64,000 nucleotides of DNA from Bacteroidales bacterium (GCA_030681475.1 JAUXWT010000055.1:68914-132913), one strand, 5' to 3'. Counted from the first letter of the stretch, positions 1 to 64,000 are shown. The notes: generated from the sequence alone by a model not told the origin. Made by a program: numbers and translations.

Positions 1-309
1 ACATAGCTTGAGATAAGTCAATAACTGTGCTTCGTGGATTGGCAATAAAAACTCAACGGCCTTTATTTCCAGAATAATACAATCTTCAATAAGCATATCA
101 AGCCTTAGATCACTTTCGAGATACAAACCCCTGAAAACGATTGGAACCCTTTGCTGTGTGATTATTCCCATGCCCTTATGCAGAAGAAGATGTCGCATAC
201 ACTTTTCATATACACTTTCAAGCAATCCTGGACCTAAATCCTTATGAACTTCAATCGCAGCCCCGATAATAGTATGAGTCAGCTCATTTAAATACCTCTG
301 TGTTAACAT
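1..309 (-). CDS. GxxExxY family protein (C-terminus truncated by window edge)
   Basis: Reverse-strand translation from ATG at 309: MLTQRYLNELTHTIIGAAIEVHKDLGPGLLESVYEKCMRHLL...; 'GAAIEVHKDLGPGLLESVYEKC' is the GxxExxY family signature. Runs off the left edge, so absent from the ORF track. Confidence 0.85.
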   Translation of the reverse strand, partial: MLTQRYLNELTHTIIGAAIEVHKDLGPGLLESVYEKCMRHLLLHKGMGIITQQRVPIVFRGLYLESDLRLDMLIEDCIILEIKAVEFLLPIHEAQLLTYLKLC

Positions 310-497
310 AATGCAGAATATCTATCCTATTGTGCCTTTCTATTGTGCCCTACTGTGCCTATTGTGTTTTAAAACACCCCTTCCAAATGCCGAAAGTTAT
401 CAACTTGTTAATCGCCAATTCCACAAAAAGTAATACGTTTGTTGATAAGTTTTTGACAATTTACTGTCCTGGCCGAGTTCAGGCATATCAACATCAT

Positions 498-3092
498 ATG
501 AGAATAGGGCTATTCCCCGGAATTTTAATATTGTTGTTCTTTACGGGCTGCAACGATGACCATTTCATCACCAACCAGGCTTACCGGAACAGGGTGGAAA
601 CGCAGTTTAAAAAACAGAAAGAATTGTCAAAAGGCCGGTCTCAACAACTCTTTAGTGTTTTCAACCAGGATCTGACCACACCGGAAACTGAAGCGTTAAA
701 ATTCCTGTTCGCCTACTCCTCATTGAGCGATCTGGCTGATTATACAGGCGAATTCTACCTCAGGAACATCCGGTCATCCTTTGCTGCCAGAGATACTTTC
801 GCCTGGGGAAAAACCATCCCCGAAAATCTCTTTCGGCATTTTGTCCTCCCCATCCGTGTGAACAACGAAAACCTCGATTCATCACGTTGGGTATTTTTCA
901 CAGAACTTAAAGACCGGATAAAAGGTCTTTCGATGAAAGATGCTGTCTTGGAAATTAACCACTGGTGCCATGAGAAGGTAAGCTACCGCGCCTCAGACAG
1001 CAGAACCTCCTCACCCCTGGCCTCAGTCAAAACTGCCTTTGGCAGGTGCGGTGAGGAATCCACTTTTACAGTGGCGGCGCTTCGATCAGTCGGGATACCA
1101 GCCCGTCAGTGCTATACACCCAGATGGGCCCACAGCGATGATAACCACGCATGGGTTGAAGTGTGGGTGGACGGAAAATGGCATTTCATCGGAGCCTGCG
1201 AACCTGATGTTGATCTCGACATGGGTTGGTTTGCAGGTCCGGTTAAACGTGCGATGCTCGTAAATACGACAGTTTTCGGAGATTATGATGGCCCGGAGGA
1301 TGTTTTACAGAAAGATCCGCTTTTTACCAAGATCAATATCCTTAAAAACTATGCACCTGTAAAAAAGGTTGTCACCAGGGTAACTGATACCCTTAGCCGT
1401 ACAGCAGATAGCGCAGTTGTTGAATTTCAACTTTACAATTATGCTGAATTCTATCCGCTATTCAGAACTGTGACCGGAAAAGATGGTTTCTGCTCCTTTA
1501 AAACCGGATATGGCGATCTGTTGGTTTGGGCTGCAAAGGATGGAAGATATGGATTTCAGAAATTTGATGGACGGACGGCCGATACGGTGATCATAAAACT
1601 TGACCGCGAACCGGGACAAACCTATGACATTGATTTTGACATGGTTCCGCCTGCCGAACCTGAAGCGACAACTATCCTGGAGGCAAAAGCAAACAAGGAA
1701 CACAGTGAACGTCTTTCGTTTGAAGATGGACTTAGGATGAGTTATGAGGCTACCTTCATAGATTCCTTAAAAAGCCGGCGGTTTGCACGATTGGTCAAGC
1801 TTGATCCTGATACACTCTGGCGCTTCTTTCGACAAAGCAGGGGAAACTGGCGATTTTTAACCTCCTTCATCACGCAATGTCCGCCTGACAAAAAACAACT
1901 TATCTTCCCCTTGTTCGAAAATATCTCGGAAAAAGACCTTCGTGATATTGATACCGCTGTTTTAATCGATAATGTAAACAACTCAAGCAATTACGATTCA
2001 AGAATTTCCAGCATTGCGAACTACTACAGGTACATTTTGTCCCCCAGGATTGATCTTGAGTTTTTAAAGCCATATAGAAAAAAATTCCAGGAAGCGTTTG
2101 ATTCAGATTTTATCAATAAATCCAGACAAGACCCGATGCAAATTGCCGAATGGATTCGAAACAATATTGTTCTTAATAAAACCGGAAACTATAGTCGTGC
2201 CCCACTGACTCCTGTCGGGGCCTTTGAGCTCAAAGTCGCCGACGGCCATTCAGCCAACATATGCTTTGTTGCAATCTGCCGCAGCTTTGGCATTCCAGCA
2301 AGGCTTGACCCGGCTACAAAGGTTCCTCAATACCTTGTACAAGAACTTTGGCATGATGTTTACCTGTACGAAAAGAAACAGAATTCCGGTAACAAAGTAA
2401 TGTTAGTGCTGCTGAATCCAGTCTCCAATGAAAAGAAACCTGAATATAGCATTCATTACACGCTGGAGGAGTACAGTGAGGGATTTTTCAGAACGCTTGA
2501 TTATGAAAACAGTCCGTTAGTCCGGGAGTATCCCTGTTCACTTGATATTCCTGCCGGCCCTTGCATGATGGTCACCGGAAACCGGCTCACCAATGGTACT
2601 GTACAGTCAAAACTCAAAGTCTTTGAGGTAAATTCCGCTACGGCATCAACGCAATCGATTGAACTTCGGAAGCATCAACTTTCTATGCCGGAATATGGCA
2701 CATTAGATCCTGCATTGTTCAACCGGAAAATCCCCGATGGGATGATCATTGCATGGGTAGATCCTGATAGGGAACCCACCAGGCACTTCGTTGCGGACCT
2801 GAGAAAGAAAAAGAGTGAATTCGGGCGGTGGAAAGGCAGCTTCATCATGATTTTCTCGTCTGAGGATCAGATGAATTCATTTGTAAAAAAGGAGGCTGCC
2901 GGACTTCCGGGAAACATCAGCCATGCAGTTCAATCCAATTTCCCCGTAAAACCTGGTGATATAACGATGAACACAGGTATTTTGAGGAACCTCCCCATCA
3001 TCCTTTTCATCAACAAAGATTGGGTGATCAATTATCGTTCGGAGGGATACCGGATCGGTATCGGTGATGAATTGCTTACCATAATAAAATGA
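498..3092 (+). CDS. Transglutaminase-like domain lipoprotein
   Basis: Likely start at 498 (MRIGLFPGILILLFFTGC lipobox) rather than 330. 'FGRCGEESTFTVAALRSVGIPARQCYTPRWAHSDDNHAWVEVWVDGKWHFIGACEPD' is a transglutaminase core with Cys/His/Asp; a second degenerate copy is near 'GHSANICFVAICRSFGIPARLDPATK'. Confidence 0.85.
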   Translation: MRIGLFPGILILLFFTGCNDDHFITNQAYRNRVETQFKKQKELSKGRSQQLFSVFNQDLTTPETEALKFLFAYSSLSDLADYTGEFYLRNIRSSFAARDTFAWGKTIPENLFRHFVLPIRVNNENLDSSRWVFFTELKDRIKGLSMKDAVLEINHWCHEKVSYRASDSRTSSPLASVKTAFGRCGEESTFTVAALRSVGIPARQCYTPRWAHSDDNHAWVEVWVDGKWHFIGACEPDVDLDMGWFAGPVKRAMLVNTTVFGDYDGPEDVLQKDPLFTKINILKNYAPVKKVVTRVTDTLSRTADSAVVEFQLYNYAEFYPLFRTVTGKDGFCSFKTGYGDLLVWAAKDGRYGFQKFDGRTADTVIIKLDREPGQTYDIDFDMVPPAEPEATTILEAKANKEHSERLSFEDGLRMSYEATFIDSLKSRRFARLVKLDPDTLWRFFRQSRGNWRFLTSFITQCPPDKKQLIFPLFENISEKDLRDIDTAVLIDNVNNSSNYDSRISSIANYYRYILSPRIDLEFLKPYRKKFQEAFDSDFINKSRQDPMQIAEWIRNNIVLNKTGNYSRAPLTPVGAFELKVADGHSANICFVAICRSFGIPARLDPATKVPQYLVQELWHDVYLYEKKQNSGNKVMLVLLNPVSNEKKPEYSIHYTLEEYSEGFFRTLDYENSPLVREYPCSLDIPAGPCMMVTGNRLTNGTVQSKLKVFEVNSATASTQSIELRKHQLSMPEYGTLDPALFNRKIPDGMIIAWVDPDREPTRHFVADLRKKKSEFGRWKGSFIMIFSSEDQMNSFVKKEAAGLPGNISHAVQSNFPVKPGDITMNTGILRNLPIILFINKDWVINYRSEGYRIGIGDELLTIIK

Positions 3093-5997
3093 CCTTCTTT
3101 ACCGTCACCTTATTTCCCGCGGATACCCTGATGTAGTAGATTCCCGTTGGCCGGCCAAAAAGCGAAAATTCATGTTTTCCCTCTGGCGCCAAGTCACGGT
3201 TTAACACTTTTTCTCCATTCGATGAATAAATTTCCACCTGCGCTTGTCCTTTAACCTTTTCATTGTAAAAATCAAGGATAAATCTTCCGGAAGTTGGATT
3301 TGGATAGATTTTAAAGATTGGGTTGTTTCCCTGTACAATTCGTTGTTCCGTGTTATCTGATACAACGGTTACTATTGAAGGAGGGAACATTCCGCAATAC
3401 AATCCGTCGGTGGTGATATACCCGGAAAGGTAACCGCCATAGTTGACGGTTGTCGCCGGCAGGAGCAATATGTTCTCCCCGGCAACCAGCGTAACGTTAC
3501 TGCCGTTTAGCATGACAACATTGCTGCCGCTACCCGAAATCGTAATCGTTTGCAGCGCATCATAACAACGGGTATCATCTATGGTAATATTTTGAAGCGA
3601 CGTGGTTTGAGGGACACTAATTACGACCATGTTGATCTCATTCGATGTTGCAGGGTTGCCTGATGCACAGGACAGAACTGAAGTCATTACACAGGTAACA
3701 ACATCGCCATCTGCTGGGATATAAACAAAAGTCGGGTCATCCGTACCCGCGACCAAGCCATTAACCTTCCATTGGTAAAATGGCACCCCCCCTCCGTTTA
3801 TAGCAACCGCCGTAAATGTGACTGCTGTTCCTGCAAACACCGGGTTTTCTGATGCTGAGATGGATATGCTGACTGGCGGTCCGGCTGATACGGTAATGGT
3901 ATTGTCTGTATAGTTTACCTGATTGAATAGCACACCTGTATAATTCCATATCCCACTTATTGGAGAAGCATCAGGCGTTGACCTCAGGTGGAGTTGAGTT
4001 GATCCGGCTCCGGTCAGTGCAAAAACGAGGTCTATCAGTTTGGCATTGGTCAGGTTCAGACCTGTTGATTCGTTAACCGTAAGTGTAACCAACAAAGTGG
4101 TTGCATTATAGGAAGGATTATAGCTTACATTCATCGAAGGATGAACAGATGTGTAAAAGGCGCCTGTTTGGGCCAGGTTCGCATGGTCATAACTGATATA
4201 AAATGACATGTTATGGATGTTAACCCCTGATACATGGATAGGTATATGAACTGTATCGCCAACACATCTTGATCTGTCCGGCTGGAGCGTAACGGTTGCC
4301 TGAGGATTAGTGCCTGACAGTACTGTTATTGTGGCTGTTCGCCTGTGTACCGGGGTACCATTCGGGCCGGCTGCCAGGAATGTGGCTGTATAGTTACCGG
4401 CAGGTACATTCCCCCATAATACCAATCTTACCGGCTTTGATCCGGGAAAAGCAGTTATCGTGTTTCCGGAAGGATAAGTTGCTGTGATGCTACCTGACGA
4501 AGGCGTCGGGGAGATCGTTGTGGTTAGCAATACCGTGTCGGTATATAGTATGACTTCAGGAACGGAGACAATGAAAGTAGCGCTGTCAAGATACCTGTAA
4601 AGCGAATGAGTTGTATGGTCAATCGCCATAGCAAAATCGGGAAAGTATGCCGTCATACTCTGGAATGTTCCCTGCCGGAAATCAGTCCAGCCGATCATGG
4701 AGACTTTTTTATTTGAAACAACGCCATTATAATCTCCCTGGTAACGGGGAGTGCCTCCTCCGCCACATGTGGAGCAGTCGATCTTCATTTTGACATTTGA
4801 AATACGCTGGTTGGTTGTGAAACTGACACCGCCATTGTCGGAATAGCTGGCATAGATATAAGCGCTGTCATTGGTCGGCGTATCCCTGGTATCCATCCAC
4901 ATCACGTACAACCTGCCGGTCTCCTTATCACACCAGACAGAAGGATGCCATTGGTGGTGATTTTGGGTATCAGGGTCATCATTCACCAATACTGCACCGC
5001 TCCAGGTTAACCCTCCGTTCGACGAATATCTGGAAAAGATATCGGGTTTGTTACCATTACCTGAAGGGGTGTTGGATGCATAGACGCAGTAAAGTGTTCC
5101 CCGCGAAGGTCCGTAGCTGTTGTCAGCCGCGATCATCGGATATGGCCGGGTTCTCATGTTTTGCACTGAATTCCGGCTGCTCACGTTCGTACCTACGTAA
5201 TTAGCCCATTGCACGGATGACCTTTGGGAGAAAGTAGCGCCACCATTGTTTGACCGGTAAAAGGTGTATGTGGCAGCAAAGGAACTCCCGCTGTTGGTAA
5301 CCACATAAACAGCTCCACCCTGCACATTGTCTTGCGGGCCCACACAGACCATCATTCCGGGTAAAGATTGGGTTGCAGGTGCAAAGGTTGATGTAAACGA
5401 TACACCATGATTTGTGCTGCGGGCAAAATTTCCCGCACTGCTGTTGGTCATTGTTGTGTAAACATAATTGGCATAAGGTCCGGAGGTTTGGTCGCATGCG
5501 ATCCAGTTTTTGTCAACACCCGCGATCGCGGTAACTGAAGAACCCCATGTGGCGCCGTTTGTCGTCGAAGTGATCACTTTGCAACCGACGATGGATGGTG
5601 ATCCGTACATGTTTTCATAGAACAGGTTTCCAAGGCTGTCGTAGGCAACCACCGGGTCGCCCCGCATGGTAGCGCCGAAACTTGGGTTATTTGTTGCCCA
5701 GTCCAACCCGTTTTCAGTGTGGTGGGTAGCATTTGTATTATATGAAGTGAACAACCATGTCGGCTGCAACGGGTTCATGGCGATGTTGCTTTCTGCAAAA
5801 TCGACACCCAGACTGAAATTATCCCAGTTCCCAACCGTAATGATGGAAGAGAGCGGAGCATCATTGACAGCCGACGACCTTTCCAGAAGATATTGCGGAA
5901 CCTGATCGAGGTTGGGGTTGTCTTTCGGATATTGTCCAAATACCAGATTTGTGGCAAGTAAAATTATTGCCATGAAAACAGATGTAAAAAATCTCAT
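3076..5997 (-). CDS. Secreted sialidase/BNR-repeat-like protein with cohesin-like domain and T9SS type A sorting domain
   Basis: Signal peptide; repeated 'SxNGGxTWS/F' BNR-like motifs; C-terminal 'IYPNPTSGRFILDF...GIYYIRVSAGNKVTVKKVILLW' T9SS tail; 'VHIPIHVSGVNIHNMSFYISYD...' cohesin-like. Confidence 0.8.
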   Translation of the reverse strand: MRFFTSVFMAIILLATNLVFGQYPKDNPNLDQVPQYLLERSSAVNDAPLSSIITVGNWDNFSLGVDFAESNIAMNPLQPTWLFTSYNTNATHHTENGLDWATNNPSFGATMRGDPVVAYDSLGNLFYENMYGSPSIVGCKVITSTTNGATWGSSVTAIAGVDKNWIACDQTSGPYANYVYTTMTNSSAGNFARSTNHGVSFTSTFAPATQSLPGMMVCVGPQDNVQGGAVYVVTNSGSSFAATYTFYRSNNGGATFSQRSSVQWANYVGTNVSSRNSVQNMRTRPYPMIAADNSYGPSRGTLYCVYASNTPSGNGNKPDIFSRYSSNGGLTWSGAVLVNDDPDTQNHHQWHPSVWCDKETGRLYVMWMDTRDTPTNDSAYIYASYSDNGGVSFTTNQRISNVKMKIDCSTCGGGGTPRYQGDYNGVVSNKKVSMIGWTDFRQGTFQSMTAYFPDFAMAIDHTTHSLYRYLDSATFIVSVPEVILYTDTVLLTTTISPTPSSGSITATYPSGNTITAFPGSKPVRLVLWGNVPAGNYTATFLAAGPNGTPVHRRTATITVLSGTNPQATVTLQPDRSRCVGDTVHIPIHVSGVNIHNMSFYISYDHANLAQTGAFYTSVHPSMNVSYNPSYNATTLLVTLTVNESTGLNLTNAKLIDLVFALTGAGSTQLHLRSTPDASPISGIWNYTGVLFNQVNYTDNTITVSAGPPVSISISASENPVFAGTAVTFTAVAINGGGVPFYQWKVNGLVAGTDDPTFVYIPADGDVVTCVMTSVLSCASGNPATSNEINMVVISVPQTTSLQNITIDDTRCYDALQTITISGSGSNVVMLNGSNVTLVAGENILLLPATTVNYGGYLSGYITTDGLYCGMFPPSIVTVVSDNTEQRIVQGNNPIFKIYPNPTSGRFILDFYNEKVKGQAQVEIYSSNGEKVLNRDLAPEGKHEFSLFGRPTGIYYIRVSAGNKVTVKKVILLW

Positions 5998-6085
5998 AGG
6001 AAGTTGTTTTGGGGTAACAGTTAATCAATGTAAGATAACGAGTCGGGTTGAATGAAAATAAGAGAAAGATCAGTGCAGGTGGAGA

Positions 6086-7552
6086 CTACCTCATCATTAT
6101 GCACCGGCGGGTGATTACCTGCTGGTCAGTGGTTAACCTGTACAGATATATACCTTCAGGTAAACCATAACCATCATCATCAAGGCCATCCCACGTGACA
6201 GTATGTTTTCCGGAATTTGTTTTTCCGGATTGTAATACTCGGACAAGCTGACCGTTGATATTCATTATTTCCAACTTGACCTCCGAACTTACAGGATTAT
6301 AATATTCGAATGTCGTGTGTGTTCTGAACGGGTTCGGATAATTGTTAGAAAGCATAGCCTTAATCGCAGTTTGGCCTGTACCGGTAACTGATGTATACAG
6401 ATCCTGATCAACGGCGATCATCAGGTAACGTGTATCAACATTGCTGATAAAATATAGTGAATCAAGATAAAAACCGATCAGCGGATTATCCACGGGCAAC
6501 GCAACATGGATGGTCAGGTTTACCGAATCACCGGGATTCAAAGTTTGCGGGAATGTGGTAAATGGCCATGGATCAACTACCCAATTGATCTGAGACGGAA
6601 CTGCAGATGCCGGTTGAACATCGTTCAGGACCAAAGGGATTGACGTATTGTTCTTAATAATGGCTGTCAGACCGTCCAGACACTGTACCGCGGTTGTAAA
6701 ATACAGGGTATCAACCGAAAGCGATACATCAGGCGTGATAAATGTCGTATCTCCAACCATGCAACCAATGCCACTGACAACCTCCTCCGAAGTGTTGTCG
6801 ATCACGAACGCCATTAATTCGCAATTTTCCATGTTGTAATTTGTGGTTGTATTGTCGAAGGTAAACTGCCGCGTATGAAAAGTCCCGGCGGGTGTATTAT
6901 CACTGAGTGGGTCGCCCCATTGTCCGGCAAAAGACTCCCTGAAAGTATGTTTGTGCGTATAGATCCCTGTAGCCCCTAACTGTTGAGATTGAAGGTTGTT
7001 CTCGGCAAGTGTGACCATCAGGTTATGCGATCCGCTGATGCCTGCCGTGTAATAAACATCAACGAGAACCGAAAGGATTTTGGTATCGCTGTTGTAGTTG
7101 GTAGCCATTCCCACGTTCAATGGCGATGGTTCGCTCATGATGGTGTTGCCATAGGCTACCCAATTCGTTCGTTCAGTAAGTCGCTCGCCTGGTACCCACA
7201 ACCGCCGGTGCACAAAGGCGCTCGGCATATAACGCGAAGTACCGCACCAGGGTGTCATATAGAGCGAATCGGCATAATGGCGCCTGAAATCGGGATCGCC
7301 GGCATAGGGCAATGTATAACTTGAGTTGAATGGATGATAGGCAACGACAAAGGCTCTTTCGGGATTCGCTGCAAGAATCTGGGCAAGAACAGCATGTCCG
7401 GACGGACAGTTGACACACTTAACGCCGGTAAACTCTTCGTAAATAACATTCTTGTTGAGGGGTTCCATCGGGACATAATGCTGTGAAAACATATTTAAGC
7501 TGAACGCAGCCATTAAAACAATGGCAAAGAAAATAGATGCTACTGGTTTCAT
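6086..7552 (-). CDS. Omp28-related/thioredoxin-like secreted protein with T9SS sorting domain
   Basis: 'NVIYEEFTGVKCVNCPSGHAVLAQI' Omp28-like CxxC thiol motif; C-terminal 'LSNNYPNPFRTHTTFEYYNP...GIYLYRLTTDQQVITRRCIMMR'. Confidence 0.85.
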   Translation of the reverse strand: MKPVASIFFAIVLMAAFSLNMFSQHYVPMEPLNKNVIYEEFTGVKCVNCPSGHAVLAQILAANPERAFVVAYHPFNSSYTLPYAGDPDFRRHYADSLYMTPWCGTSRYMPSAFVHRRLWVPGERLTERTNWVAYGNTIMSEPSPLNVGMATNYNSDTKILSVLVDVYYTAGISGSHNLMVTLAENNLQSQQLGATGIYTHKHTFRESFAGQWGDPLSDNTPAGTFHTRQFTFDNTTTNYNMENCELMAFVIDNTSEEVVSGIGCMVGDTTFITPDVSLSVDTLYFTTAVQCLDGLTAIIKNNTSIPLVLNDVQPASAVPSQINWVVDPWPFTTFPQTLNPGDSVNLTIHVALPVDNPLIGFYLDSLYFISNVDTRYLMIAVDQDLYTSVTGTGQTAIKAMLSNNYPNPFRTHTTFEYYNPVSSEVKLEIMNINGQLVRVLQSGKTNSGKHTVTWDGLDDDGYGLPEGIYLYRLTTDQQVITRRCIMMR

Positions 7553-7761
7553 GGTAATATGGGTTTTTGTGCAGGCAATAAAGATACAATTATTAACCTT
7601 AACTGCATTGTTCGGAGGAACCTTTTTAGAAAATAGGAAAATTTATTGTTCAAGTCATACAATGAAACAATGCATGCAATGAAAGCAATGCGGGCAATCC
7701 AAATAATGCAATTGAAGGGATTTTTGAGGACGGGAATGCGGGATAGTGCAAGTTTGCCTTA

Positions 7762-8220
7762 TTATTGGCTGTACACAAGCCTGATGGTCTTCATCATGAC
7801 ATTGTCTTTAGTTTTAAATATCAGCATGGCTGTATAAATTCCGGACCTGAGATTATCCCCGGTAACTTCAACGCAATGGTTCCCCTCCTGTTCTACATAA
7901 TCCTCTATTAGTCTGACGGATTCACCAAACATGTTCCGTATCCCCAGTAGGAATTTCCCTTTTTCAGGAAAATAACAGGTAATCACCGTCTGGCTTGTGA
8001 ACGGGTTAGGACTTGCTATCATATTCAGTTTATCAGCCGGGTTTGTATTGATGGTTTGGTCAGCAGCAACACCATCCGACAGGAGGGTTTGTGCGGCTAT
8101 TGTGTTATCAAAACTGTTGACATTATCAGCCATTACGGCTGGAAGTTGCATGGTTTGCGCATTGACCGTCCCGGCCGAAAGGGTAAACCACAGGATAATA
8201 ATCAATCTGTTTTTTTTCAT
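7762..8220 (-). CDS. Small secreted protein consisting mainly of a T9SS sorting-type C-terminal domain
   Basis: Start re-set to MKKNRLIIILWFTLSAGTVNA signal peptide; 'MIASPNPFTSQTVITCYFPE...SGIYTAMLIFKTKDNVMMKTIRLVYSQ'. Confidence 0.7.
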   Translation of the reverse strand: MKKNRLIIILWFTLSAGTVNAQTMQLPAVMADNVNSFDNTIAAQTLLSDGVAADQTINTNPADKLNMIASPNPFTSQTVITCYFPEKGKFLLGIRNMFGESVRLIEDYVEQEGNHCVEVTGDNLRSGIYTAMLIFKTKDNVMMKTIRLVYSQ

Positions 8221-8404
8221 GGGGTTCGAATTTTCGCAAAGATAGTCTGACAATCATTGCTTTACAATAGTCTTTACCCATTAAAAAGCATTGCGGATAT
8301 CCGGAAATAAATATGGGTTGTTAAAAGATAAGTTCCGGCCTGGCGTGATAATCCATTCACCCTATGGCGTGATTTTTTTACGCCTGTGATATAGAAAGTC
8401 AGCT

Positions 8405-10330
8405 TCAATAACCGGAATATACTTTCAGAGCCGAAGACCTGATAAAATCATTTATCTTTTTTTGTACATCAGACTTAAGCAAACCTGGTGTTACAATAGT
8501 CGAAGCGCCGGAGTGCCTTTGCATCGGGGACGATGGTTTTCGGCCGATCTTATCCACCACATGAATCAGTTTATCAACATCTTCTTCGCTGTTTTCAATG
8601 CCCAGGCTGACCCGAACAAGGCCAGGCAGGCTTATTTTGGGAAACAGAGTCACGATCATGCCCTGAAACCGTTCCAGCAGCGGACTGATATTGAGCATGT
8701 GCTTGATGATGATATGAGCGCAGTGGCAACCATATCGTACTCCGATTCCACCCTGAATTGACAGTTCTTTGGCAACACGATCTGACATCATTCCTTTGAG
8801 CGCAAAAACAATAACACCGATCTTCCGGGAAAAACCTGGCGAGTCCGGATCCGTTATCCCGTAAATAGTCAGGCCTGGTATTTGAGACAATCCGCGCAAA
8901 GCCCTTCGGGTCAAAGCCTGTTCTTCTTCCTGGATCAGGTCGAACCCGATCCGTTGTAAAAGAACAAGCGCCTTGCCCAATGCGGCAATGCCCGCTGAGT
9001 TTTCCTCGCCGAATGACTTGATGAGCTCTAATTCAGCGAAGCTGAAATTAAGAATCCCCTTCCTGGCCACCAGTACACCGGTACCGAAGGGCGCATAAAC
9101 CTTATGGGCGGAGAATGCGAGATAGTCAATCCCGCATTCCTGCATTCCCACACTGCGGTGAGCGACTAACTGAGCAGCATCAACGAGCAACTTTGCCCCA
9201 TATTGATGAACGATCCGGCTTATCTCTCCTAAATTGTTGCAGACGCCAAGAACGTTCGAAGCGCCGCTTACAGCCACAAGTTTTATTCGCCGCTTTCCGT
9301 TCCGGCCGTGCTGATTGTACGCGGACAAGACCTTTTCCAGTTCATCCGGCTCCAGGAAGCCTTCAGCATCCACATCCAGCCGTATCAAAGACATGTTGGG
9401 GATTATGCGCCAGGGTAATTCATTCGAAGAATGTTCGAGTAACGTATTAAGCACTACCGAGTCAATGTCAGGATTAGATTCGCGGGCTAAACTTTCGGCT
9501 GCCAGATTGATGGCTTCCGTGGTATTGGAAGTAAAGATCACATCATAGTCAGTCAGAGGTGCACCAAGCATTCCTTCGCAAATTGACCTGACTTCATGGA
9601 TGATCTCCTGCTGTACCTGCCCGGGCTGACGCCATGTCTGCCTGACGGTGTTCCAGATCGGCGAGAATGTCGGCGTGCTGGCGCTATTGTCGAGATTGAT
9701 AAATGGCCTCTCTCCTTCCACGGTCGGGACAAGAATGCCGCGACCGATGAGTGTCAGCCTGAGTTCATCCAGTAATTCTTGTCCGGAATATTTCTCCAGC
9801 TCGTCCCGGTATAAAATTTCACTGGCGGTCAACGTTTCGCCGGTCGGATTCCGGAAGATGTCATTTCCGTATTTCCTGATCAGGCCCAGCGCCCTGGCGA
9901 ACGCGATGACGTTAACGATGGCGGGCGTACCGGCCTCAAACTTGTCTGGTGCATCAGCCCAGATTACCCAGCCTTTTGATACTACTCTGGTTGTTCCTCC
10001 GCCGGTCTGGAACGGAGGCCCACCGGGTAATGTTTTTCGGTTGACAACGAAGGCCTTTACACCCAGCGACAGGCCAATGTCACTGCTTGCCATTAAGTGA
10101 TAACTTCTCTGGTCAAGTTGTGCCATGAGGACTGAGGCTCTTCGGGGTGTACAAAAGATGACGATGTATTTGCCTTTTTTCAGACCCAGGAATTCCAGAA
10201 TAATACTCCTGGCCTCCTCGAATAAATGCGTCGATACCATCGAGTTGAGCCCGCTGCCTCGGTGGACATTGGAGTAAGTTTCGAGAGCGGCATACACCCC
10301 AAATTCCAGGGAAGTAAAAGAATCAATCAT
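8405..10330 (-). CDS. Aminotransferase class V/cysteine desulfurase-like protein with degenerate N-terminal duplicate
   Basis: C-terminal half: 'FINLDNSASTPTF...LVDAAQLVAHRSVGMQECGIDYLAFSAHKVYAPFGTGVLVARKG' with PLP Lys and 'GIGVRYGCHCAH' Cys. N-terminal 'YSNVHRGSGLNSMVSTHLFEEAR' and 'GGGTTRVVSKGWVIWADAPDKFEAGTPAIVNVIAFARAL' are also class V segments. Start by ATGA coupling to the upstream gene. Confidence 0.75.
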   Translation of the reverse strand: MIDSFTSLEFGVYAALETYSNVHRGSGLNSMVSTHLFEEARSIILEFLGLKKGKYIVIFCTPRRASVLMAQLDQRSYHLMASSDIGLSLGVKAFVVNRKTLPGGPPFQTGGGTTRVVSKGWVIWADAPDKFEAGTPAIVNVIAFARALGLIRKYGNDIFRNPTGETLTASEILYRDELEKYSGQELLDELRLTLIGRGILVPTVEGERPFINLDNSASTPTFSPIWNTVRQTWRQPGQVQQEIIHEVRSICEGMLGAPLTDYDVIFTSNTTEAINLAAESLARESNPDIDSVVLNTLLEHSSNELPWRIIPNMSLIRLDVDAEGFLEPDELEKVLSAYNQHGRNGKRRIKLVAVSGASNVLGVCNNLGEISRIVHQYGAKLLVDAAQLVAHRSVGMQECGIDYLAFSAHKVYAPFGTGVLVARKGILNFSFAELELIKSFGEENSAGIAALGKALVLLQRIGFDLIQEEEQALTRRALRGLSQIPGLTIYGITDPDSPGFSRKIGVIVFALKGMMSDRVAKELSIQGGIGVRYGCHCAHIIIKHMLNISPLLERFQGMIVTLFPKISLPGLVRVSLGIENSEEDVDKLIHVVDKIGRKPSSPMQRHSGASTIVTPGLLKSDVQKKINDFIRSSALKVYSGY

Positions 10331-10809
10331 TCCTGAGATAAAAGTACTACATAGTTTTTGCCATACTTTTTCGCACACTTCGGACAGGTTGTGTACCAGT
10401 GAAACAATTTTTTGGTTTTCAGTCCTTTGGATTTCACAACGGTCTCAAAATCCTGATTCCATTTACCTGTATCCTTGAAAGCGCCTTCATATACCTTGCT
10501 GTAAAAAGCGCCGCTTAAATTCCTGTTTTCTGCGTTTGGTATTTCCTTATCCACGGCAAGGTACAGGTCCATGTTCCATTTTGAGGTATGGTCTGAAAGG
10601 CATAACCAATCCGGGACTACCGCACCAGCTTTAGTTACTGCTTCATCAAGCCTTTTCATCACCTTGCCGAAATTCATGGGTATGTAAAAAAGGGTAAATA
10701 CCTTATCCGTGATGAATTTTTTATCTGTCCATTCGAAGGTTTTATCATCCCATGGAACGGGATCAAACTTAGAGCAGCAGATCGGATCATTTTTTTCATG
10801 TGTTGTCAT
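10327..10809 (-). CDS. Conserved hypothetical protein with CPxC motif
   Basis: MTTHEKNDPICCSKFDP...; strong RBS-like AAGGAGGAGGAC upstream of ATG at 10809; stop overlaps the next gene's start (ATGA). Confidence 0.65.
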   Translation of the reverse strand: MTTHEKNDPICCSKFDPVPWDDKTFEWTDKKFITDKVFTLFYIPMNFGKVMKRLDEAVTKAGAVVPDWLCLSDHTSKWNMDLYLAVDKEIPNAENRNLSGAFYSKVYEGAFKDTGKWNQDFETVVKSKGLKTKKLFHWYTTCPKCAKKYGKNYVVLLSQE

Positions 10810-10834
10810 GTCCTCCTCCTTTTTTTTAATCAAA

Positions 10835-11263
10835 TTAATTAATCAAATCTTTCACACAACGAATTGAATAGCCGCCGCGTTTAGGACAATTGCATCCGCC
10901 CAGGCAGGCATAGTCGTAACCCATGGTCACGTGATAAGCATTGAGTAAATTAGTATCACCCTCCGTAACCGTCCACCACCCCCCTTCTATCCCCATATGA
11001 TAATATCCGCCATCAGGCCAGCGGTATCTGGTTGTTCGTAAGTTCTCCGCCATCCAGGTTTGTGAACCAATTACAATGGTTTTATATATATTTCCGTCCT
11101 GGTCGGTTAATGAACCATAAGTTTTGCCCGGATTAAACAAGGCTGTGGTTTTGCCATTGGTCGGATTTGTGTTTACCTCTTTTATACAACATGGTATCAG
11201 CAATAATAAGAGACACAGACCTGTTAATGGCGGGACCGGAAAGTTAAATTTCGTGTTTGTCAT
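10835..11263 (-). CDS. Small lipoprotein with truncated FISUMP-like domain (Fibrobacter succinogenes major paralogous domain)
   Basis: 'GKTYGSLTDQDGNIYKTIVIGSQTWMAENLRTTRYRWPDGG...YSIRCVKD' motif; N-terminal lipobox-like 'LLLLIPCC'. Confidence 0.8.
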   Translation of the reverse strand: MTNTKFNFPVPPLTGLCLLLLLIPCCIKEVNTNPTNGKTTALFNPGKTYGSLTDQDGNIYKTIVIGSQTWMAENLRTTRYRWPDGGYYHMGIEGGWWTVTEGDTNLLNAYHVTMGYDYACLGGCNCPKRGGYSIRCVKDLIN

Positions 11264-11404
11264 GGTTCCGGGTATGTTACAGACAACGGGTCATCTTGGA
11301 AAGTAAAATTATATTAAAAATTTATAAAAAACAAATGCTAAAATAATTATTATTGTCATTACATGTATATATCATTATATTTAAATATGACGAAACGGGA
11401 TAAA

Positions 11405-11672
11405 AGGATGGAAAACCCGGGCACTTTCACCACCCTGTACCTATTTTGGCTGACCACTGCAACCCTTTACCAATCAATGAACGGGAGTGGTCAATTCAGT
11501 TCTGCCAGGGATGGTCAAAGATATCGACGTGTGCAGCTAAGGTGGAAAGGCCGGACACATTGACCACCCTTTGCCGATTCTGGCTGACCGTTTCAATCCT
11601 TTACCAATCAATGAACAAGGGTGGTCAATTCAGTTCTGCCAGGGATGGTCAAAGTTATCATCGTGTGCACCT
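11405..11672. repeat. Two-copy direct repeat, 134-bp period
   Basis: 'CAATCCTTTACCAATCAATGAAC..GGTGGTCAATTCAGTTCTGCCAGGGATGGTCAAAG..ATC' recurs with 134-bp spacing (TGGTCAATTCAGT at 11488 and 11622). Confidence 0.85.
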
Positions 11673-11729
11673 TGTTGGTAAAAATGAAAAAACCACTCAC
11701 AAATTACTTTGCAAGTGGCTGATTTTCAG

Positions 11730-11803
11730 TGACCCCGGAGGGATTCAAACCCCCAACCTGCTGATCCGTAGTCAGCTACTCTATTCAGTTGAGCTACGGG
11801 GCC
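11730..11803 (-). tRNA. tRNA-Arg (anticodon ACG)
   Basis: Reverse strand GGCCCCG TA GCTC...GCTGA-CTACGGA-TCAGC...GGTTTGAATCCC...CGGGGTCA folds as a cloverleaf; loop CTACGGA gives ACG. Confidence 0.92.
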
Positions 11804-11941
11804 AATTTGATTTACGATTATACGATTTACGAATGACGAATGAACGCCTACATTCAACACCACCTGTCACGTGTCACGTGTTACGCGTCACCTGCAATTC
11901 GTTTCGGGGTGCAAAGATACTATTTTTTTCAAAATATATTT

Positions 11942-11949
11942 TACCTTTG
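11942..11949 (+). promoter_or_regulatory. Bacteroidota -7 promoter element (TACCTTTG) upstream of the ammonia-lyase cluster
   Basis: TAnnTTTG consensus ~50 nt before ATG at 12002. Confidence 0.6.
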
Positions 11950-12001
11950 CAAATTTGATTCACGGAGGTAAAAACCCGGATAGTAAAATTAACCCCAAAC
12001 A

Positions 12002-13558
12002 ATGATAAGCGTAGGAATACAAAAACTTACCCCCGACGATTTCTACAGGATCCTTTTCATGAATGAAAAGATCCAACTCGCCCCTGAAGCTGTGGCAAAC
12101 GTAAAGGCAAATTTTGAGTTTTTGAAAGAATTTGCCAAAGGAAAGGTTATCTATGGCATCAATACCGGCCTCGGGCCGATGGCTCAATATAAGATCAACG
12201 GAAGTAACGAAATTCAGCTGCAATATAACCTTATCCGCAGCCACAGCGCCGGTTGTGGCACCCCCCTCCCCGAAATTTATGCCAAAGCCACCATGATTGC
12301 CCGGCTTAATACTTTCATGCTGGCCAAATCAGGAATCCACATCGAGGTGGTCGAGTTGCTTAAAGAGCTGATCAACAGGAACATCAACCCGTTTATCCCG
12401 GAACATGGAGGCGTGGGGGCAAGCGGCGACCTGGTGCAGCTTGCGCACCTGGCGCTTAACCTGATCGGGGAAGGAGAAATCTGGTACAACGGAAAACTGC
12501 AGCCCACGACCGAAGTTTTTCAGGTCGAAAATCTCACGCCGGTTACCATGCACATCCGCGAAGGGCTGTCGCTCATAAACGGGACATCGGCCATGACTGG
12601 CATTGGCATTGTCAATATCATACTTGCGAAAAACCTGCTTGACTGGGCCGTGCTTGCCTCTTCCATGATCAATGAGATCGCTGAGTCGTATGACGATCAT
12701 TTCTCCGATGGACTGAACAGGGTCAAAGCCCATTACGGGCAAAACCAGATTGCCCGGATGATGCGCGAGATCCTGAACGACAGCAAATTGATCCGCCGTC
12801 GCGACGACCACCTCTACAACGACAAAACAGTACAGGTCGAAGTGTTTACCCATAAAGTTCAGGAATATTATTCACTACGCTGCGTTCCACAGGTACTCGG
12901 CCCCATCCTCGATACCATCATCAATGCCAGGGAGGTGCTGATCAATGAGGTAAATTCTGCCAATGACAATCCGATCATCGACAACGAGGCTGAAAACGTA
13001 TTCCATGGCGGGAACTTCCACGGTGATTATGTGGCGCTTGAGATGGATAAATTAAAGATTGCCATCACGAAACTCTCCATGCTTGCCGAACGCCAGCTTA
13101 ATTACCTGATGAACGATAAACTGAACCAGAAACTTCCTCCGTTTGTCAACCTGGGCAAGTTGGGATTCAACCTTGGCATGCAGGGCGTTCAGTTCACCGC
13201 TGTTTCGACCGTTGCAGAGAATCAGACGCTCTGCTTTCCGATGTCCATTCACAGCATCACCAGCAACAACGACAACCAGGATATTGTAAGCATGGGCGCC
13301 AACGCAGCCATGATTGCCAAACGGGTGATCGACCACACTTATATTGTGCTATCCATTCACATGCTCGCCATCCTCCAGGCTGTTGACTACCTGGAGTTCA
13401 AACCAAGGCTTTCGACCTGTTCGGGGAAAAAATTCGGGGAACTGAGGAATATCGTGCCAAAATTCGTTGAAGACACGACAAAATATAAGGAAATAAAACA
13501 AATAGCTAATTATATACTTGGGAATAAATTGCAGTTCACCGTTGAAAGTGACAGGTGA
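12002..13558 (+). CDS. Aromatic amino acid ammonia-lyase (HAL/TAL family, flexirubin/aryl polyene-type)
   Basis: 'EHGGVGASGDLVQLAHLALNLIGEGE' Ala-Ser-Gly MIO motif; 'YGINTGLGPMAQYKI...QLQYNLIRSHSAGCG'; 'NSANDNPIID' and 'NFHGDYVALEMDKLKIAITKLSMLAERQLNYL'. Confidence 0.93.
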   Translation: MISVGIQKLTPDDFYRILFMNEKIQLAPEAVANVKANFEFLKEFAKGKVIYGINTGLGPMAQYKINGSNEIQLQYNLIRSHSAGCGTPLPEIYAKATMIARLNTFMLAKSGIHIEVVELLKELINRNINPFIPEHGGVGASGDLVQLAHLALNLIGEGEIWYNGKLQPTTEVFQVENLTPVTMHIREGLSLINGTSAMTGIGIVNIILAKNLLDWAVLASSMINEIAESYDDHFSDGLNRVKAHYGQNQIARMMREILNDSKLIRRRDDHLYNDKTVQVEVFTHKVQEYYSLRCVPQVLGPILDTIINAREVLINEVNSANDNPIIDNEAENVFHGGNFHGDYVALEMDKLKIAITKLSMLAERQLNYLMNDKLNQKLPPFVNLGKLGFNLGMQGVQFTAVSTVAENQTLCFPMSIHSITSNNDNQDIVSMGANAAMIAKRVIDHTYIVLSIHMLAILQAVDYLEFKPRLSTCSGKKFGELRNIVPKFVEDTTKYKEIKQIANYILGNKLQFTVESDR

Positions 13559-13596
13559 CAAGTGACAAGTAACAAGTGACAAATGACAAGTGATAG

Positions 13597-14325
13597 ATGA
13601 AAATTGCATTGGTTACCGGCGGTTCAAGGGGTATTGGAAGGGCGATTTCAGTCAGATTGGCTGAGATGGGTTTTTTCGTCCTGATCAACTACCACACAAA
13701 TCATCAGGAGGCATCAGTCACCCTGCAGCAGGTCAGGGAAAAGGGAGGCGATGGTGAACTGATTCAATTTGACGTCACTTCGCAGGATGAGATCGAAAAG
13801 GCGCTCGGAAAATGGCTTGCTGCCCATGAAGGCGCTTATATACAGGTATTGGTGAACAATGCCGGTATCCGCAAGGACGCTTTGGTGATGTGGATGAAAA
13901 ACGACGAATGGCACGATGTGCTCAACACGAACCTCCATAGTTTTCTTTATGTTACCCGGTTTCTCCTCAAGGATATGATCATCAACAAAATGGGGAGGAT
14001 CATCAATGTGGTCTCCCTCTCCGGACTGAAGGGACTACCCGGACAGGCCAACTATTCGGCCGCCAAAGCCGGCGTGATCGGAGCAACCAAGGCGCTGGCA
14101 CAGGAAATCGCCAAAAAGAAGGTGACCGTCAATGCCGTGGCGCCCGGTTTCATTCAGACCGACATGACCAAAGATCTCGATGAAGCCCAATTGAAAACAA
14201 TGATCCCCATGGGAAGATTTGGCTCCCCCGAAGAAGTCGCCGCCGTCGTTGGTTTCCTTGCTTCGGACGAAGCATCTTATATCACCGGGGCGGTTATTAA
14301 TGTCAACGGAGGACTTTATACCTAA
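13597..14325 (+). CDS. fabG: 3-oxoacyl-ACP reductase (SDR, FabG-like)
   Basis: 'VTGGSRGIGRAIS', 'NNAG', 'NYSAAKAGVIGATKALAQEIAKKKVTVNAVAPGFIQTDM'. Confidence 0.93.
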   Translation: MKIALVTGGSRGIGRAISVRLAEMGFFVLINYHTNHQEASVTLQQVREKGGDGELIQFDVTSQDEIEKALGKWLAAHEGAYIQVLVNNAGIRKDALVMWMKNDEWHDVLNTNLHSFLYVTRFLLKDMIINKMGRIINVVSLSGLKGLPGQANYSAAKAGVIGATKALAQEIAKKKVTVNAVAPGFIQTDMTKDLDEAQLKTMIPMGRFGSPEEVAAVVGFLASDEASYITGAVINVNGGLYT

Positions 14326-14404
14326 TGACGATTTACGAATTACAAGTAACGATTTAAAGGATACGATCTATGAATTTCACTATTTCACCATTTCGCTATT
14401 TAGC

Positions 14405-15622
14405 ATGAGTCGGGTCGTAATCACAGGCATGGGCATCTACTCCGTGATCGGGAAGAATCTCGCCGAGGTTGAGGATTCTCTGCGCCATGGAAGGTCAGGG
14501 ATCATATTTGATCCGCTCAGAAAGGAGATGGGATTCCGTTCTGCCCTTACCGGAATGGTCGAAAGGCCCCAGCTCAAAGGTGTACTCGACCGGAGAATGC
14601 GGGTCGGATTGCCCGTTCAGGGCGAATATGCATATATATCAACGCTTGAGGCGCTTAAAAATGCGGGGATCGATCAATCCTACCTGGATGCAAATGAGGT
14701 AGGGATCCTTTTTGGCAACGACAGTTCTGCTGTTCCCGTTGTCGAATCGGTTGATATCCTCAGGGAGAAAAAAGATACCATGATGATCGGTTCCGGATAC
14801 ATCTTTCAGTCGATGAACTCAACCGTTTCGATGAACCTTTCGGTGATCTTCAGGCTGAAAGGTATCAATTTTACTGTCAGCGGCGCCTGTGCGAGTGGTT
14901 CCCACGCCCTCGGCATCGGATACCTGCTGATCAAACAAGGACTTGCGGAGATGATCATCTGCGGTGGCGCACAGGAGATCAATCCTGAGTCAACAGCCAG
15001 TTTTGATGCACTCAATGCCTTTTCGATCAGGGAATCGGAGCCCACCAGAGCATCCAGGCCGTTCGACCGCGATCGCGACGGATTGGTTCCCAGCGGTGGC
15101 GCAGCCACTGTGATCATCGAAAGTTATGAATCAGCGATGAAACGTGGCGCCAAAATTTATGGCGAAGTGATCGGATACGGCTTCTCTTCGAATGGTGAAC
15201 ATATTTCCATGCCCAATGTCGAAGGTCCGGTTCGGGCAATGGAAAAGGCGATCCGGGATGCCGGGATCAGATCTTCAGAAATTGATTATATCAATGCCCA
15301 CGCAACTTCAACCCCGGCAGGCGACAGCAACGAGGCCAGTTCCATAGATATTGTTTTTGGCTCCTCAAGACCGCTTGTCAGCAGCACGAAATCAATGACC
15401 GGACACGAAATGTGGATGGGTGGCGCAAGTGAGGTGATCTACTCCACATTGATGATGAACAATAGTTTCGTGGCGCCGAATATCAACCTTGAAAATCCCG
15501 ATGATATCACCGCAAAACTGAACCTGGTCACAAAGTCAACCCCATATGAAATCAATGCATTCCTCTCCAATTCATTTGGTTTCGGAGGAACAAATTCTGC
15601 ATTAATTATCAGGAAAGTATAA
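14405..15622 (+). CDS. Beta-ketoacyl-ACP synthase (FabF-like), KS1
   Basis: Start at 14405 (MSRVVITGMGIYSVIG); Cys 'SGACASGSHALG', His 'NAHATST', His 'KSMTGHEMWMGGASE', 'SNSFGFGGTNSALII'. Confidence 0.93.
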   Translation: MSRVVITGMGIYSVIGKNLAEVEDSLRHGRSGIIFDPLRKEMGFRSALTGMVERPQLKGVLDRRMRVGLPVQGEYAYISTLEALKNAGIDQSYLDANEVGILFGNDSSAVPVVESVDILREKKDTMMIGSGYIFQSMNSTVSMNLSVIFRLKGINFTVSGACASGSHALGIGYLLIKQGLAEMIICGGAQEINPESTASFDALNAFSIRESEPTRASRPFDRDRDGLVPSGGAATVIIESYESAMKRGAKIYGEVIGYGFSSNGEHISMPNVEGPVRAMEKAIRDAGIRSSEIDYINAHATSTPAGDSNEASSIDIVFGSSRPLVSSTKSMTGHEMWMGGASEVIYSTLMMNNSFVAPNINLENPDDITAKLNLVTKSTPYEINAFLSNSFGFGGTNSALIIRKV

Positions 15623-15646
15623 TCATTCTTTTTTAATTAAAATCCT

Positions 15647-15654
15647 TATTTTTG
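15647..15654 (+). promoter_or_regulatory. Candidate -7 promoter element (TATTTTTG) before ACP1
   Basis: TAnnTTTG match in a 51-bp intergenic gap, with AT-rich upstream sequence. Confidence 0.5.
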
Positions 15655-15673
15655 CACCGGTTAATGAAAGACT

Positions 15674-15925
15674 ATGATGCAAAACGAGGAGATTATCAGG
15701 AAAATAAACCAGTTGCTGGTCGATGAAATAGAGATTGAAGCGGCACAGATAGCCCCTTCCGCCGACCTGAAAAAAGACCTCGGTATCGACAGTCTTGACT
15801 TTGTTGACCTGTTTGTGATCATTGAAAATAATTTCGGCTTCAAAATGAAGGCAGAAGAGATGACCGAGGTAAAATCACTACAGGATTTTTATAACTATAT
15901 CATCAATCGTATCAATCCAAACTAA
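15674..15925 (+). CDS. Acyl carrier protein (ACP1)
   Basis: 'DLKKDLGIDSLDFVDLFVIIENNFGFKM' phosphopantetheine Ser in DSL. Confidence 0.93.
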   Translation: MMQNEEIIRKINQLLVDEIEIEAAQIAPSADLKKDLGIDSLDFVDLFVIIENNFGFKMKAEEMTEVKSLQDFYNYIINRINPN

Positions 15926-15931
15926 AAACTG

Positions 15932-16846
15932 ATGTCGTCATGGGAAGGCAAAACCCGTGGAGGGGTTCTGGGATATAAAATATTTGTCTGGACCCTGAAG
16001 CACATGGGACTCCGCTTCGCCTATTTCCTGCTCTCTTTTGTTGTGATCTATTTCGTGGTCACATCAGGTAAAGCCTTTTTGGCCATTTTTAATTTTTATC
16101 ATATAATATTGAAATATAGCCGGTTTAAAGCCTTCTTCAGTATCTATGGCAACTATTACAGGTTTGGACAGATATTGCTGGATAAAGTTGCGATGCTGGC
16201 CGGTTTTCAACATAAATTCACCTTTGATTTTGAAGGCGAAGAGTTTCTCCGGCATATGGAAGATGGGGGATTGCTTGTAAGCGCTCATGTCGGAAACTGG
16301 GAAATTGCAAGTCAATTGCTCAACCGGCTCGGAAAACGAATCAACATTATTTTATTTGATGCTGAACATCAACGTATTAAAGGGTATTTATCGGATGTAA
16401 TGACGAACCGTAATGTCAACTTTATCGTGATCAGGGATGATTTTACACACCTTTTAGAGATAAAACAGGCATTGGCCAACAAAGAGATCATCGCCATGCA
16501 TGGCGACCGGTTTATTGAAGGAAACAAGACTGTCACCCTCGATTTTATGGGAAGGCCTGCTGCATTCCCCATCGGACCAGTGAACATGGCTGCCAAATTC
16601 AGGGTTCCGGTCTCTTTCGTATTTGCGGTAAAAGAAAGCAGCAGCCATTATCATTTTTATGCCACCCCCCTGCACCAGGTTCCTTTTACCACCAATATCA
16701 AAAACAAGGAAGAAAATTTTCGCAATGCATTGAAAATTTATATCAGCAAATTCGAAGAGATCCTGCAGAAATATCCGTTACAATGGTTTAATTATTACGA
16801 TTTCTGGGAACTTCCGGAGATCCGTATGTCTGAAATAAAAATCTGA
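15932..16846 (+). CDS. LpxL/HtrB-like lysophospholipid/lipid A acyltransferase
   Basis: 'LLVSAHVGNWEIASQLL' HX4E motif; 'HGDRF' and 'FPIGPVNMAAKFRVPVSFVF'. Confidence 0.88.
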   Translation: MSSWEGKTRGGVLGYKIFVWTLKHMGLRFAYFLLSFVVIYFVVTSGKAFLAIFNFYHIILKYSRFKAFFSIYGNYYRFGQILLDKVAMLAGFQHKFTFDFEGEEFLRHMEDGGLLVSAHVGNWEIASQLLNRLGKRINIILFDAEHQRIKGYLSDVMTNRNVNFIVIRDDFTHLLEIKQALANKEIIAMHGDRFIEGNKTVTLDFMGRPAAFPIGPVNMAAKFRVPVSFVFAVKESSSHYHFYATPLHQVPFTTNIKNKEENFRNALKIYISKFEEILQKYPLQWFNYYDFWELPEIRMSEIKI

Positions 16847-16848
16847 GG

Positions 16849-18207
16849 ATGCAGAAAAAAAGGCTTCTCTTCGTTTCAGCAAACCAGCATATAAATCCAT
16901 ACCCGGTTTATCCTTTGGGTATCTCCTACCTTCATACTTTTCTTCGTAACCGTCTGCCTCATTATACCATCAGGGTGTTCGATTTCAATCTCGATACCGC
17001 CGAGTCCTTCAAAAAAGAGCTGGAGGAATTTAACCCGGATTATATCGGTCTCTCTCTCAGGAACGTGGACGATGTGAATTTTTACAGCCAGGAGAGTTTC
17101 ATCAACGGGTACAGGAAAATCGTTGATATCATTCGTGAAACATCAAATTCCATGCTGATCATTGGTGGTTCCGCCTTTTCAATATATCCCAGGGAACTTT
17201 TTGAATATTTTAACCCCGAATACGGAATACACGGCGAAGGTGAAGAGAGCCTGTTCAAACTTCTGATTACCCTGGATCAGAGTAAACCGGATCTATCCAT
17301 TGATGGTCTTGTTTACCTTGCTGGCGGAGAGATACATGTCAATGGCCGTAAACACTTTATAAAAACTCCCGACCTTGATTTTGAGCCGGATCTGCTGGAA
17401 TTTTACTGGGATAAGGCGGGTATGGTCAATGTGCAGACGAAACGCGGATGCCCGTATCAGTGCATTTATTGTACCTATCCGCTCATTGAAGGTAGTAACG
17501 TACGCACGCTCGATCCCGGAAAGATCGTGCATACCCTCCGGCAACTTTACGAAAAGAATAATGTTGATTATGTGTTTTTCACCGATTCGGTGTTCAACAT
17601 CAGCAACAATTTTAATGTTGAGCTGGCTAAGATGATGATCGCCTCGAAACTTCCGGTTCGCTGGGGCGCCTATTTTTCACCGCACAATTTACCCCTGGAA
17701 AATTTGAAATTATTTGCCGAAGCCGGTTTGACCCATATCGAGTTCGGTACCGAATCGCTTTCGGATACCACGCTGAAAAAGTATGGTAAACATTTTGATG
17801 TGGATGAAGTAGTAAAGGTATCAGATTATTGCAACCAGACCAACGTTTACTTTTGCCACTTCATGATCATTGGCGGTTATGGTGAAACGGAGGCATCCAT
17901 CAATGAAAGTTTTGAAAACTCCAAACGGATAGAAAACACTGTTTTTTTTCCGTTTATCGGCATGCGGATCTATCCGGGCACACATCTGCATAAAATTGCG
18001 CTTGAACAAGGTATTGTTCGACCAACCGATAAATTGCTGGAACCCGTTTATTACGTTGCCCCGGAGATCAACTATGACACACTCAAAGAGCGTGCTGAAA
18101 AAACCGGAAGACGGTGGGTCTTCCCCGATGAAGACGTGGCAACAGCCATGAACCGCCTGCGTAACCGGAACCGTAAAGGATCATTATGGCATCATCTGAA
18201 GAAATAA
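16849..18207 (+). CDS. B12-binding domain radical SAM protein (lipid biosynthesis-type)
   Basis: N-terminal cobalamin-binding-like fold segment; 'TKRGCPYQCIYCTYP' CxxxCxxC radical SAM motif. Confidence 0.9.
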   Translation: MQKKRLLFVSANQHINPYPVYPLGISYLHTFLRNRLPHYTIRVFDFNLDTAESFKKELEEFNPDYIGLSLRNVDDVNFYSQESFINGYRKIVDIIRETSNSMLIIGGSAFSIYPRELFEYFNPEYGIHGEGEESLFKLLITLDQSKPDLSIDGLVYLAGGEIHVNGRKHFIKTPDLDFEPDLLEFYWDKAGMVNVQTKRGCPYQCIYCTYPLIEGSNVRTLDPGKIVHTLRQLYEKNNVDYVFFTDSVFNISNNFNVELAKMMIASKLPVRWGAYFSPHNLPLENLKLFAEAGLTHIEFGTESLSDTTLKKYGKHFDVDEVVKVSDYCNQTNVYFCHFMIIGGYGETEASINESFENSKRIENTVFFPFIGMRIYPGTHLHKIALEQGIVRPTDKLLEPVYYVAPEINYDTLKERAEKTGRRWVFPDEDVATAMNRLRNRNRKGSLWHHLKK

Positions 18208-18620
18208 ATATACCCCAGAAACCACCGATGGTGATGGTGGACAGGTTGGTTGAGACCACGGATAAAATCACGGTAACCTCATTCGTAATTCATGAAAACA
18301 ACATATTTTGTGAAAACGGAGAGTTCCGCGAACCAGGTCTGATCGAGAACATGGCCCAGACTGCTGCTGTAGGAGCCGGCGCTAAACCCGGGAATTCAGG
18401 CCGGAGTGCCCCTGAAGGATTTATCGGTGGGATCAGGAACCTGAGAATTGACGGATTTCCAAAGATCGGGCAGGAGATCATCACCCGTGCGACCATCCTG
18501 CATGAGGTATTTCAGGCCAACATCGTTCAGGGTGAAGTATTCTTGGGTGGCCGATTGATCGCCTCATGTGAATTGAAAATTTTCATATCTTGGCCGGCTG
18601 AATTGAAGGACGAGTCGTAA
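18186..18620 (+). CDS. Hot-dog fold 3-hydroxyacyl-ACP dehydratase (FabZ/ApeP-like)
   Basis: 'PPMVMVDRLVETTDKITVTSFVIHENNIFCENGEFREPGLIENMAQTAAVGAG'; overlaps the previous gene by 22 nt. Confidence 0.8.
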   Translation: MASSEEINIPQKPPMVMVDRLVETTDKITVTSFVIHENNIFCENGEFREPGLIENMAQTAAVGAGAKPGNSGRSAPEGFIGGIRNLRIDGFPKIGQEIITRATILHEVFQANIVQGEVFLGGRLIASCELKIFISWPAELKDES

Positions 18621-18649
18621 ACCATAAAACTTAATACAATCAATGCACT

Positions 18650-19045
18650 ATGGAAGAAAATCAAAACCCGGTATACAAAGATAAAGCTTACGGACAGTAC
18701 CGTGAACTCTCCTATTCATACCAGGAGGGTGGCAAATTTGAAAAAACCGTCGGCTTTCACGGCGAAGCCGACCGCCTGATATTACAGCAGGCATGGGACC
18801 TTTTCCATGAAAGGATTGAGGATGCCCGGCAGCGGGTCCTTGCCGGGAAAGTAAGTCCGGTTGTTTATTATATGGAAAAAAACCTGCTTGATCCGTTAAA
18901 TCTTTCGATGATGGCAGGAATATCAGTGTGGCGGGTTAAATGGCATTTTAAGCCAGGCGTTTTTAAACGGTTAAACGATAAAACGTTACAGAAATATGCC
19001 ACCGCTTTTAACATTAATATTGACGAACTGAAAAACGTTGAATAA
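18650..19045 (+). CDS. Conserved hypothetical protein, HTH-like C-terminus
   Basis: Co-directional, tightly spaced; 'LSMMAGISVWRVKWHFKPGVFKRLNDKTLQKYATAFNINIDELKNV'. Confidence 0.6.
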   Translation: MEENQNPVYKDKAYGQYRELSYSYQEGGKFEKTVGFHGEADRLILQQAWDLFHERIEDARQRVLAGKVSPVVYYMEKNLLDPLNLSMMAGISVWRVKWHFKPGVFKRLNDKTLQKYATAFNINIDELKNVE

Positions 19046-19059
19046 TTCAATCTGATATT

Positions 19060-20085
19060 ATGGAAACAACAAAAACGATCATTGATTATACACACCGCCA
19101 GGCAGGACATTGTGAAAGCGGCGCCACATCGAACCTGTTCAAATTCAACGGGTTGGAATTATCCGAGCCTATGGCGTTCGGAATTGGAAACGGATTGTAT
19201 TTCAGCTATATTCCGTTTCTTAAGATACAGTTCGCTCCCATGATCTCGTTCCGTAACTTGCCCAACACGGTTTTCAAGAGGTCAACGGTCTATATGGGTA
19301 TTGATGCCACGGTAATAAAAAAGATAAAAGACCCAAAAGAGGCCATGGAGATGCTTGACCGTAACCTGGAACAGGGAATTCCCACAGGTTGCCAGGTAGG
19401 TGTTTTTCAACTGACCTTCTTCCCTCCCGAGTACAGGATGCACTATAATATGCACAACCTGGTGGTTTTCGGTAAGGAGGGGAATATGTACCATATCAGC
19501 GACACCGTGATGGAGTTTCCGCAACTCCTTACCTATGAAGACCTTGTGCGTGTTCGCTATGCCAAAGGGGCCTTTGCCCCCCAGGGAAAAATGTACTGGA
19601 TCAATCACGCCATTGATAAACCCATTGATCTGAAACCGGCCATCATCATGGGTATTAAAAAGACCGTCAACGAAATGATCGGTATCCCCTTCCCGCTCAT
19701 TGGTGTGAAAGGATTGCGCTGGATGGCCCGTGACATTAAAAAATGGCCTAAAAAACATGGCAATGACAAGGCCTCCTTTTACCTTGGACAAATTTTACGC
19801 ATGGCCGAGGATTTTGGAACCGGCGGCGCCGGATTCCGGTATATTTACGGAGCATTTCTGAAAGAAGCCGGCGAACTTTTTAACAACCACCCGGAGTTGC
19901 TGGAGGCTTCGGATATGATGGGAAGGACGGCAAACAAGTGGCGTGAATTCACCTATATCGGAGCCCGTAACTGTAAAAACCGTTCAAAACCTGAGGAAGA
20001 TTACGGAACTCTGTCTGAAAAATTGATAGAGATCGCAAATGATGAAGAATTGGTTTATAAGAAACTTAAAAAAATCAAGTTTTAA
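19060..20085 (+). CDS. BtrH N-terminal domain-like/DUF4872-like protein
   Basis: 'HRQAGHCESGATSNLFKFNGLELSEPMAFGIGNGLYFSYIPF' BtrH-like N-terminus; TAATG overlap with the ABC ATPase gene. Confidence 0.75.
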   Translation: METTKTIIDYTHRQAGHCESGATSNLFKFNGLELSEPMAFGIGNGLYFSYIPFLKIQFAPMISFRNLPNTVFKRSTVYMGIDATVIKKIKDPKEAMEMLDRNLEQGIPTGCQVGVFQLTFFPPEYRMHYNMHNLVVFGKEGNMYHISDTVMEFPQLLTYEDLVRVRYAKGAFAPQGKMYWINHAIDKPIDLKPAIIMGIKKTVNEMIGIPFPLIGVKGLRWMARDIKKWPKKHGNDKASFYLGQILRMAEDFGTGGAGFRYIYGAFLKEAGELFNNHPELLEASDMMGRTANKWREFTYIGARNCKNRSKPEEDYGTLSEKLIEIANDEELVYKKLKKIKF

Positions 20086-20837
20086 TGTCAAGCAACCCCA
20101 TCATTGAGATCAGGGAACTGACAAAATTTTACAAAAACTCCGATGAACCAGCCGTTAACGCTATATCCTTAGATATTTTCGCGAATGAGATCTTCGGGTT
20201 GCTTGGACCCAATGGCGCCGGAAAGACCACCACCATTTCCATACTTTGCGGTTTGTTTCCGGCGACAAAAGGCCGTGTGACGATCGATGGCATTGACAGC
20301 CACACGGGCCTTGAAAAGATCAAGCAGATCATCGGAATAGTACCACAGGACATTGCACTCTACCCCACCCTGACCGGGCGTGAGAACCTCGCCTTCTTCG
20401 GTAATATGTATGGTCTCTATGGGTCAGAACTGCGCGGTAAGATCAACCATTACCTCAGTGAATTCGGGCTGGAGAAGCATGCCAACAAAACGGTGAGCAA
20501 GTACTCCGGTGGCATGAAACGCCGTGTGAATCTTATTGCCGGATTACTCCACGATCCCAAGATCCTCTTCCTGGATGAACCGACAGTCGGCATCGACGTG
20601 CAATCACGTGTGGTTATCCTGGAATATCTTAAAGCGATAAATTCAAAGGGAGTTACGATAATATATACCTCTCACTATATGGAAGAGGCGGAAAACCTTT
20701 GCACGAGAGTAGCAATCATCGATCGTGGAAATATCATCGCCAAAGGTAACCCAAAAGACCTTTTGGAAGGACATCCTGAATTCAAAAACCTGGAAAATAT
20801 CTTTCTCCATCTCACCGGTAAAGACATGAGGGACTGA
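20085..20837 (+). CDS. ABC transporter ATP-binding protein
   Basis: Walker A 'GPNGAGKTT', signature 'YSGGMKRR', Walker B 'ILFLDEP'. Confidence 0.96.
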   Translation: MSSNPIIEIRELTKFYKNSDEPAVNAISLDIFANEIFGLLGPNGAGKTTTISILCGLFPATKGRVTIDGIDSHTGLEKIKQIIGIVPQDIALYPTLTGRENLAFFGNMYGLYGSELRGKINHYLSEFGLEKHANKTVSKYSGGMKRRVNLIAGLLHDPKILFLDEPTVGIDVQSRVVILEYLKAINSKGVTIIYTSHYMEEAENLCTRVAIIDRGNIIAKGNPKDLLEGHPEFKNLENIFLHLTGKDMRD

Positions 20838-20839
20838 AC

Positions 20840-22141
20840 ATGAAAAAATATTTGTCGGTCTGCCGGAAAGAGATGTTGTTACTGTTGCGTGATAAAGCCG
20901 GGTTGTCCATGCTTTTTATCATGCCGGTTGCCCTGATCGTAATATCGTCGCTGATGCAGGAATTCGGATGGAACTCATTATCAAAGGATCCCTCCGTTCA
21001 GGTGCTGTTTGTAGATAATGACAGGGACAGTTTGGGTATCAAGATTAAAAACGGATTTATCGGTTCTGGTTCTTTCAAGGTAATTGACAGCCTGGCAAAT
21101 AGTCCACTTACCGCCATTACGGCAAGGGAGGCAGTCAAAAAAGGGGATTACCTTATTGCCATCGTAGTTCCCGAAGCAGCTACCCGTACCATGAGATCAA
21201 ATGTGCGGCTTTCTGTTGCAAAAACCCTGGCGGGTTTTGGTATCGGCGACCCTGTACTTTTGAACGGCATTGTTTTCAGGGATTCTGTCAATGTAACCAT
21301 ATATTTCGATCCGACGGTAAAAACAGCGTTTAAGAATGCCCTGATCAGTTCGGTGCGTGAAAATTATTACAAGATTCAGACCGACTGGGTTTTTAAAACA
21401 TTCAACGAGGAGATCACACTTCAGATGCCGATGTATAAACCACCCCGGGAGGCCTTCAACGAAGTGCTCAGATTCAGCGAGGAATTTCCCACCTACCGTG
21501 AAGTCGAGCTTATACCCAATACCACCCAGCACAACGTTCCCGCCTGGACTATTTTCGCCATGTTCTTCATCGTTATTCCACTGACACAGAGCCTGATCCA
21601 GGAACGTGAGGGAGGAAGCCTGTTCAGGTTGCTCACCATGCCTGTCTCTTATATGACACTGTTGATGGGGAAGGTAGGTGTTTATCTTGTCGTTTGTGTG
21701 GTGCAAACAGCCGCTATGCTCCTGGCAGGTGTGGTTCTACTGCCATTGTTCGGACTTCCCATGCTGGTTCTGGGAAATGATCTTCCTGCATTATTGCTGA
21801 TGACCCTTGTGGTGGCCATGGCTGCCGTAGGATATGGCCTGATGATCGGGACGATTGCCAAGACACATCAGCAGGCAGCAGCATTCGGCTCCATTTCGGT
21901 CATCATCCTGGCCGCGATGGGGGGATTATGGGTGCCAATATACCTGATGCCTCCCTTCATGAAGACCTTTTCCCTGATCAGCCCTTTGAACTGGGCAATT
22001 ACCGGGTATTACAGCATATTCGTGCGTGGAGGAAGTTTATGGCAAATCGCTCCGCAGGCGCTTAAATTGTTCCTGTTCTTTATTTCGACCGTCCTGGTTA
22101 CCGGGATATTCCACAAATATAAACACCCATTGAACATTTAA
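20840..22141 (+). CDS. ABC-2 type transporter permease
   Basis: N-terminal TM + large extracytoplasmic loop + C-terminal TM block; 'LWVPIYLMPPFMKTFSLISPLNWAITGYYSIFVRGG'; 2 nt after the ATPase gene. Confidence 0.9.
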   Translation: MKKYLSVCRKEMLLLLRDKAGLSMLFIMPVALIVISSLMQEFGWNSLSKDPSVQVLFVDNDRDSLGIKIKNGFIGSGSFKVIDSLANSPLTAITAREAVKKGDYLIAIVVPEAATRTMRSNVRLSVAKTLAGFGIGDPVLLNGIVFRDSVNVTIYFDPTVKTAFKNALISSVRENYYKIQTDWVFKTFNEEITLQMPMYKPPREAFNEVLRFSEEFPTYREVELIPNTTQHNVPAWTIFAMFFIVIPLTQSLIQEREGGSLFRLLTMPVSYMTLLMGKVGVYLVVCVVQTAAMLLAGVVLLPLFGLPMLVLGNDLPALLLMTLVVAMAAVGYGLMIGTIAKTHQQAAAFGSISVIILAAMGGLWVPIYLMPPFMKTFSLISPLNWAITGYYSIFVRGGSLWQIAPQALKLFLFFISTVLVTGIFHKYKHPLNI

Positions 22142-22143
22142 TT

Positions 22144-22557
22144 ATGGAACTTACCGACCGGAAAGAAATTGTTGTCAGGTTTTCAGAGGTTGATTCCATG
22201 CGGATCGTCTGGCATGGCAATTACCTCAAATATTTTGAGGATGGCAGGGAATCCTTCGGAACAAAATACAGTCTCGGTTACCTCGATGTTTATAAGCACA
22301 ACGTGATGATTCCTCTGGTGAAAATTACCTGCGACTATAAACGACCTTTGGAATACGGCGATATTGCTGTTGTGGAAACCCGTTTTGTTCCCAGTGAAGC
22401 CGCAAAGATTGTCTTTGAATATACAGTGCACCGCCAAAAAGATCAGGAAGTAGCCGCTACCGGTTCTTCAACGCAGGTATTCCTTACACCTCAAGGGGAG
22501 CTGTTGCTGACTGCCCCGGATTTCTTTAACAGATGGAAAAGCAAATGGGGCATTTAA
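22144..22557 (+). CDS. Acyl-CoA/ACP thioesterase (4HBT hot-dog)
   Basis: 'VRFSEVDSMRIVWHGNYLKYFEDGRESFG' 4HBT motif. Confidence 0.88.
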   Translation: MELTDRKEIVVRFSEVDSMRIVWHGNYLKYFEDGRESFGTKYSLGYLDVYKHNVMIPLVKITCDYKRPLEYGDIAVVETRFVPSEAAKIVFEYTVHRQKDQEVAATGSSTQVFLTPQGELLLTAPDFFNRWKSKWGI

Positions 22558-23741
22558 ACGCAGATGGTATGAAACCAGTTTATATTCTGAACGATAACAT
22601 GATAACCTCTCTTGGTTTTACAACTGCTGAGAACATTTTAGCCATCAAGAAAGGAACGATCGGGATCCGGACTGTCAACGATCCGCTTCTTTATCCCAAT
22701 CCCGTTCCGGTTTCGATCGTTAACGATGACCTGTTGAACGAGAGACTTGGTGAAGCCCTTGCAGATCATCATAAAACAAGTCCATCAGACGCTTTTACAC
22801 GTTTGGAGAAATTCTTCATCATCTCCATTCATGATGTATTGAAAAACAGTCCCGTTGAAAAGGGAGATCCAAGGACACTTTTAGTAATTTCAACAACCAA
22901 AGGCAACATCGACCTGCTCGAAGACCGTTTCAAATCAAAATTCAGTCACAAGAGGCTCTATCTATGGGAATTGGGCAGAGTTATCCAGCAGTTCTTTGGT
23001 TTTGTAAACATGCCTGTTATCGTCTCAAACGCCTGTATTTCTGGTGTTCTGGCCATCATAATCTCAGCCCGGTTTCTCCAATCAGGCGCCTTCGACCATG
23101 CAGTTGTAGCCGGTGGCGACATTGCAACCGAATTTGTCATCTCCGGCTTTCAATCCTTCCAGGCGCTTAGTCCCGATCCATGTAAACCATTTGACCTGAA
23201 CCGCACCGGGTTATCGCTTGGCGAAGGGTGCGGATCAATCGTACTTTCAATTCATCCAGATACTTCCAGGACACCGTTGGTCAGGGTATCAGGGGCATCG
23301 GTAAGCAATGATGCAAATCACATATCCGGTCCTTCCCGAACCGGCGAAGAACTCAGTTGGGCCATTAACCAGGCGATGGAACAGGCGAGGGTGAGTCCCC
23401 GGGAGATCAGTTACATTTCTGCCCATGGAACTGCAACACTATTCAATGATGAGATGGAGTCAAAAGCGTTGGAAAACTGTGAACTCTCAAATGTTCCGGT
23501 GAACAGTTTCAAAGGCTACTGGGGACATACACTCGGAGCCGCCGGCATCATCGAATCAGTTGCAACAATATCAACGCTCAGAAGTAATTATCTTTACCGC
23601 TCGGCTGGTTTTGACACCTTGGGTGTTCCTTCGCCATTGCGAGTGATCACCACAAACAGACCAGGCGAAGTAAATGCATGTCTTAAAACCGCATCCGGTT
23701 TCGGTGGGTGCAACGCTGCCATTATTTATCAGAAAGATTAA
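22533..23741 (+). CDS. Beta-ketoacyl synthase (KS2)
   Basis: 'IVSNACISGVLAI' Cys; 'SAHGTATLFNDEMESKAL'; 'FKGYWGHTLGAAGIIES'; 'ASGFGGCNAAIIY'. Confidence 0.9.
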   Translation: MEKQMGHLNADGMKPVYILNDNMITSLGFTTAENILAIKKGTIGIRTVNDPLLYPNPVPVSIVNDDLLNERLGEALADHHKTSPSDAFTRLEKFFIISIHDVLKNSPVEKGDPRTLLVISTTKGNIDLLEDRFKSKFSHKRLYLWELGRVIQQFFGFVNMPVIVSNACISGVLAIIISARFLQSGAFDHAVVAGGDIATEFVISGFQSFQALSPDPCKPFDLNRTGLSLGEGCGSIVLSIHPDTSRTPLVRVSGASVSNDANHISGPSRTGEELSWAINQAMEQARVSPREISYISAHGTATLFNDEMESKALENCELSNVPVNSFKGYWGHTLGAAGIIESVATISTLRSNYLYRSAGFDTLGVPSPLRVITTNRPGEVNACLKTASGFGGCNAAIIYQKD

Positions 23742-23742
23742 C

Positions 23743-24393
23743 ATGGACCGTATCATAACAGCCTACAGCCATATCACTGAAAACAAGGTCATCGTGAATG
23801 ACCGGCTCATATTCTATCAGGAAAATATTGTTAACTTTGCAGACTTTGTTAAAATCGTTTACAAGCAGGAAATGATCAACTATCCCAGGTTTTACAAGAT
23901 GGACGCCATCAGTAAACTTGGATTTCTCGCAGTTGAACTGGTTTTAAAGGAAAAAACAATTGCAGGATACCGCCCCGAAGCGGTGGGTGTGATCATGTCC
24001 AATTCAAGTTCAAGCCTTGATACAGACATTGCCCACAACGAAACAATCAAAGACCGTTCAAGCTATTTTCCAAGCCCCTCAGTCTTTGTTTATACATTGC
24101 CCAACATCATTATCGGGGAGGTTTGCATAAAAAATAAAATCAAAGGGGAAAATGCCTTTTTGATCTCCGAAGCATTTAATGGCAAACTGCTTTGCGATTA
24201 TGCTGATGAGTTGTTTGACAATAAACGGGTGGAAGCCTGTTTATGCGGATGGGTTGAAGTAATGGGGAACAATTGCAATGCCCTGGTGGCATTGGTCGAA
24301 ACTGCTGACAGAAGCGCTGATAGCTCGGGTTCCGGATTCAAACCGATGCTTTTTAATGCGGAGAACATGAATTTTATTATGAAACGTAACTAA
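23743..24393 (+). CDS. Half-size ketosynthase-like protein (degenerate)
   Basis: Start at 23743, 2 nt after the previous stop; 'FPSPSVFVYTLPNIIIGEVCIKNKIKGENAFLISEAF' resembles the KS N-terminal half; no HGT or GH motifs; ends at ~216 aa. Confidence 0.75.
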   Translation: MDRIITAYSHITENKVIVNDRLIFYQENIVNFADFVKIVYKQEMINYPRFYKMDAISKLGFLAVELVLKEKTIAGYRPEAVGVIMSNSSSSLDTDIAHNETIKDRSSYFPSPSVFVYTLPNIIIGEVCIKNKIKGENAFLISEAFNGKLLCDYADELFDNKRVEACLCGWVEVMGNNCNALVALVETADRSADSSGSGFKPMLFNAENMNFIMKRN

Positions 24394-24401
24394 CTGATAT
24401 T

Positions 24402-24656
24402 ATGGATGAATTGATTTTAAAACTAAAGAAAGAGGTCATTGAGCAATTAAATCTCGAGGAGACTACACCGGATGATATCGATCCTGATTCCCCATTATTT
24501 GGCGAAGGCCTGGGACTGGATTCAATTGATGCACTCGAACTTATCGTTTTACTGGAAAAGAACTACGGAATAAAGATAGAAGATCCCAAAGATGGAAAAA
24601 AAATCTTTTTCTCGATCCGTTCCATGGCAGAATACATCACGGAACATCAAAAATAG
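24402..24656 (+). CDS. Acyl carrier protein (ACP2)
   Basis: 'LFGEGLGLDSIDALELIVLLEKNYGIKIEDP'. Confidence 0.93.
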   Translation: MDELILKLKKEVIEQLNLEETTPDDIDPDSPLFGEGLGLDSIDALELIVLLEKNYGIKIEDPKDGKKIFFSIRSMAEYITEHQK

Positions 24657-24662
24657 AGCCCG

Positions 24663-25904
24663 ATGCCACAGCGGATTTTCATCACCGGATATGGCATCAT
24701 TTCATGTATCGGCAACAACCTTGAAGAAAATTTAACCTCCCTGCTGCAATCTGCACCGGGCCTTGGGAGGCTAAATCATGTCGAAACGATACTCAGGGAC
24801 GAACTTCTTGTCGGGGAGGTGCCAAAAACACTGGATGAACTTTTTATCTTGGCCGGAATAACTCCTGCCGAAGGTTACTCGAGAAATGCCCTTCTCGGAA
24901 TGATTGCAGCACGCGAAGCCGCTGTAAACAGCCGTCTGGAGTTGTACCCTGAATTGAAAACAGGATTGATCTCCGCCACCACCGTTGGCGGCATGGACCG
25001 TTGTGAACTCTATTACAACGATTTCCTCACCAATGATTCCCGCAACGCCTATATCGATGCATACGACTGTGCCGACAGCACCGAGAAGATTGCCCAAATG
25101 CTGGGAATATCCGATTTTGTGACCACCATCAGCACGGCATGTTCATCGGCTGCCAATGCCATCCTGCTTGGGGCGCGGATGATCCGTTCCGGTCGTCTTG
25201 ACCGTGTTCTGGCAGGAGGTTGTGAAGCGCTGACCAAGTTTCACCTGCTTGGATTCAATGCCTTGAAAATCCTTGACAAAGAGCCTTGCAAACCCTTTGA
25301 TCAGCAGCGTGCCGGTATCAACCTGGGAGAAGGGGCTGCATACCTTGTACTTGAGTCGGATGAGAGCCTTAAGAAAACCGGGAACCTGCCTATTTGCGAA
25401 CTGGTCGGCTGGGGCAACTCCTGTGAGGCTTTTCACCAGACGGCCTCCTCCCCCGATGGGATCGGCGCTTATCTTGCCATGAAAAAAGCGCTCGACTTGA
25501 GCGGACTTTCTCCCGATGATATCGACTATGTGAATGCCCACGGAACCGGAACCGACAACAACGACCTTTCGGAAGGCCGTGCCATTGAGAAACTGTTCGG
25601 AGCACGTATCCCGATGGTTAGTTCGACCAAACCGTTCACCGGGCATACCACCAGCGCAGCCGGCTCAACGGAGGCTATCTTAGCTATCCTGTGCCTGCAA
25701 CACCAGGTGATCTGGCCAAACCTGAATTTTAAGGACCGAATTCCGGAACTCTGCTTCCCCCCCGTTGATAAACTTTTGACAGATGTTCCTGTAAATACCG
25801 TCATGTCGAATTCATTCGGGTTTGGGGGAAATGATACGTCATTGATCTTTACGAAGGTCAATGCAAACAATGAAAACAGTGCAGGTAATGCAGACAATGT
25901 ATAG
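24663..25904 (+). CDS. Beta-ketoacyl-ACP synthase (FabF-like), KS3
   Basis: 'ISTACSSAANAILLG', 'NAHGTGTDNNDLSEGRAI', 'KPFTGHTTSAAGSTEAI', 'SNSFGFGGNDTSLIF'. Confidence 0.93.
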   Translation: MPQRIFITGYGIISCIGNNLEENLTSLLQSAPGLGRLNHVETILRDELLVGEVPKTLDELFILAGITPAEGYSRNALLGMIAAREAAVNSRLELYPELKTGLISATTVGGMDRCELYYNDFLTNDSRNAYIDAYDCADSTEKIAQMLGISDFVTTISTACSSAANAILLGARMIRSGRLDRVLAGGCEALTKFHLLGFNALKILDKEPCKPFDQQRAGINLGEGAAYLVLESDESLKKTGNLPICELVGWGNSCEAFHQTASSPDGIGAYLAMKKALDLSGLSPDDIDYVNAHGTGTDNNDLSEGRAIEKLFGARIPMVSSTKPFTGHTTSAAGSTEAILAILCLQHQVIWPNLNFKDRIPELCFPPVDKLLTDVPVNTVMSNSFGFGGNDTSLIFTKVNANNENSAGNADNV

Positions 25905-25929
25905 TTGCATTACTTTCATTGTCTGCATT
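25887..25929. repeat. Inverted repeat AATGCAGACAATG / CATTGTCTGCATT spanning the KS3 stop codon
   Basis: Perfect 13-bp arms at 25887-25899 and 25917-25929. Confidence 0.8.
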
Positions 25930-25955
25930 GCTTTCATTCAATAATTAGTTAACAG

Positions 25956-27014
25956 ATGGCATACATCAACGGCGTAGGCTTGATTTCTCCTCAAAAAACA
26001 GCAGAAACAAAAGAGTTCCTGTCTGAAATAATGGAGTACAAAGCAGATTATCTGAAGTGCATCGAACCACTTTACAGGCCATACGTCGATCCGATCCAGT
26101 CGCGGCGGATGAGCAGATTGATCAAAATGGGGATTGCTTCCGCCAAAATGAGTCTGGCCGATGCAGCTTGCACAATGCCGGATGCCATTATTACCGGAAC
26201 TGGTTTGGGAAGCGTTGAAGATACGGAGAAAATCCTGGGTGAGATCACCAAAGATGAGATGTTCCTGAACCCAACCCCGTTTATACAGTCAACCTACAAC
26301 ACCATCAGTTCGCAGGTGGCCATTCAGTTGAAATGCCACAACTATAATTCAACCTATGTTCACCGCACTTTCTCATTCGAAAGCGGCCTGATCGACGGGC
26401 TGATGCAGATCGAAGAACAAACGGCTGCCAATGTGCTGGTGGGCGCCATCGATGAGATGACGATGAATCACCTCCAGATCACCCGCCGGATTGGCCATTG
26501 GAAGATGGAGCCGGTGAACAACCTGACTTTGCGAGAGACCGGTACCCCAGGCGCGCTCGCCGGCGAAGGTGCAGCATTCTTTGTTTTAGGCAATGAACAG
26601 CATGAATCTACCTACGCCGAACTGAAAGATGTGGCGACCTGCATCAACCTTGGCGGCTCCTTCAAACCCGAAATATTTTTACCTGATTTCCTTGAAAAAA
26701 ACGGACTCTCAGCCTATGACATTGACCTTGTTATCCTTGGCGTAAATGGTGACGTAACCTGCGATCCGATCTATATTCAGTTTGCAGACCAGTTTTTCCC
26801 CGGAAAAGCCCTGGCATGGTACAAACACCTTTGCGGCGAATATCATACGGCAACCGGTTTCGGGCTTTATATTGCAGCCAATATCCTCAAGCGGCAAATA
26901 TACCCCGGGATTTTGCATTTAAATAATATCAAACCCGGAAAACTCAAACACATCCTGATATACAACCAGTTCAGGAATGTGAACCATTCATTTATAGTGG
27001 TGAGGGGGTGTTGA
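25956..27014 (+). CDS. Ketosynthase-like chain-length factor (catalytically degenerate)
   Basis: KS fold remnants ('GIASAKMSLADA', 'LAGEGAAFFVLG', 'KHLCGEYHTATGFGLYIAANIL') but the Cys-loop reads 'RTFSFESG' and the HGT position reads 'VNGD'. Confidence 0.8.
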   Translation: MAYINGVGLISPQKTAETKEFLSEIMEYKADYLKCIEPLYRPYVDPIQSRRMSRLIKMGIASAKMSLADAACTMPDAIITGTGLGSVEDTEKILGEITKDEMFLNPTPFIQSTYNTISSQVAIQLKCHNYNSTYVHRTFSFESGLIDGLMQIEEQTAANVLVGAIDEMTMNHLQITRRIGHWKMEPVNNLTLRETGTPGALAGEGAAFFVLGNEQHESTYAELKDVATCINLGGSFKPEIFLPDFLEKNGLSAYDIDLVILGVNGDVTCDPIYIQFADQFFPGKALAWYKHLCGEYHTATGFGLYIAANILKRQIYPGILHLNNIKPGKLKHILIYNQFRNVNHSFIVVRGC

Positions 27015-27053
27015 TTTTTTTAATACCCCGGCCAAATCCGGCTTCTTAGCATC

Positions 27054-27099
27054 CCCACCCCCGACCCCTCCCTGCAGGCAGTGAGGGGTCGGGGGTGGG
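27054..27099. repeat. Perfect 17-bp inverted repeat (CCCACCCCCGACCCCTC-N12-GAGGGGTCGGGGGTGGG)
   Basis: Arms 27054-27070 and 27083-27099 with a partial third copy 'ATCCCGGGGGTGGGT' at ~27110. Confidence 0.88.
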
Positions 27100-27429
27100 T
27101 AGATTTAGCATCCCGGGGGTGGGTAAGTGCAGCAGCCAGAGTAGTGCTAATATACAGTCAGGTATGGATAATTCAATACCGTCAATGTTTTGGTTGTATA
27201 ATAATTTAATTAATTTGGAATAAGTCTAATTAAATGATTATATTTACCAGATCAAATTGCATCAAATAATTGAATTTACATGGTGAACACCATTCAAGGA
27301 AAATTAGCACACTTCTGCTTGAAATTTTCTTGTTTATGAGTCTGAGTGTAGATCAAACTGACATGGATGAATGAATGTAAAACAATTTACAACGGTGATG
27401 AAAAAATCATACTTAAAACAACAAATACC

Positions 27430-28338
27430 ATGAAAAAAATAATTATAACAGTGATGATCATTTTAATTGGCCTTGGTGGTTTTTCACAAAGTATCCACCT
27501 CACAGGAGATGATGGCAATGGATATTATAGCGGCAAATTGGGAATCGGGATAGCCTCTCCTGTTTATAAATTAGATGTCGTGGGTACGAATGGTCCACGC
27601 TTAAGGGTTTACAGTCAGGATGGATATTTTGCCGGTATGCTCGCTAAAAACAGCACACACGAATATTTCATCGGCGTTCAGGGAACCTGGGAGGCAAACG
27701 GGGGCACAAACTCCGGCTTCCATATTTATGATAATACAGTGGGCGCCCGCAGGATGGTTATCGATGCTATTGGAAACATGGGCGTAGGCACCTCTGCACC
27801 GGATGCCAGGCTGCATGTTGGGGGAACCTTTAAATAAGTTGATGGGTCACAAGGTGCAGATAAGGTGTTAACATCTGATGCCGACGGACTTGCAAGTTGG
27901 TCGTACCCTGTCATGAGTTCTGCAAAGGAGGAATCAATAAAGGAATTGAAAGAAGCGGTTGATTATTTGCGATTGGAGAATAATGAGCTGAGATCGCAAA
28001 TCAATTCGTTGAGTGATTGTGTTCAATCACTATGCAACAACCAGTTAAAATCGTCAGGGGCAGTTAAAATCAACGAAAACACACTCTTCCAAAACCAACC
28101 GAATCCTTTTAACCAGTCAACTGTGATCCGTTACCAGTTAACATCCAATTCAAATAATGTAAAGATTGTTATCCGTGATCTGAATGGACGGCCAATTAAA
28201 TCAATAATGATAAACGAGACTGGCCAAGGCCGGGTTACCCTTAATTCAAGTGAACTGATGCATGGTACCTACACTTACACATTGATGATTGATAACGAAA
28301 ATATTGATACCAAATTAATGGTGGTTACCAGGGAGTGA
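27430..28338 (+). pseudogene. T9SS-tail secreted/tail-fiber-like protein interrupted by in-frame TAA at 27835-27837
   Basis: Signal peptide MKKIIITVMIILIGLGGFSQS; reading continues in frame through TAA: ...HVGGTFK*VDGSQGADKVLTSDADGLASW...; second part ends with a T9SS tail 'FQNQPNPFNQSTVIRYQL'. Confidence 0.75.
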
Positions 28339-28446
28339 TATCAGTTTATCCCGCAGCCAGCGCCTTGCCTATATGAAATCCAACGAAGACGGTATCATAT
28401 TTTTTCTATTTTTGTAAACTGATAATTTTCACTAATACAACTATTT

Positions 28447-28647
28447 ATGAAATCACTATTAACATGGGCTTCATGGTTGGTTGCAGTTGTGTCAACCTAC
28501 CTCATCACGATGGGTTGTCTGGGATATTTGCTGGGAAATATACAGATCTTTAACGTCAGATATACGACGTACCTTTCATTTGGCGGATACTTTGTTTTAT
28601 TGGCCATCATGGTTATCCTGTTAAAAATTTCTTATCAGAAAAAATAA
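28447..28647 (+). CDS. Small hypothetical membrane protein (two TM segments)
   Basis: 66 aa, hydrophobic; preceded by TATTTTTG-like promoter at ~28408. Confidence 0.5.
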   Translation: MKSLLTWASWLVAVVSTYLITMGCLGYLLGNIQIFNVRYTTYLSFGGYFVLLAIMVILLKISYQKK

Positions 28648-28657
28648 TAAAACAAAC

Positions 28658-29908
28658 ATGAAACATAAAGGAATCCGCATCCGGTTGTACTTGGTAATTG
28701 CTTGTTCAGTGATCATTTCCTTGATTTCATGTAAAAAGAGTGTTGAGGAACCTGCACAGAACAAACAATGGCTGATGACCATCAATTTCACAGATGATTT
28801 TATTAATCCAAAGTTGAAGGCCATTATCTTCATTTCCGACAGAAATGGCAACACGCTGATTGACACCTTGATATCAGGGAATCCCCGGCTTGTTCTGCAT
28901 ACTGTAAAGAACGTCCTCCCCCCATTCCAGGTCACCGTGGTCAAATGGGAACCCGATATGCACAACTTCCTGGTAACCATCAATACCTACCGGGAAGTTA
29001 TGCCCGCGGAATGGACCATTAAGGGAACGCGACTGGTATCAACCGGTGAAGCCATTGTTAATCTGCAAAACGTTCCTGCTCATTCCGGCCCGATCCTTTA
29101 CTCAAATCTTGGTCATTCAAACCTGACATTTTCAACAACCGGGAGCAACCATCCTGTTTATAAAATCCCTGATGATTTGTATGTAAGGTTAAACACTGCA
29201 TCAGGACCCTTATTTAAATGGCGCTACGGTTTAGAATCCGGCGGTGTTTATAACGTTGATCTTACTGATATGGAATCTGCGGTGACTCATACTATCCATT
29301 TTCCTTTACCGGCACAGGATTTCCATGTAAAGGTTTTCGGTTATCGCAATACCAGTGAACCTAACAGCCTTCCGTTGGTTACCGATGAACTTTTAGGCGA
29401 CGGAACCAAGGCAGATTCGGTGAGGGTAAGTTACCCTCCTTCTGTTTTCAATAGTTTCCGTACCTCAATTGAAATGATCGAATCATGGACATCTTCTTCG
29501 AGATTCGCCTATACGGTATCCGGTCAGATCCCTGATTCATTTGTCAAAATAAATGCCACCGTCTCCGATATCCGCGACGACGGCAAATCGGCAACTTTTA
29601 AAACCAGTGGTTTATACTCAGTTACTACAGCAAAATGGAAATATCAGGATTTGGAAAACCTTGCTTTTGACTGGACAGTATTGGGCCCGGATACGCTTAC
29701 AACCATAACGTTGCCATCGTTACCTTCCACAATGAAAATGATGTTCCCCACCCTTTCAACCGACTCCCTTCGATTGTACCAGGTTGAACTTATCCATTAC
29801 CCGGTTTTGACTTCCTGGCCCGAATACCTGCAAATAGAATTCAATCCGGCTGATCCGGGTAAAAAATCCTATTTAGAATCAAGCGCGGTAAGAACACAGT
29901 TCGATTAA
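28658..29908 (+). CDS. Hypothetical lipoprotein
   Basis: 'LVIACSVIISLISCKKSVEEP' lipobox; 416 aa. Confidence 0.75.
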   Translation: MKHKGIRIRLYLVIACSVIISLISCKKSVEEPAQNKQWLMTINFTDDFINPKLKAIIFISDRNGNTLIDTLISGNPRLVLHTVKNVLPPFQVTVVKWEPDMHNFLVTINTYREVMPAEWTIKGTRLVSTGEAIVNLQNVPAHSGPILYSNLGHSNLTFSTTGSNHPVYKIPDDLYVRLNTASGPLFKWRYGLESGGVYNVDLTDMESAVTHTIHFPLPAQDFHVKVFGYRNTSEPNSLPLVTDELLGDGTKADSVRVSYPPSVFNSFRTSIEMIESWTSSSRFAYTVSGQIPDSFVKINATVSDIRDDGKSATFKTSGLYSVTTAKWKYQDLENLAFDWTVLGPDTLTTITLPSLPSTMKMMFPTLSTDSLRLYQVELIHYPVLTSWPEYLQIEFNPADPGKKSYLESSAVRTQFD

Positions 29909-29994
29909 TGCGTGGTAAAGCAACGGCGCTACATGGAAAGACAGGTAGCGCAACGATTTATTTCATAACTTCGCAGTCCAAATCGTAATTCAGT

Positions 29995-31086
29995 ATGCCA
30001 TTAAAATGCGGAATAATCGGACTGACAGGTTCAGGTAAAACCACCTTATTTAATTGTATCTCAAACAACCGCGCCGAAACACATGCGGCAGCTTTTTCCG
30101 GCACCAAATCCAATCTCGGGATAATGAATGTCCCTGATGCCCGTCTCCAGGCCATCGATAAGATCATCAAATCGGTGAAAGTGATTCAGACTACAATTGA
30201 AATGGTTGACATTCCAGGCCTTACCAAAGGCGGAAGCCAGACAGAAGGGAATAAATTTTTGTCTGATATACGCAACGTTGATGCCCTGATCCATGTGATC
30301 AGGTGCTTTGACGACCCGCAACTGCCACATCTAGAAGGCTCCGTTAATGCTGTTCGCGACAGGGAAATTGTCGATCTTGAACTGCAGATCAAAGACCTTG
30401 AATCAGTTGAAAAAAAGATCGTACGGACAGAAAAGTTGATAAAGGCCGGTGATAAGGATGCAAAACATGGGCTCGAAGTACTGCATGTTTTAAAATCTCA
30501 TCTTGAATCATTCCAGTCGGCACGTACCGCTCCGATCTCCATCGATAACCGACGATTTTTGGAAGACATGTTCCTGCTTAGCGATAAACCGGTGATGTAT
30601 GTCTGCAATGTTGACGATGCTTCGGCCACCATAGGAAATGATTATTCCAACAGGTTTATTGAATCAATTAAGGACCAGGGTGCAGAAGTTTTAGTGATTG
30701 CTGCCAGATTAGAATCAGAAATTGCAGAACTTGAAAGTGAGGAAGACCGCCTGATGTTTCTCTCCGACGCAGGGTTACCTGAACCCGGGGTCAACAGGCT
30801 TGTACGCGTCGCGTTCCACCTGCTCGACCTGCAGTGTTTTTTCACCGCCGGCCCGAAAGAGGTTCGTGCATGGACCATTAAAAAAGGCATGACAGCGCCC
30901 CAGGCTTCCGGGGTCATACACAGCGACCTTGAGCGTGGATTTATCAGGGCGGAGGTGATGAAATATGATGATTTCATTACATTTGGCTCCGAACACGCCT
31001 GCAAGGAACATGGTAAACTCATGGTTGAGGGGAAAAACTATATTGTCGGAGACGGGGATATTTTACACATTCGGTTTAATGTTTAG
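29995..31086 (+). CDS. YchF/OLA1-like GTPase with DUF933/TGS C-terminus (variant P-loop)
   Basis: 'MPLKCGIIGLTGSGKTTLFNCISNN', 'VDIPGLTKGGSQTEGNKFLSDIRNVDALIHVIRCFDD', C-terminal 'VRAWTIKKGMTAPQASGVIHSDLERGFIRAEVMKYDDF'. Confidence 0.88.
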   Translation: MPLKCGIIGLTGSGKTTLFNCISNNRAETHAAAFSGTKSNLGIMNVPDARLQAIDKIIKSVKVIQTTIEMVDIPGLTKGGSQTEGNKFLSDIRNVDALIHVIRCFDDPQLPHLEGSVNAVRDREIVDLELQIKDLESVEKKIVRTEKLIKAGDKDAKHGLEVLHVLKSHLESFQSARTAPISIDNRRFLEDMFLLSDKPVMYVCNVDDASATIGNDYSNRFIESIKDQGAEVLVIAARLESEIAELESEEDRLMFLSDAGLPEPGVNRLVRVAFHLLDLQCFFTAGPKEVRAWTIKKGMTAPQASGVIHSDLERGFIRAEVMKYDDFITFGSEHACKEHGKLMVEGKNYIVGDGDILHIRFNV

Positions 31087-31091
31087 CCGGT

Positions 31092-32177
31092 ATGCTTGAG
31101 CCTGTCGAAAAAATTTTCGAAAAAAAATATCTCACCAAAGAAGATATTATCAATCTTCTCAATACAAGCGGCAAAGAACGCCTGTCCCTTTTCCAGAAAG
31201 CAAAAGATGTTAAATCTTCCATCCTGGGTAAAAAAGTTTATTTCAGGGGATTGATCGAATATTCAAATTATTGTAAAAAAAACTGTTATTACTGTGGAAT
31301 CCGTGCCGGCAACAGCCGGTATTCAAGGTATCGTATGACCGATGACGAGGTGCTGGAAGCCGTTAAATATGCTTATATTAATGAATATGCTTCCATCGTG
31401 ATCCAATCCGGGGAACAGACCAACAAAGCCTTCATATCAAAAATAGAATCGCTTCTGCGGAGAATTCATCAGCGAACCGGTGGAAATATCCATGTAACCC
31501 TTTCATTGGGTGAACAGACCGAAGAAACCTACCTGCGATGGTTTGATGCCGGTGCACACCGGTATCTCCTGCGCATTGAAGTGTCCAATCCCGGATTATA
31601 TCTGAAACTCCACCCGAACAACCAGCTTCATGGTTACAACCGCCGACTGGATGCCTTGGCATCACTACGTAAAACAGGGTACCAGGTAGGTACCGGCGTA
31701 ATGATCGGGTTGCCCTTTCAAACAGTTTCAGACCTTGCCGATGACCTGATCTTTTTTCGCCAACTGGACATCGATATGGCTGGCATGGGTCCTTATATCG
31801 AACATGTTGACACCCCGTTATACAAATATCGCGATGAACTGTTACCCTTGAAAAACCGGTTTGAACTGTCATTGAAAATGGTTGCCATTTTAAGGATCAT
31901 GATGCAAAATATAAACATTGCCGCCACAACAGCCATGCAGACCATCGACCCTCAGGGACGGGAAAAAGCCCTGATGGTTGGCGCCAACGTGATCATGCCC
32001 AACCTTACGCCTGTAAAATACCGTCAGGATTATCTTCTGTATGAAAATAAACCCTGTCTCGACGAAGAAGCCGAGGAGTGTAAAAGCTGCCTGGAAGCCA
32101 GAATCCATATGGCTGGTGATGAAATCGGTTATGGGGAGTGGGGAGATTCAAAACACTATTCTAACAGGACCCTTTGA
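31092..32177 (+). CDS. hydE: [FeFe]-hydrogenase maturation radical SAM protein HydE
   Basis: 'EYSNYCKKNCYYCGIRAGNSRYSRYRMTDDEVLEA' CxxxCxxC and HydE/BioB-like architecture; 'MAGMGPYIEHVDTPL'. Confidence 0.88.
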   Translation: MLEPVEKIFEKKYLTKEDIINLLNTSGKERLSLFQKAKDVKSSILGKKVYFRGLIEYSNYCKKNCYYCGIRAGNSRYSRYRMTDDEVLEAVKYAYINEYASIVIQSGEQTNKAFISKIESLLRRIHQRTGGNIHVTLSLGEQTEETYLRWFDAGAHRYLLRIEVSNPGLYLKLHPNNQLHGYNRRLDALASLRKTGYQVGTGVMIGLPFQTVSDLADDLIFFRQLDIDMAGMGPYIEHVDTPLYKYRDELLPLKNRFELSLKMVAILRIMMQNINIAATTAMQTIDPQGREKALMVGANVIMPNLTPVKYRQDYLLYENKPCLDEEAEECKSCLEARIHMAGDEIGYGEWGDSKHYSNRTL

Positions 32178-33583
32178 TGATATATGAAAATGTAGAGATC
32201 ATTGATGCCGGCGCTGAAGGAAAGGCAGTCGGTAAAATCAATGAAAAGATCATATTTGTGCCTTTTGTCGTACCGGGTGATGTCGTAGATATCCAGATAA
32301 CCCGGAAGAAAAGAAAGTATCTTGAAGGGAAGGCAGTGAAATTTCATAAATATTCTTCCAAAAGGATTGAACCACACTGTTCGCATTTCGGACTTTGCGG
32401 AGGGTGTCGCTGGCAGAACATGAAATATGAGGAACAACTTTTCTATAAGCAGAAACAGGTATATGAGAGCTTCGTCAGGATAGGTAAACTGGAAAATCCG
32501 GTGATCCTGCCCATCCTCCCTTCACCTAAAACGAGGTATTACAGGAACAAATTAGATTATACGTTTTCAAATCACCGGTGGCTCACTGATGAAGACCGGA
32601 ATGTTGAGATGAGCCCCGCCAGCGCCAATGCACTTGGATTTCATGTTCCTCAATTCTTCGACAAAATCGTTGATATACAGGAGTGTTTTCATATGAAAGA
32701 TCCCTCAAACGCCATCCGGAACGCTGCCAGAACATATGCCGTGGATCATGACCTGACATTTTATGATGTCCGGCTCTGGCAAGGATTTTTACGAAATCTG
32801 ATCATCCGGAATACAGAGGCTGGCGGGCTGATGGTGATCATGGTGGTCAGAAGCCGGGAGGAACACCTGATGCCGATGCTTGATCACCTGGCCGGTCAGT
32901 TTCCCGAGATCACCAGCTTTTATTATGTGATCAACCCCAAACAAAATGATTCGATCCACGACCTTGACTTTAACCTTTTCAAAGGAGATGCATTCATTGT
33001 TGAAAAATTTCCTTCATTTCTGCAAAGCGGGAAGGAGATTGAATTCCGGATCGGCCCCGCCTCTTTTTTCCAGACAAACTCGTTCCAGGCAGTAAACCTT
33101 TACCGGATTGCAGCGGAACTGGCCGACTTCAAAGGGCATGAACTTGTGTATGACCTATATACAGGCACCGGGACCATTGCGAATTACATAGCCCCTTATG
33201 TTAAAAAAGTAATCGGTATTGAATCTGTTGCTTCTGCAATTGCAGACGCAGAGGTCAATTCCAGCATCAACGGCATTTCCAACACAACTTTTTTTGCCGG
33301 AGAAGCTGAAAAACTATTGACGCCTGAGTTTATCAATTCACAGGGAAAACCTGATATCGTCATCACCGACCCGCCGAGGAATGGCATGCACGATAAGGTG
33401 GTGAAAACCATTATTGAGGTGCGACCCCAAAAGGTGGTATATGTCAGTTGCAACCCAGCTACCCAGGCCAGGGATATCGCGTTACTGAGTGAATATTACG
33501 GCATGGAAAGCTGCCAACCTGTCGATATGTTCCCGCATACGCAGCATGTAGAGAATATTGCCTTGCTAAAAACCAGGTATTAA
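32174..33583 (+). CDS. rlmD: 23S rRNA (uracil-C5)-methyltransferase RlmD/RumA
   Basis: TRAM-like N-terminus, 'CGGCRWQNMKYEEQL', 'DLYTGTGTIANYIA', 'ITDPPRNGMHDKVV', 'VYVSCNPATQARDI'. Confidence 0.94.
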   Translation: MMIYENVEIIDAGAEGKAVGKINEKIIFVPFVVPGDVVDIQITRKKRKYLEGKAVKFHKYSSKRIEPHCSHFGLCGGCRWQNMKYEEQLFYKQKQVYESFVRIGKLENPVILPILPSPKTRYYRNKLDYTFSNHRWLTDEDRNVEMSPASANALGFHVPQFFDKIVDIQECFHMKDPSNAIRNAARTYAVDHDLTFYDVRLWQGFLRNLIIRNTEAGGLMVIMVVRSREEHLMPMLDHLAGQFPEITSFYYVINPKQNDSIHDLDFNLFKGDAFIVEKFPSFLQSGKEIEFRIGPASFFQTNSFQAVNLYRIAAELADFKGHELVYDLYTGTGTIANYIAPYVKKVIGIESVASAIADAEVNSSINGISNTTFFAGEAEKLLTPEFINSQGKPDIVITDPPRNGMHDKVVKTIIEVRPQKVVYVSCNPATQARDIALLSEYYGMESCQPVDMFPHTQHVENIALLKTRY

Positions 33584-34095
33584 ACTATAGTTCCCCGGTT
33601 TTGGAACAAAAGAAGAAGCGACTCCATATCGAAGTCCTCGCCTGATACAATAAAATCTGCCTGCTTGTAAAAGGGTTCCCGCTGCGCAAGTTGGGCAACT
33701 ACCCTGGCTTCCAGTTCGTCCGGAATTATATCCTTTAACAACGGTCGTTTTCTTTTGACCATTTTTAACCGGTGCAATAAGGATGGCACTTCCCATAAAA
33801 GGTAGATGGAAGTCCCTGCTTTTTTTATTACCTCCATGTTATCGAAAAAACACGGCGTACCTCCACCTGTTGAGATAATAATATTTTCAAGTTTGATAGT
33901 TTCGAGTAGTAGCGATCGTTCGATTTGACGAAAGATCCCTTCATCATATTTTTCAAAAAAATCAAGGATACTGATACGGTATCGTTCTTCAAACAGGAAG
34001 TCAAGGTCAAGAAACCGGTAATCCAGTTTTTCAGCCAACAGCCGGCCAAGATTCGATTTTCCTGAAGCCATATATCCAATAAGGTAGATGCGCAT
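33580..34095 (-). CDS. aroK: Shikimate kinase
   Basis: 'LIGYMASGKSNLGRLLAEKLDYRFLDLDFLFEE', 'IISTGGGTPCF', 'RKRPLLK'. Confidence 0.92.
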   Translation of the reverse strand: MRIYLIGYMASGKSNLGRLLAEKLDYRFLDLDFLFEERYRISILDFFEKYDEGIFRQIERSLLLETIKLENIIISTGGGTPCFFDNMEVIKKAGTSIYLLWEVPSLLHRLKMVKRKRPLLKDIIPDELEARVVAQLAQREPFYKQADFIVSGEDFDMESLLLLFQNRGTIV

Positions 34096-34121
34096 GGCAG
34101 TAAAAATATGAAAAATAATAG

Positions 34122-34129
34122 TACCTTTG
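34122..34129 (+). promoter_or_regulatory. Bacteroidota -7 element TACCTTTG upstream of DUF1573 gene
   Basis: TAnnTTTG match 23 nt before ATG 34152. Confidence 0.6.
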
Positions 34130-34151
34130 CACCGCTCTTATCATTGACTAT

Positions 34152-34631
34152 ATGAATGCCGGGAAATTCAGCGTTATTTTACCATTAATCATCCTTTTGA
34201 TCTTATCCGGTTGTAAATCCGATATACAGACCAGAGAACGAACGATTCCAACTGATGTGGTTAACAATCCGAATTCAGCCAGTGGAAATAATGACAAAGG
34301 TTCACTTCCAATTATCACATTTGAGGAGAGTGAACACGATTTCGGCCGGATCATTGAAGGTGAAACAGTCTCATTTTCATTCAAGTTTTCAAACACCGGA
34401 AAATCGGATCTGATCATTGCAGAGGTTACTTCATCCTGTGGCTGTACAGTTCCCTCCTACCCAAAAACTCCAATCCGGCCTGGTGAGACCGGTGTGGTAA
34501 AAATTGCTTTTAACAGTAATGGCAGACGCGGATTCCAGTCAAAGGATGTTGTTGTGGTGTCAAACACACAACCCAACACCACAGTGATCAGGATCAAGGC
34601 ACAGGTGGTAAATCCGGGAACAGAAAAATAA
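34152..34631 (+). CDS. DUF1573 domain lipoprotein
   Basis: 'EHDFGRIIEGETVSFSFKFSNTGKSDLIIAEVTSSCGCTVPSYPKTPIRPGETG' DUF1573 hallmark. Confidence 0.92.
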   Translation: MNAGKFSVILPLIILLILSGCKSDIQTRERTIPTDVVNNPNSASGNNDKGSLPIITFEESEHDFGRIIEGETVSFSFKFSNTGKSDLIIAEVTSSCGCTVPSYPKTPIRPGETGVVKIAFNSNGRRGFQSKDVVVVSNTQPNTTVIRIKAQVVNPGTEK

Positions 34632-34696
34632 ATAGCGAAATATAAAATCTCATAATCGTAATTCACATAATCGTAAATCGTAAATCGTAAAGCAGT

Positions 34697-35026
34697 ATGA
34701 CAAACCTATTGAGTATTCTATTGATGGCTCCGCAGGGCCAGGGTGGCGATCAGAGCGGCTGGTATTCATTTTTACCCCTCATCCTGATCATTGTAGTCTT
34801 TTACTTCTTTTTCATTCGTCCGCAAATGAAACGGTCAAAAGACCAGAAAAAGTTCAAAGAAAGTCTGCAAAAGGGGCAGAAAGTAATCACTATCGGGGGT
34901 ATTCATGGCAGAATTGTTGAAATTCAGGAGACAACGGTGACCATCGAAGTTGAGAACAGTGTCAGGCTGCGTTTGGAAAAAACCGCTGTAGCAATGGATA
35001 ATACCCAAACTATCGAAGCAAAGTAA
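34697..35026 (+). CDS. yajC: Preprotein translocase subunit YajC
   Basis: 'FYFFFIRPQMKRSKDQKKFKESLQKGQKVITIGGIHGRI'. Confidence 0.95.
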   Translation: MTNLLSILLMAPQGQGGDQSGWYSFLPLILIIVVFYFFFIRPQMKRSKDQKKFKESLQKGQKVITIGGIHGRIVEIQETTVTIEVENSVRLRLEKTAVAMDNTQTIEAK

Positions 35027-35046
35027 CGCATTTAAATCCTCAACCG

Positions 35047-35640
35047 ATGAACCCCGATTTGTTTGAATTCATCGGAAATGTCAGGCAACGCCGCACCAGA
35101 AAGTTCAGGAACCAATTTTACGTTTTCCTGGTTTGTTTGTTGCTTTCTATATTTATCTGGACTTTAGTTCGGCTTTCCAAGGAATATTATTATTCAATCG
35201 AGTATCATCTAACCTATACACAGGTTCCCGCCAACCTTAGGATGGTTGCGACTTCCGATTCAACCATTAACCTCAGAATAAGATTACAGGGATTCGATTT
35301 TTTTTCTGAACAATTTATTTCCAGACAGCATCGTGAGTATGAAGTAAGTTTACGAAATATCCGGTTACAGAATCCCGGTGGCCGTACTTTGGGATATTTA
35401 CTGACCAACCGGATTGGAAAGGAAATTATTTCACAAACGAATTTCCCCAGTGAGGTCTATCTTGTTTCACCAGACACGCTTTTTTTTGAATTCGAGAAGT
35501 TAACCGGAAGAAAACCAACACAGAATTTAAAACTTGAGACAATCCCTAAGATGACTGTTCAAAAGGACACTTTGATTAATCACCCAAATAGCGCTGTTAA
35601 ACAATCTTTTATCAAGAAAAATCATTCCAAAAACAAATAA
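35047..35640 (+). CDS. YbbR/CdaR-like membrane-anchored protein
   Basis: N-terminal TM, YbbR-like segment; located between yajC and coaE as in other Bacteroidota. Confidence 0.65.
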   Translation: MNPDLFEFIGNVRQRRTRKFRNQFYVFLVCLLLSIFIWTLVRLSKEYYYSIEYHLTYTQVPANLRMVATSDSTINLRIRLQGFDFFSEQFISRQHREYEVSLRNIRLQNPGGRTLGYLLTNRIGKEIISQTNFPSEVYLVSPDTLFFEFEKLTGRKPTQNLKLETIPKMTVQKDTLINHPNSAVKQSFIKKNHSKNK

Positions 35641-35644
35641 TTGG

Positions 35645-36274
35645 ATGCTTAAAATCGGACTAACAGGAAACATCGGTAGTGGGAAGACAGTGGTATCTGA
35701 TGTTTTTTCGACACTGGATATTCCGGTTTATCACTCGGATGAAGAGTCAAAAAAATTCCTGACAGATCCTTCTGTAAAAAATGAAATTGTAAAGCACTTC
35801 GGTTATGGCATTCTAACAAATGGACATGAAATAAACAGGAGATCACTTGCTTCCATCGTTTTTTCAGATAACCGGGCGCTGAATCTGTTGAATTCCATTC
35901 TCCATCCCAGAGTTAAATCAGACTTCCGGACCTGGGCTTCCCTGCATTCTGAAAAGCCCTATGTGATCCAGGAAGCAGCGATAATTTTTGAAAGCGGTTT
36001 CCGTCCTGAATTTGATTATATAATTCAAGTGACTTGTCCCAAAGAGACAGCCATCGAACGTATCGTAAAAAGAGATAAAATTGACAGACATTCGATGTTA
36101 CTCCGGATGCAGTTTCAAATGGATGAAGAAGAAAAGACACATCTTTCTGATTTCGTGATCCGCAATGATGGATCGGAAATGATTATCCCTCAGGTTCTTT
36201 CCATCCATAAACAACTTTTAGAGATTGGCCCGAAGCGCAACGATGACGTTTCTCCCGGGGCTGCTGATGCCTGA
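35645..36274 (+). CDS. coaE: Dephospho-CoA kinase
   Basis: 'KIGLTGNIGSGKTVVSDVFSTLDIPVYHSDEESKK', 'VIQEAAIIFESGF'. Confidence 0.93.
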   Translation: MLKIGLTGNIGSGKTVVSDVFSTLDIPVYHSDEESKKFLTDPSVKNEIVKHFGYGILTNGHEINRRSLASIVFSDNRALNLLNSILHPRVKSDFRTWASLHSEKPYVIQEAAIIFESGFRPEFDYIIQVTCPKETAIERIVKRDKIDRHSMLLRMQFQMDEEEKTHLSDFVIRNDGSEMIIPQVLSIHKQLLEIGPKRNDDVSPGAADA

Positions 36275-38635
36275 AGCAAATTTTCTGTAAAGTTGGTCGA
36301 GCATATTCTCCATTCCGACCTCAACATTCACATTCCGCTGTATCTGGTAACTTAATTTCAGGTTCAGGGTAAACCATGATGGCATCCCATAAATTGTTGC
36401 GTATTGAGCGTTGTCCTCACCACTGTTGCTGTACTGGCTTATTCGTTTCCATCCATTGTACATCATATAAAAATCTCCTTTGAATTTTTTCAACTCGAGT
36501 CGGAATGATGTCATACCAAATACCGGCGGAATGTGATCAAGTGGCAATCCGGCTGTTTCATCATAACCATAAGTATAGGTCAGGTTACTCTGGATCGAGA
36601 ATGAATTCGTAACCTGGGCAAGGACACTTCCCTGGATTCCCAAAATGTAAGCGTTCCCTGTGTTAACAGGTGCGAGCGTCTGGAATTTTTTATCCTCCAA
36701 GATGATGGAATCCTGCCCGTTATAAGCAAATGGCCGGATCACCTGTGCATTCTTAAGCCAGTTATAAAAAGTAGTGCCCTCCAGTTGTACATTTCCAAAG
36801 ATGGTTTTACCAACCGAAAGTTCAACATTGTAGGAATATTCAGGTTTCAGCGCTGGATTGGGAACAACAATGGTTTGTGCTTCCACAACGTTAAGTTTGG
36901 TAAGGTCGTCAATATTCGGAGCCCTGAAACCTGAAGAACCAATCAGCGAAAGTTTCCAATCATGTCCGGGGGTCGCTACAAGACCAAGATACCCGTTCAG
37001 CGCCGTATTTTTCTGGGAAACATCCGGATCGAAAGGAATGGACATGATCTTCATCATCGTATCTGAATAAGCCGCATCCAGCGTCACATAATTGAAGCGG
37101 AGACCCTGGGAAAACTCAAACGCTTTGGTGATTTTCCAACTGTTCGATAAAAACGCAGACAGATACATCATATTGGCGCTTTTATCGGGAAAGCGTGTTG
37201 CACGGTCATTTGTTGAAACACCGGTCTCGATATTTTCATTGTGTGCCCTGGAAATGACATTGTTATAATTCAATTCAATCCCGTAATTCATCTCATCTTT
37301 TGAAGATAGTTTTTTATCGAAATCGGCGTTCAGAGATAGGACCCCTACCGTTTCCAGGTTGAATTTCCTTTTAGCGCTGCCAAAATCGCGGTTGATCCTG
37401 TCTTCCTGTATATTCTGGTAAGCCGCGATGATCGAAGCACGATCAAAGATTACGCCATTTACCTTGTACTCTGCCTTCATCGAGGTCAGCAACCGCGATT
37501 GCGGTCCGTAATACCACTCGGCATACCGCATCGTACTATCGTTCTTCATCTCTGTAAGCCTGTCGTAACGAGGAATATCACTGGAATTAGAATATTGCAC
37601 GTTCACGATGTACCGGCTTTTTGAATTTGGTTTAAGGAGGATTTTTCCAAGAAAATTATATTGAGTATAACCGGACCCAACCTGAATCCATGGTTTGTCG
37701 TTGACCACAGTAAGGTCTTTGTTGTCAACGCGATTCGCGTAAAACAATCGCTCGCCAAATGTTCCATAGGCCGGATTGCGTAATCTCCCCTCACGCAGGT
37801 CATCGAAATCGCTATAAGAGAAATTCAAAAGTACCGCCAGTTTTTTCCATCCAAGATTCAGGTTGATTCCGCCGGTTTTTTCCATGTTTGCTGAGGCGAA
37901 CCGCCCGAGTATATTTCCATGAACTTCAGTTTTTCCAGTATTTGAGAGCTTGGGATCTTTTGTAATGAAATTGATCACTCCGCCCAAAGCATCACTCCCG
38001 AAAATTGTTGAACCAGGTCCGTAAAGGATCTCGGTAGATGCCAGGCTTAATGGATCAATGGTAATGGCATTTTGCAGGTGGCCGGCACGGTATGTTGCAT
38101 TATTCATGCGCACCCCGTCAACGACCAGGAGAACCTTATTGGCCTCGAAACCGCGTAACACAGGGCTTCCGCCACCCATCTGACTGGACTGAACGAAAAC
38201 ATTGCCGGTTTGTTCAAGCATGATGGCAGCATTTTGCGGGTTCTTGAAAAGAATTTCTTTTGCCTGGATCACCTCTATTTTATAGGGCACATCAGACCTT
38301 TTCTTTTCTGTTCTGGTTCCTGATATTACAAATTCTTCAAGTTTGATCACGTTTTCGGTAAGGTAGATTTTGCCGTTGGCGGGTATCCTGGATTTAACCA
38401 ATCTCATTTTCTGGAAGGCCACATGGTTGAATTCAAGTGAATCGGTTGCCGCAAAATCAGTAAGATCAGCTACCCCATTCATATCGGTAATGGCCATGAT
38501 TGTTTTTCCAATGTTGGTAATGCTCACCTGACTGATTGGCTGGAGGTCAGATTTGTCGAAAACCTTGACCTGCTGTCCATGCAGCGCTATGGTGACGACG
38601 AATAATAATGTGGATAATATGGTAAGTATTCTCAT
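36218..38635 (-). CDS. TonB-dependent receptor
   Basis: Plug domain 'GGGSPVLRGFEANKVLLVVDGVRMNNATYRAGHLQNAITIDPLSLASTEILYGPGSTIFGSDALGGVINF' and C-terminal beta-barrel. Confidence 0.95.
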   Translation of the reverse strand: MRILTILSTLLFVVTIALHGQQVKVFDKSDLQPISQVSITNIGKTIMAITDMNGVADLTDFAATDSLEFNHVAFQKMRLVKSRIPANGKIYLTENVIKLEEFVISGTRTEKKRSDVPYKIEVIQAKEILFKNPQNAAIMLEQTGNVFVQSSQMGGGSPVLRGFEANKVLLVVDGVRMNNATYRAGHLQNAITIDPLSLASTEILYGPGSTIFGSDALGGVINFITKDPKLSNTGKTEVHGNILGRFASANMEKTGGINLNLGWKKLAVLLNFSYSDFDDLREGRLRNPAYGTFGERLFYANRVDNKDLTVVNDKPWIQVGSGYTQYNFLGKILLKPNSKSRYIVNVQYSNSSDIPRYDRLTEMKNDSTMRYAEWYYGPQSRLLTSMKAEYKVNGVIFDRASIIAAYQNIQEDRINRDFGSAKRKFNLETVGVLSLNADFDKKLSSKDEMNYGIELNYNNVISRAHNENIETGVSTNDRATRFPDKSANMMYLSAFLSNSWKITKAFEFSQGLRFNYVTLDAAYSDTMMKIMSIPFDPDVSQKNTALNGYLGLVATPGHDWKLSLIGSSGFRAPNIDDLTKLNVVEAQTIVVPNPALKPEYSYNVELSVGKTIFGNVQLEGTTFYNWLKNAQVIRPFAYNGQDSIILEDKKFQTLAPVNTGNAYILGIQGSVLAQVTNSFSIQSNLTYTYGYDETAGLPLDHIPPVFGMTSFRLELKKFKGDFYMMYNGWKRISQYSNSGEDNAQYATIYGMPSWFTLNLKLSYQIQRNVNVEVGMENMLDQLYRKFASGISSPGRNVIVALRANL

Positions 38636-38654
38636 AAGATTAGGTTATTAATAT

Positions 38655-38726
38655 TGAGTGAATGAGTGATTGAGTGAATGAGTGATTGAGTGATTGAGTG
38701 AATGAGTGAATGAGTGAATGAGTGAA
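38655..38726. repeat. Octamer tandem repeat TGAGTGA(A/T), 9 units
   Basis: Direct reading of 38655-38726, located 20 bp upstream of the TBDR start. Confidence 0.9.
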
Positions 38727-38812
38727 TTTTGGAAGTCAGGACTTGCAACAAAAGGTGGGGTGACTCCAGAATTATCAGTACACTGGAACGGTGGATAGAG
38801 AAACTAATAATC

Positions 38813-39334
38813 TCAGCAAACCTCGGGCGGGGGGCTCCAGGCTGGAATTACAGATGATCGCAATGGAATATTAAGTTTAGGATAATTCCATTCACCGGTA
38901 ATTAAGGCGCTTAAATCAAGTGTATTTTCTGAAAAATGAATCATGACAAACTGGTTCCAACATGCCTGATGCTGCTTGTTCTGGTTATCGCGTTTCAGCC
39001 CTGCAAACAGCCTGGATTCCCTTTTGTCATGCAGGCAAATAAATGTCGTGGTTTTTCCCTTTTTAATCTCACGCACAATATCATACATTTCGCTTTTGTA
39101 CCTGAATTCCTTTTGATGAATCCACTCAAATTCAGTATCATTGGCAATATCGGCGATGGTGAGTACAATTAGTTTTGAAGGCTGACGCTTAAGCATAACC
39201 TGAATATCTTTTCTGATGATGTGCTTGTTAATTTCAAAAACCAAATAATAACCCATTGAATTAAACAGGAAAAGAAAAAGGAGTAAAAAAGATAATAATT
39301 TCTTCAAATCAGGGGTAGGATTTTCGAGCCACAA
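38813..39334 (-). CDS. Small N-terminally anchored protein with C-terminal Pro-rich tail (SPPPEVC)
   Basis: 173 aa, N-terminal TM 'LLSFLLLFLFLFNSMGYYLVF', C-terminal 'VIPAWSPPPEVC'; same strand immediately upstream of the TBDR gene. Confidence 0.65.
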   Translation of the reverse strand: MWLENPTPDLKKLLSFLLLFLFLFNSMGYYLVFEINKHIIRKDIQVMLKRQPSKLIVLTIADIANDTEFEWIHQKEFRYKSEMYDIVREIKKGKTTTFICLHDKRESRLFAGLKRDNQNKQHQACWNQFVMIHFSENTLDLSALITGEWNYPKLNIPLRSSVIPAWSPPPEVC

Positions 39335-39379
39335 AGATAAAGAATTTTACACAGGTCAATCAGTTTAGACTCAATTCAC

Positions 39380-39387
39380 TATTTTTG
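39380..39387 (+). promoter_or_regulatory. Bacteroidota -7 element TATTTTTG upstream of mqnA
   Basis: TAnnTTTG match 17 nt before ATG 39404. Confidence 0.55.
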
Positions 39388-39403
39388 TATTTGAAAAAAA
39401 TGT

Positions 39404-40159
39404 ATGGAAACACTTAAAATATCTGCCGTATCCTATCTGAACACCTTCCCGTTTGTCTTTGGAATAAGGCAGTCTGGTTTTTTACAAAATTTCAGTCTTG
39501 AACTTGATGTTCCCTCCCGTTGTGCCGATAAACTCTGGCACGGCAAAGTTGATATCGCCCTTGTTCCGGTGGCGGTATTGCCTGAGTTCGGAAACTTTCA
39601 TATTATCTCTGATTATTGTATCGGCGCGGTAGGTGAGGTTAAAACGGTGTTGTTATTGTCAAAGGTCCCTTTGGAACAGATCACCAGGGTTCATCTCGAT
39701 CCTGACTCCCGAACATCCGTTGAACTGGTGAAGGTCCTTGCCGGGTATTACTGGAAAGTTGATCCGGTTTGGGATACCCTGACAGATGAGCAGGCTTTAG
39801 CCACCGGCGACATTGAATCGCTGGTGGCCATTGGTGATAAGACCTTTCGAATCAGACAGGACTTCAAATATGTGTATGACCTGGCAGCGGAGTGGGTCAG
39901 TTTTACCGGATTGCCATTTGTGTTCGCGGTGTGGGTATCCCGGAAAAGGTTGCCCGATGATGTCATTCATCAGTTCACAAAGGCTATTTCTTATGGAATT
40001 GAACGTAAAAGTGAGTGCCTTGAATATTTCTCAGATAAATTGCCTGAGTGTGATTATTGCCTCAATTACCTGGAGAAGAACATCTCCTATGATTTTGATG
40101 AAAGAAAGAAAGAAGGACTGAAAAAATTTTTGGGCTACATCAACAATCGTAAATCGTAA
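39404..40159 (+). CDS. mqnA: Chorismate dehydratase MqnA (futalosine menaquinone pathway)
   Basis: 'KISAVSYLNTFPFVFGI...DVPSRCADKLWHGKVDIALVPVAVLPEF' MqnA/MqnD family. Confidence 0.85.
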   Translation: METLKISAVSYLNTFPFVFGIRQSGFLQNFSLELDVPSRCADKLWHGKVDIALVPVAVLPEFGNFHIISDYCIGAVGEVKTVLLLSKVPLEQITRVHLDPDSRTSVELVKVLAGYYWKVDPVWDTLTDEQALATGDIESLVAIGDKTFRIRQDFKYVYDLAAEWVSFTGLPFVFAVWVSRKRLPDDVIHQFTKAISYGIERKSECLEYFSDKLPECDYCLNYLEKNISYDFDERKKEGLKKFLGYINNRKS

Positions 40160-40175
40160 ATCGTCCAATCGTAAA

Positions 40176-42125
40176 TCATTTCTTCACCGGATATCCACGT
40201 TTCTTGGCCATATCTTCCAAACGTTTCTGGAAACCGGATTTTTTAACCGTTTTCTTCTTGTTGGCTTCGATCTGCAGGTGAAGTTTTTTCTCATCAATGG
40301 TAGCCTTGATGATGTAAATCTGTGCAAAGGTCAGCAGGTTTGCCAGCAGGTAATAGTAGCTTAACCCCGAGGAATAATCATTGAACCAGAAGAGGAACAT
40401 TACGGGCATGAGGTACATCATGGTCTTCATTCCCGGCATCTGCGTCTGCTGTGATCCCATCATCTGATCGTTGATCTTTGTATAGAGTACGCTGGAAATC
40501 GTCATCAGCAGGGCAAAAAGGCTGATGTGATCACCATAGTATGGTATGGTGAAACCACCGGGGAAGGTATAGATTGAATCATAGGACGACAAGTCATTTG
40601 CCCACAGAAAAGCTTGCTGGCGTAACTCAATGGAGGACGGAAAGAAGCGGAACATCGCGATAAGTATCGGCATCTGAAGCAACAAGGGAATACATCCGGC
40701 CATTGGGTTCACCCCGGCCTTTTTGTACAATTCCATGGTCGCTGACTGCTTCTTCATGGCATCTTCCTTCTTTGGATACTTCTTGGATAATTCATCTATT
40801 TCCGGTTTGAGCACCTTCATCTTGGCGGAAGACTTGTAGGTTTTGAATGCGATCGGAAAAAGAAGGATCTTTAATAGTATGGTGAGTATTAAAATGATGA
40901 TGCCATAATTCCAGCCAAAGTTCCCAAAAAAGGTAAATACAGGGATTACCGCGTAAATGTTGATCCAGGCCATCAGGAAAAAGCCCCATCCCAGTGGAAT
41001 CTGCTTTTCAAGATCATGCTGGTATTTTTTTAACCCGTAGTATTTGTTGGGACCAAAGTACATCGACATCGAAATTGTTTTATTTTCCGATGGAACGAAC
41101 GGGATGCCAACTTCAGCCGTCATCGTTTTAAGATAGTGGTTGCCTCCGGACAGTGTGGCTACCCTTAACTTGGGATCGCTGAAATAATCATCGGCAATGA
41201 GCGTGCTGGTAAAAAATTGCTGCTTGTAAGAGAGCCATTTGAGACGTTCATTTTTTAGTATCTTTTCTTCATCACTTGTTTCAGAAAGGTTGTCAACTTT
41301 ATCTTCCGCATATTTATAATACAAACCTGTGTTCATCCGTTCCATATTCAGGCTGTTCTCCTGGCGGCTGAGGTTTTCATTCCAGTTCAACACAAGATAT
41401 TTGGTGGCAGGATCGATGAAATTGGTCATATTAACAAACTTCACACTATACCTCAACATATACTCATTGCCCTTCACGGTGTATATATATTCAATGTATT
41501 TATCCCGATCTATTGTAGTATCTGAAACTGCAATGAACAAACGCATACCTATATTTACAGAATCATTACCGGTTACTTTGACTACAGACTGGCCGGCATT
41601 CTTAACATCTGGCCAAAACGGTTGAAAGTAGAGTTTGTTCGTATTGATGATGCGATTATTGGAGAAAAAAGAAAGTCCAAAATGCAATGAATCCATGGTT
41701 TTTAATAAGAGCGGCCGTTGGTCCCAGGTGAGATAATCCTTAAGTTCAACTTGTGAGATTTTACCGCCCATTGATGATATTTTTAACGTAAAAACATCAT
41801 TTTCAATAGAATAAGAAGTGTCATTCCCTACGGCGGCCATGGCAAATACACCCAATTCATCTTTCCTGGTCAATCGTAGTACAGTGAGGGAATCCAGTTT
41901 TTTTCCGGTCGCAAGCACCTTGGCTTTTTCTTCGGCAACCGCCAGGGCGCGTTCACGGGCCAGCGATTTAATCTCATTTTCACGTTTCGCCTGACTTGCA
42001 AGGTAGGCCGAGTCTGATTTTCGTTTCTGCTGCATCAACTGCTCCTGCGACGGGCTCATCAGGTAACTGTAACCGATGAAAATTCCAAAAATCAGAAGAA
42101 GGCCAATAATGGTATTTTTATTCAT
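40176..42125 (-). CDS. yidC: Membrane protein insertase YidC
   Basis: 'MNKNTIIGLLLIFGIFIGYSYLMSPSQEQ', 'YKKAGVNPMAGCIPLLLQMPILIAMFRFFPSSIELR'. Confidence 0.97.
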   Translation of the reverse strand: MNKNTIIGLLLIFGIFIGYSYLMSPSQEQLMQQKRKSDSAYLASQAKRENEIKSLARERALAVAEEKAKVLATGKKLDSLTVLRLTRKDELGVFAMAAVGNDTSYSIENDVFTLKISSMGGKISQVELKDYLTWDQRPLLLKTMDSLHFGLSFFSNNRIINTNKLYFQPFWPDVKNAGQSVVKVTGNDSVNIGMRLFIAVSDTTIDRDKYIEYIYTVKGNEYMLRYSVKFVNMTNFIDPATKYLVLNWNENLSRQENSLNMERMNTGLYYKYAEDKVDNLSETSDEEKILKNERLKWLSYKQQFFTSTLIADDYFSDPKLRVATLSGGNHYLKTMTAEVGIPFVPSENKTISMSMYFGPNKYYGLKKYQHDLEKQIPLGWGFFLMAWINIYAVIPVFTFFGNFGWNYGIIILILTILLKILLFPIAFKTYKSSAKMKVLKPEIDELSKKYPKKEDAMKKQSATMELYKKAGVNPMAGCIPLLLQMPILIAMFRFFPSSIELRQQAFLWANDLSSYDSIYTFPGGFTIPYYGDHISLFALLMTISSVLYTKINDQMMGSQQTQMPGMKTMMYLMPVMFLFWFNDYSSGLSYYYLLANLLTFAQIYIIKATIDEKKLHLQIEANKKKTVKKSGFQKRLEDMAKKRGYPVKK

Positions 42126-42168
42126 AACGGGGATTGGAAAAATGGCTGCAAAGGTACAAAAATTGTTC

Positions 42169-43779
42169 TTATCTGTCAGCGTAGTCCTTAGCTGCTTTCA
42201 CGAAACTTACGAAAAGCGGGTGCGGACGCGCCACTGTACTCCTGTATTCCGGATGGAACTGAACTCCGATAAACCAAGGATGATTTTGCAGTTCAACGAT
42301 CTCAACCAGGTTGTCTTTTTGATTGATACCGACCGCATTCATACCCGCGGTGGTGTATGCTTTCATATAGGCATTGTTAAATTCAAACCTGTGACGATGA
42401 CGTTCTTTGATGTTTTCCTGCATATATACCTGAAAAACCTTTGAGCCCGGAGTCAATTTACACGGATAGGATCCAAGGCGCATGGTGCCTCCCAATCCTG
42501 ATATCTTTTTTTGCATCTCCATCATATCGATCACCGGGTGCGGTGTCTGTTTATCAAATTCAGTTGAATGGGCGCCCTGATACCCCAGTACATTCCGGCC
42601 AAATTCAATAACGGCACATTGCATGCCAAGGCAGATTCCGAAAAAAGGAATCATGTTTTCCCTGGCAAACTTTATGGCAGCTATTTTGCCTTCAATGCCG
42701 CGTTCTCCGAACCCCGGTGCAACCAATATTCCATCCAGTTTGCCTAATTTTTCCGACACGTTTGAATCATTAAGAAATTCTGAATGAACAGTTTGCACCT
42801 TCACCCGCACACCGTTGGAAGTACTCGCATGTATAAACGACTCGTTGATTGATTTATAGGCATCCTTCAATTCAACATATTTTCCGACCAGGCCGATATT
42901 GACCTCCCCGGAAGGATGTTTCAAGGCATATAAAAACTGTTCCCAATCGGTAAGATCCGGTTCGCGATCAAAAGGCATGTTCGTTTTCTTAAGTATCTCA
43001 AGATCAAGGTTTTCCTCCCGCATAAGCACGGGAACTTCGTAAATTGACTCGGCATCAATGGATTCAATGACCGATGAGGGACTAACGTTACAGAACAATG
43101 CAATTTTATTCCGGATTCCTTCAGACAGGTGTTTTTCTGTACGGCAAACGATGATATCGGGCTGAACTCCCGACTCCAGCAGCGTTTTTACAGAATGTTG
43201 CGTAGGTTTTGTCTTCAATTCACCGGCAGCAGCAAGATATGGAACAAGTGTAAGGTGAACGACCACACAATTGCTTCCAAGTTCCCACCGCATCTGGCGA
43301 ACTGCTTCGATAAATGGCAGGGACTCAATATCGCCCACGGTACCGCCAATCTCAGTGATGATAAAGTCATAGTCGCCCCGGTTTGCAAGCAGTTTGATAC
43401 GGTATTTTATCTCATCCGTGATATGTGGGATCACTTGCACGGTTTCACCAAGATACTCTCCCTGACGTTCTTTGGTGATCACCGACTGGTAGATCACGCC
43501 GGTGGTAACATTGTTCGCCTGGGAAGTGGGGACATTAGAGAATCGCTCGTAATGTCCCAGGTCGAGGTCAGTTTCGGCGCCATCATCGGTAACAAAACAC
43601 TCCCCATGTTCGTACGGGTTAAGGGTTCCGGGATCAATATTGATGTAAGGGTCAAGTTTTTGAATGGTGACCGAAAAACCACGTGCCACAAGAAGCTTGG
43701 CTATTGAAGAGGAAATAATTCCTTTTCCCAATGAGGAGGTAACTCCGCCTGTGACGAATATGTATTTTGTATTTGACAT
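42169..43779 (-). CDS. pyrG: CTP synthase
   Basis: '[27 protein letters not shown]', glutaminase '[19 protein letters not shown]'. Confidence 0.97.
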
Positions 43780-43849
43780 TAAATATTTTTTGATGTTCAG
43801 AACCCGGACAAAAATACACTAATTATTTATGATTTTCAATCCTTCACCC

Positions 43850-44653
43850 TCATTCCCGGTCAATCCTGCGTTTAAAAGCGAGAATTTCCGAGGCGATCTC
43901 CTCAATCGGTTTATTGGTCACCTGGATTACAGGCCATTCAAACTTATTGAATATCCGCTGGGCGTAATTCAGTTCCTTTCGGACAAAATCAACTGAAGCA
44001 TAATCTTCTGTGGCGCCTCCGAGGTACTCCTGCCTGGCGATCCGCAACTGTGAAAGGTCATGCGGTTCGGTGGAGAGGCCAAAAACGGTGCCATACGGTA
44101 TTTTTGCAAGCGATTCAGGCAATTCAGCGTCAATGACCACCGGGTAATTGGCCACAAACCATCCTTTGTAAGCAAGAAATATACTTAAAGGAGTTTTAAA
44201 AGTACGCGACACGCCTACCAATATGATCTCGGCCTTGTCGTACTCATCACTCCGCAGGCCATCGTCATGATTAAATGCAAATTGCATGGAATCGATCCGT
44301 TTAAAATACTCCTTGTTGAGTGTAAAAAACAATCCCGGTTCCTCCTGTGGAGATTCATTCAGGAAATGAGTCAACCGGAGAATAAGCGGGCCAATCAGGT
44401 CGATCGCCTCCACATTGTGAATCCTGCATATTCGCTGGATACTTTCACGTAGCATTTCTGATACAAGTGTATGAATAATAAAGCCGTTTTGCTTAGAAAC
44501 TTCGGCTACAATTTCCTCAATCTGCTGCTCAGTCCTCACCTCAGCTTTGAGGATAATTTCGACTTCGTGAGTTTTAAACTGTGTTAACACTGCCTGTAAA
44601 GCCTGTGCGGCAGTACGCCCTGTTCCATCGGAAACAGCATAGATTTTATTCAT
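43850..44653 (-). CDS. Pyruvate,phosphate dikinase/PEP synthase regulatory protein (DUF299 kinase-pyrophosphorylase)
   Basis: 'YAVSDGTGRTAAQALQAVLTQF', 'GVSRTFKTPLSIFLAYKGWFVANYPVV'. Confidence 0.9.
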   Translation of the reverse strand: MNKIYAVSDGTGRTAAQALQAVLTQFKTHEVEIILKAEVRTEQQIEEIVAEVSKQNGFIIHTLVSEMLRESIQRICRIHNVEAIDLIGPLILRLTHFLNESPQEEPGLFFTLNKEYFKRIDSMQFAFNHDDGLRSDEYDKAEIILVGVSRTFKTPLSIFLAYKGWFVANYPVVIDAELPESLAKIPYGTVFGLSTEPHDLSQLRIARQEYLGGATEDYASVDFVRKELNYAQRIFNKFEWPVIQVTNKPIEEIASEILAFKRRIDRE

Positions 44654-44741
44654 GGTATGGTATGTATGTTGAGGGTAAAACTATTGTTTTTAATGTTGCC
44701 ACGCAAATTAATCTTCATTTTTTTACTAAGGGTAAAATCAG

Positions 44742-44749
44742 TAATTTTG
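44742..44749 (+). promoter_or_regulatory. Bacteroidota -7 element TAATTTTG upstream of gap
   Basis: TAnnTTTG match 46 nt before ATG 44795. Confidence 0.55.
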
Positions 44750-44761
44750 CCATCCATTTGA

Positions 44762-45799
<1,038 letters not shown>

Positions 45800-45800
45800 G

Positions 45801-46187
45801 TCACAGTAATCCGGCGTTTTTCAGGATCTCATTTAATTTTGGCTGGGTTTTGGCAAAGTCCACCAGTACGGCAACAATGCGCTGATCATCCTTTTTGAGC
45901 GGCGCAAGAGATAATTTCCGGTCCCAGAAAGCAAAGCCGAATATACTTACCATCATGGTTGTAAAAATCCCAATTATGGCCCAAAGGAAATTGAAAAACT
46001 GATCAAACCGTTTGTCCATGGCTTCAAACCGGGAAATCATTTCCGTTTTTACTGATTCAACCTTCTGTTCAGTACGGATTATCCTGTCCCGGTCATCCAG
46101 GGTGAAGGGAATCACCGTTGTTTGGGCTTTACCAACCAGGGATAAAATCAGAAGAATAAATACTGTAATTTTCTGAATCGTTTTCAT
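45801..46187 (-). CDS. Hypothetical membrane protein with signal peptide
   Basis: Signal peptide, coiled stretch, one TM; convergent with gap. Confidence 0.6.
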   Translation of the reverse strand: MKTIQKITVFILLILSLVGKAQTTVIPFTLDDRDRIIRTEQKVESVKTEMISRFEAMDKRFDQFFNFLWAIIGIFTTMMVSIFGFAFWDRKLSLAPLKKDDQRIVAVLVDFAKTQPKLNEILKNAGLL

Positions 46188-46337
46188 TTTGTATTGGATT
46201 AAGTTATATGCTTAATCCACTTTATAGTGCAAAGGTAATACACAAAATCGGAAAAGTTTTCAATAAATGGAATAAATGGAAATTTTCAGCACATGATTTA
46301 CGGGAAAACCAGAATTCACAAATCCGAAATTAAACCG

Positions 46338-46345
46338 TATCTTTG
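46338..46345 (+). promoter_or_regulatory. Bacteroidota -7 element TATCTTTG upstream of DEAD-box helicase
   Basis: TAnnTTTG match, ~95 nt before ATG 46440. Confidence 0.55.
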
Positions 46346-46439
46346 CCGCACAAAAATAACTCCATACAACCCTTCTGTCAGGTTTCGCAAGAGATGAACC
46401 CACACCTGAAATTCCAAAAGCATACCATAAAAGATATAG

Positions 46440-48347
46440 ATGATTACATTTGAAGAATTGGGTATCAGCAAAGAGATTGTGCTGGCTCTCGTTGACCTTG
46501 GTTTTGAAGTCCCAATGCCTGTACAGGATAAGGTTATCCCGCTCCTGCTCGGTGAAAAGACCGATATCGTGGCGCTAGCTCAAACGGGAACCGGAAAAAC
46601 AGCAGCTTATGGACTCCCGCTGATCCAGCAAATCGACACGGGCATTAAACTCCCACAGGTGTTGATCCTTTGTCCGACCCGCGAACTCTGTGTGCAGATT
46701 GCCGGTGATCTCAGGGACTTTGCGAAATACATTGACGATCTGCATGTTCTCCCGGTTTATGGAGGCAGCAGCTATGACGTCCAGATCAAGGCCCTGAAAA
46801 AAGGGGTTCAGATCGTGGTGGCGACGCCCGGACGATTGATTGACCTGATGAACCGGAAAGCAATAAAATTTAGTAATGTCAAAACGGTCGTGCTGGATGA
46901 AGCAGACGAGATGCTCAACATGGGATTTCTAGACAGCATCAACGACATCCTGGCAGGGGTGCCTGAAAACAGGAACACACTCCTTTTTTCCGCGACCATG
47001 CCGAGGGAAGTTGCCGTGATCGCTAAAAAATACATGAACAAACCGCTTGAGATCACCATCGGTGACAGGAATTCGGGAGCCGAGAACATCAAGCATCTCT
47101 ATTATACCGTTCACGCAAAGGATAAATATACGGCGTTGAAACGCATCGTCGATTTTTATCCATCCATCTATGGCATCGTTTTCTGCCGCACACGTATTGA
47201 CACCCAGCTAATTGCTGACAAGTTGATTGGCGATGGCTATAGTGCCGAAGCTCTCCATGGCGACTTATCCCAGGCTCAGCGTGACAGCGTGATGCAGAAA
47301 TTCCGGATCCGGCATGTTCAGTTGCTGGTGGCCACCGATGTTGCCGCACGAGGTCTCGACGTTAACAACCTTTCCCATATTATCAATTACGCCCTTCCGG
47401 ATGATCTCTCGGCATATACCCACCGCAGCGGGCGAACCGGGCGTGCGGGAAAAGCAGGAACATCGATCGCCATCATCAATCTCAAGGAGAAGCACCTGAT
47501 CAGGCAGATCGAAAAATTGATCAACAAGACATTCATTGCCGCAAAGGTTCCCGGGGGACGTGAGATTTGTGAAAAACAACTGTTTAATCTCATCAACAAA
47601 ATGGAAAATGTTGAGATCGAGCATTCCGAAATCGATCCGTTCCTTCCGGCCATTTATCGCAAACTTGAATGGCTTGAAAAGGAGGATGTCATTAAACGCT
47701 TCGTGGCGCTTGAATTCAACCGTTTTCTTGAATACTACCGCAATGCGAAGGATGTTAACGTATATGAAGAAAAAGGGCGTGAATCGTCCCGTGACAGGGG
47801 CGGCAAAGAGTCGTTCCGCGACCGAGGCGGCCGGGGTGAATCCCGCAATGAGGTTACGGCATTTACACGCCTGGTAATCAATGCGGGTAAAGCCGACGGA
47901 CTTTACCCCAACAACCTTATCGAACTCATTAATGCCAACAGCCCGGGCAAGAGGATCCGTATTGGTGATATAACCCTGGGAAAAAATGACGGGATGTTCG
48001 AAGTTGATAGCGAATATGCTAAGTTTCTCACAGAATCGCTGAGTGAAGCCGAATTCAAGGGCGCTCAACTCTCAGTTGGTATTGCTAAGGGTGAGGCTAA
48101 GGTCAATGTGGATGAACGCCGCTTGTTCAAGGAGAAAGGGAAATTCAAGGGAGGTTCTGACTTCAGGAAAGGCAAGGATGACAAGTCATTTAAAAAGGAA
48201 AGAGCCGGAGCCAACTTTAAAAAGAAAAAAGATTTTCCCAAAGATCAGGATCTGGAGATCAAATCCTGGATAAAATCCAAAGGCGAGAACCCCTTTTCAG
48301 GCAGTGAAGAATGGAAAGGAACGAAGAAAAAGAGCAAGAAGAAATAA
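46440..48347 (+). CDS. DEAD-box RNA helicase with DbpA-like RNA-binding domain
   Basis: 'AQTGTGKTAAY', 'VLDEADEML', 'SATMPRE', 'HRSGRTGRAG'; basic C-terminus. Confidence 0.95.
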   Translation: MITFEELGISKEIVLALVDLGFEVPMPVQDKVIPLLLGEKTDIVALAQTGTGKTAAYGLPLIQQIDTGIKLPQVLILCPTRELCVQIAGDLRDFAKYIDDLHVLPVYGGSSYDVQIKALKKGVQIVVATPGRLIDLMNRKAIKFSNVKTVVLDEADEMLNMGFLDSINDILAGVPENRNTLLFSATMPREVAVIAKKYMNKPLEITIGDRNSGAENIKHLYYTVHAKDKYTALKRIVDFYPSIYGIVFCRTRIDTQLIADKLIGDGYSAEALHGDLSQAQRDSVMQKFRIRHVQLLVATDVAARGLDVNNLSHIINYALPDDLSAYTHRSGRTGRAGKAGTSIAIINLKEKHLIRQIEKLINKTFIAAKVPGGREICEKQLFNLINKMENVEIEHSEIDPFLPAIYRKLEWLEKEDVIKRFVALEFNRFLEYYRNAKDVNVYEEKGRESSRDRGGKESFRDRGGRGESRNEVTAFTRLVINAGKADGLYPNNLIELINANSPGKRIRIGDITLGKNDGMFEVDSEYAKFLTESLSEAEFKGAQLSVGIAKGEAKVNVDERRLFKEKGKFKGGSDFRKGKDDKSFKKERAGANFKKKKDFPKDQDLEIKSWIKSKGENPFSGSEEWKGTKKKSKKK

Positions 48348-48369
48348 CCATAATTTAACACTCATTATC

Positions 48370-48768
48370 ATGAAAAAGAGTAATTTTTATTCCTTAATTG
48401 CCACACTGGCGCTTATAATCGCGATATTCATCAGTGGTTGCAAAAAGAAAGCAGATGATCCGGTTCCTTCGTTTACCTTTAGTGCAGACACTGTAATGCT
48501 TGTCGGAGGTGTTCCGGGCGTGCAGTTTTATGCAAAATGCACCAACAATGGTGTCTCCATGGGAAATGTTACCCTTACCACTCCGCAGGATAGTCTTTAC
48601 ATTTACAACCATAACGGGGCATCATTCGCACAAAATGCATTAATTCCATTGCAGGGTACCAATCAAGCTTATCCCAGGAGGATCGGCACATGGAAAATTA
48701 ACCTGACCGGAAACAGCACCGGAGGTACTGCATTTGCCATGGATGCAACAATCGCGGTGAGCAAATAG
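48370..48768 (+). CDS. Hypothetical lipoprotein
   Basis: 'MKKSNFYSLIATLALIIAIFISGCKKK' lipobox. Confidence 0.7.
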   Translation: MKKSNFYSLIATLALIIAIFISGCKKKADDPVPSFTFSADTVMLVGGVPGVQFYAKCTNNGVSMGNVTLTTPQDSLYIYNHNGASFAQNALIPLQGTNQAYPRRIGTWKINLTGNSTGGTAFAMDATIAVSK

Positions 48769-48851
48769 TGAGGATGTACTAAACCCTATTGATCCAGCGT
48801 TGAATATCTTTAGGTAACAATCTCGTTAATCAAAACCAAAAACTTTAAGCC

Positions 48852-49685
48852 ATGAAAACCACAAGGATCATCGCCAGTTTATTTCTGATTGCAGGAATGA
48901 TTATGCTTAGTGCAGGCTGCAAGAAGGAAAGCACAAATATTACGAACACGGACACCTCTGCAGCTAAGGACAACTTTTTAGCCGAATCAGCATTCGACAA
49001 CGCTACGCAATGGTCAGATAAAGCAATGGCCGGTCACAGCCTCAAATCAACGCTGACCGATACTGTGTACATGGGCACCTGCGTATTGGCAACGCTCGAC
49101 CTCACTGTGATGCCATATGTCCTCATCATCGATTTCGGACAAACCAACTGCAAATGCGACGACGATCAGTACCGCCGGGGGAAGATCATTGTCCATTTCA
49201 ACGGAAGTTATTGGGTAGCCGGAACGGTAATCACCTATAATTTTGAGAATTACTTCATCAACGACAACCAGATCACCGGTACAAGGACAGTTACCAACAA
49301 AGGACGCAATGCAGACAATCATCTCTGGTGGGAAACAGTGGTCAGCGGTTCTGTGATCAAGGCCAACAACGGTGGCGCCTTTACCTGGAACTCCACGCGT
49401 CAGCACGAGTGGACAGAAGGAGAAGCTACGCTGTTTCAATGGTGGGATGACGTATATTTGATAACCGGTTCAGCCAGCGGCACAGGTACTAACGGCAAGG
49501 CATACAGCATCACCATTACCAATCCGCTGAAGAAAAAACTGAACTGCAAATGGTTGCAAAGCGGCACAATGGACATCCTGGTACAGGATCAGCCGCTCAT
49601 CACCCTTGATTATGGTAACGGAACCTGCGATAATATCGCTACCGTGACGGTAGGTGGCCAGTCATTTACCATCAATCTGGACTGA
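48852..49685 (+). CDS. Hypothetical lipoprotein
   Basis: 'IASLFLIAGMIMLSAGCKKES' lipobox; 277 aa; directly upstream of a TBDR gene. Confidence 0.75.
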   Translation: MKTTRIIASLFLIAGMIMLSAGCKKESTNITNTDTSAAKDNFLAESAFDNATQWSDKAMAGHSLKSTLTDTVYMGTCVLATLDLTVMPYVLIIDFGQTNCKCDDDQYRRGKIIVHFNGSYWVAGTVITYNFENYFINDNQITGTRTVTNKGRNADNHLWWETVVSGSVIKANNGGAFTWNSTRQHEWTEGEATLFQWWDDVYLITGSASGTGTNGKAYSITITNPLKKKLNCKWLQSGTMDILVQDQPLITLDYGNGTCDNIATVTVGGQSFTINLD

Positions 49686-49698
49686 ACCAATTGACAGA

Positions 49699-52038
49699 AT
49701 GTTCGTTCGGCGAATTTGTCTCGGGTATTTTTCCCTGACCATTATTTTCTTCCTTTTTTCAATTTCTGCTGTTTCTCAGGCTACACTAACCGGAAAGGTT
49801 ACCGATGCAGCAACCGGCGAATCGCTGCCTGGCGCCACGCTTTATATCCCCGACCTGAAAACGGGCGTCGCGGCTGACAAAGAGGGTGTTTACCAATTTA
49901 AATCCCTGCCAAAAAGCACACTGCTCATCCAGGTCAGTTTCATGGGTTATGGAGCCAAATCATTCATGATCAACCTGAACAACATTACAAACATGGATTT
50001 CAGGTTATCCGAAAAAGCCATTGAAGCCCAGGAAGTGGTCATAACGGGCAGTGGTATCACCACCGACAATAACCGAACCAGTGTCACCATAACGCCAATT
50101 GGGAAGGCCAGGCTGCTTACTACACCATCTACCAACCTTATTGATGCGATCTCAGCAGTACCAGGCCTTTCAGAGATCACCACTGGCGGGAACATTTCGA
50201 AACCAGTTATCCGCGGACTCAGCTACAACCATGTTGTTACACTCATCGATGGGGTCAGACAGGAAGGGCAGCAATGGGGCGATGAACATGGCATTGAGAT
50301 CGACCAATACTCGGCCGACCGGATCGAAGTGCTTAAAGGACCGGCAAGTCTTTTTTATGGTTCCGACGCCATGGGCGGGGTGATCAACATCCTCGAGCCA
50401 GTCCATGCACCCATGAATACCATCGGTGGAGAGGCGGCAAGCCAGTTCGCAACCAACAACATGATGTTGAACAGCACACTTATGATGGAGGGAAATCATA
50501 ATGGCCTGATATGGAGAGGAAGGGGCAGTTATAAAAATGCCGCTTCATACAAATCATCTCCTGAGTATGTTTACAATTCAGGATTTAACGAATTGAATTA
50601 CAACGCTTTGATAGGGCTGAACAGGAAGTGGGGCTTTTCACATATTCATTTCAGCAAATATGATGCGAATATTGGCATAGTAGAAGGCGAACGTGATAGT
50701 ACGACAAGAAAATTTATTAAAATGAACGGTGAAATCGTTACTGCGGATGCTGCGAAAAGCCGCAGGCTTGAACTCCCGTATCACAAAGTCCGGCATAGCA
50801 AGATCACTTCGGTCTCGAACTTCATTTCCGGAGATAACCAGGTGAGGATTAACCTTGGCTACCAGGAGAACGAACGCAGGGAATTTTCAGGAAGCATGGA
50901 TACGCCTGCACTTTTCATGCATCTCAATACCTGGACCGGCGACATCAAATACAGATATCTTTTTAAATCTGAAATTGAACTGGTTACAGGTGTTGGCGGC
51001 ATGATCCAATCAAACAAAAATAAGGGAAAAGAGTTCCTGGTTCCTGAATATGGTCTGAATGATATCGGAGGTTTTGTGTATGCCAAAAAATCATGGGAAA
51101 TATGGACACTGAATGCCGGGCTCCGATATGATTCGAGATGGGTTGACGGAAGGCCACTGTATCTCGACAGCGCCGGGATTCCGGCCTTAGCGGGAGATAC
51201 CATCTTCAAGGGATTTAATAGTAAGTTTTCTGCGTTCAGCGGTTCGGCAGGATTCACATTTACTCCCTCCGGGGTGTTTAATTTCAAGTTCAACCTTGGC
51301 TCGGGGTTTCGTTCTCCCAACATCGCTGAATTGGGTTCAAACGGTATCCATGAGGGAACTTTCAGGTATGAAATCGGGAATCCATCCCTGAAGCCTGAAT
51401 CCAGCCTGCAGGCCGACGGAGAGGTTTCAGTTTCATGGGACTTGCTCAATATAACCTTTGCCGGTTATTACAACTTTATAGCCAATTATATATACCAGCG
51501 TAACATCAACGGGGAAACTATTCTCAAGGATGGAACCAGGTATCAGGTTTTTCGATTTGTTCAGGGTAATTCGGTTCTGAAGGGTTTCGAACTGGAAATC
51601 GACATTCATCCGGTGGCTCAACTCCACTTTGAAAACAGCATTGATTATGTAATGGGTACCAACGAATCTTCCGGAACTCCCCTTCCTTTCATTCCGGCGC
51701 TTCACTCGGTTCACAAATTACGCTGGAATATTAATACCAGAAAAAATAGTTTACTCTACTCACCTTATATTGAAATTGGCGGACAAATTCATTTCGGCCA
51801 GAATCGTATTGACTCATTCGAAACTGAAACACCCGGCTATTTCCTGCTTGATGCTTCAATAGGCGCTAAAATTCAAATCGCGCAACAGTTGTGGACCCTG
51901 TACATATCAGGCAACAACCTTACTGATACCAGATATTTCGATCACCTCAGCCGCCTGAAGGAGCTGGGTGTTTATAACCCGGGATGGGGTGTGACGATTG
52001 GGGTGGTGGCGCCGTTTGGTGTTTATGAAAGGAAATAG
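49699..52038 (+). CDS. TonB-dependent receptor with carboxypeptidase-like regulatory domain
   Basis: 'ATLTGKVTDAATGESLPGATLYIPDLKTGVAADKEGVYQF' + plug 'SKPVIRGLSYNHVVTLIDGVRQEGQQWGDEHG...LFYGSDAMGGVINI'. Confidence 0.95.
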   Translation: MFVRRICLGYFSLTIIFFLFSISAVSQATLTGKVTDAATGESLPGATLYIPDLKTGVAADKEGVYQFKSLPKSTLLIQVSFMGYGAKSFMINLNNITNMDFRLSEKAIEAQEVVITGSGITTDNNRTSVTITPIGKARLLTTPSTNLIDAISAVPGLSEITTGGNISKPVIRGLSYNHVVTLIDGVRQEGQQWGDEHGIEIDQYSADRIEVLKGPASLFYGSDAMGGVINILEPVHAPMNTIGGEAASQFATNNMMLNSTLMMEGNHNGLIWRGRGSYKNAASYKSSPEYVYNSGFNELNYNALIGLNRKWGFSHIHFSKYDANIGIVEGERDSTTRKFIKMNGEIVTADAAKSRRLELPYHKVRHSKITSVSNFISGDNQVRINLGYQENERREFSGSMDTPALFMHLNTWTGDIKYRYLFKSEIELVTGVGGMIQSNKNKGKEFLVPEYGLNDIGGFVYAKKSWEIWTLNAGLRYDSRWVDGRPLYLDSAGIPALAGDTIFKGFNSKFSAFSGSAGFTFTPSGVFNFKFNLGSGFRSPNIAELGSNGIHEGTFRYEIGNPSLKPESSLQADGEVSVSWDLLNITFAGYYNFIANYIYQRNINGETILKDGTRYQVFRFVQGNSVLKGFELEIDIHPVAQLHFENSIDYVMGTNESSGTPLPFIPALHSVHKLRWNINTRKNSLLYSPYIEIGGQIHFGQNRIDSFETETPGYFLLDASIGAKIQIAQQLWTLYISGNNLTDTRYFDHLSRLKELGVYNPGWGVTIGVVAPFGVYERK

Positions 52039-52070
52039 CGAAATAGCGGTATAGCGAAATTTTGAAAATG

Positions 52071-53075
52071 CTATAGAAGCTGGTATTCGATAATCGGGTA
52101 GCCTTTCAGTCCGTCTTTATTGTAGAATCCGACGAAGCGCAACTTAAAATAATAACCGGAACCGTTGCGAATAATATAGTACAGGTTTGGCCTGAGGGTA
52201 TAAACGCCTGTGTCGAAGTTGTAATATTTCCAATCGTAACCAACGGCGTCAAGCGATTTGGTAAAATTCATGGCCATCGCTTTTTCACGACTGATCGATA
52301 AAAATCCGTCAGATGAATCCACAGCCACCTCCACCTGATAACGATTGATAAGTACGCCAGTTACAAGATATGGATACGGGATACCCTGATCTGTAAATAA
52401 AAGGGTTGTATATTGTGTAAACAACAGGTCATAAGCCAGCTTTGGAGGTTCTACCGGCATAACAGTACCTGTTTTCAGGCTAAAAAATTGATAATTGACC
52501 AGTGGATCTTTGGAAACTGCACCGGCAGATACGGATCCTCCTTTCAGAGGCGCATACCTGAAATAATACGTGTTGTTTTTCAGACTGTCAAAAATCACCT
52601 GGTACAGCCCGAGCGGATTACCCAATTCATCGAGGCCCCTGCTAATGGCATAAACGTGATTATTGGATATGGTATCATTACCAGTGATGGAAAACCATGC
52701 ACCTATCGCTGTGGAATCCGGATTCCCATCCGATTTATCAAAACGAAGCTTTACACCTGCTGTATCGAAAGACTGTCCGAATGTAACCTGCCCCAGGTCA
52801 GCAACCTTCATAAAGTTGCTGGAATTGAGGATGATGTGCCAACCGGTTGAGCGGCACTCGAAACCAAGGTCGAATGACGTTTTTACATTTGAGCGCACTA
52901 TTTTTGCTGAATCAAGGTTAAAATAGACCTGGTAAAGGTAGTTATCCATCATGGGAATCGTATCAGTCTTCACGTCACCTCTCGGATGAGGAGAGACCAT
53001 TTCATCCTCTTTAAAACAGGACTGAAACAACAACATCATGATAAACAACAAAATTAACTTGTTCGCCTGCATCAT
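52071..53075 (-). CDS. HmuY-like heme-binding lipoprotein
   Basis: 'MLLFQSCFKEDE' lipobox; 'YDLLFTQYTTLLF...PYPYLVTGVLINRYQVEV...YDWKYYNF' HmuY-like pattern; overlaps TBDR stop/start (ATGA). Confidence 0.8.
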   Translation of the reverse strand: MMQANKLILLFIMMLLFQSCFKEDEMVSPHPRGDVKTDTIPMMDNYLYQVYFNLDSAKIVRSNVKTSFDLGFECRSTGWHIILNSSNFMKVADLGQVTFGQSFDTAGVKLRFDKSDGNPDSTAIGAWFSITGNDTISNNHVYAISRGLDELGNPLGLYQVIFDSLKNNTYYFRYAPLKGGSVSAGAVSKDPLVNYQFFSLKTGTVMPVEPPKLAYDLLFTQYTTLLFTDQGIPYPYLVTGVLINRYQVEVAVDSSDGFLSISREKAMAMNFTKSLDAVGYDWKYYNFDTGVYTLRPNLYYIIRNGSGYYFKLRFVGFYNKDGLKGYPIIEYQLL

Positions 53076-55321
53076 TTGTATTTATTGAATTGAAATGACA
53101 GCTTTGCAAATATGGTCCGTCCCCAGCCCACATTGACTACACCTTGTCCACCGCTGTGTGCGCTGCCATTACCACTTGTTGATGGGATTGTTGTCGTGTT
53201 GAAAATATTTTTCACACCGGCAGAAAATCGGATACGGTTGTTCCAGAACCCCTTGCTGGCTGTAAAATCCATGGTATGGTAAGGATTTACCCATCCCCAT
53301 GCCAAAACCTTTTCATCAAATTGAAGTTGCGGGGCAGATCCGGAATATTTATAAAAAAGTGACAGGGTTACATCTGACTTAATAAAGCGATATGAGGGAC
53401 TCACTGTTACCTCGGTTGACCACTTAAAGGGTTGATAGGCGATTGCAGCATCGGGACTTCCGGTAATGCCTGTTTCGGCCAAACCAAACTGCAGTTTAAA
53501 CGCTGGGTAGATGGAGTATGAACAACCCAACTGAACACCTGCACTCTTATACCTGCTTACATTCTCATAGCTGTATTCAAGGCTGTTGCCTGTCTGTGCG
53601 AGCAGAATCACATTTTCAATGAAGTTATAAAAACCACTCACATCCATTGACCAGGCCACCTTTCTCTCTTCCACTGTCCAATTGAGGTTCATGTTAAGGT
53701 TGTTTGATTTCTCAGCTTTCAGGTCGGGATTTCCTTTTACATTATGGTTTACATCCACAAACACCAGATAGAGTTCTTTGATCGATGGCGCGCGGAACCC
53801 GCGGGAATATGAAAACCTCAGGTTCAAGGGTTCGTAAATATTCCACTTGGCGCTAAGCGCATACACCAAAGGCGCCGCATACTCTGTATTATATATGAAT
53901 CTGATCCCCGGCTGGATGGAAAGAACCACCCTGTTGGTATTCTGCACGCGTACAGGTTCCCATTTCACACTCAGAAATGCGGCATAATCGCCGATTTCCT
54001 GTTCATTCCCTGCAATTTTTTTGCCCCTTCCCTGTTCAACACTGATATCGATTCCGGCCTGATAATTCAATTTGCGATCCGAACTGCTGGCCGCATATGT
54101 ACCACGGGCAATAAGGTTGGTGATTGAAGTCGTATCCTGTGCCCAACCCTGAGGGATCGCATTTTCATTCAGGGTTGTCAGGTCTTTGAAAATGGTCTTA
54201 CGCACCCTGTTGTACCCTGACCACGATCCCAAAAGGTTAATGAAACGGCTTTTACGCAATTTAAAGTAGCCATCAACACGTCCTGAATACCTGATTGTTG
54301 TAAAATGGTTATCAAAAGCGGTTTCATAATAGGGTCCGAGCAAGGGACCCTGATCGAGAAGCAATTCATTGAAATAATCGCCCGCAACCTTTATTTTCAT
54401 CTTGTTGGCCGTAAATGTATAATAACCATCCAAAAAGTACTGACGCCGAGGTTTGAATGTCTTGGCCCGATGGGTGTCAACCGGCGAATATCCTCCGAAA
54501 AAATTCCGGCCGCCGTCAAGCGATATTCCATGCTTTTTCTGATTTATGGTTAAGGCGCCATCGAAATTATATACGCCAACTGATTCGGTATAGGCACTGG
54601 CAGTAGTACTCAACAGCGAAGACTTGTTCTCCCGGGTGATGATATTAATAACTCCGGCGAGTGCATTGCTTCCATAAATCACCGACATGGGTCCTTCGAT
54701 CACCTCCACATGGTCAACATTATAGAGGTTGATCTGGTTCAGATCGAAGTTGCCATTCATCCGGCCAATCAGCGGTACGCCATCCTGGAGGAATTTAACA
54801 TTTTCGCCCGACATCCCCTGAATACGAAGGCTTGTGCCAAGCACACCATCCTGCGTCACCCGCATGGTTGACTGATCCTTGAGTAGATCAGCCATGTTGG
54901 TTGCAGCCTTCTGCTCGATCTGCCGGGCATTGATCACCTCCACTTTGTAAATTGATTTATCTGCCCGCTCGGGGGTATATTGTGCGGTAACAACCACTTC
55001 ATCAATGTTGAGAACCTTTGGTCGAAGCTTAACATCAAATGATTGCCCGGGTTTAATCGTATCGGTGTATGTTGCGAAGCCAACGTAGCTTATCGCGATC
55101 TTTGAAATCTCCTGAATCTCATTTAAAACTTTCCCGTCAATATCGGTAAGACTGTATTTTGAGGAACCTGATTTCAACCCCTCAAAACACACATGAGCGA
55201 AGGAAACCGGTTCAAGACTTTTCTGGTCTATAACCTTAATAAAAGCCTTTTGGCCATAACCAGCGGTTACGGCCAAAAGACTGAAAAGTCCGATAAGGAG
55301 GCTGAATGGGCCTTTAATCAT
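53072..55321 (-). CDS. TonB-dependent receptor (HmuR-like, heme/metal uptake)
   Basis: Plug 'RIQGMSGENVKFLQDGVPLIGRMNGNFDLNQINLYNVDHVEVIEGPMSVIYGSNALAGVINI'; adjacent HmuY-like genes. Confidence 0.92.
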   Translation of the reverse strand: MIKGPFSLLIGLFSLLAVTAGYGQKAFIKVIDQKSLEPVSFAHVCFEGLKSGSSKYSLTDIDGKVLNEIQEISKIAISYVGFATYTDTIKPGQSFDVKLRPKVLNIDEVVVTAQYTPERADKSIYKVEVINARQIEQKAATNMADLLKDQSTMRVTQDGVLGTSLRIQGMSGENVKFLQDGVPLIGRMNGNFDLNQINLYNVDHVEVIEGPMSVIYGSNALAGVINIITRENKSSLLSTTASAYTESVGVYNFDGALTINQKKHGISLDGGRNFFGGYSPVDTHRAKTFKPRRQYFLDGYYTFTANKMKIKVAGDYFNELLLDQGPLLGPYYETAFDNHFTTIRYSGRVDGYFKLRKSRFINLLGSWSGYNRVRKTIFKDLTTLNENAIPQGWAQDTTSITNLIARGTYAASSSDRKLNYQAGIDISVEQGRGKKIAGNEQEIGDYAAFLSVKWEPVRVQNTNRVVLSIQPGIRFIYNTEYAAPLVYALSAKWNIYEPLNLRFSYSRGFRAPSIKELYLVFVDVNHNVKGNPDLKAEKSNNLNMNLNWTVEERKVAWSMDVSGFYNFIENVILLAQTGNSLEYSYENVSRYKSAGVQLGCSYSIYPAFKLQFGLAETGITGSPDAAIAYQPFKWSTEVTVSPSYRFIKSDVTLSLFYKYSGSAPQLQFDEKVLAWGWVNPYHTMDFTASKGFWNNRIRFSAGVKNIFNTTTIPSTSGNGSAHSGGQGVVNVGWGRTIFAKLSFQFNKYK

Positions 55322-55323
55322 GC

Positions 55324-56604
55324 CTAACGGATGATCATTACTTTAGTCACCGTTTTCGTTGCTGCAGTGGAAACGGTCACAAAATAAATCCCGGGTTGCA
55401 CCCCGGTTACATCCATTGAATAAGCATTCGGCCCATCAGCCATTCGTCCCGGACGATCTGCACGGAGTTGTCGGCCTGACAGATCTGTAAGCGTAATTGT
55501 AAGGTCTTCACCGGTAATACCGGTCATATACAGGTTGATCCTGCTGGTTGCAGGATTAGGGAATACAGTACTTTGAATGTTTCCGGCAAATGTTTCGCTA
55601 ATACCCACACCTGCGGCTTTCACCAGGTCAAATTTCACAAGACCTGTTGAAGTGCCTGCAAAATGTGTAAAGATCAGCTTGTAAATGTCGCCTTGAACAG
55701 GTTTTACAAAATAAACGGTCGAATCAACTACCTTGAAAGTAAAAGACTGCATATCAAATACTTTCCAGTCCCATCCGATTGAAGACCGCGTGGAATCCCA
55801 TGTCCCCGCACCAAAATCACTATAGTCAAGCGATACCGGATAAAACTTTTTTGTCTTTACAGATTCATTACTCAGTACACCTGTTACCAGGTATGGAGTG
55901 CCATTTGACTGAATTGACATATATTTGGTAAAAAGGATATCCCAACTGGTTTTTGCCGGTTCGAAAGCCACGCGGGAATTGGTTTGAAGTGAAAAGCCGG
56001 AAAAATCCGTTGTCATCACCGAATTCAGGTCCTCTGATACGTTTTGTTCAGATGATCCATCAAGGTTGGCATACCGGAAAATATAAATATTGGCTGCGGA
56101 CAATTTTTTCATCATCCAGAGTTTTTTAAAACTGCCGTCACGTAGTTTGATCACAAAAAGGGAATCACCTGTCAGGTTGTGTGTAACATCATTGTATTTG
56201 CACCATCCATAATCGGGATGCCCTGAAGCATTGCGTGAGAATGCGCCATTTTCCCAGTCTGTTGGATCGTTGAACATTGGTTTCCACGACGATAAACCTG
56301 CTGTATCCATGGTAGCCCAGCCGGATGTATCGGCCTTTGGATAGGTATAAAGAACTACCCCGGATCCATCATTTGTCAGAATTGATGAACTCATTTTCAT
56401 CGTTCTGAATGCGATATCCCAGGTGGCACGTGGAGAAGTTTGAACGACGCCATTGGCCATGCTGTAAAAAACATCATTGGCGTACCCCGCCGACATTACG
56501 ATCGAGTCAGATTTCATTAACCCTGCCGCATGTAGAGGTATAGTGATGAGCATAACGAAAAGTACAACAAGACTTGTTGAAAGAAAAGTAAATGTGTTTT
56601 TCAT
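55324..56604 (-). CDS. HmuY-like domain protein with T9SS sorting domain
   Basis: Start re-set to MKNTFTFLSTSLVVLFVML; 'WDILFTKYMSIQSNGTPYLVTGVLSN...IGWDWKVFD' parallels the 52071 protein; tail 'VFPNPATSRINLYM...GIYFVTVSTAATKTVTKVMIIR'. Confidence 0.82.
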   Translation of the reverse strand: MKNTFTFLSTSLVVLFVMLITIPLHAAGLMKSDSIVMSAGYANDVFYSMANGVVQTSPRATWDIAFRTMKMSSSILTNDGSGVVLYTYPKADTSGWATMDTAGLSSWKPMFNDPTDWENGAFSRNASGHPDYGWCKYNDVTHNLTGDSLFVIKLRDGSFKKLWMMKKLSAANIYIFRYANLDGSSEQNVSEDLNSVMTTDFSGFSLQTNSRVAFEPAKTSWDILFTKYMSIQSNGTPYLVTGVLSNESVKTKKFYPVSLDYSDFGAGTWDSTRSSIGWDWKVFDMQSFTFKVVDSTVYFVKPVQGDIYKLIFTHFAGTSTGLVKFDLVKAAGVGISETFAGNIQSTVFPNPATSRINLYMTGITGEDLTITLTDLSGRQLRADRPGRMADGPNAYSMDVTGVQPGIYFVTVSTAATKTVTKVMIIR

Positions 56605-56747
56605 GGTAGAGATTTTTATTATTAGAATTGTGAAGGGGTAAACAGGTGAATTGGGAAACAGTAAACAGGTGAACGGGTAAACAAGGTAAACAGAGTTCCT
56701 GAACATTAAAGTTCAGTAACTATGAATTTCTCTTTTACCGGTTGATC

Positions 56748-57116
56748 TTAGGAAATTGGGGGGCCACGTAAGCCGCAGGAGGAAATCCGGTTGGAGGCCG
56801 GCGCTTTTTGGAAAAGACCAAAGGAGATAAAAGTACCTGATCTGAGTTGAACGCTTGGATCAACCATGGCCAGATCAAAATCACTGCCATGAACATCCTG
56901 CTGATGATATTGGTTATCGATGGAAATTTTCGAAAATGATAGCGCTTTGGAATGTTTTTCGATATCCCGCTTATAGCCAATAAAGTTTGGGATCAGGGGT
57001 TTTCCCCATATTTTATATTGATGGAAATTGATTAATGATCCGAAGCAGATGATTGCAACGGCCATTGCCTGAAAGCAAAGAATAAGAATTATATTTTTTT
57101 TTCGGCGACGGATCAT
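56748..57116 (-). CDS. Small N-terminally anchored protein with C-terminal 'RGPPIS' tail
   Basis: 122 aa, N-terminal TM 'IILILCFQAMAVAIICFGSLI'; first gene upstream of the HmuY/TBDR locus on the same strand. Confidence 0.55.
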   Translation of the reverse strand: MIRRRKKNIILILCFQAMAVAIICFGSLINFHQYKIWGKPLIPNFIGYKRDIEKHSKALSFSKISIDNQYHQQDVHGSDFDLAMVDPSVQLRSGTFISFGLFQKAPASNRISSCGLRGPPIS

Positions 57117-57221
57117 CTATTGATAAATGATTAACAGATGGCAAAAATACAAATTATTTCCAAACTGAATTACAAATGTCCTTTATTTTGAAATTCTTTT
57201 TCAACAACTTGTTAGTAAAAA

Positions 57222-57307
57222 AACCACCAAGGCACTTAGGACACTTAGAAACACTAAATTATATTGTTTTCTAAGTGCTCCTTTGTGATCTTAGTGCCTT
57301 AGTGGTT
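57222..57307. repeat. Imperfect long inverted repeat AACCACCAAGGCACTTAGG.../...CTTAGTGCCTTAGTGGTT
   Basis: Arms at the two ends of an ~86-bp element immediately 3' of the sigma factor gene; possible terminator or dispersed element. Confidence 0.8.
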
Positions 57308-57310
57308 AAC

Positions 57311-58171
57311 TTAACCCATATAGGATTTCAGCAACTTGCTTCGTGAGGAGTGTTTCAGTCGGCGCAACGCTTTTTCCTTGATTTGTCTGACTCTTTCACG
57401 GGTAAGGTCGAACATCGATCCGATCTCGTCAAGCGTATAGCTATGGGGAACGCCAATGCCATAAAACAAATTGATGATCTCCCGCTCTTTTTCTGCAAGT
57501 GTTGAAAGTGATCGTTGTATTTCGCGTGCCAATGACTCCCTGATCAGGTTTTCATCTGTTCCGGGGGCATCGTAAACAAAAACATCGACCAGCCTTACCT
57601 CCTCATCCTGATCAATGGGAGCATCCATGGATATCATTCGTGTCGATATCCTCATGGTTTCCGTAACTTTATGTTCCGGAATCTCCAGTTCAATCGCGAG
57701 TTCATTGACAGAAGGTGGCCGTTCAAAGCGTTGTTCAAGTTTGATATTTGCTTTCGACACCTTGCTCATCGAGCCCACCTGGTTCAATGGCAAACGTACG
57801 ATACGTGACTGTTCGGCCAATGCTTGCAAAATGGACTGTCGTATCCACCACACTGCATAGGAGATAAACTTGAATCCCCGGGTTTCATCAAACCGACGGG
57901 CGGCCTTGATAAGGCCGACATTTCCCTCATTGATAAGGTCAGGAAGCGTAAGTCCTTGGTTCTGATATTGTTTTGCCACTGAAACCACGAATCTGAGATT
58001 GGCCTTGCATAACTTTTCAAGCGCTGCCTGATCTCCGGATTTGATTCGTTGTGCCAGTAAAACCTCCTCATCAGCCGAGATCAACTCTTCCTTGGCAATG
58101 TCGGAGAGGTACCTGTCGAGCGATGCGGTATCACGGTTTGTGATCGATTTTGATATTTTTAGTTGTCTCAT
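57311..58171 (-). CDS. rpoD: Primary-type RNA polymerase sigma-70 factor
   Basis: '[53 protein letters not shown]', '[29 protein letters not shown]'. Confidence 0.95.
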
Positions 58172-59640
58172 AGTCCGATTCCATAATAGGCCCGCAAACC
58201 ATTCGGGTACATTCCTTCAAGAAGGACGCCACCCTGGCGGTTTGTAAGCGATTCTTTTAAATCCCTGGTTGTACGCATGAGTTTGCGATCAACCGATAAT
58301 AATATAAACCCATTCATGATCCCGGCGCTCTTCAGTTTACCGGAACCCAATGAAGTAATTTTAAAGCCGTAATCTATTTGTAACCTTGTTTTTTCATTGT
58401 CATTCAGGGGCTCGAAAGTAGCTCCATATATAATAATTTTATTCCCTTTTTCCGCAATCACCTTTGAGTCTTCACTTTGCATGGTAAGCGCCAGTTCTAT
58501 CTCCTTTCCTTCACGATTCACAACCAGGAGAACCTTATCTCCAGGATTTTTCTGATAAATAAGTTCATTCACTTCACCTTTGCCGTTCACCTGACTGTTG
58601 TCAATGCGAATAATTACATCGCCGCTTTTCACGCCTGCGAGATCTGCAGCTCCTCCTGCTACGACATCATCCACATAGATTCCTCTGAGGTCGCTGAATC
58701 CCTTTTCCTTTGCAAACTGATCATTAATTTCACGATAGAACACTCCTAAATAAGCACGTTGTATTTTTCCAAACTTCATAAAGTCATAAACCACTTTTTT
58801 TACGATGTTTACCGGGATGGCAAAGCTATATCCGGTGTAATATCCGGTTCCGGAAGCAATAGCCGCGTTAATCCCGATCAATTCACCATGTGTGTTCACC
58901 AATGCACCGCCGCTGTTGCCAGAATTTACCGCAGCATCCGTTTGAATGAATGATTCGATGGCGCCCTGTGACCCCAGGATTTTAATTTCGCGTGCTTTGG
59001 CGCTGACAATCCCTGCCGTTACAGTAGATGTCAGATTGAAAGGATTACCCACCGCCAACACCCACTCTCCTATTTTAACTGCATCAGAATTACCATAAGT
59101 CAGGAATGGCAAATCCTGTTCATCAATCTTTATCAGGGCGAGATCGGTACTCGGATCAGTTCCGATGATCGTTGCTTTATAAACGCGTTTGTCATTTAAG
59201 GTTATTGTGACTTCAGTTGCTTCCTGCACCACATGGTTATTGGTGACGATGTAGCCATCCTGCGACACAATCACCCCCGAGCCCATTGCCGTGTAGGGTG
59301 TACTGTATTCGCGGGGTTGGGGACGTCCACCAAAATTAAAAAATTCAAAAAAGTCATCATAAACCAGGCTTTTTTTCCGGAATTCCGATTTAATATGAAC
59401 GACTGCATGTATTGAAACCGCAGCAGCGGCCTCAAAATCTGGCTGATTGAATGCGGCGCTTGGATTATAACTCACCTGTTGAATCGGTATTCCCTCAGGA
59501 CGTGTGTTTACACTCCAATGTTTCTTTTCTATGGCCATATACAGACCCAGTGAAACAACTCCTCCGAATAATGCAATTAAAAATATTCCTGCAATTCTTT
59601 TCATGACGTATCTGTGTTTTGATTGAACCTGAGACATCAA
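58168..59640 (-). CDS. Do-like periplasmic serine protease (DegP/HtrA)
   Basis: '[29 protein letters not shown]', 'DLALIKI', '[15 protein letters not shown]', PDZ domain. A later start at 59604 (MKRIAGIF) is likely. Confidence 0.95.
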
Positions 59641-59855
59641 TTGTTTGTCTCTACCGTTTTTTAAATTAGATCTTGTTTGGATTCCGATTAAAAACGATTC
59701 AAAACATCTGTTATTTTAGTCCTTTTTGTTAAATTCTGTTAACCTCTTGTTAAAAAAACGTTAAAGAAATTGACTTTTTCTGTATTACCTTTTAGATACT
59801 ACTCCGATTAACAGACGTTATAAATCGTTAAAAGTTGTATAATATTTAAAAAATT

Positions 59856-60953
59856 ATGAAAACTTTACTCATTATCACATCTTTAACAATTATCGCGACA
59901 GGATTTTTATCCCGACAATTTTTTAAAGGCAAATATATATATCCCAACGAAAATCGTGCCAATTTAGATTCCGTAAAAATAAAAAGTCAAATTGTCACAA
60001 TTGTATTTTGGAATGTTGAGAACCTATATGATCCATACGACGACACCACTAAAATGGATGATGAATTCACTTCAACCGGGGCTAAACACTGGAACTGGTC
60101 TAAATTCAGGGCAAAACTGAACCACGTTGCAAAAACCCTGATGGCCATCGGGGAATGGACTCCCCCGGCTGTTGTGGGCCTCTGTGAGGTGGAAAACAGG
60201 TATGTTCTGAATAAACTGATCTATGAAACTCCGTTAAAACCGTGGAAATATAAATTCATTCACTATGAATCACCCGATCTCAGGGGGGTCGATGTTGCCA
60301 TGCTGTACAGGACCGATTTGTTTACAGTAATTGCAAGCCGAAGTACTGTTATTCGTTTTCCTTTCGATACACTTGTGCAAACCAGGGAGATCCTGTATGT
60401 AAAAGGGATCCTTTTTAACCAAGACACCCTTTCACTTTTCATTAATCACTGGCCATCAAGGCGTGGCGGATATCTTGGGTCCCAGCCGCGTAGAAATTAC
60501 GTTGCCTCCGTGTTGCGAAAACTCATCGATTCGGTTCAGATGCATGAGCCTGCCGCCAATATACTGGTGATGGGTGATTTTAATGACGAACCCGAAGATG
60601 AGAGCCTGAAAAAGGTTTTAAACGCTCATTCGGAGTCTGTCACCGGTCATGACACACTTTTATACAATCTTATGGGTATCAGGAATAAAATCCGTAAAGA
60701 GGGTACACTGAAATATCGCGATCAATGGAGTACCTTCGACCAGTTTGTAGTGTCCGGCGCTCTGATGAATGGGAGTTCGGGATTGAAAACCGGAGTGAAG
60801 AATGTCAAAATTTTCAGGGGTTCCTTTCTTTTAGAAGAAGACAACACCTACTTTGGTGAAAAACTAAACAGGACCTACTCCGGGCCAAAATACCATGGGG
60901 GTTTTTCCGATCACCTGCCGATCCGGGTGGATATTAAAAAATCCGTACGATGA
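59856..60953 (+). CDS. Endonuclease/exonuclease/phosphatase family protein
   Basis: 'IVFWNVENLYDPYDD', 'VVGLCEVENRYVL', 'INHWPSRRGG', 'VMGDFNDEPEDESL', 'GFSDHLPIRVDI'. Confidence 0.92.
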   Translation: MKTLLIITSLTIIATGFLSRQFFKGKYIYPNENRANLDSVKIKSQIVTIVFWNVENLYDPYDDTTKMDDEFTSTGAKHWNWSKFRAKLNHVAKTLMAIGEWTPPAVVGLCEVENRYVLNKLIYETPLKPWKYKFIHYESPDLRGVDVAMLYRTDLFTVIASRSTVIRFPFDTLVQTREILYVKGILFNQDTLSLFINHWPSRRGGYLGSQPRRNYVASVLRKLIDSVQMHEPAANILVMGDFNDEPEDESLKKVLNAHSESVTGHDTLLYNLMGIRNKIRKEGTLKYRDQWSTFDQFVVSGALMNGSSGLKTGVKNVKIFRGSFLLEEDNTYFGEKLNRTYSGPKYHGGFSDHLPIRVDIKKSVR

Positions 60954-60961
60954 TTTTATGG

Positions 60962-62119
60962 CTATTGCCAGACTCCGGCAATTTTTGTACTACAGAATTT
61001 ACATGAATCATGATTCATATTCTTTGCCATGATAGTAAATCCCCGTCGTTCGATCACGATCTTTTTACATGAAGGGCAATAGGTATTTTCAAAAGTGGTT
61101 CCCGGAACATTACCTATATAGACATAACGAATACCGGTTTTCAATGCAATATTACGAGCCTTTTCGAGGGTAGCCAACGGAGTATATGGCAGGCTAGTGA
61201 GTTTGTATAACGGATGGAACCGACTGAAATGTAATGGATTGTCTTTAAATCCATTGGCAAATAGCCATTCACACATCTCCATGATCATATTCAAATCATC
61301 TGTCCAGCCCGGGACGATGAGGTTTGTTATTTCCAACCAAACGCCTTCCGCCTTCAAAATCTTCAACGTATTAAGTATGGGTTGCAAACTGCCTCCATTC
61401 AGCTTGGCGTAAGTCTCTTCGCTGAAGGATTTCAGGTTTATATTCGCTGCATCAAGGTATTTACAGAGATCGTGTAATGGCTTTTCATTGATATACCCGT
61501 TGGAGATAAACAGGTTCTTAATTCCGCGGGACCTGGCGATCTTCGCCGTATCGAAGGTATATTCAAAGAATGCGATGGGTTCTGAATAGGTATAGGCAAT
61601 TGACTTGCATCCCGATTTAACGGCTTCTTCAACGACTTTTTCCGGAAACATATCTACATTCCTTGTATCCTTCGGGCTTTGCTGGGAAATTTCCCAGTTC
61701 TGACAGTTCAGGCATGCAAAATTACAGCCTGCTGTGGCGATAGAAAAGCTTGACGTGGCGGGCAGAAAATGAAAAAGCGGTTTCTTTTCAATGGGGTCTG
61801 TATGCACCGAACAAGGATTTCCATAGGCGATGGTGTAAAGTTTACCGTCTTTCACTACATGCGTTCTGCAAATGCTGTCGAGCCCCTCTTTTAAAATGCA
61901 GTTATTGGGACAGATCTGGCATTTGACGCCTTTTGGTGTTGTTATTGCATAGGGTGATTCTTTACTAAATCTCCCAAGGCCTCCGGGTGGAGGAATGGTT
62001 CCTGTTCCCATATTGATAACATTTTTTGCCAATCCTTCAACAGCATGCAATCCGGCCACTGCCACCCCCACGCCGGCAAGGCCCGATTTGAAAAATTGAC
62101 GTTTTGATATCTTTTTCAA
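60962..62119 (-). CDS. AmmeMemoRadiSam system radical SAM enzyme (AmrS-like) with N-terminal Tat-like/signal segment
   Basis: 'SIATAGCNFACLNCQNWEISQ' CxxxCxxC, 'KCQICPNNCILKEG'; N-terminal 'SKRQFFKSGLAGVGVAVAGLHA'. Confidence 0.88.
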   Translation of the reverse strand: MKKISKRQFFKSGLAGVGVAVAGLHAVEGLAKNVINMGTGTIPPPGGLGRFSKESPYAITTPKGVKCQICPNNCILKEGLDSICRTHVVKDGKLYTIAYGNPCSVHTDPIEKKPLFHFLPATSSFSIATAGCNFACLNCQNWEISQQSPKDTRNVDMFPEKVVEEAVKSGCKSIAYTYSEPIAFFEYTFDTAKIARSRGIKNLFISNGYINEKPLHDLCKYLDAANINLKSFSEETYAKLNGGSLQPILNTLKILKAEGVWLEITNLIVPGWTDDLNMIMEMCEWLFANGFKDNPLHFSRFHPLYKLTSLPYTPLATLEKARNIALKTGIRYVYIGNVPGTTFENTYCPSCKKIVIERRGFTIMAKNMNHDSCKFCSTKIAGVWQ

Positions 62120-62213
62120 CGATTTGAATATTATAACAAGGTTAATTGATGCTACATATTACAAACATACAACATAATTCAGACAGATCAAAATAATACC
62201 AGAAGATATGGAG

Positions 62214-64000
62214 CTAAGCTGTTCGCCGGATAAAGAACAGTGTCCCTGCAGTGGCTAAATTCAAAACGGCCAGGAAGATGCATGTGTTTACAATCCCCAG
62301 CGATGGAATAAGGAACAGGGTGACTGCAAAAGCGCCTGCCGCAGAACCGAACATTTCGGCCGAATAATTACCGGCAACAGTTTTATGGGGAGTTTTGACC
62401 GAAAGCAATGCAGCTACACAGTATTCCATGCCCATGATGAATGCCAGGAGAAAAGCCAGGCATCCAAACACAAGCAGGATCAGCCAGTCGTCAAGGCGGG
62501 AATTACCCAGCCATTGAATAATAAATGGAATAATAATGGCGAACATGGCGAGCGAAATCTGAAGCTGCATGTAACCTTTGAATGATTTCATGTGGTTGTT
62601 CCTGAATCCAGTTCCAGCTCCTGCTGCCAGTCCCAACATAAAGATCATGATGATCGCCCCGATCACCTGGAACAGGTAACCACATAAAACCTGCAAACCG
62701 AAAATGAAAATGATTTCAAACGAGGCAAGGGTAAATCCACCGGCAAATAATCCGGCGCTCAAAGGATTCAGGGTAGTTATCAAAAAGAACAGGATAACAA
62801 TAAAAGCAAGCAACAGATAAGCATGCGTGGTTTGAAAATGGCTCAACCACCACGACATCTGGTGCCACACTGCTAACGGAGTAAAATCGCGGTTAATTGA
62901 ACTTGACGGTGTCATTGACCCTGTTAGATAAGCTGACCGCTCTTTTAACTGAGCATCATCAATGTAATGTTTATTAACATACAACGTTTCGATCATTCTG
63001 GTATCGATCATACCTGCAATATCCAATGAAAGTGCAGAATCAGAGGCTAAAAAATAGTTGCGGCCAGCCGGTACAACCAGCACGCTGTCAAAGTGCTGTT
63101 TCAGCGTATTTAAAAGTATTGCATTTAAATTACTGCCGTGTTCGCTTACATATTCCATTCCGGTTGGAAGACTGTAAGAGATGATTCCGTCCGGTTTCAT
63201 CTTCTGCTTGACCTCTTTTAAAAATTCCTCTGAATAATAACGGTTCAATTGCAGCGTGGATGGGGAAGGCAAATTTACAAGTACCACATCGTAAGCGATC
63301 TTTATATCGCGAATAAACCTCCGCGCATCAGTTTCATGTACCATAACAGACGAATGGTCAAGCTGATTCGTAAATGTTGATGCGATCTCGATCAGCGACG
63401 GGTTCATTTCAATATAATCTATCCTGTCGGGCATATATTTCCGAAGTTCAGTAAGGGTTCCTGAAAATCCGCCTGATATTAATAATACGTTGACCGGGTT
63501 TGGATGTTGGATCATGGCATAATGTACATTTTCCTCATTGCTGATCTCGTTACCGGTAGAAAACAACAGCATGCCGTTTTCATAATAATTAAACTGATCT
63601 TCATTTTTTGTGACAACTACCTGGCCATATGGGGTTTCAGTATTCGAAATTACAAGCTGCGACGGGTATAGGATCTTTTCTGCCCATGGCCGGAAATCAA
63701 CTTCACCAATGAAAATTAAGGAAATAACAGAGACAGCACAGACAACACAAAAGCTTTTTCGGGTGGAGGTAAAATAGCTGAAACTGATGATCAACAGCAG
63801 GTAAATTGCGGTGAGTATCAACAGGCCTTGAAAGGGACCCAAGGTCCAGAGAAAAATAAAATTCAAAAGCGCCCCGGAGGCCATACTTCCAAGCGATTCC
63901 CATGCATATGACCCGCCCTGTGTATTCCCATGCGAATAAGTGGTCAAAAATGAAAAAAGAAAACCATTTAACAGGCAAAATGGCAACTGAACCAGGAAAC
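62214..64000 (-). CDS. Spermidine synthase-like methyltransferase domain fused to multi-TM domains (N-terminus beyond window)
   Basis: 'VLLISGGFSGTLTELRKYMPDRIDYIEMNPSLIEIASTF...DARRFIRDIKIAYDVVLVNLPSPSTLQLNRYYSEEFLKEVKQKM' flanked by TM helices; open reading continues to the window edge. Confidence 0.85.
   Translation of the reverse strand, partial: FLVQLPFCLLNGFLFSFLTTYSHGNTQGGSYAWESLGSMASGALLNFIFLWTLGPFQGLLILTAIYLLLIISFSYFTSTRKSFCVVCAVSVISLIFIGEVDFRPWAEKILYPSQLVISNTETPYGQVVVTKNEDQFNYYENGMLLFSTGNEISNEENVHYAMIQHPNPVNVLLISGGFSGTLTELRKYMPDRIDYIEMNPSLIEIASTFTNQLDHSSVMVHETDARRFIRDIKIAYDVVLVNLPSPSTLQLNRYYSEEFLKEVKQKMKPDGIISYSLPTGMEYVSEHGSNLNAILLNTLKQHFDSVLVVPAGRNYFLASDSALSLDIAGMIDTRMIETLYVNKHYIDDAQLKERSAYLTGSMTPSSSINRDFTPLAVWHQMSWWLSHFQTTHAYLLLAFIVILFFLITTLNPLSAGLFAGGFTLASFEIIFIFGLQVLCGYLFQVIGAIIMIFMLGLAAGAGTGFRNNHMKSFKGYMQLQISLAMFAIIIPFIIQWLGNSRLDDWLILLVFGCLAFLLAFIMGMEYCVAALLSVKTPHKTVAGNYSAEMFGSAAGAFAVTLFLIPSLGIVNTCIFLAVLNLATAGTLFFIRRTA

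Follow-up and report, generated by a model that had tools for sequence, protein, structure and literature searches.

The flexirubin clusters of Chitinophaga pinensis and Flavobacterium johnsoniae begin with FlxA, a tyrosine ammonia-lyase (TAL), and comprise the ketoreductase (KR) FlxB, several ketosynthases (KS), a dehydratase (DH), acyl carrier proteins (ACPs), a thioesterase (TE) and FlxY (PMC3992019), all of which are shared, as far as a comparison by description goes, with the Bacteroidales genome analysed here. In C. pinensis, darAB is also found at a separate locus (PMC3992019). Within the Bacteroidales, the aryl-polyene cluster of Bacteroides xylanisolvens is reported to be syntenic with the C. 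pinensis flexirubin cluster (PMC12940132), and by description it likewise resembles the present locus as an aryl-polyene-type cluster of this order. Flexirubin is a chemotaxonomic marker whose biosynthesis has been described with darA and darB. Compared with the clusters of C. pinensis and F. johnsoniae, the genome studied here has neither darA nor darB anywhere, carries a B12-binding radical SAM (rSAM) gene of the family TIGR04072 where other Bacteroidales carry FlxJ, and has its FlxY and export genes elsewhere, in a second cluster that also contains extra lipid genes.

The window, that is, the whole stretch of 64,000 nucleotides that was analysed, is part of contig C54 of the draft genome of an uncultured Bacteroidales bacterium (111 contigs, 4.24 Mb, 98.7% complete). 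The operon, located at 12002-27014, consists of 17 genes, all on the + strand, with intergenic gaps ranging from -26 to +79 bases. The preliminary description had counted 16 co-directional genes separated mostly by overlaps or by gaps of less than 60 bp. All the genes listed there are indeed present, in one direction and tightly packed, and 15 of the 16 gaps are below 60 bases; the DarG gene (18650-19045) had been overlooked. The gene classes named there are each supported by Pfam and NCBIfam profiles.

The first gene encodes FlxA, predicted to provide a p-coumarate starter (12002..13558; PF00221; NF053541, 821 bits versus a cut-off of 700), and is followed by the 3-ketoacyl-ACP reductase FlxB (13597..14325; NF053542, 395 bits versus 340), the ketosynthase KS1 in the FlxC position (14405..15622; PF00109/PF02801), ACP1 (15674..15925; PF00550) and an LpxL-like acyltransferase (15932..16846; PF03279, 41 bits), which is fused with the next gene into one protein in several relatives. 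This next gene (16849..18207; TIGR04072, 420 bits versus 360) encodes the rSAM protein, a candidate aromatic or polyene C-methylase in the FlxJ slot. Downstream are the hot-dog 3-hydroxyacyl-ACP dehydratase DH (18186..18620), a FabZ-like protein whose match is weak (28 bits) and whose position is kept in homologous operons, a DarG-family protein of 131 aa (NF053536, 119 bits versus 70, a subfamily-level match), the BtrH-related acyltransferase DarH (19060..20085; NF053550, 400 bits versus 300; PF14399 and PF16169), an ABC transporter ATPase (20085..20837; PF00005), an ABC-2 permease (20840..22141; PF12698) and a 4HBT thioesterase (22144..22557; PF13279; TIGR00051, 70.9 bits versus 68.7). The distal part contains the ketosynthase KS2 (22533..23741; PF02801/PF00109), a half-ketosynthase, hKS (23743..24393; weak fabF match), ACP2 of the PRK09184 family (24402..24656; NF006617, 86.7 bits versus 70), the PRK09185-like ketosynthase KS3 (24663..25904; PF00109/PF02801; 295 bits against the PRK09185 model, whose cut-off is 407) and a KS-like gene, KSl (25956..27014; PF13723). 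ACPs of the PRK09184 type and ketosynthases of the PRK09185 type are markers of ape clusters, the aryl polyene clusters of the E. coli/Vibrio type. The features of flexirubin clusters present in the operon include the type II KS/KR/DH/ACP polyene set with FlxB and the accessory pair darG/darH, both genes scoring above cut-off, and the NCBIfam equivalog models of FlxA, FlxB and DarH are all exceeded.

In an alignment of the five ketosynthase-like genes, the Cys-His-His triad is intact in KS1, KS2 and KS3. The gene at 25956 has Thr, Gly and Glu at the triad positions and is therefore regarded as a chain length factor (CLF)-like partner, while hKS consists of the N-terminal half only and is without catalytic residues. 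The gap between KS2 and hKS is only 1 base, and in several relatives KS2 reaches about 580 aa and a separate hKS was not found, which is consistent with a fusion of the two genes. For DarG, structure prediction (pLDDT 85) places a helix-turn-helix at the C-terminus. This part overlays Cro/C1-type domains with deviations of about 1.8-2.3 angstrom across some 60 columns; a fold search with this model gave no match at E 0.001 or better. Judged from the model, DarG may be either a regulator or a scaffold.

FlxA-bearing loci of the same order, Bacteroidales, were annotated by BLAST against the window proteins. Their common gene order is TAL-KR-KS1-ACP1-LpxL-[rSAM or FlxJ or nothing]-(DarA-DarB)-DH-(DarG-DarH)-(ABC)-TE-KS2-hKS-ACP2-KS3-KSl. 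The order in locus L127 is identical to that in the window, and the same gene order is found in darAB-bearing loci, e.g., L150, L154, L151 and L152. For example, L150 carries the rSAM gene and darA-darB together and is otherwise in window order without the ABC pump and the TE, whereas L154 has darA-darB where the window has the rSAM gene, and no rSAM gene. Judged by gene content and order, the operon is a predicted flexirubin-type aryl-polyene core operon, not an unknown system. The idea of a stand-alone new pathway is thus at odds with the gene-for-gene synteny with darAB-bearing operons. The preliminary description had itself named gene-for-gene synteny with a chemically characterised cluster as speaking against its reading; the gene order found here agrees with this in spirit, although the darAB-bearing loci concerned do not come from chemically characterised strains.

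DarA, DarB and a ligase are found neither inside the operon nor within 12 kb to either side. The starter activation had been suggested to be encoded elsewhere, and this proved right: FlxY (4-coumarate ligase) is encoded by the same genome, on contig C21 (NF053551, 704 bits versus a cut-off of 520), and it occurs in 26 of the 31 genomes of the family, or in 24 of the 25 good-quality ones. Contrary to the earlier claim, the cluster is not self-contained, and its starter ligase sits in the second cluster. Assembly truncation was rejected as the cause of the missing ligase, because contig C54 extends beyond the window by 69 kb upstream and by 6.6 kb downstream, leaving the operon untruncated, and because FlxY was found on C21.

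On C21, the neighbours of FlxY are an ACP and another DarG-DarH pair, of which DarH scores above and DarG below the cut-off. The last 17 bases of contig C105 are identical to the first 17 of C21, and the join completes an ABC-2 permease; in addition, one 3-hydroxyacyl-CoA dehydrogenase gene is split between the end of C17 and the start of C105. Because the contig ends match, C17-C105-C21 would form a single second cluster. The relatives G200 and G348 support this arrangement: in both, the same genes come directly after the TAL operon within a single contig and end in DarG-DarH-ACP-FlxY. The second cluster contains a ketosynthase III (KSIII), two crotonases, a KS, an ACP, an acyltransferase, several radical SAM genes, a glycosyltransferase, an MMPL exporter, a CrtI-like oxidoreductase, a PaaK-like ligase and others. 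The KSIII, a relative of the StlD/DarB family, keeps the catalytic Cys and has lost the His and Asn. The succession ECH1-ECH2-KSIII-KS-ACP on C17 suggested a beta-branching (HMG-synthase) cassette, which found no support, since the HMG-synthase model scores only 37 bits versus 244 and the KS keeps its Cys.

Could the second cluster then provide what DarA and DarB do not? That is, DarH, kept without them, might acylate a new headgroup that the second cluster produces, with the StlD/DarB-family relative standing in for DarB. The KSIII gene is present in 11 of the 14 genomes with DarH and without DarB, versus 7 of the 43 with both (p 4e-5, counts that are phylogenetically clustered), and it always occurs together with DarH; the cluster also has its own DarG-DarH-ACP-FlxY set, and in G200 and G348 it adjoins the TAL operon. 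However, a KSIII that has lost the His and Asn on which decarboxylative condensation depends cannot simply carry out the DarB reaction, and under phylogeny control just 3 independent pairs are left. Moreover, four f98 genomes carry both DarB and the second cluster, which, together with the few controlled pairs, also weakens an outright replacement of DarAB by this cluster. We consider the acylation of such a headgroup unlikely.

The flexirubin-type reading also has to account for the rSAM gene. After TIGR04072, the NCBIfam families that score highest with it are BzaD, at 196 bits, and, at 109 bits, the tryptophan 2-C-methyltransferase (TsrM) family; TIGR04072 scores also with non-methylating relatives (AprD4). 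BzaD (TIGR04385), of the B12 lower-ligand pathway, is a methyltransferase of the benzimidazole pathway (PMC8123684), and the score of 196 bits is far under its cut-off of 450. TsrM (tryptophan C2-methyltransferase, PDB 6wte/6wtf) is the closest solved structure by profile (5.8e-52) and also the best fold match of the predicted model (pLDDT 88), with TMq 0.88 compared to 0.65-0.74 for the next enzymes. The match to TsrM is near whole-length in both sequence and fold, the fold search giving an identity of about 19%. The CX3CX2C motif is common to both proteins, and C201, C205 and C208 are invariant in the alignment of the rSAM family. In TsrM, Arg69 sits under the cobalamin and Glu273 ligates the unique iron of the cluster (PMC8992657). 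Arg69 corresponds to R71, invariant in 29 of 29 sequences, whereas the position of Glu273 is occupied by Val248 in the rSAM family, and consequently the polar mechanism of TsrM need not apply.

The slot after LpxL was examined in 52 readable clusters. It holds the rSAM gene in 21 and a methyltransferase in 10, and in none of the 52 both (Fisher p 0.003), an exclusivity that is not significant under phylogeny control owing to too few independent pairs. All ten slot methyltransferases tested belong to the FlxJ family (NF053543, 493-635 bits), 4 of the 10 scoring above the cut-off of 560. No FlxJ-type gene was detected among the 80 loci found with the rSAM protein as query, which are from uncultured metagenome-assembled genomes, nearly all labelled Bacteroidetes. 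In C. pinensis flexirubin, the ring methyl is derived from methionine (PMC3992019), and we infer that FlxJ makes it. Consequently, the simplest reading is that the rSAM protein supplies an equivalent C-methyl. It is proposed, from sequence and predicted structure, to C-methylate the aryl starter or the polyene in place of FlxJ, and it probably methylates the pigment.

The NCBIfam name of TIGR04072, 'rSAM_ladder_B12, lipid biosynthesis', points to a different function, in which the rSAM protein and the second cluster would steer the chain towards a polyunsaturated or a ladderane-like lipid, the tyrosine-derived starter being minor or a different part of the molecule. Such lipids have been proposed as products of clusters in Kuenenia and Desulfotalea (PMC2649909), which, compared by description, combine type II fatty acid synthase genes with radical SAM, CrtI-like, MMPL-like and PaaK-like genes; the several rSAM genes, CrtI-like oxidoreductase, MMPL and PaaK-like ligase of the second cluster are of the kinds listed there. 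However, a TAL start is not described for those clusters (PMC2649909), whereas a TAL gene lies within the fetched stretch in 47 of the 80 loci found by the rSAM query. The CrtI-like, MMPL, glycosyltransferase and FlxY genes also occur in clusters of the group without extra rSAM genes, and thus belong to the set shared by flexirubin-type clusters. Among the 80 loci there is no anammox locus, and the closest named relatives are metagenome bins, for the most part under the label Bacteroidales or Bacteroidetes. Several relatives stem from lake-water metagenomes, for example that of Lac Pavin. On balance, a ladderane-like product seems improbable.

The flexirubin-type reading without dialkylresorcinol depends on the absence of DarA and DarB, which the preliminary description had noted for the cluster itself. 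In a profile search of the whole genome, the best DarB match reaches only 59 bits versus a cut-off of 550, and the KSIII of C17 was rejected as a hidden DarB on account of this score and its lost His and Asn. DarB was found in none of the five family genomes sampled (E<=1e-60), and the search for DarA gave only noise (E > 0.01) in all 31, of which 25 are of good quality. The usual darA-darB slot, between LpxL/rSAM and DH, is closed and intact in the window, as it is in nearly all of the 80 rSAM-query loci, 2 of which carry darA/B. Therefore, although the genome is a draft in 111 contigs and the operon is otherwise complete, keeping DarG and DarH, the companions of darAB in other loci, it is very unlikely, given these searches across the family and the closed slot, that darA and darB are missing through an assembly gap and that the product is a normal flexirubin. 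The earlier suggestion of a non-resorcinol product is reasonable given the absence of both genes.

FlxA is present in 89 of the 393 genomes of the order, three fragments counted in, and DarB is missing from 49 of these 89. In Bacteroidales, FlxA loci that lack DarB are common, and an annotation as 'aryl-polyene/flexirubin' accordingly does not imply flexirubin. DarH occurs without DarB less often, in 14 genomes. In the FlxA tree, whose rooting is unsure, the family of the window is sister of a DarB-bearing clade, which fits a putative loss of darAB while DarGH was kept.

Based on the observed gene content, the synteny, FlxY in the genome, the absence of DarA and DarB, the exchange in the FlxJ slot and the TsrM-like sequence and fold, the explanation that we favour is a variant of the known flexirubin-type pathway, that is, an aryl-polyene core operon without the dialkylresorcinol half, in which the TIGR04072 protein acts as methylase; taken jointly, we regard this scheme as fairly probable, with enzyme activities that are putative throughout, as are the site of methylation, the acceptor and any pigment. 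FlxA would deaminate tyrosine to p-coumarate, and FlxY would activate it. The ketosynthases KS1-KS3 and their CLF-like partner could then, together with KR, DH, ACP1 and ACP2, extend the p-coumarate starter to a polyene, with the rSAM protein adding a C-methyl to the aryl ring or the chain in FlxJ's stead. DarH and the LpxL-like acyltransferase would transfer the acyl group to an acceptor other than dialkylresorcinol, and the product may be moved outward by the operon's ABC-2 pump and the second cluster's MMPL exporter. DarH is kept even though its presumed acceptor is missing, an observation that counts against this explanation.

A bolder version, which is possible but rather doubtful, holds that TIGR04072 is an oxygen-independent, TsrM/BzaD-like aromatic C-methylase replacing FlxJ in anaerobic Bacteroidales, and that in the family of the window DarH esterifies the aryl polyene to a new lipid instead of dialkylresorcinol. 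This lipid would come from the adjacent radical-SAM-rich cluster, and the product would be a membrane pigment of an undescribed class. The exchange between FlxJ and the B12-radical SAM protein offers a testable function for TIGR04072, a family named until now by its lipid-cluster context alone, and a methylase of this family could extend the methylation of aromatic carbons by the B12-radical SAM class to lipid pigments. A HydE-like gene, identified by eye, is located at 31092-32177. Together with the B12-radical SAM genes, it suggests that the host is probably anaerobic.

In nine listed loci of relatives (L131, L132, L189-L191, L193, L194, L197 and L244), the LpxL-like acyltransferase and the B12-binding radical SAM enzyme, encoded by adjacent genes in the window (15932-16846 and 16849-18207, respectively), are fused into one protein of approximately 760-780 aa. 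The operon of the window is also present in L185, a record titled Alphaproteobacteria, with 75% identity to the radical SAM enzyme of the window, and this record is probably mislabelled or a mixed bin.

As for the operon borders, a tRNA gene (11730-11803, minus strand) is located about 200 bases upstream, where the composition shows no difference. An inverted repeat (27054-27099; 22-nt arms, 95% complementary, 2-nt loop) begins about 40 bases 3' of the last gene and may be a terminator; no T-run follows it.

In the second cluster, the StlD/DarB-related KSIII on contig C17 (L007, 5379-6497; homologues L309-L325) retains the Cys, but the catalytic His and Asn are lost among the aligned homologues, and consequently decarboxylative condensation by this enzyme seems unlikely. 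Contig C105 encodes a 597-aa protein (L140, 8454-10247), flanked by a radical SAM gene and a methyltransferase gene, which has zero NCBIfam matches and only a sub-threshold Pfam match.

Within the biosynthetic operon lies DarG (18650-19045), whose C-terminal half is modelled as a Cro/C1-like helix-turn-helix; it usually occurs as a pair with DarH.
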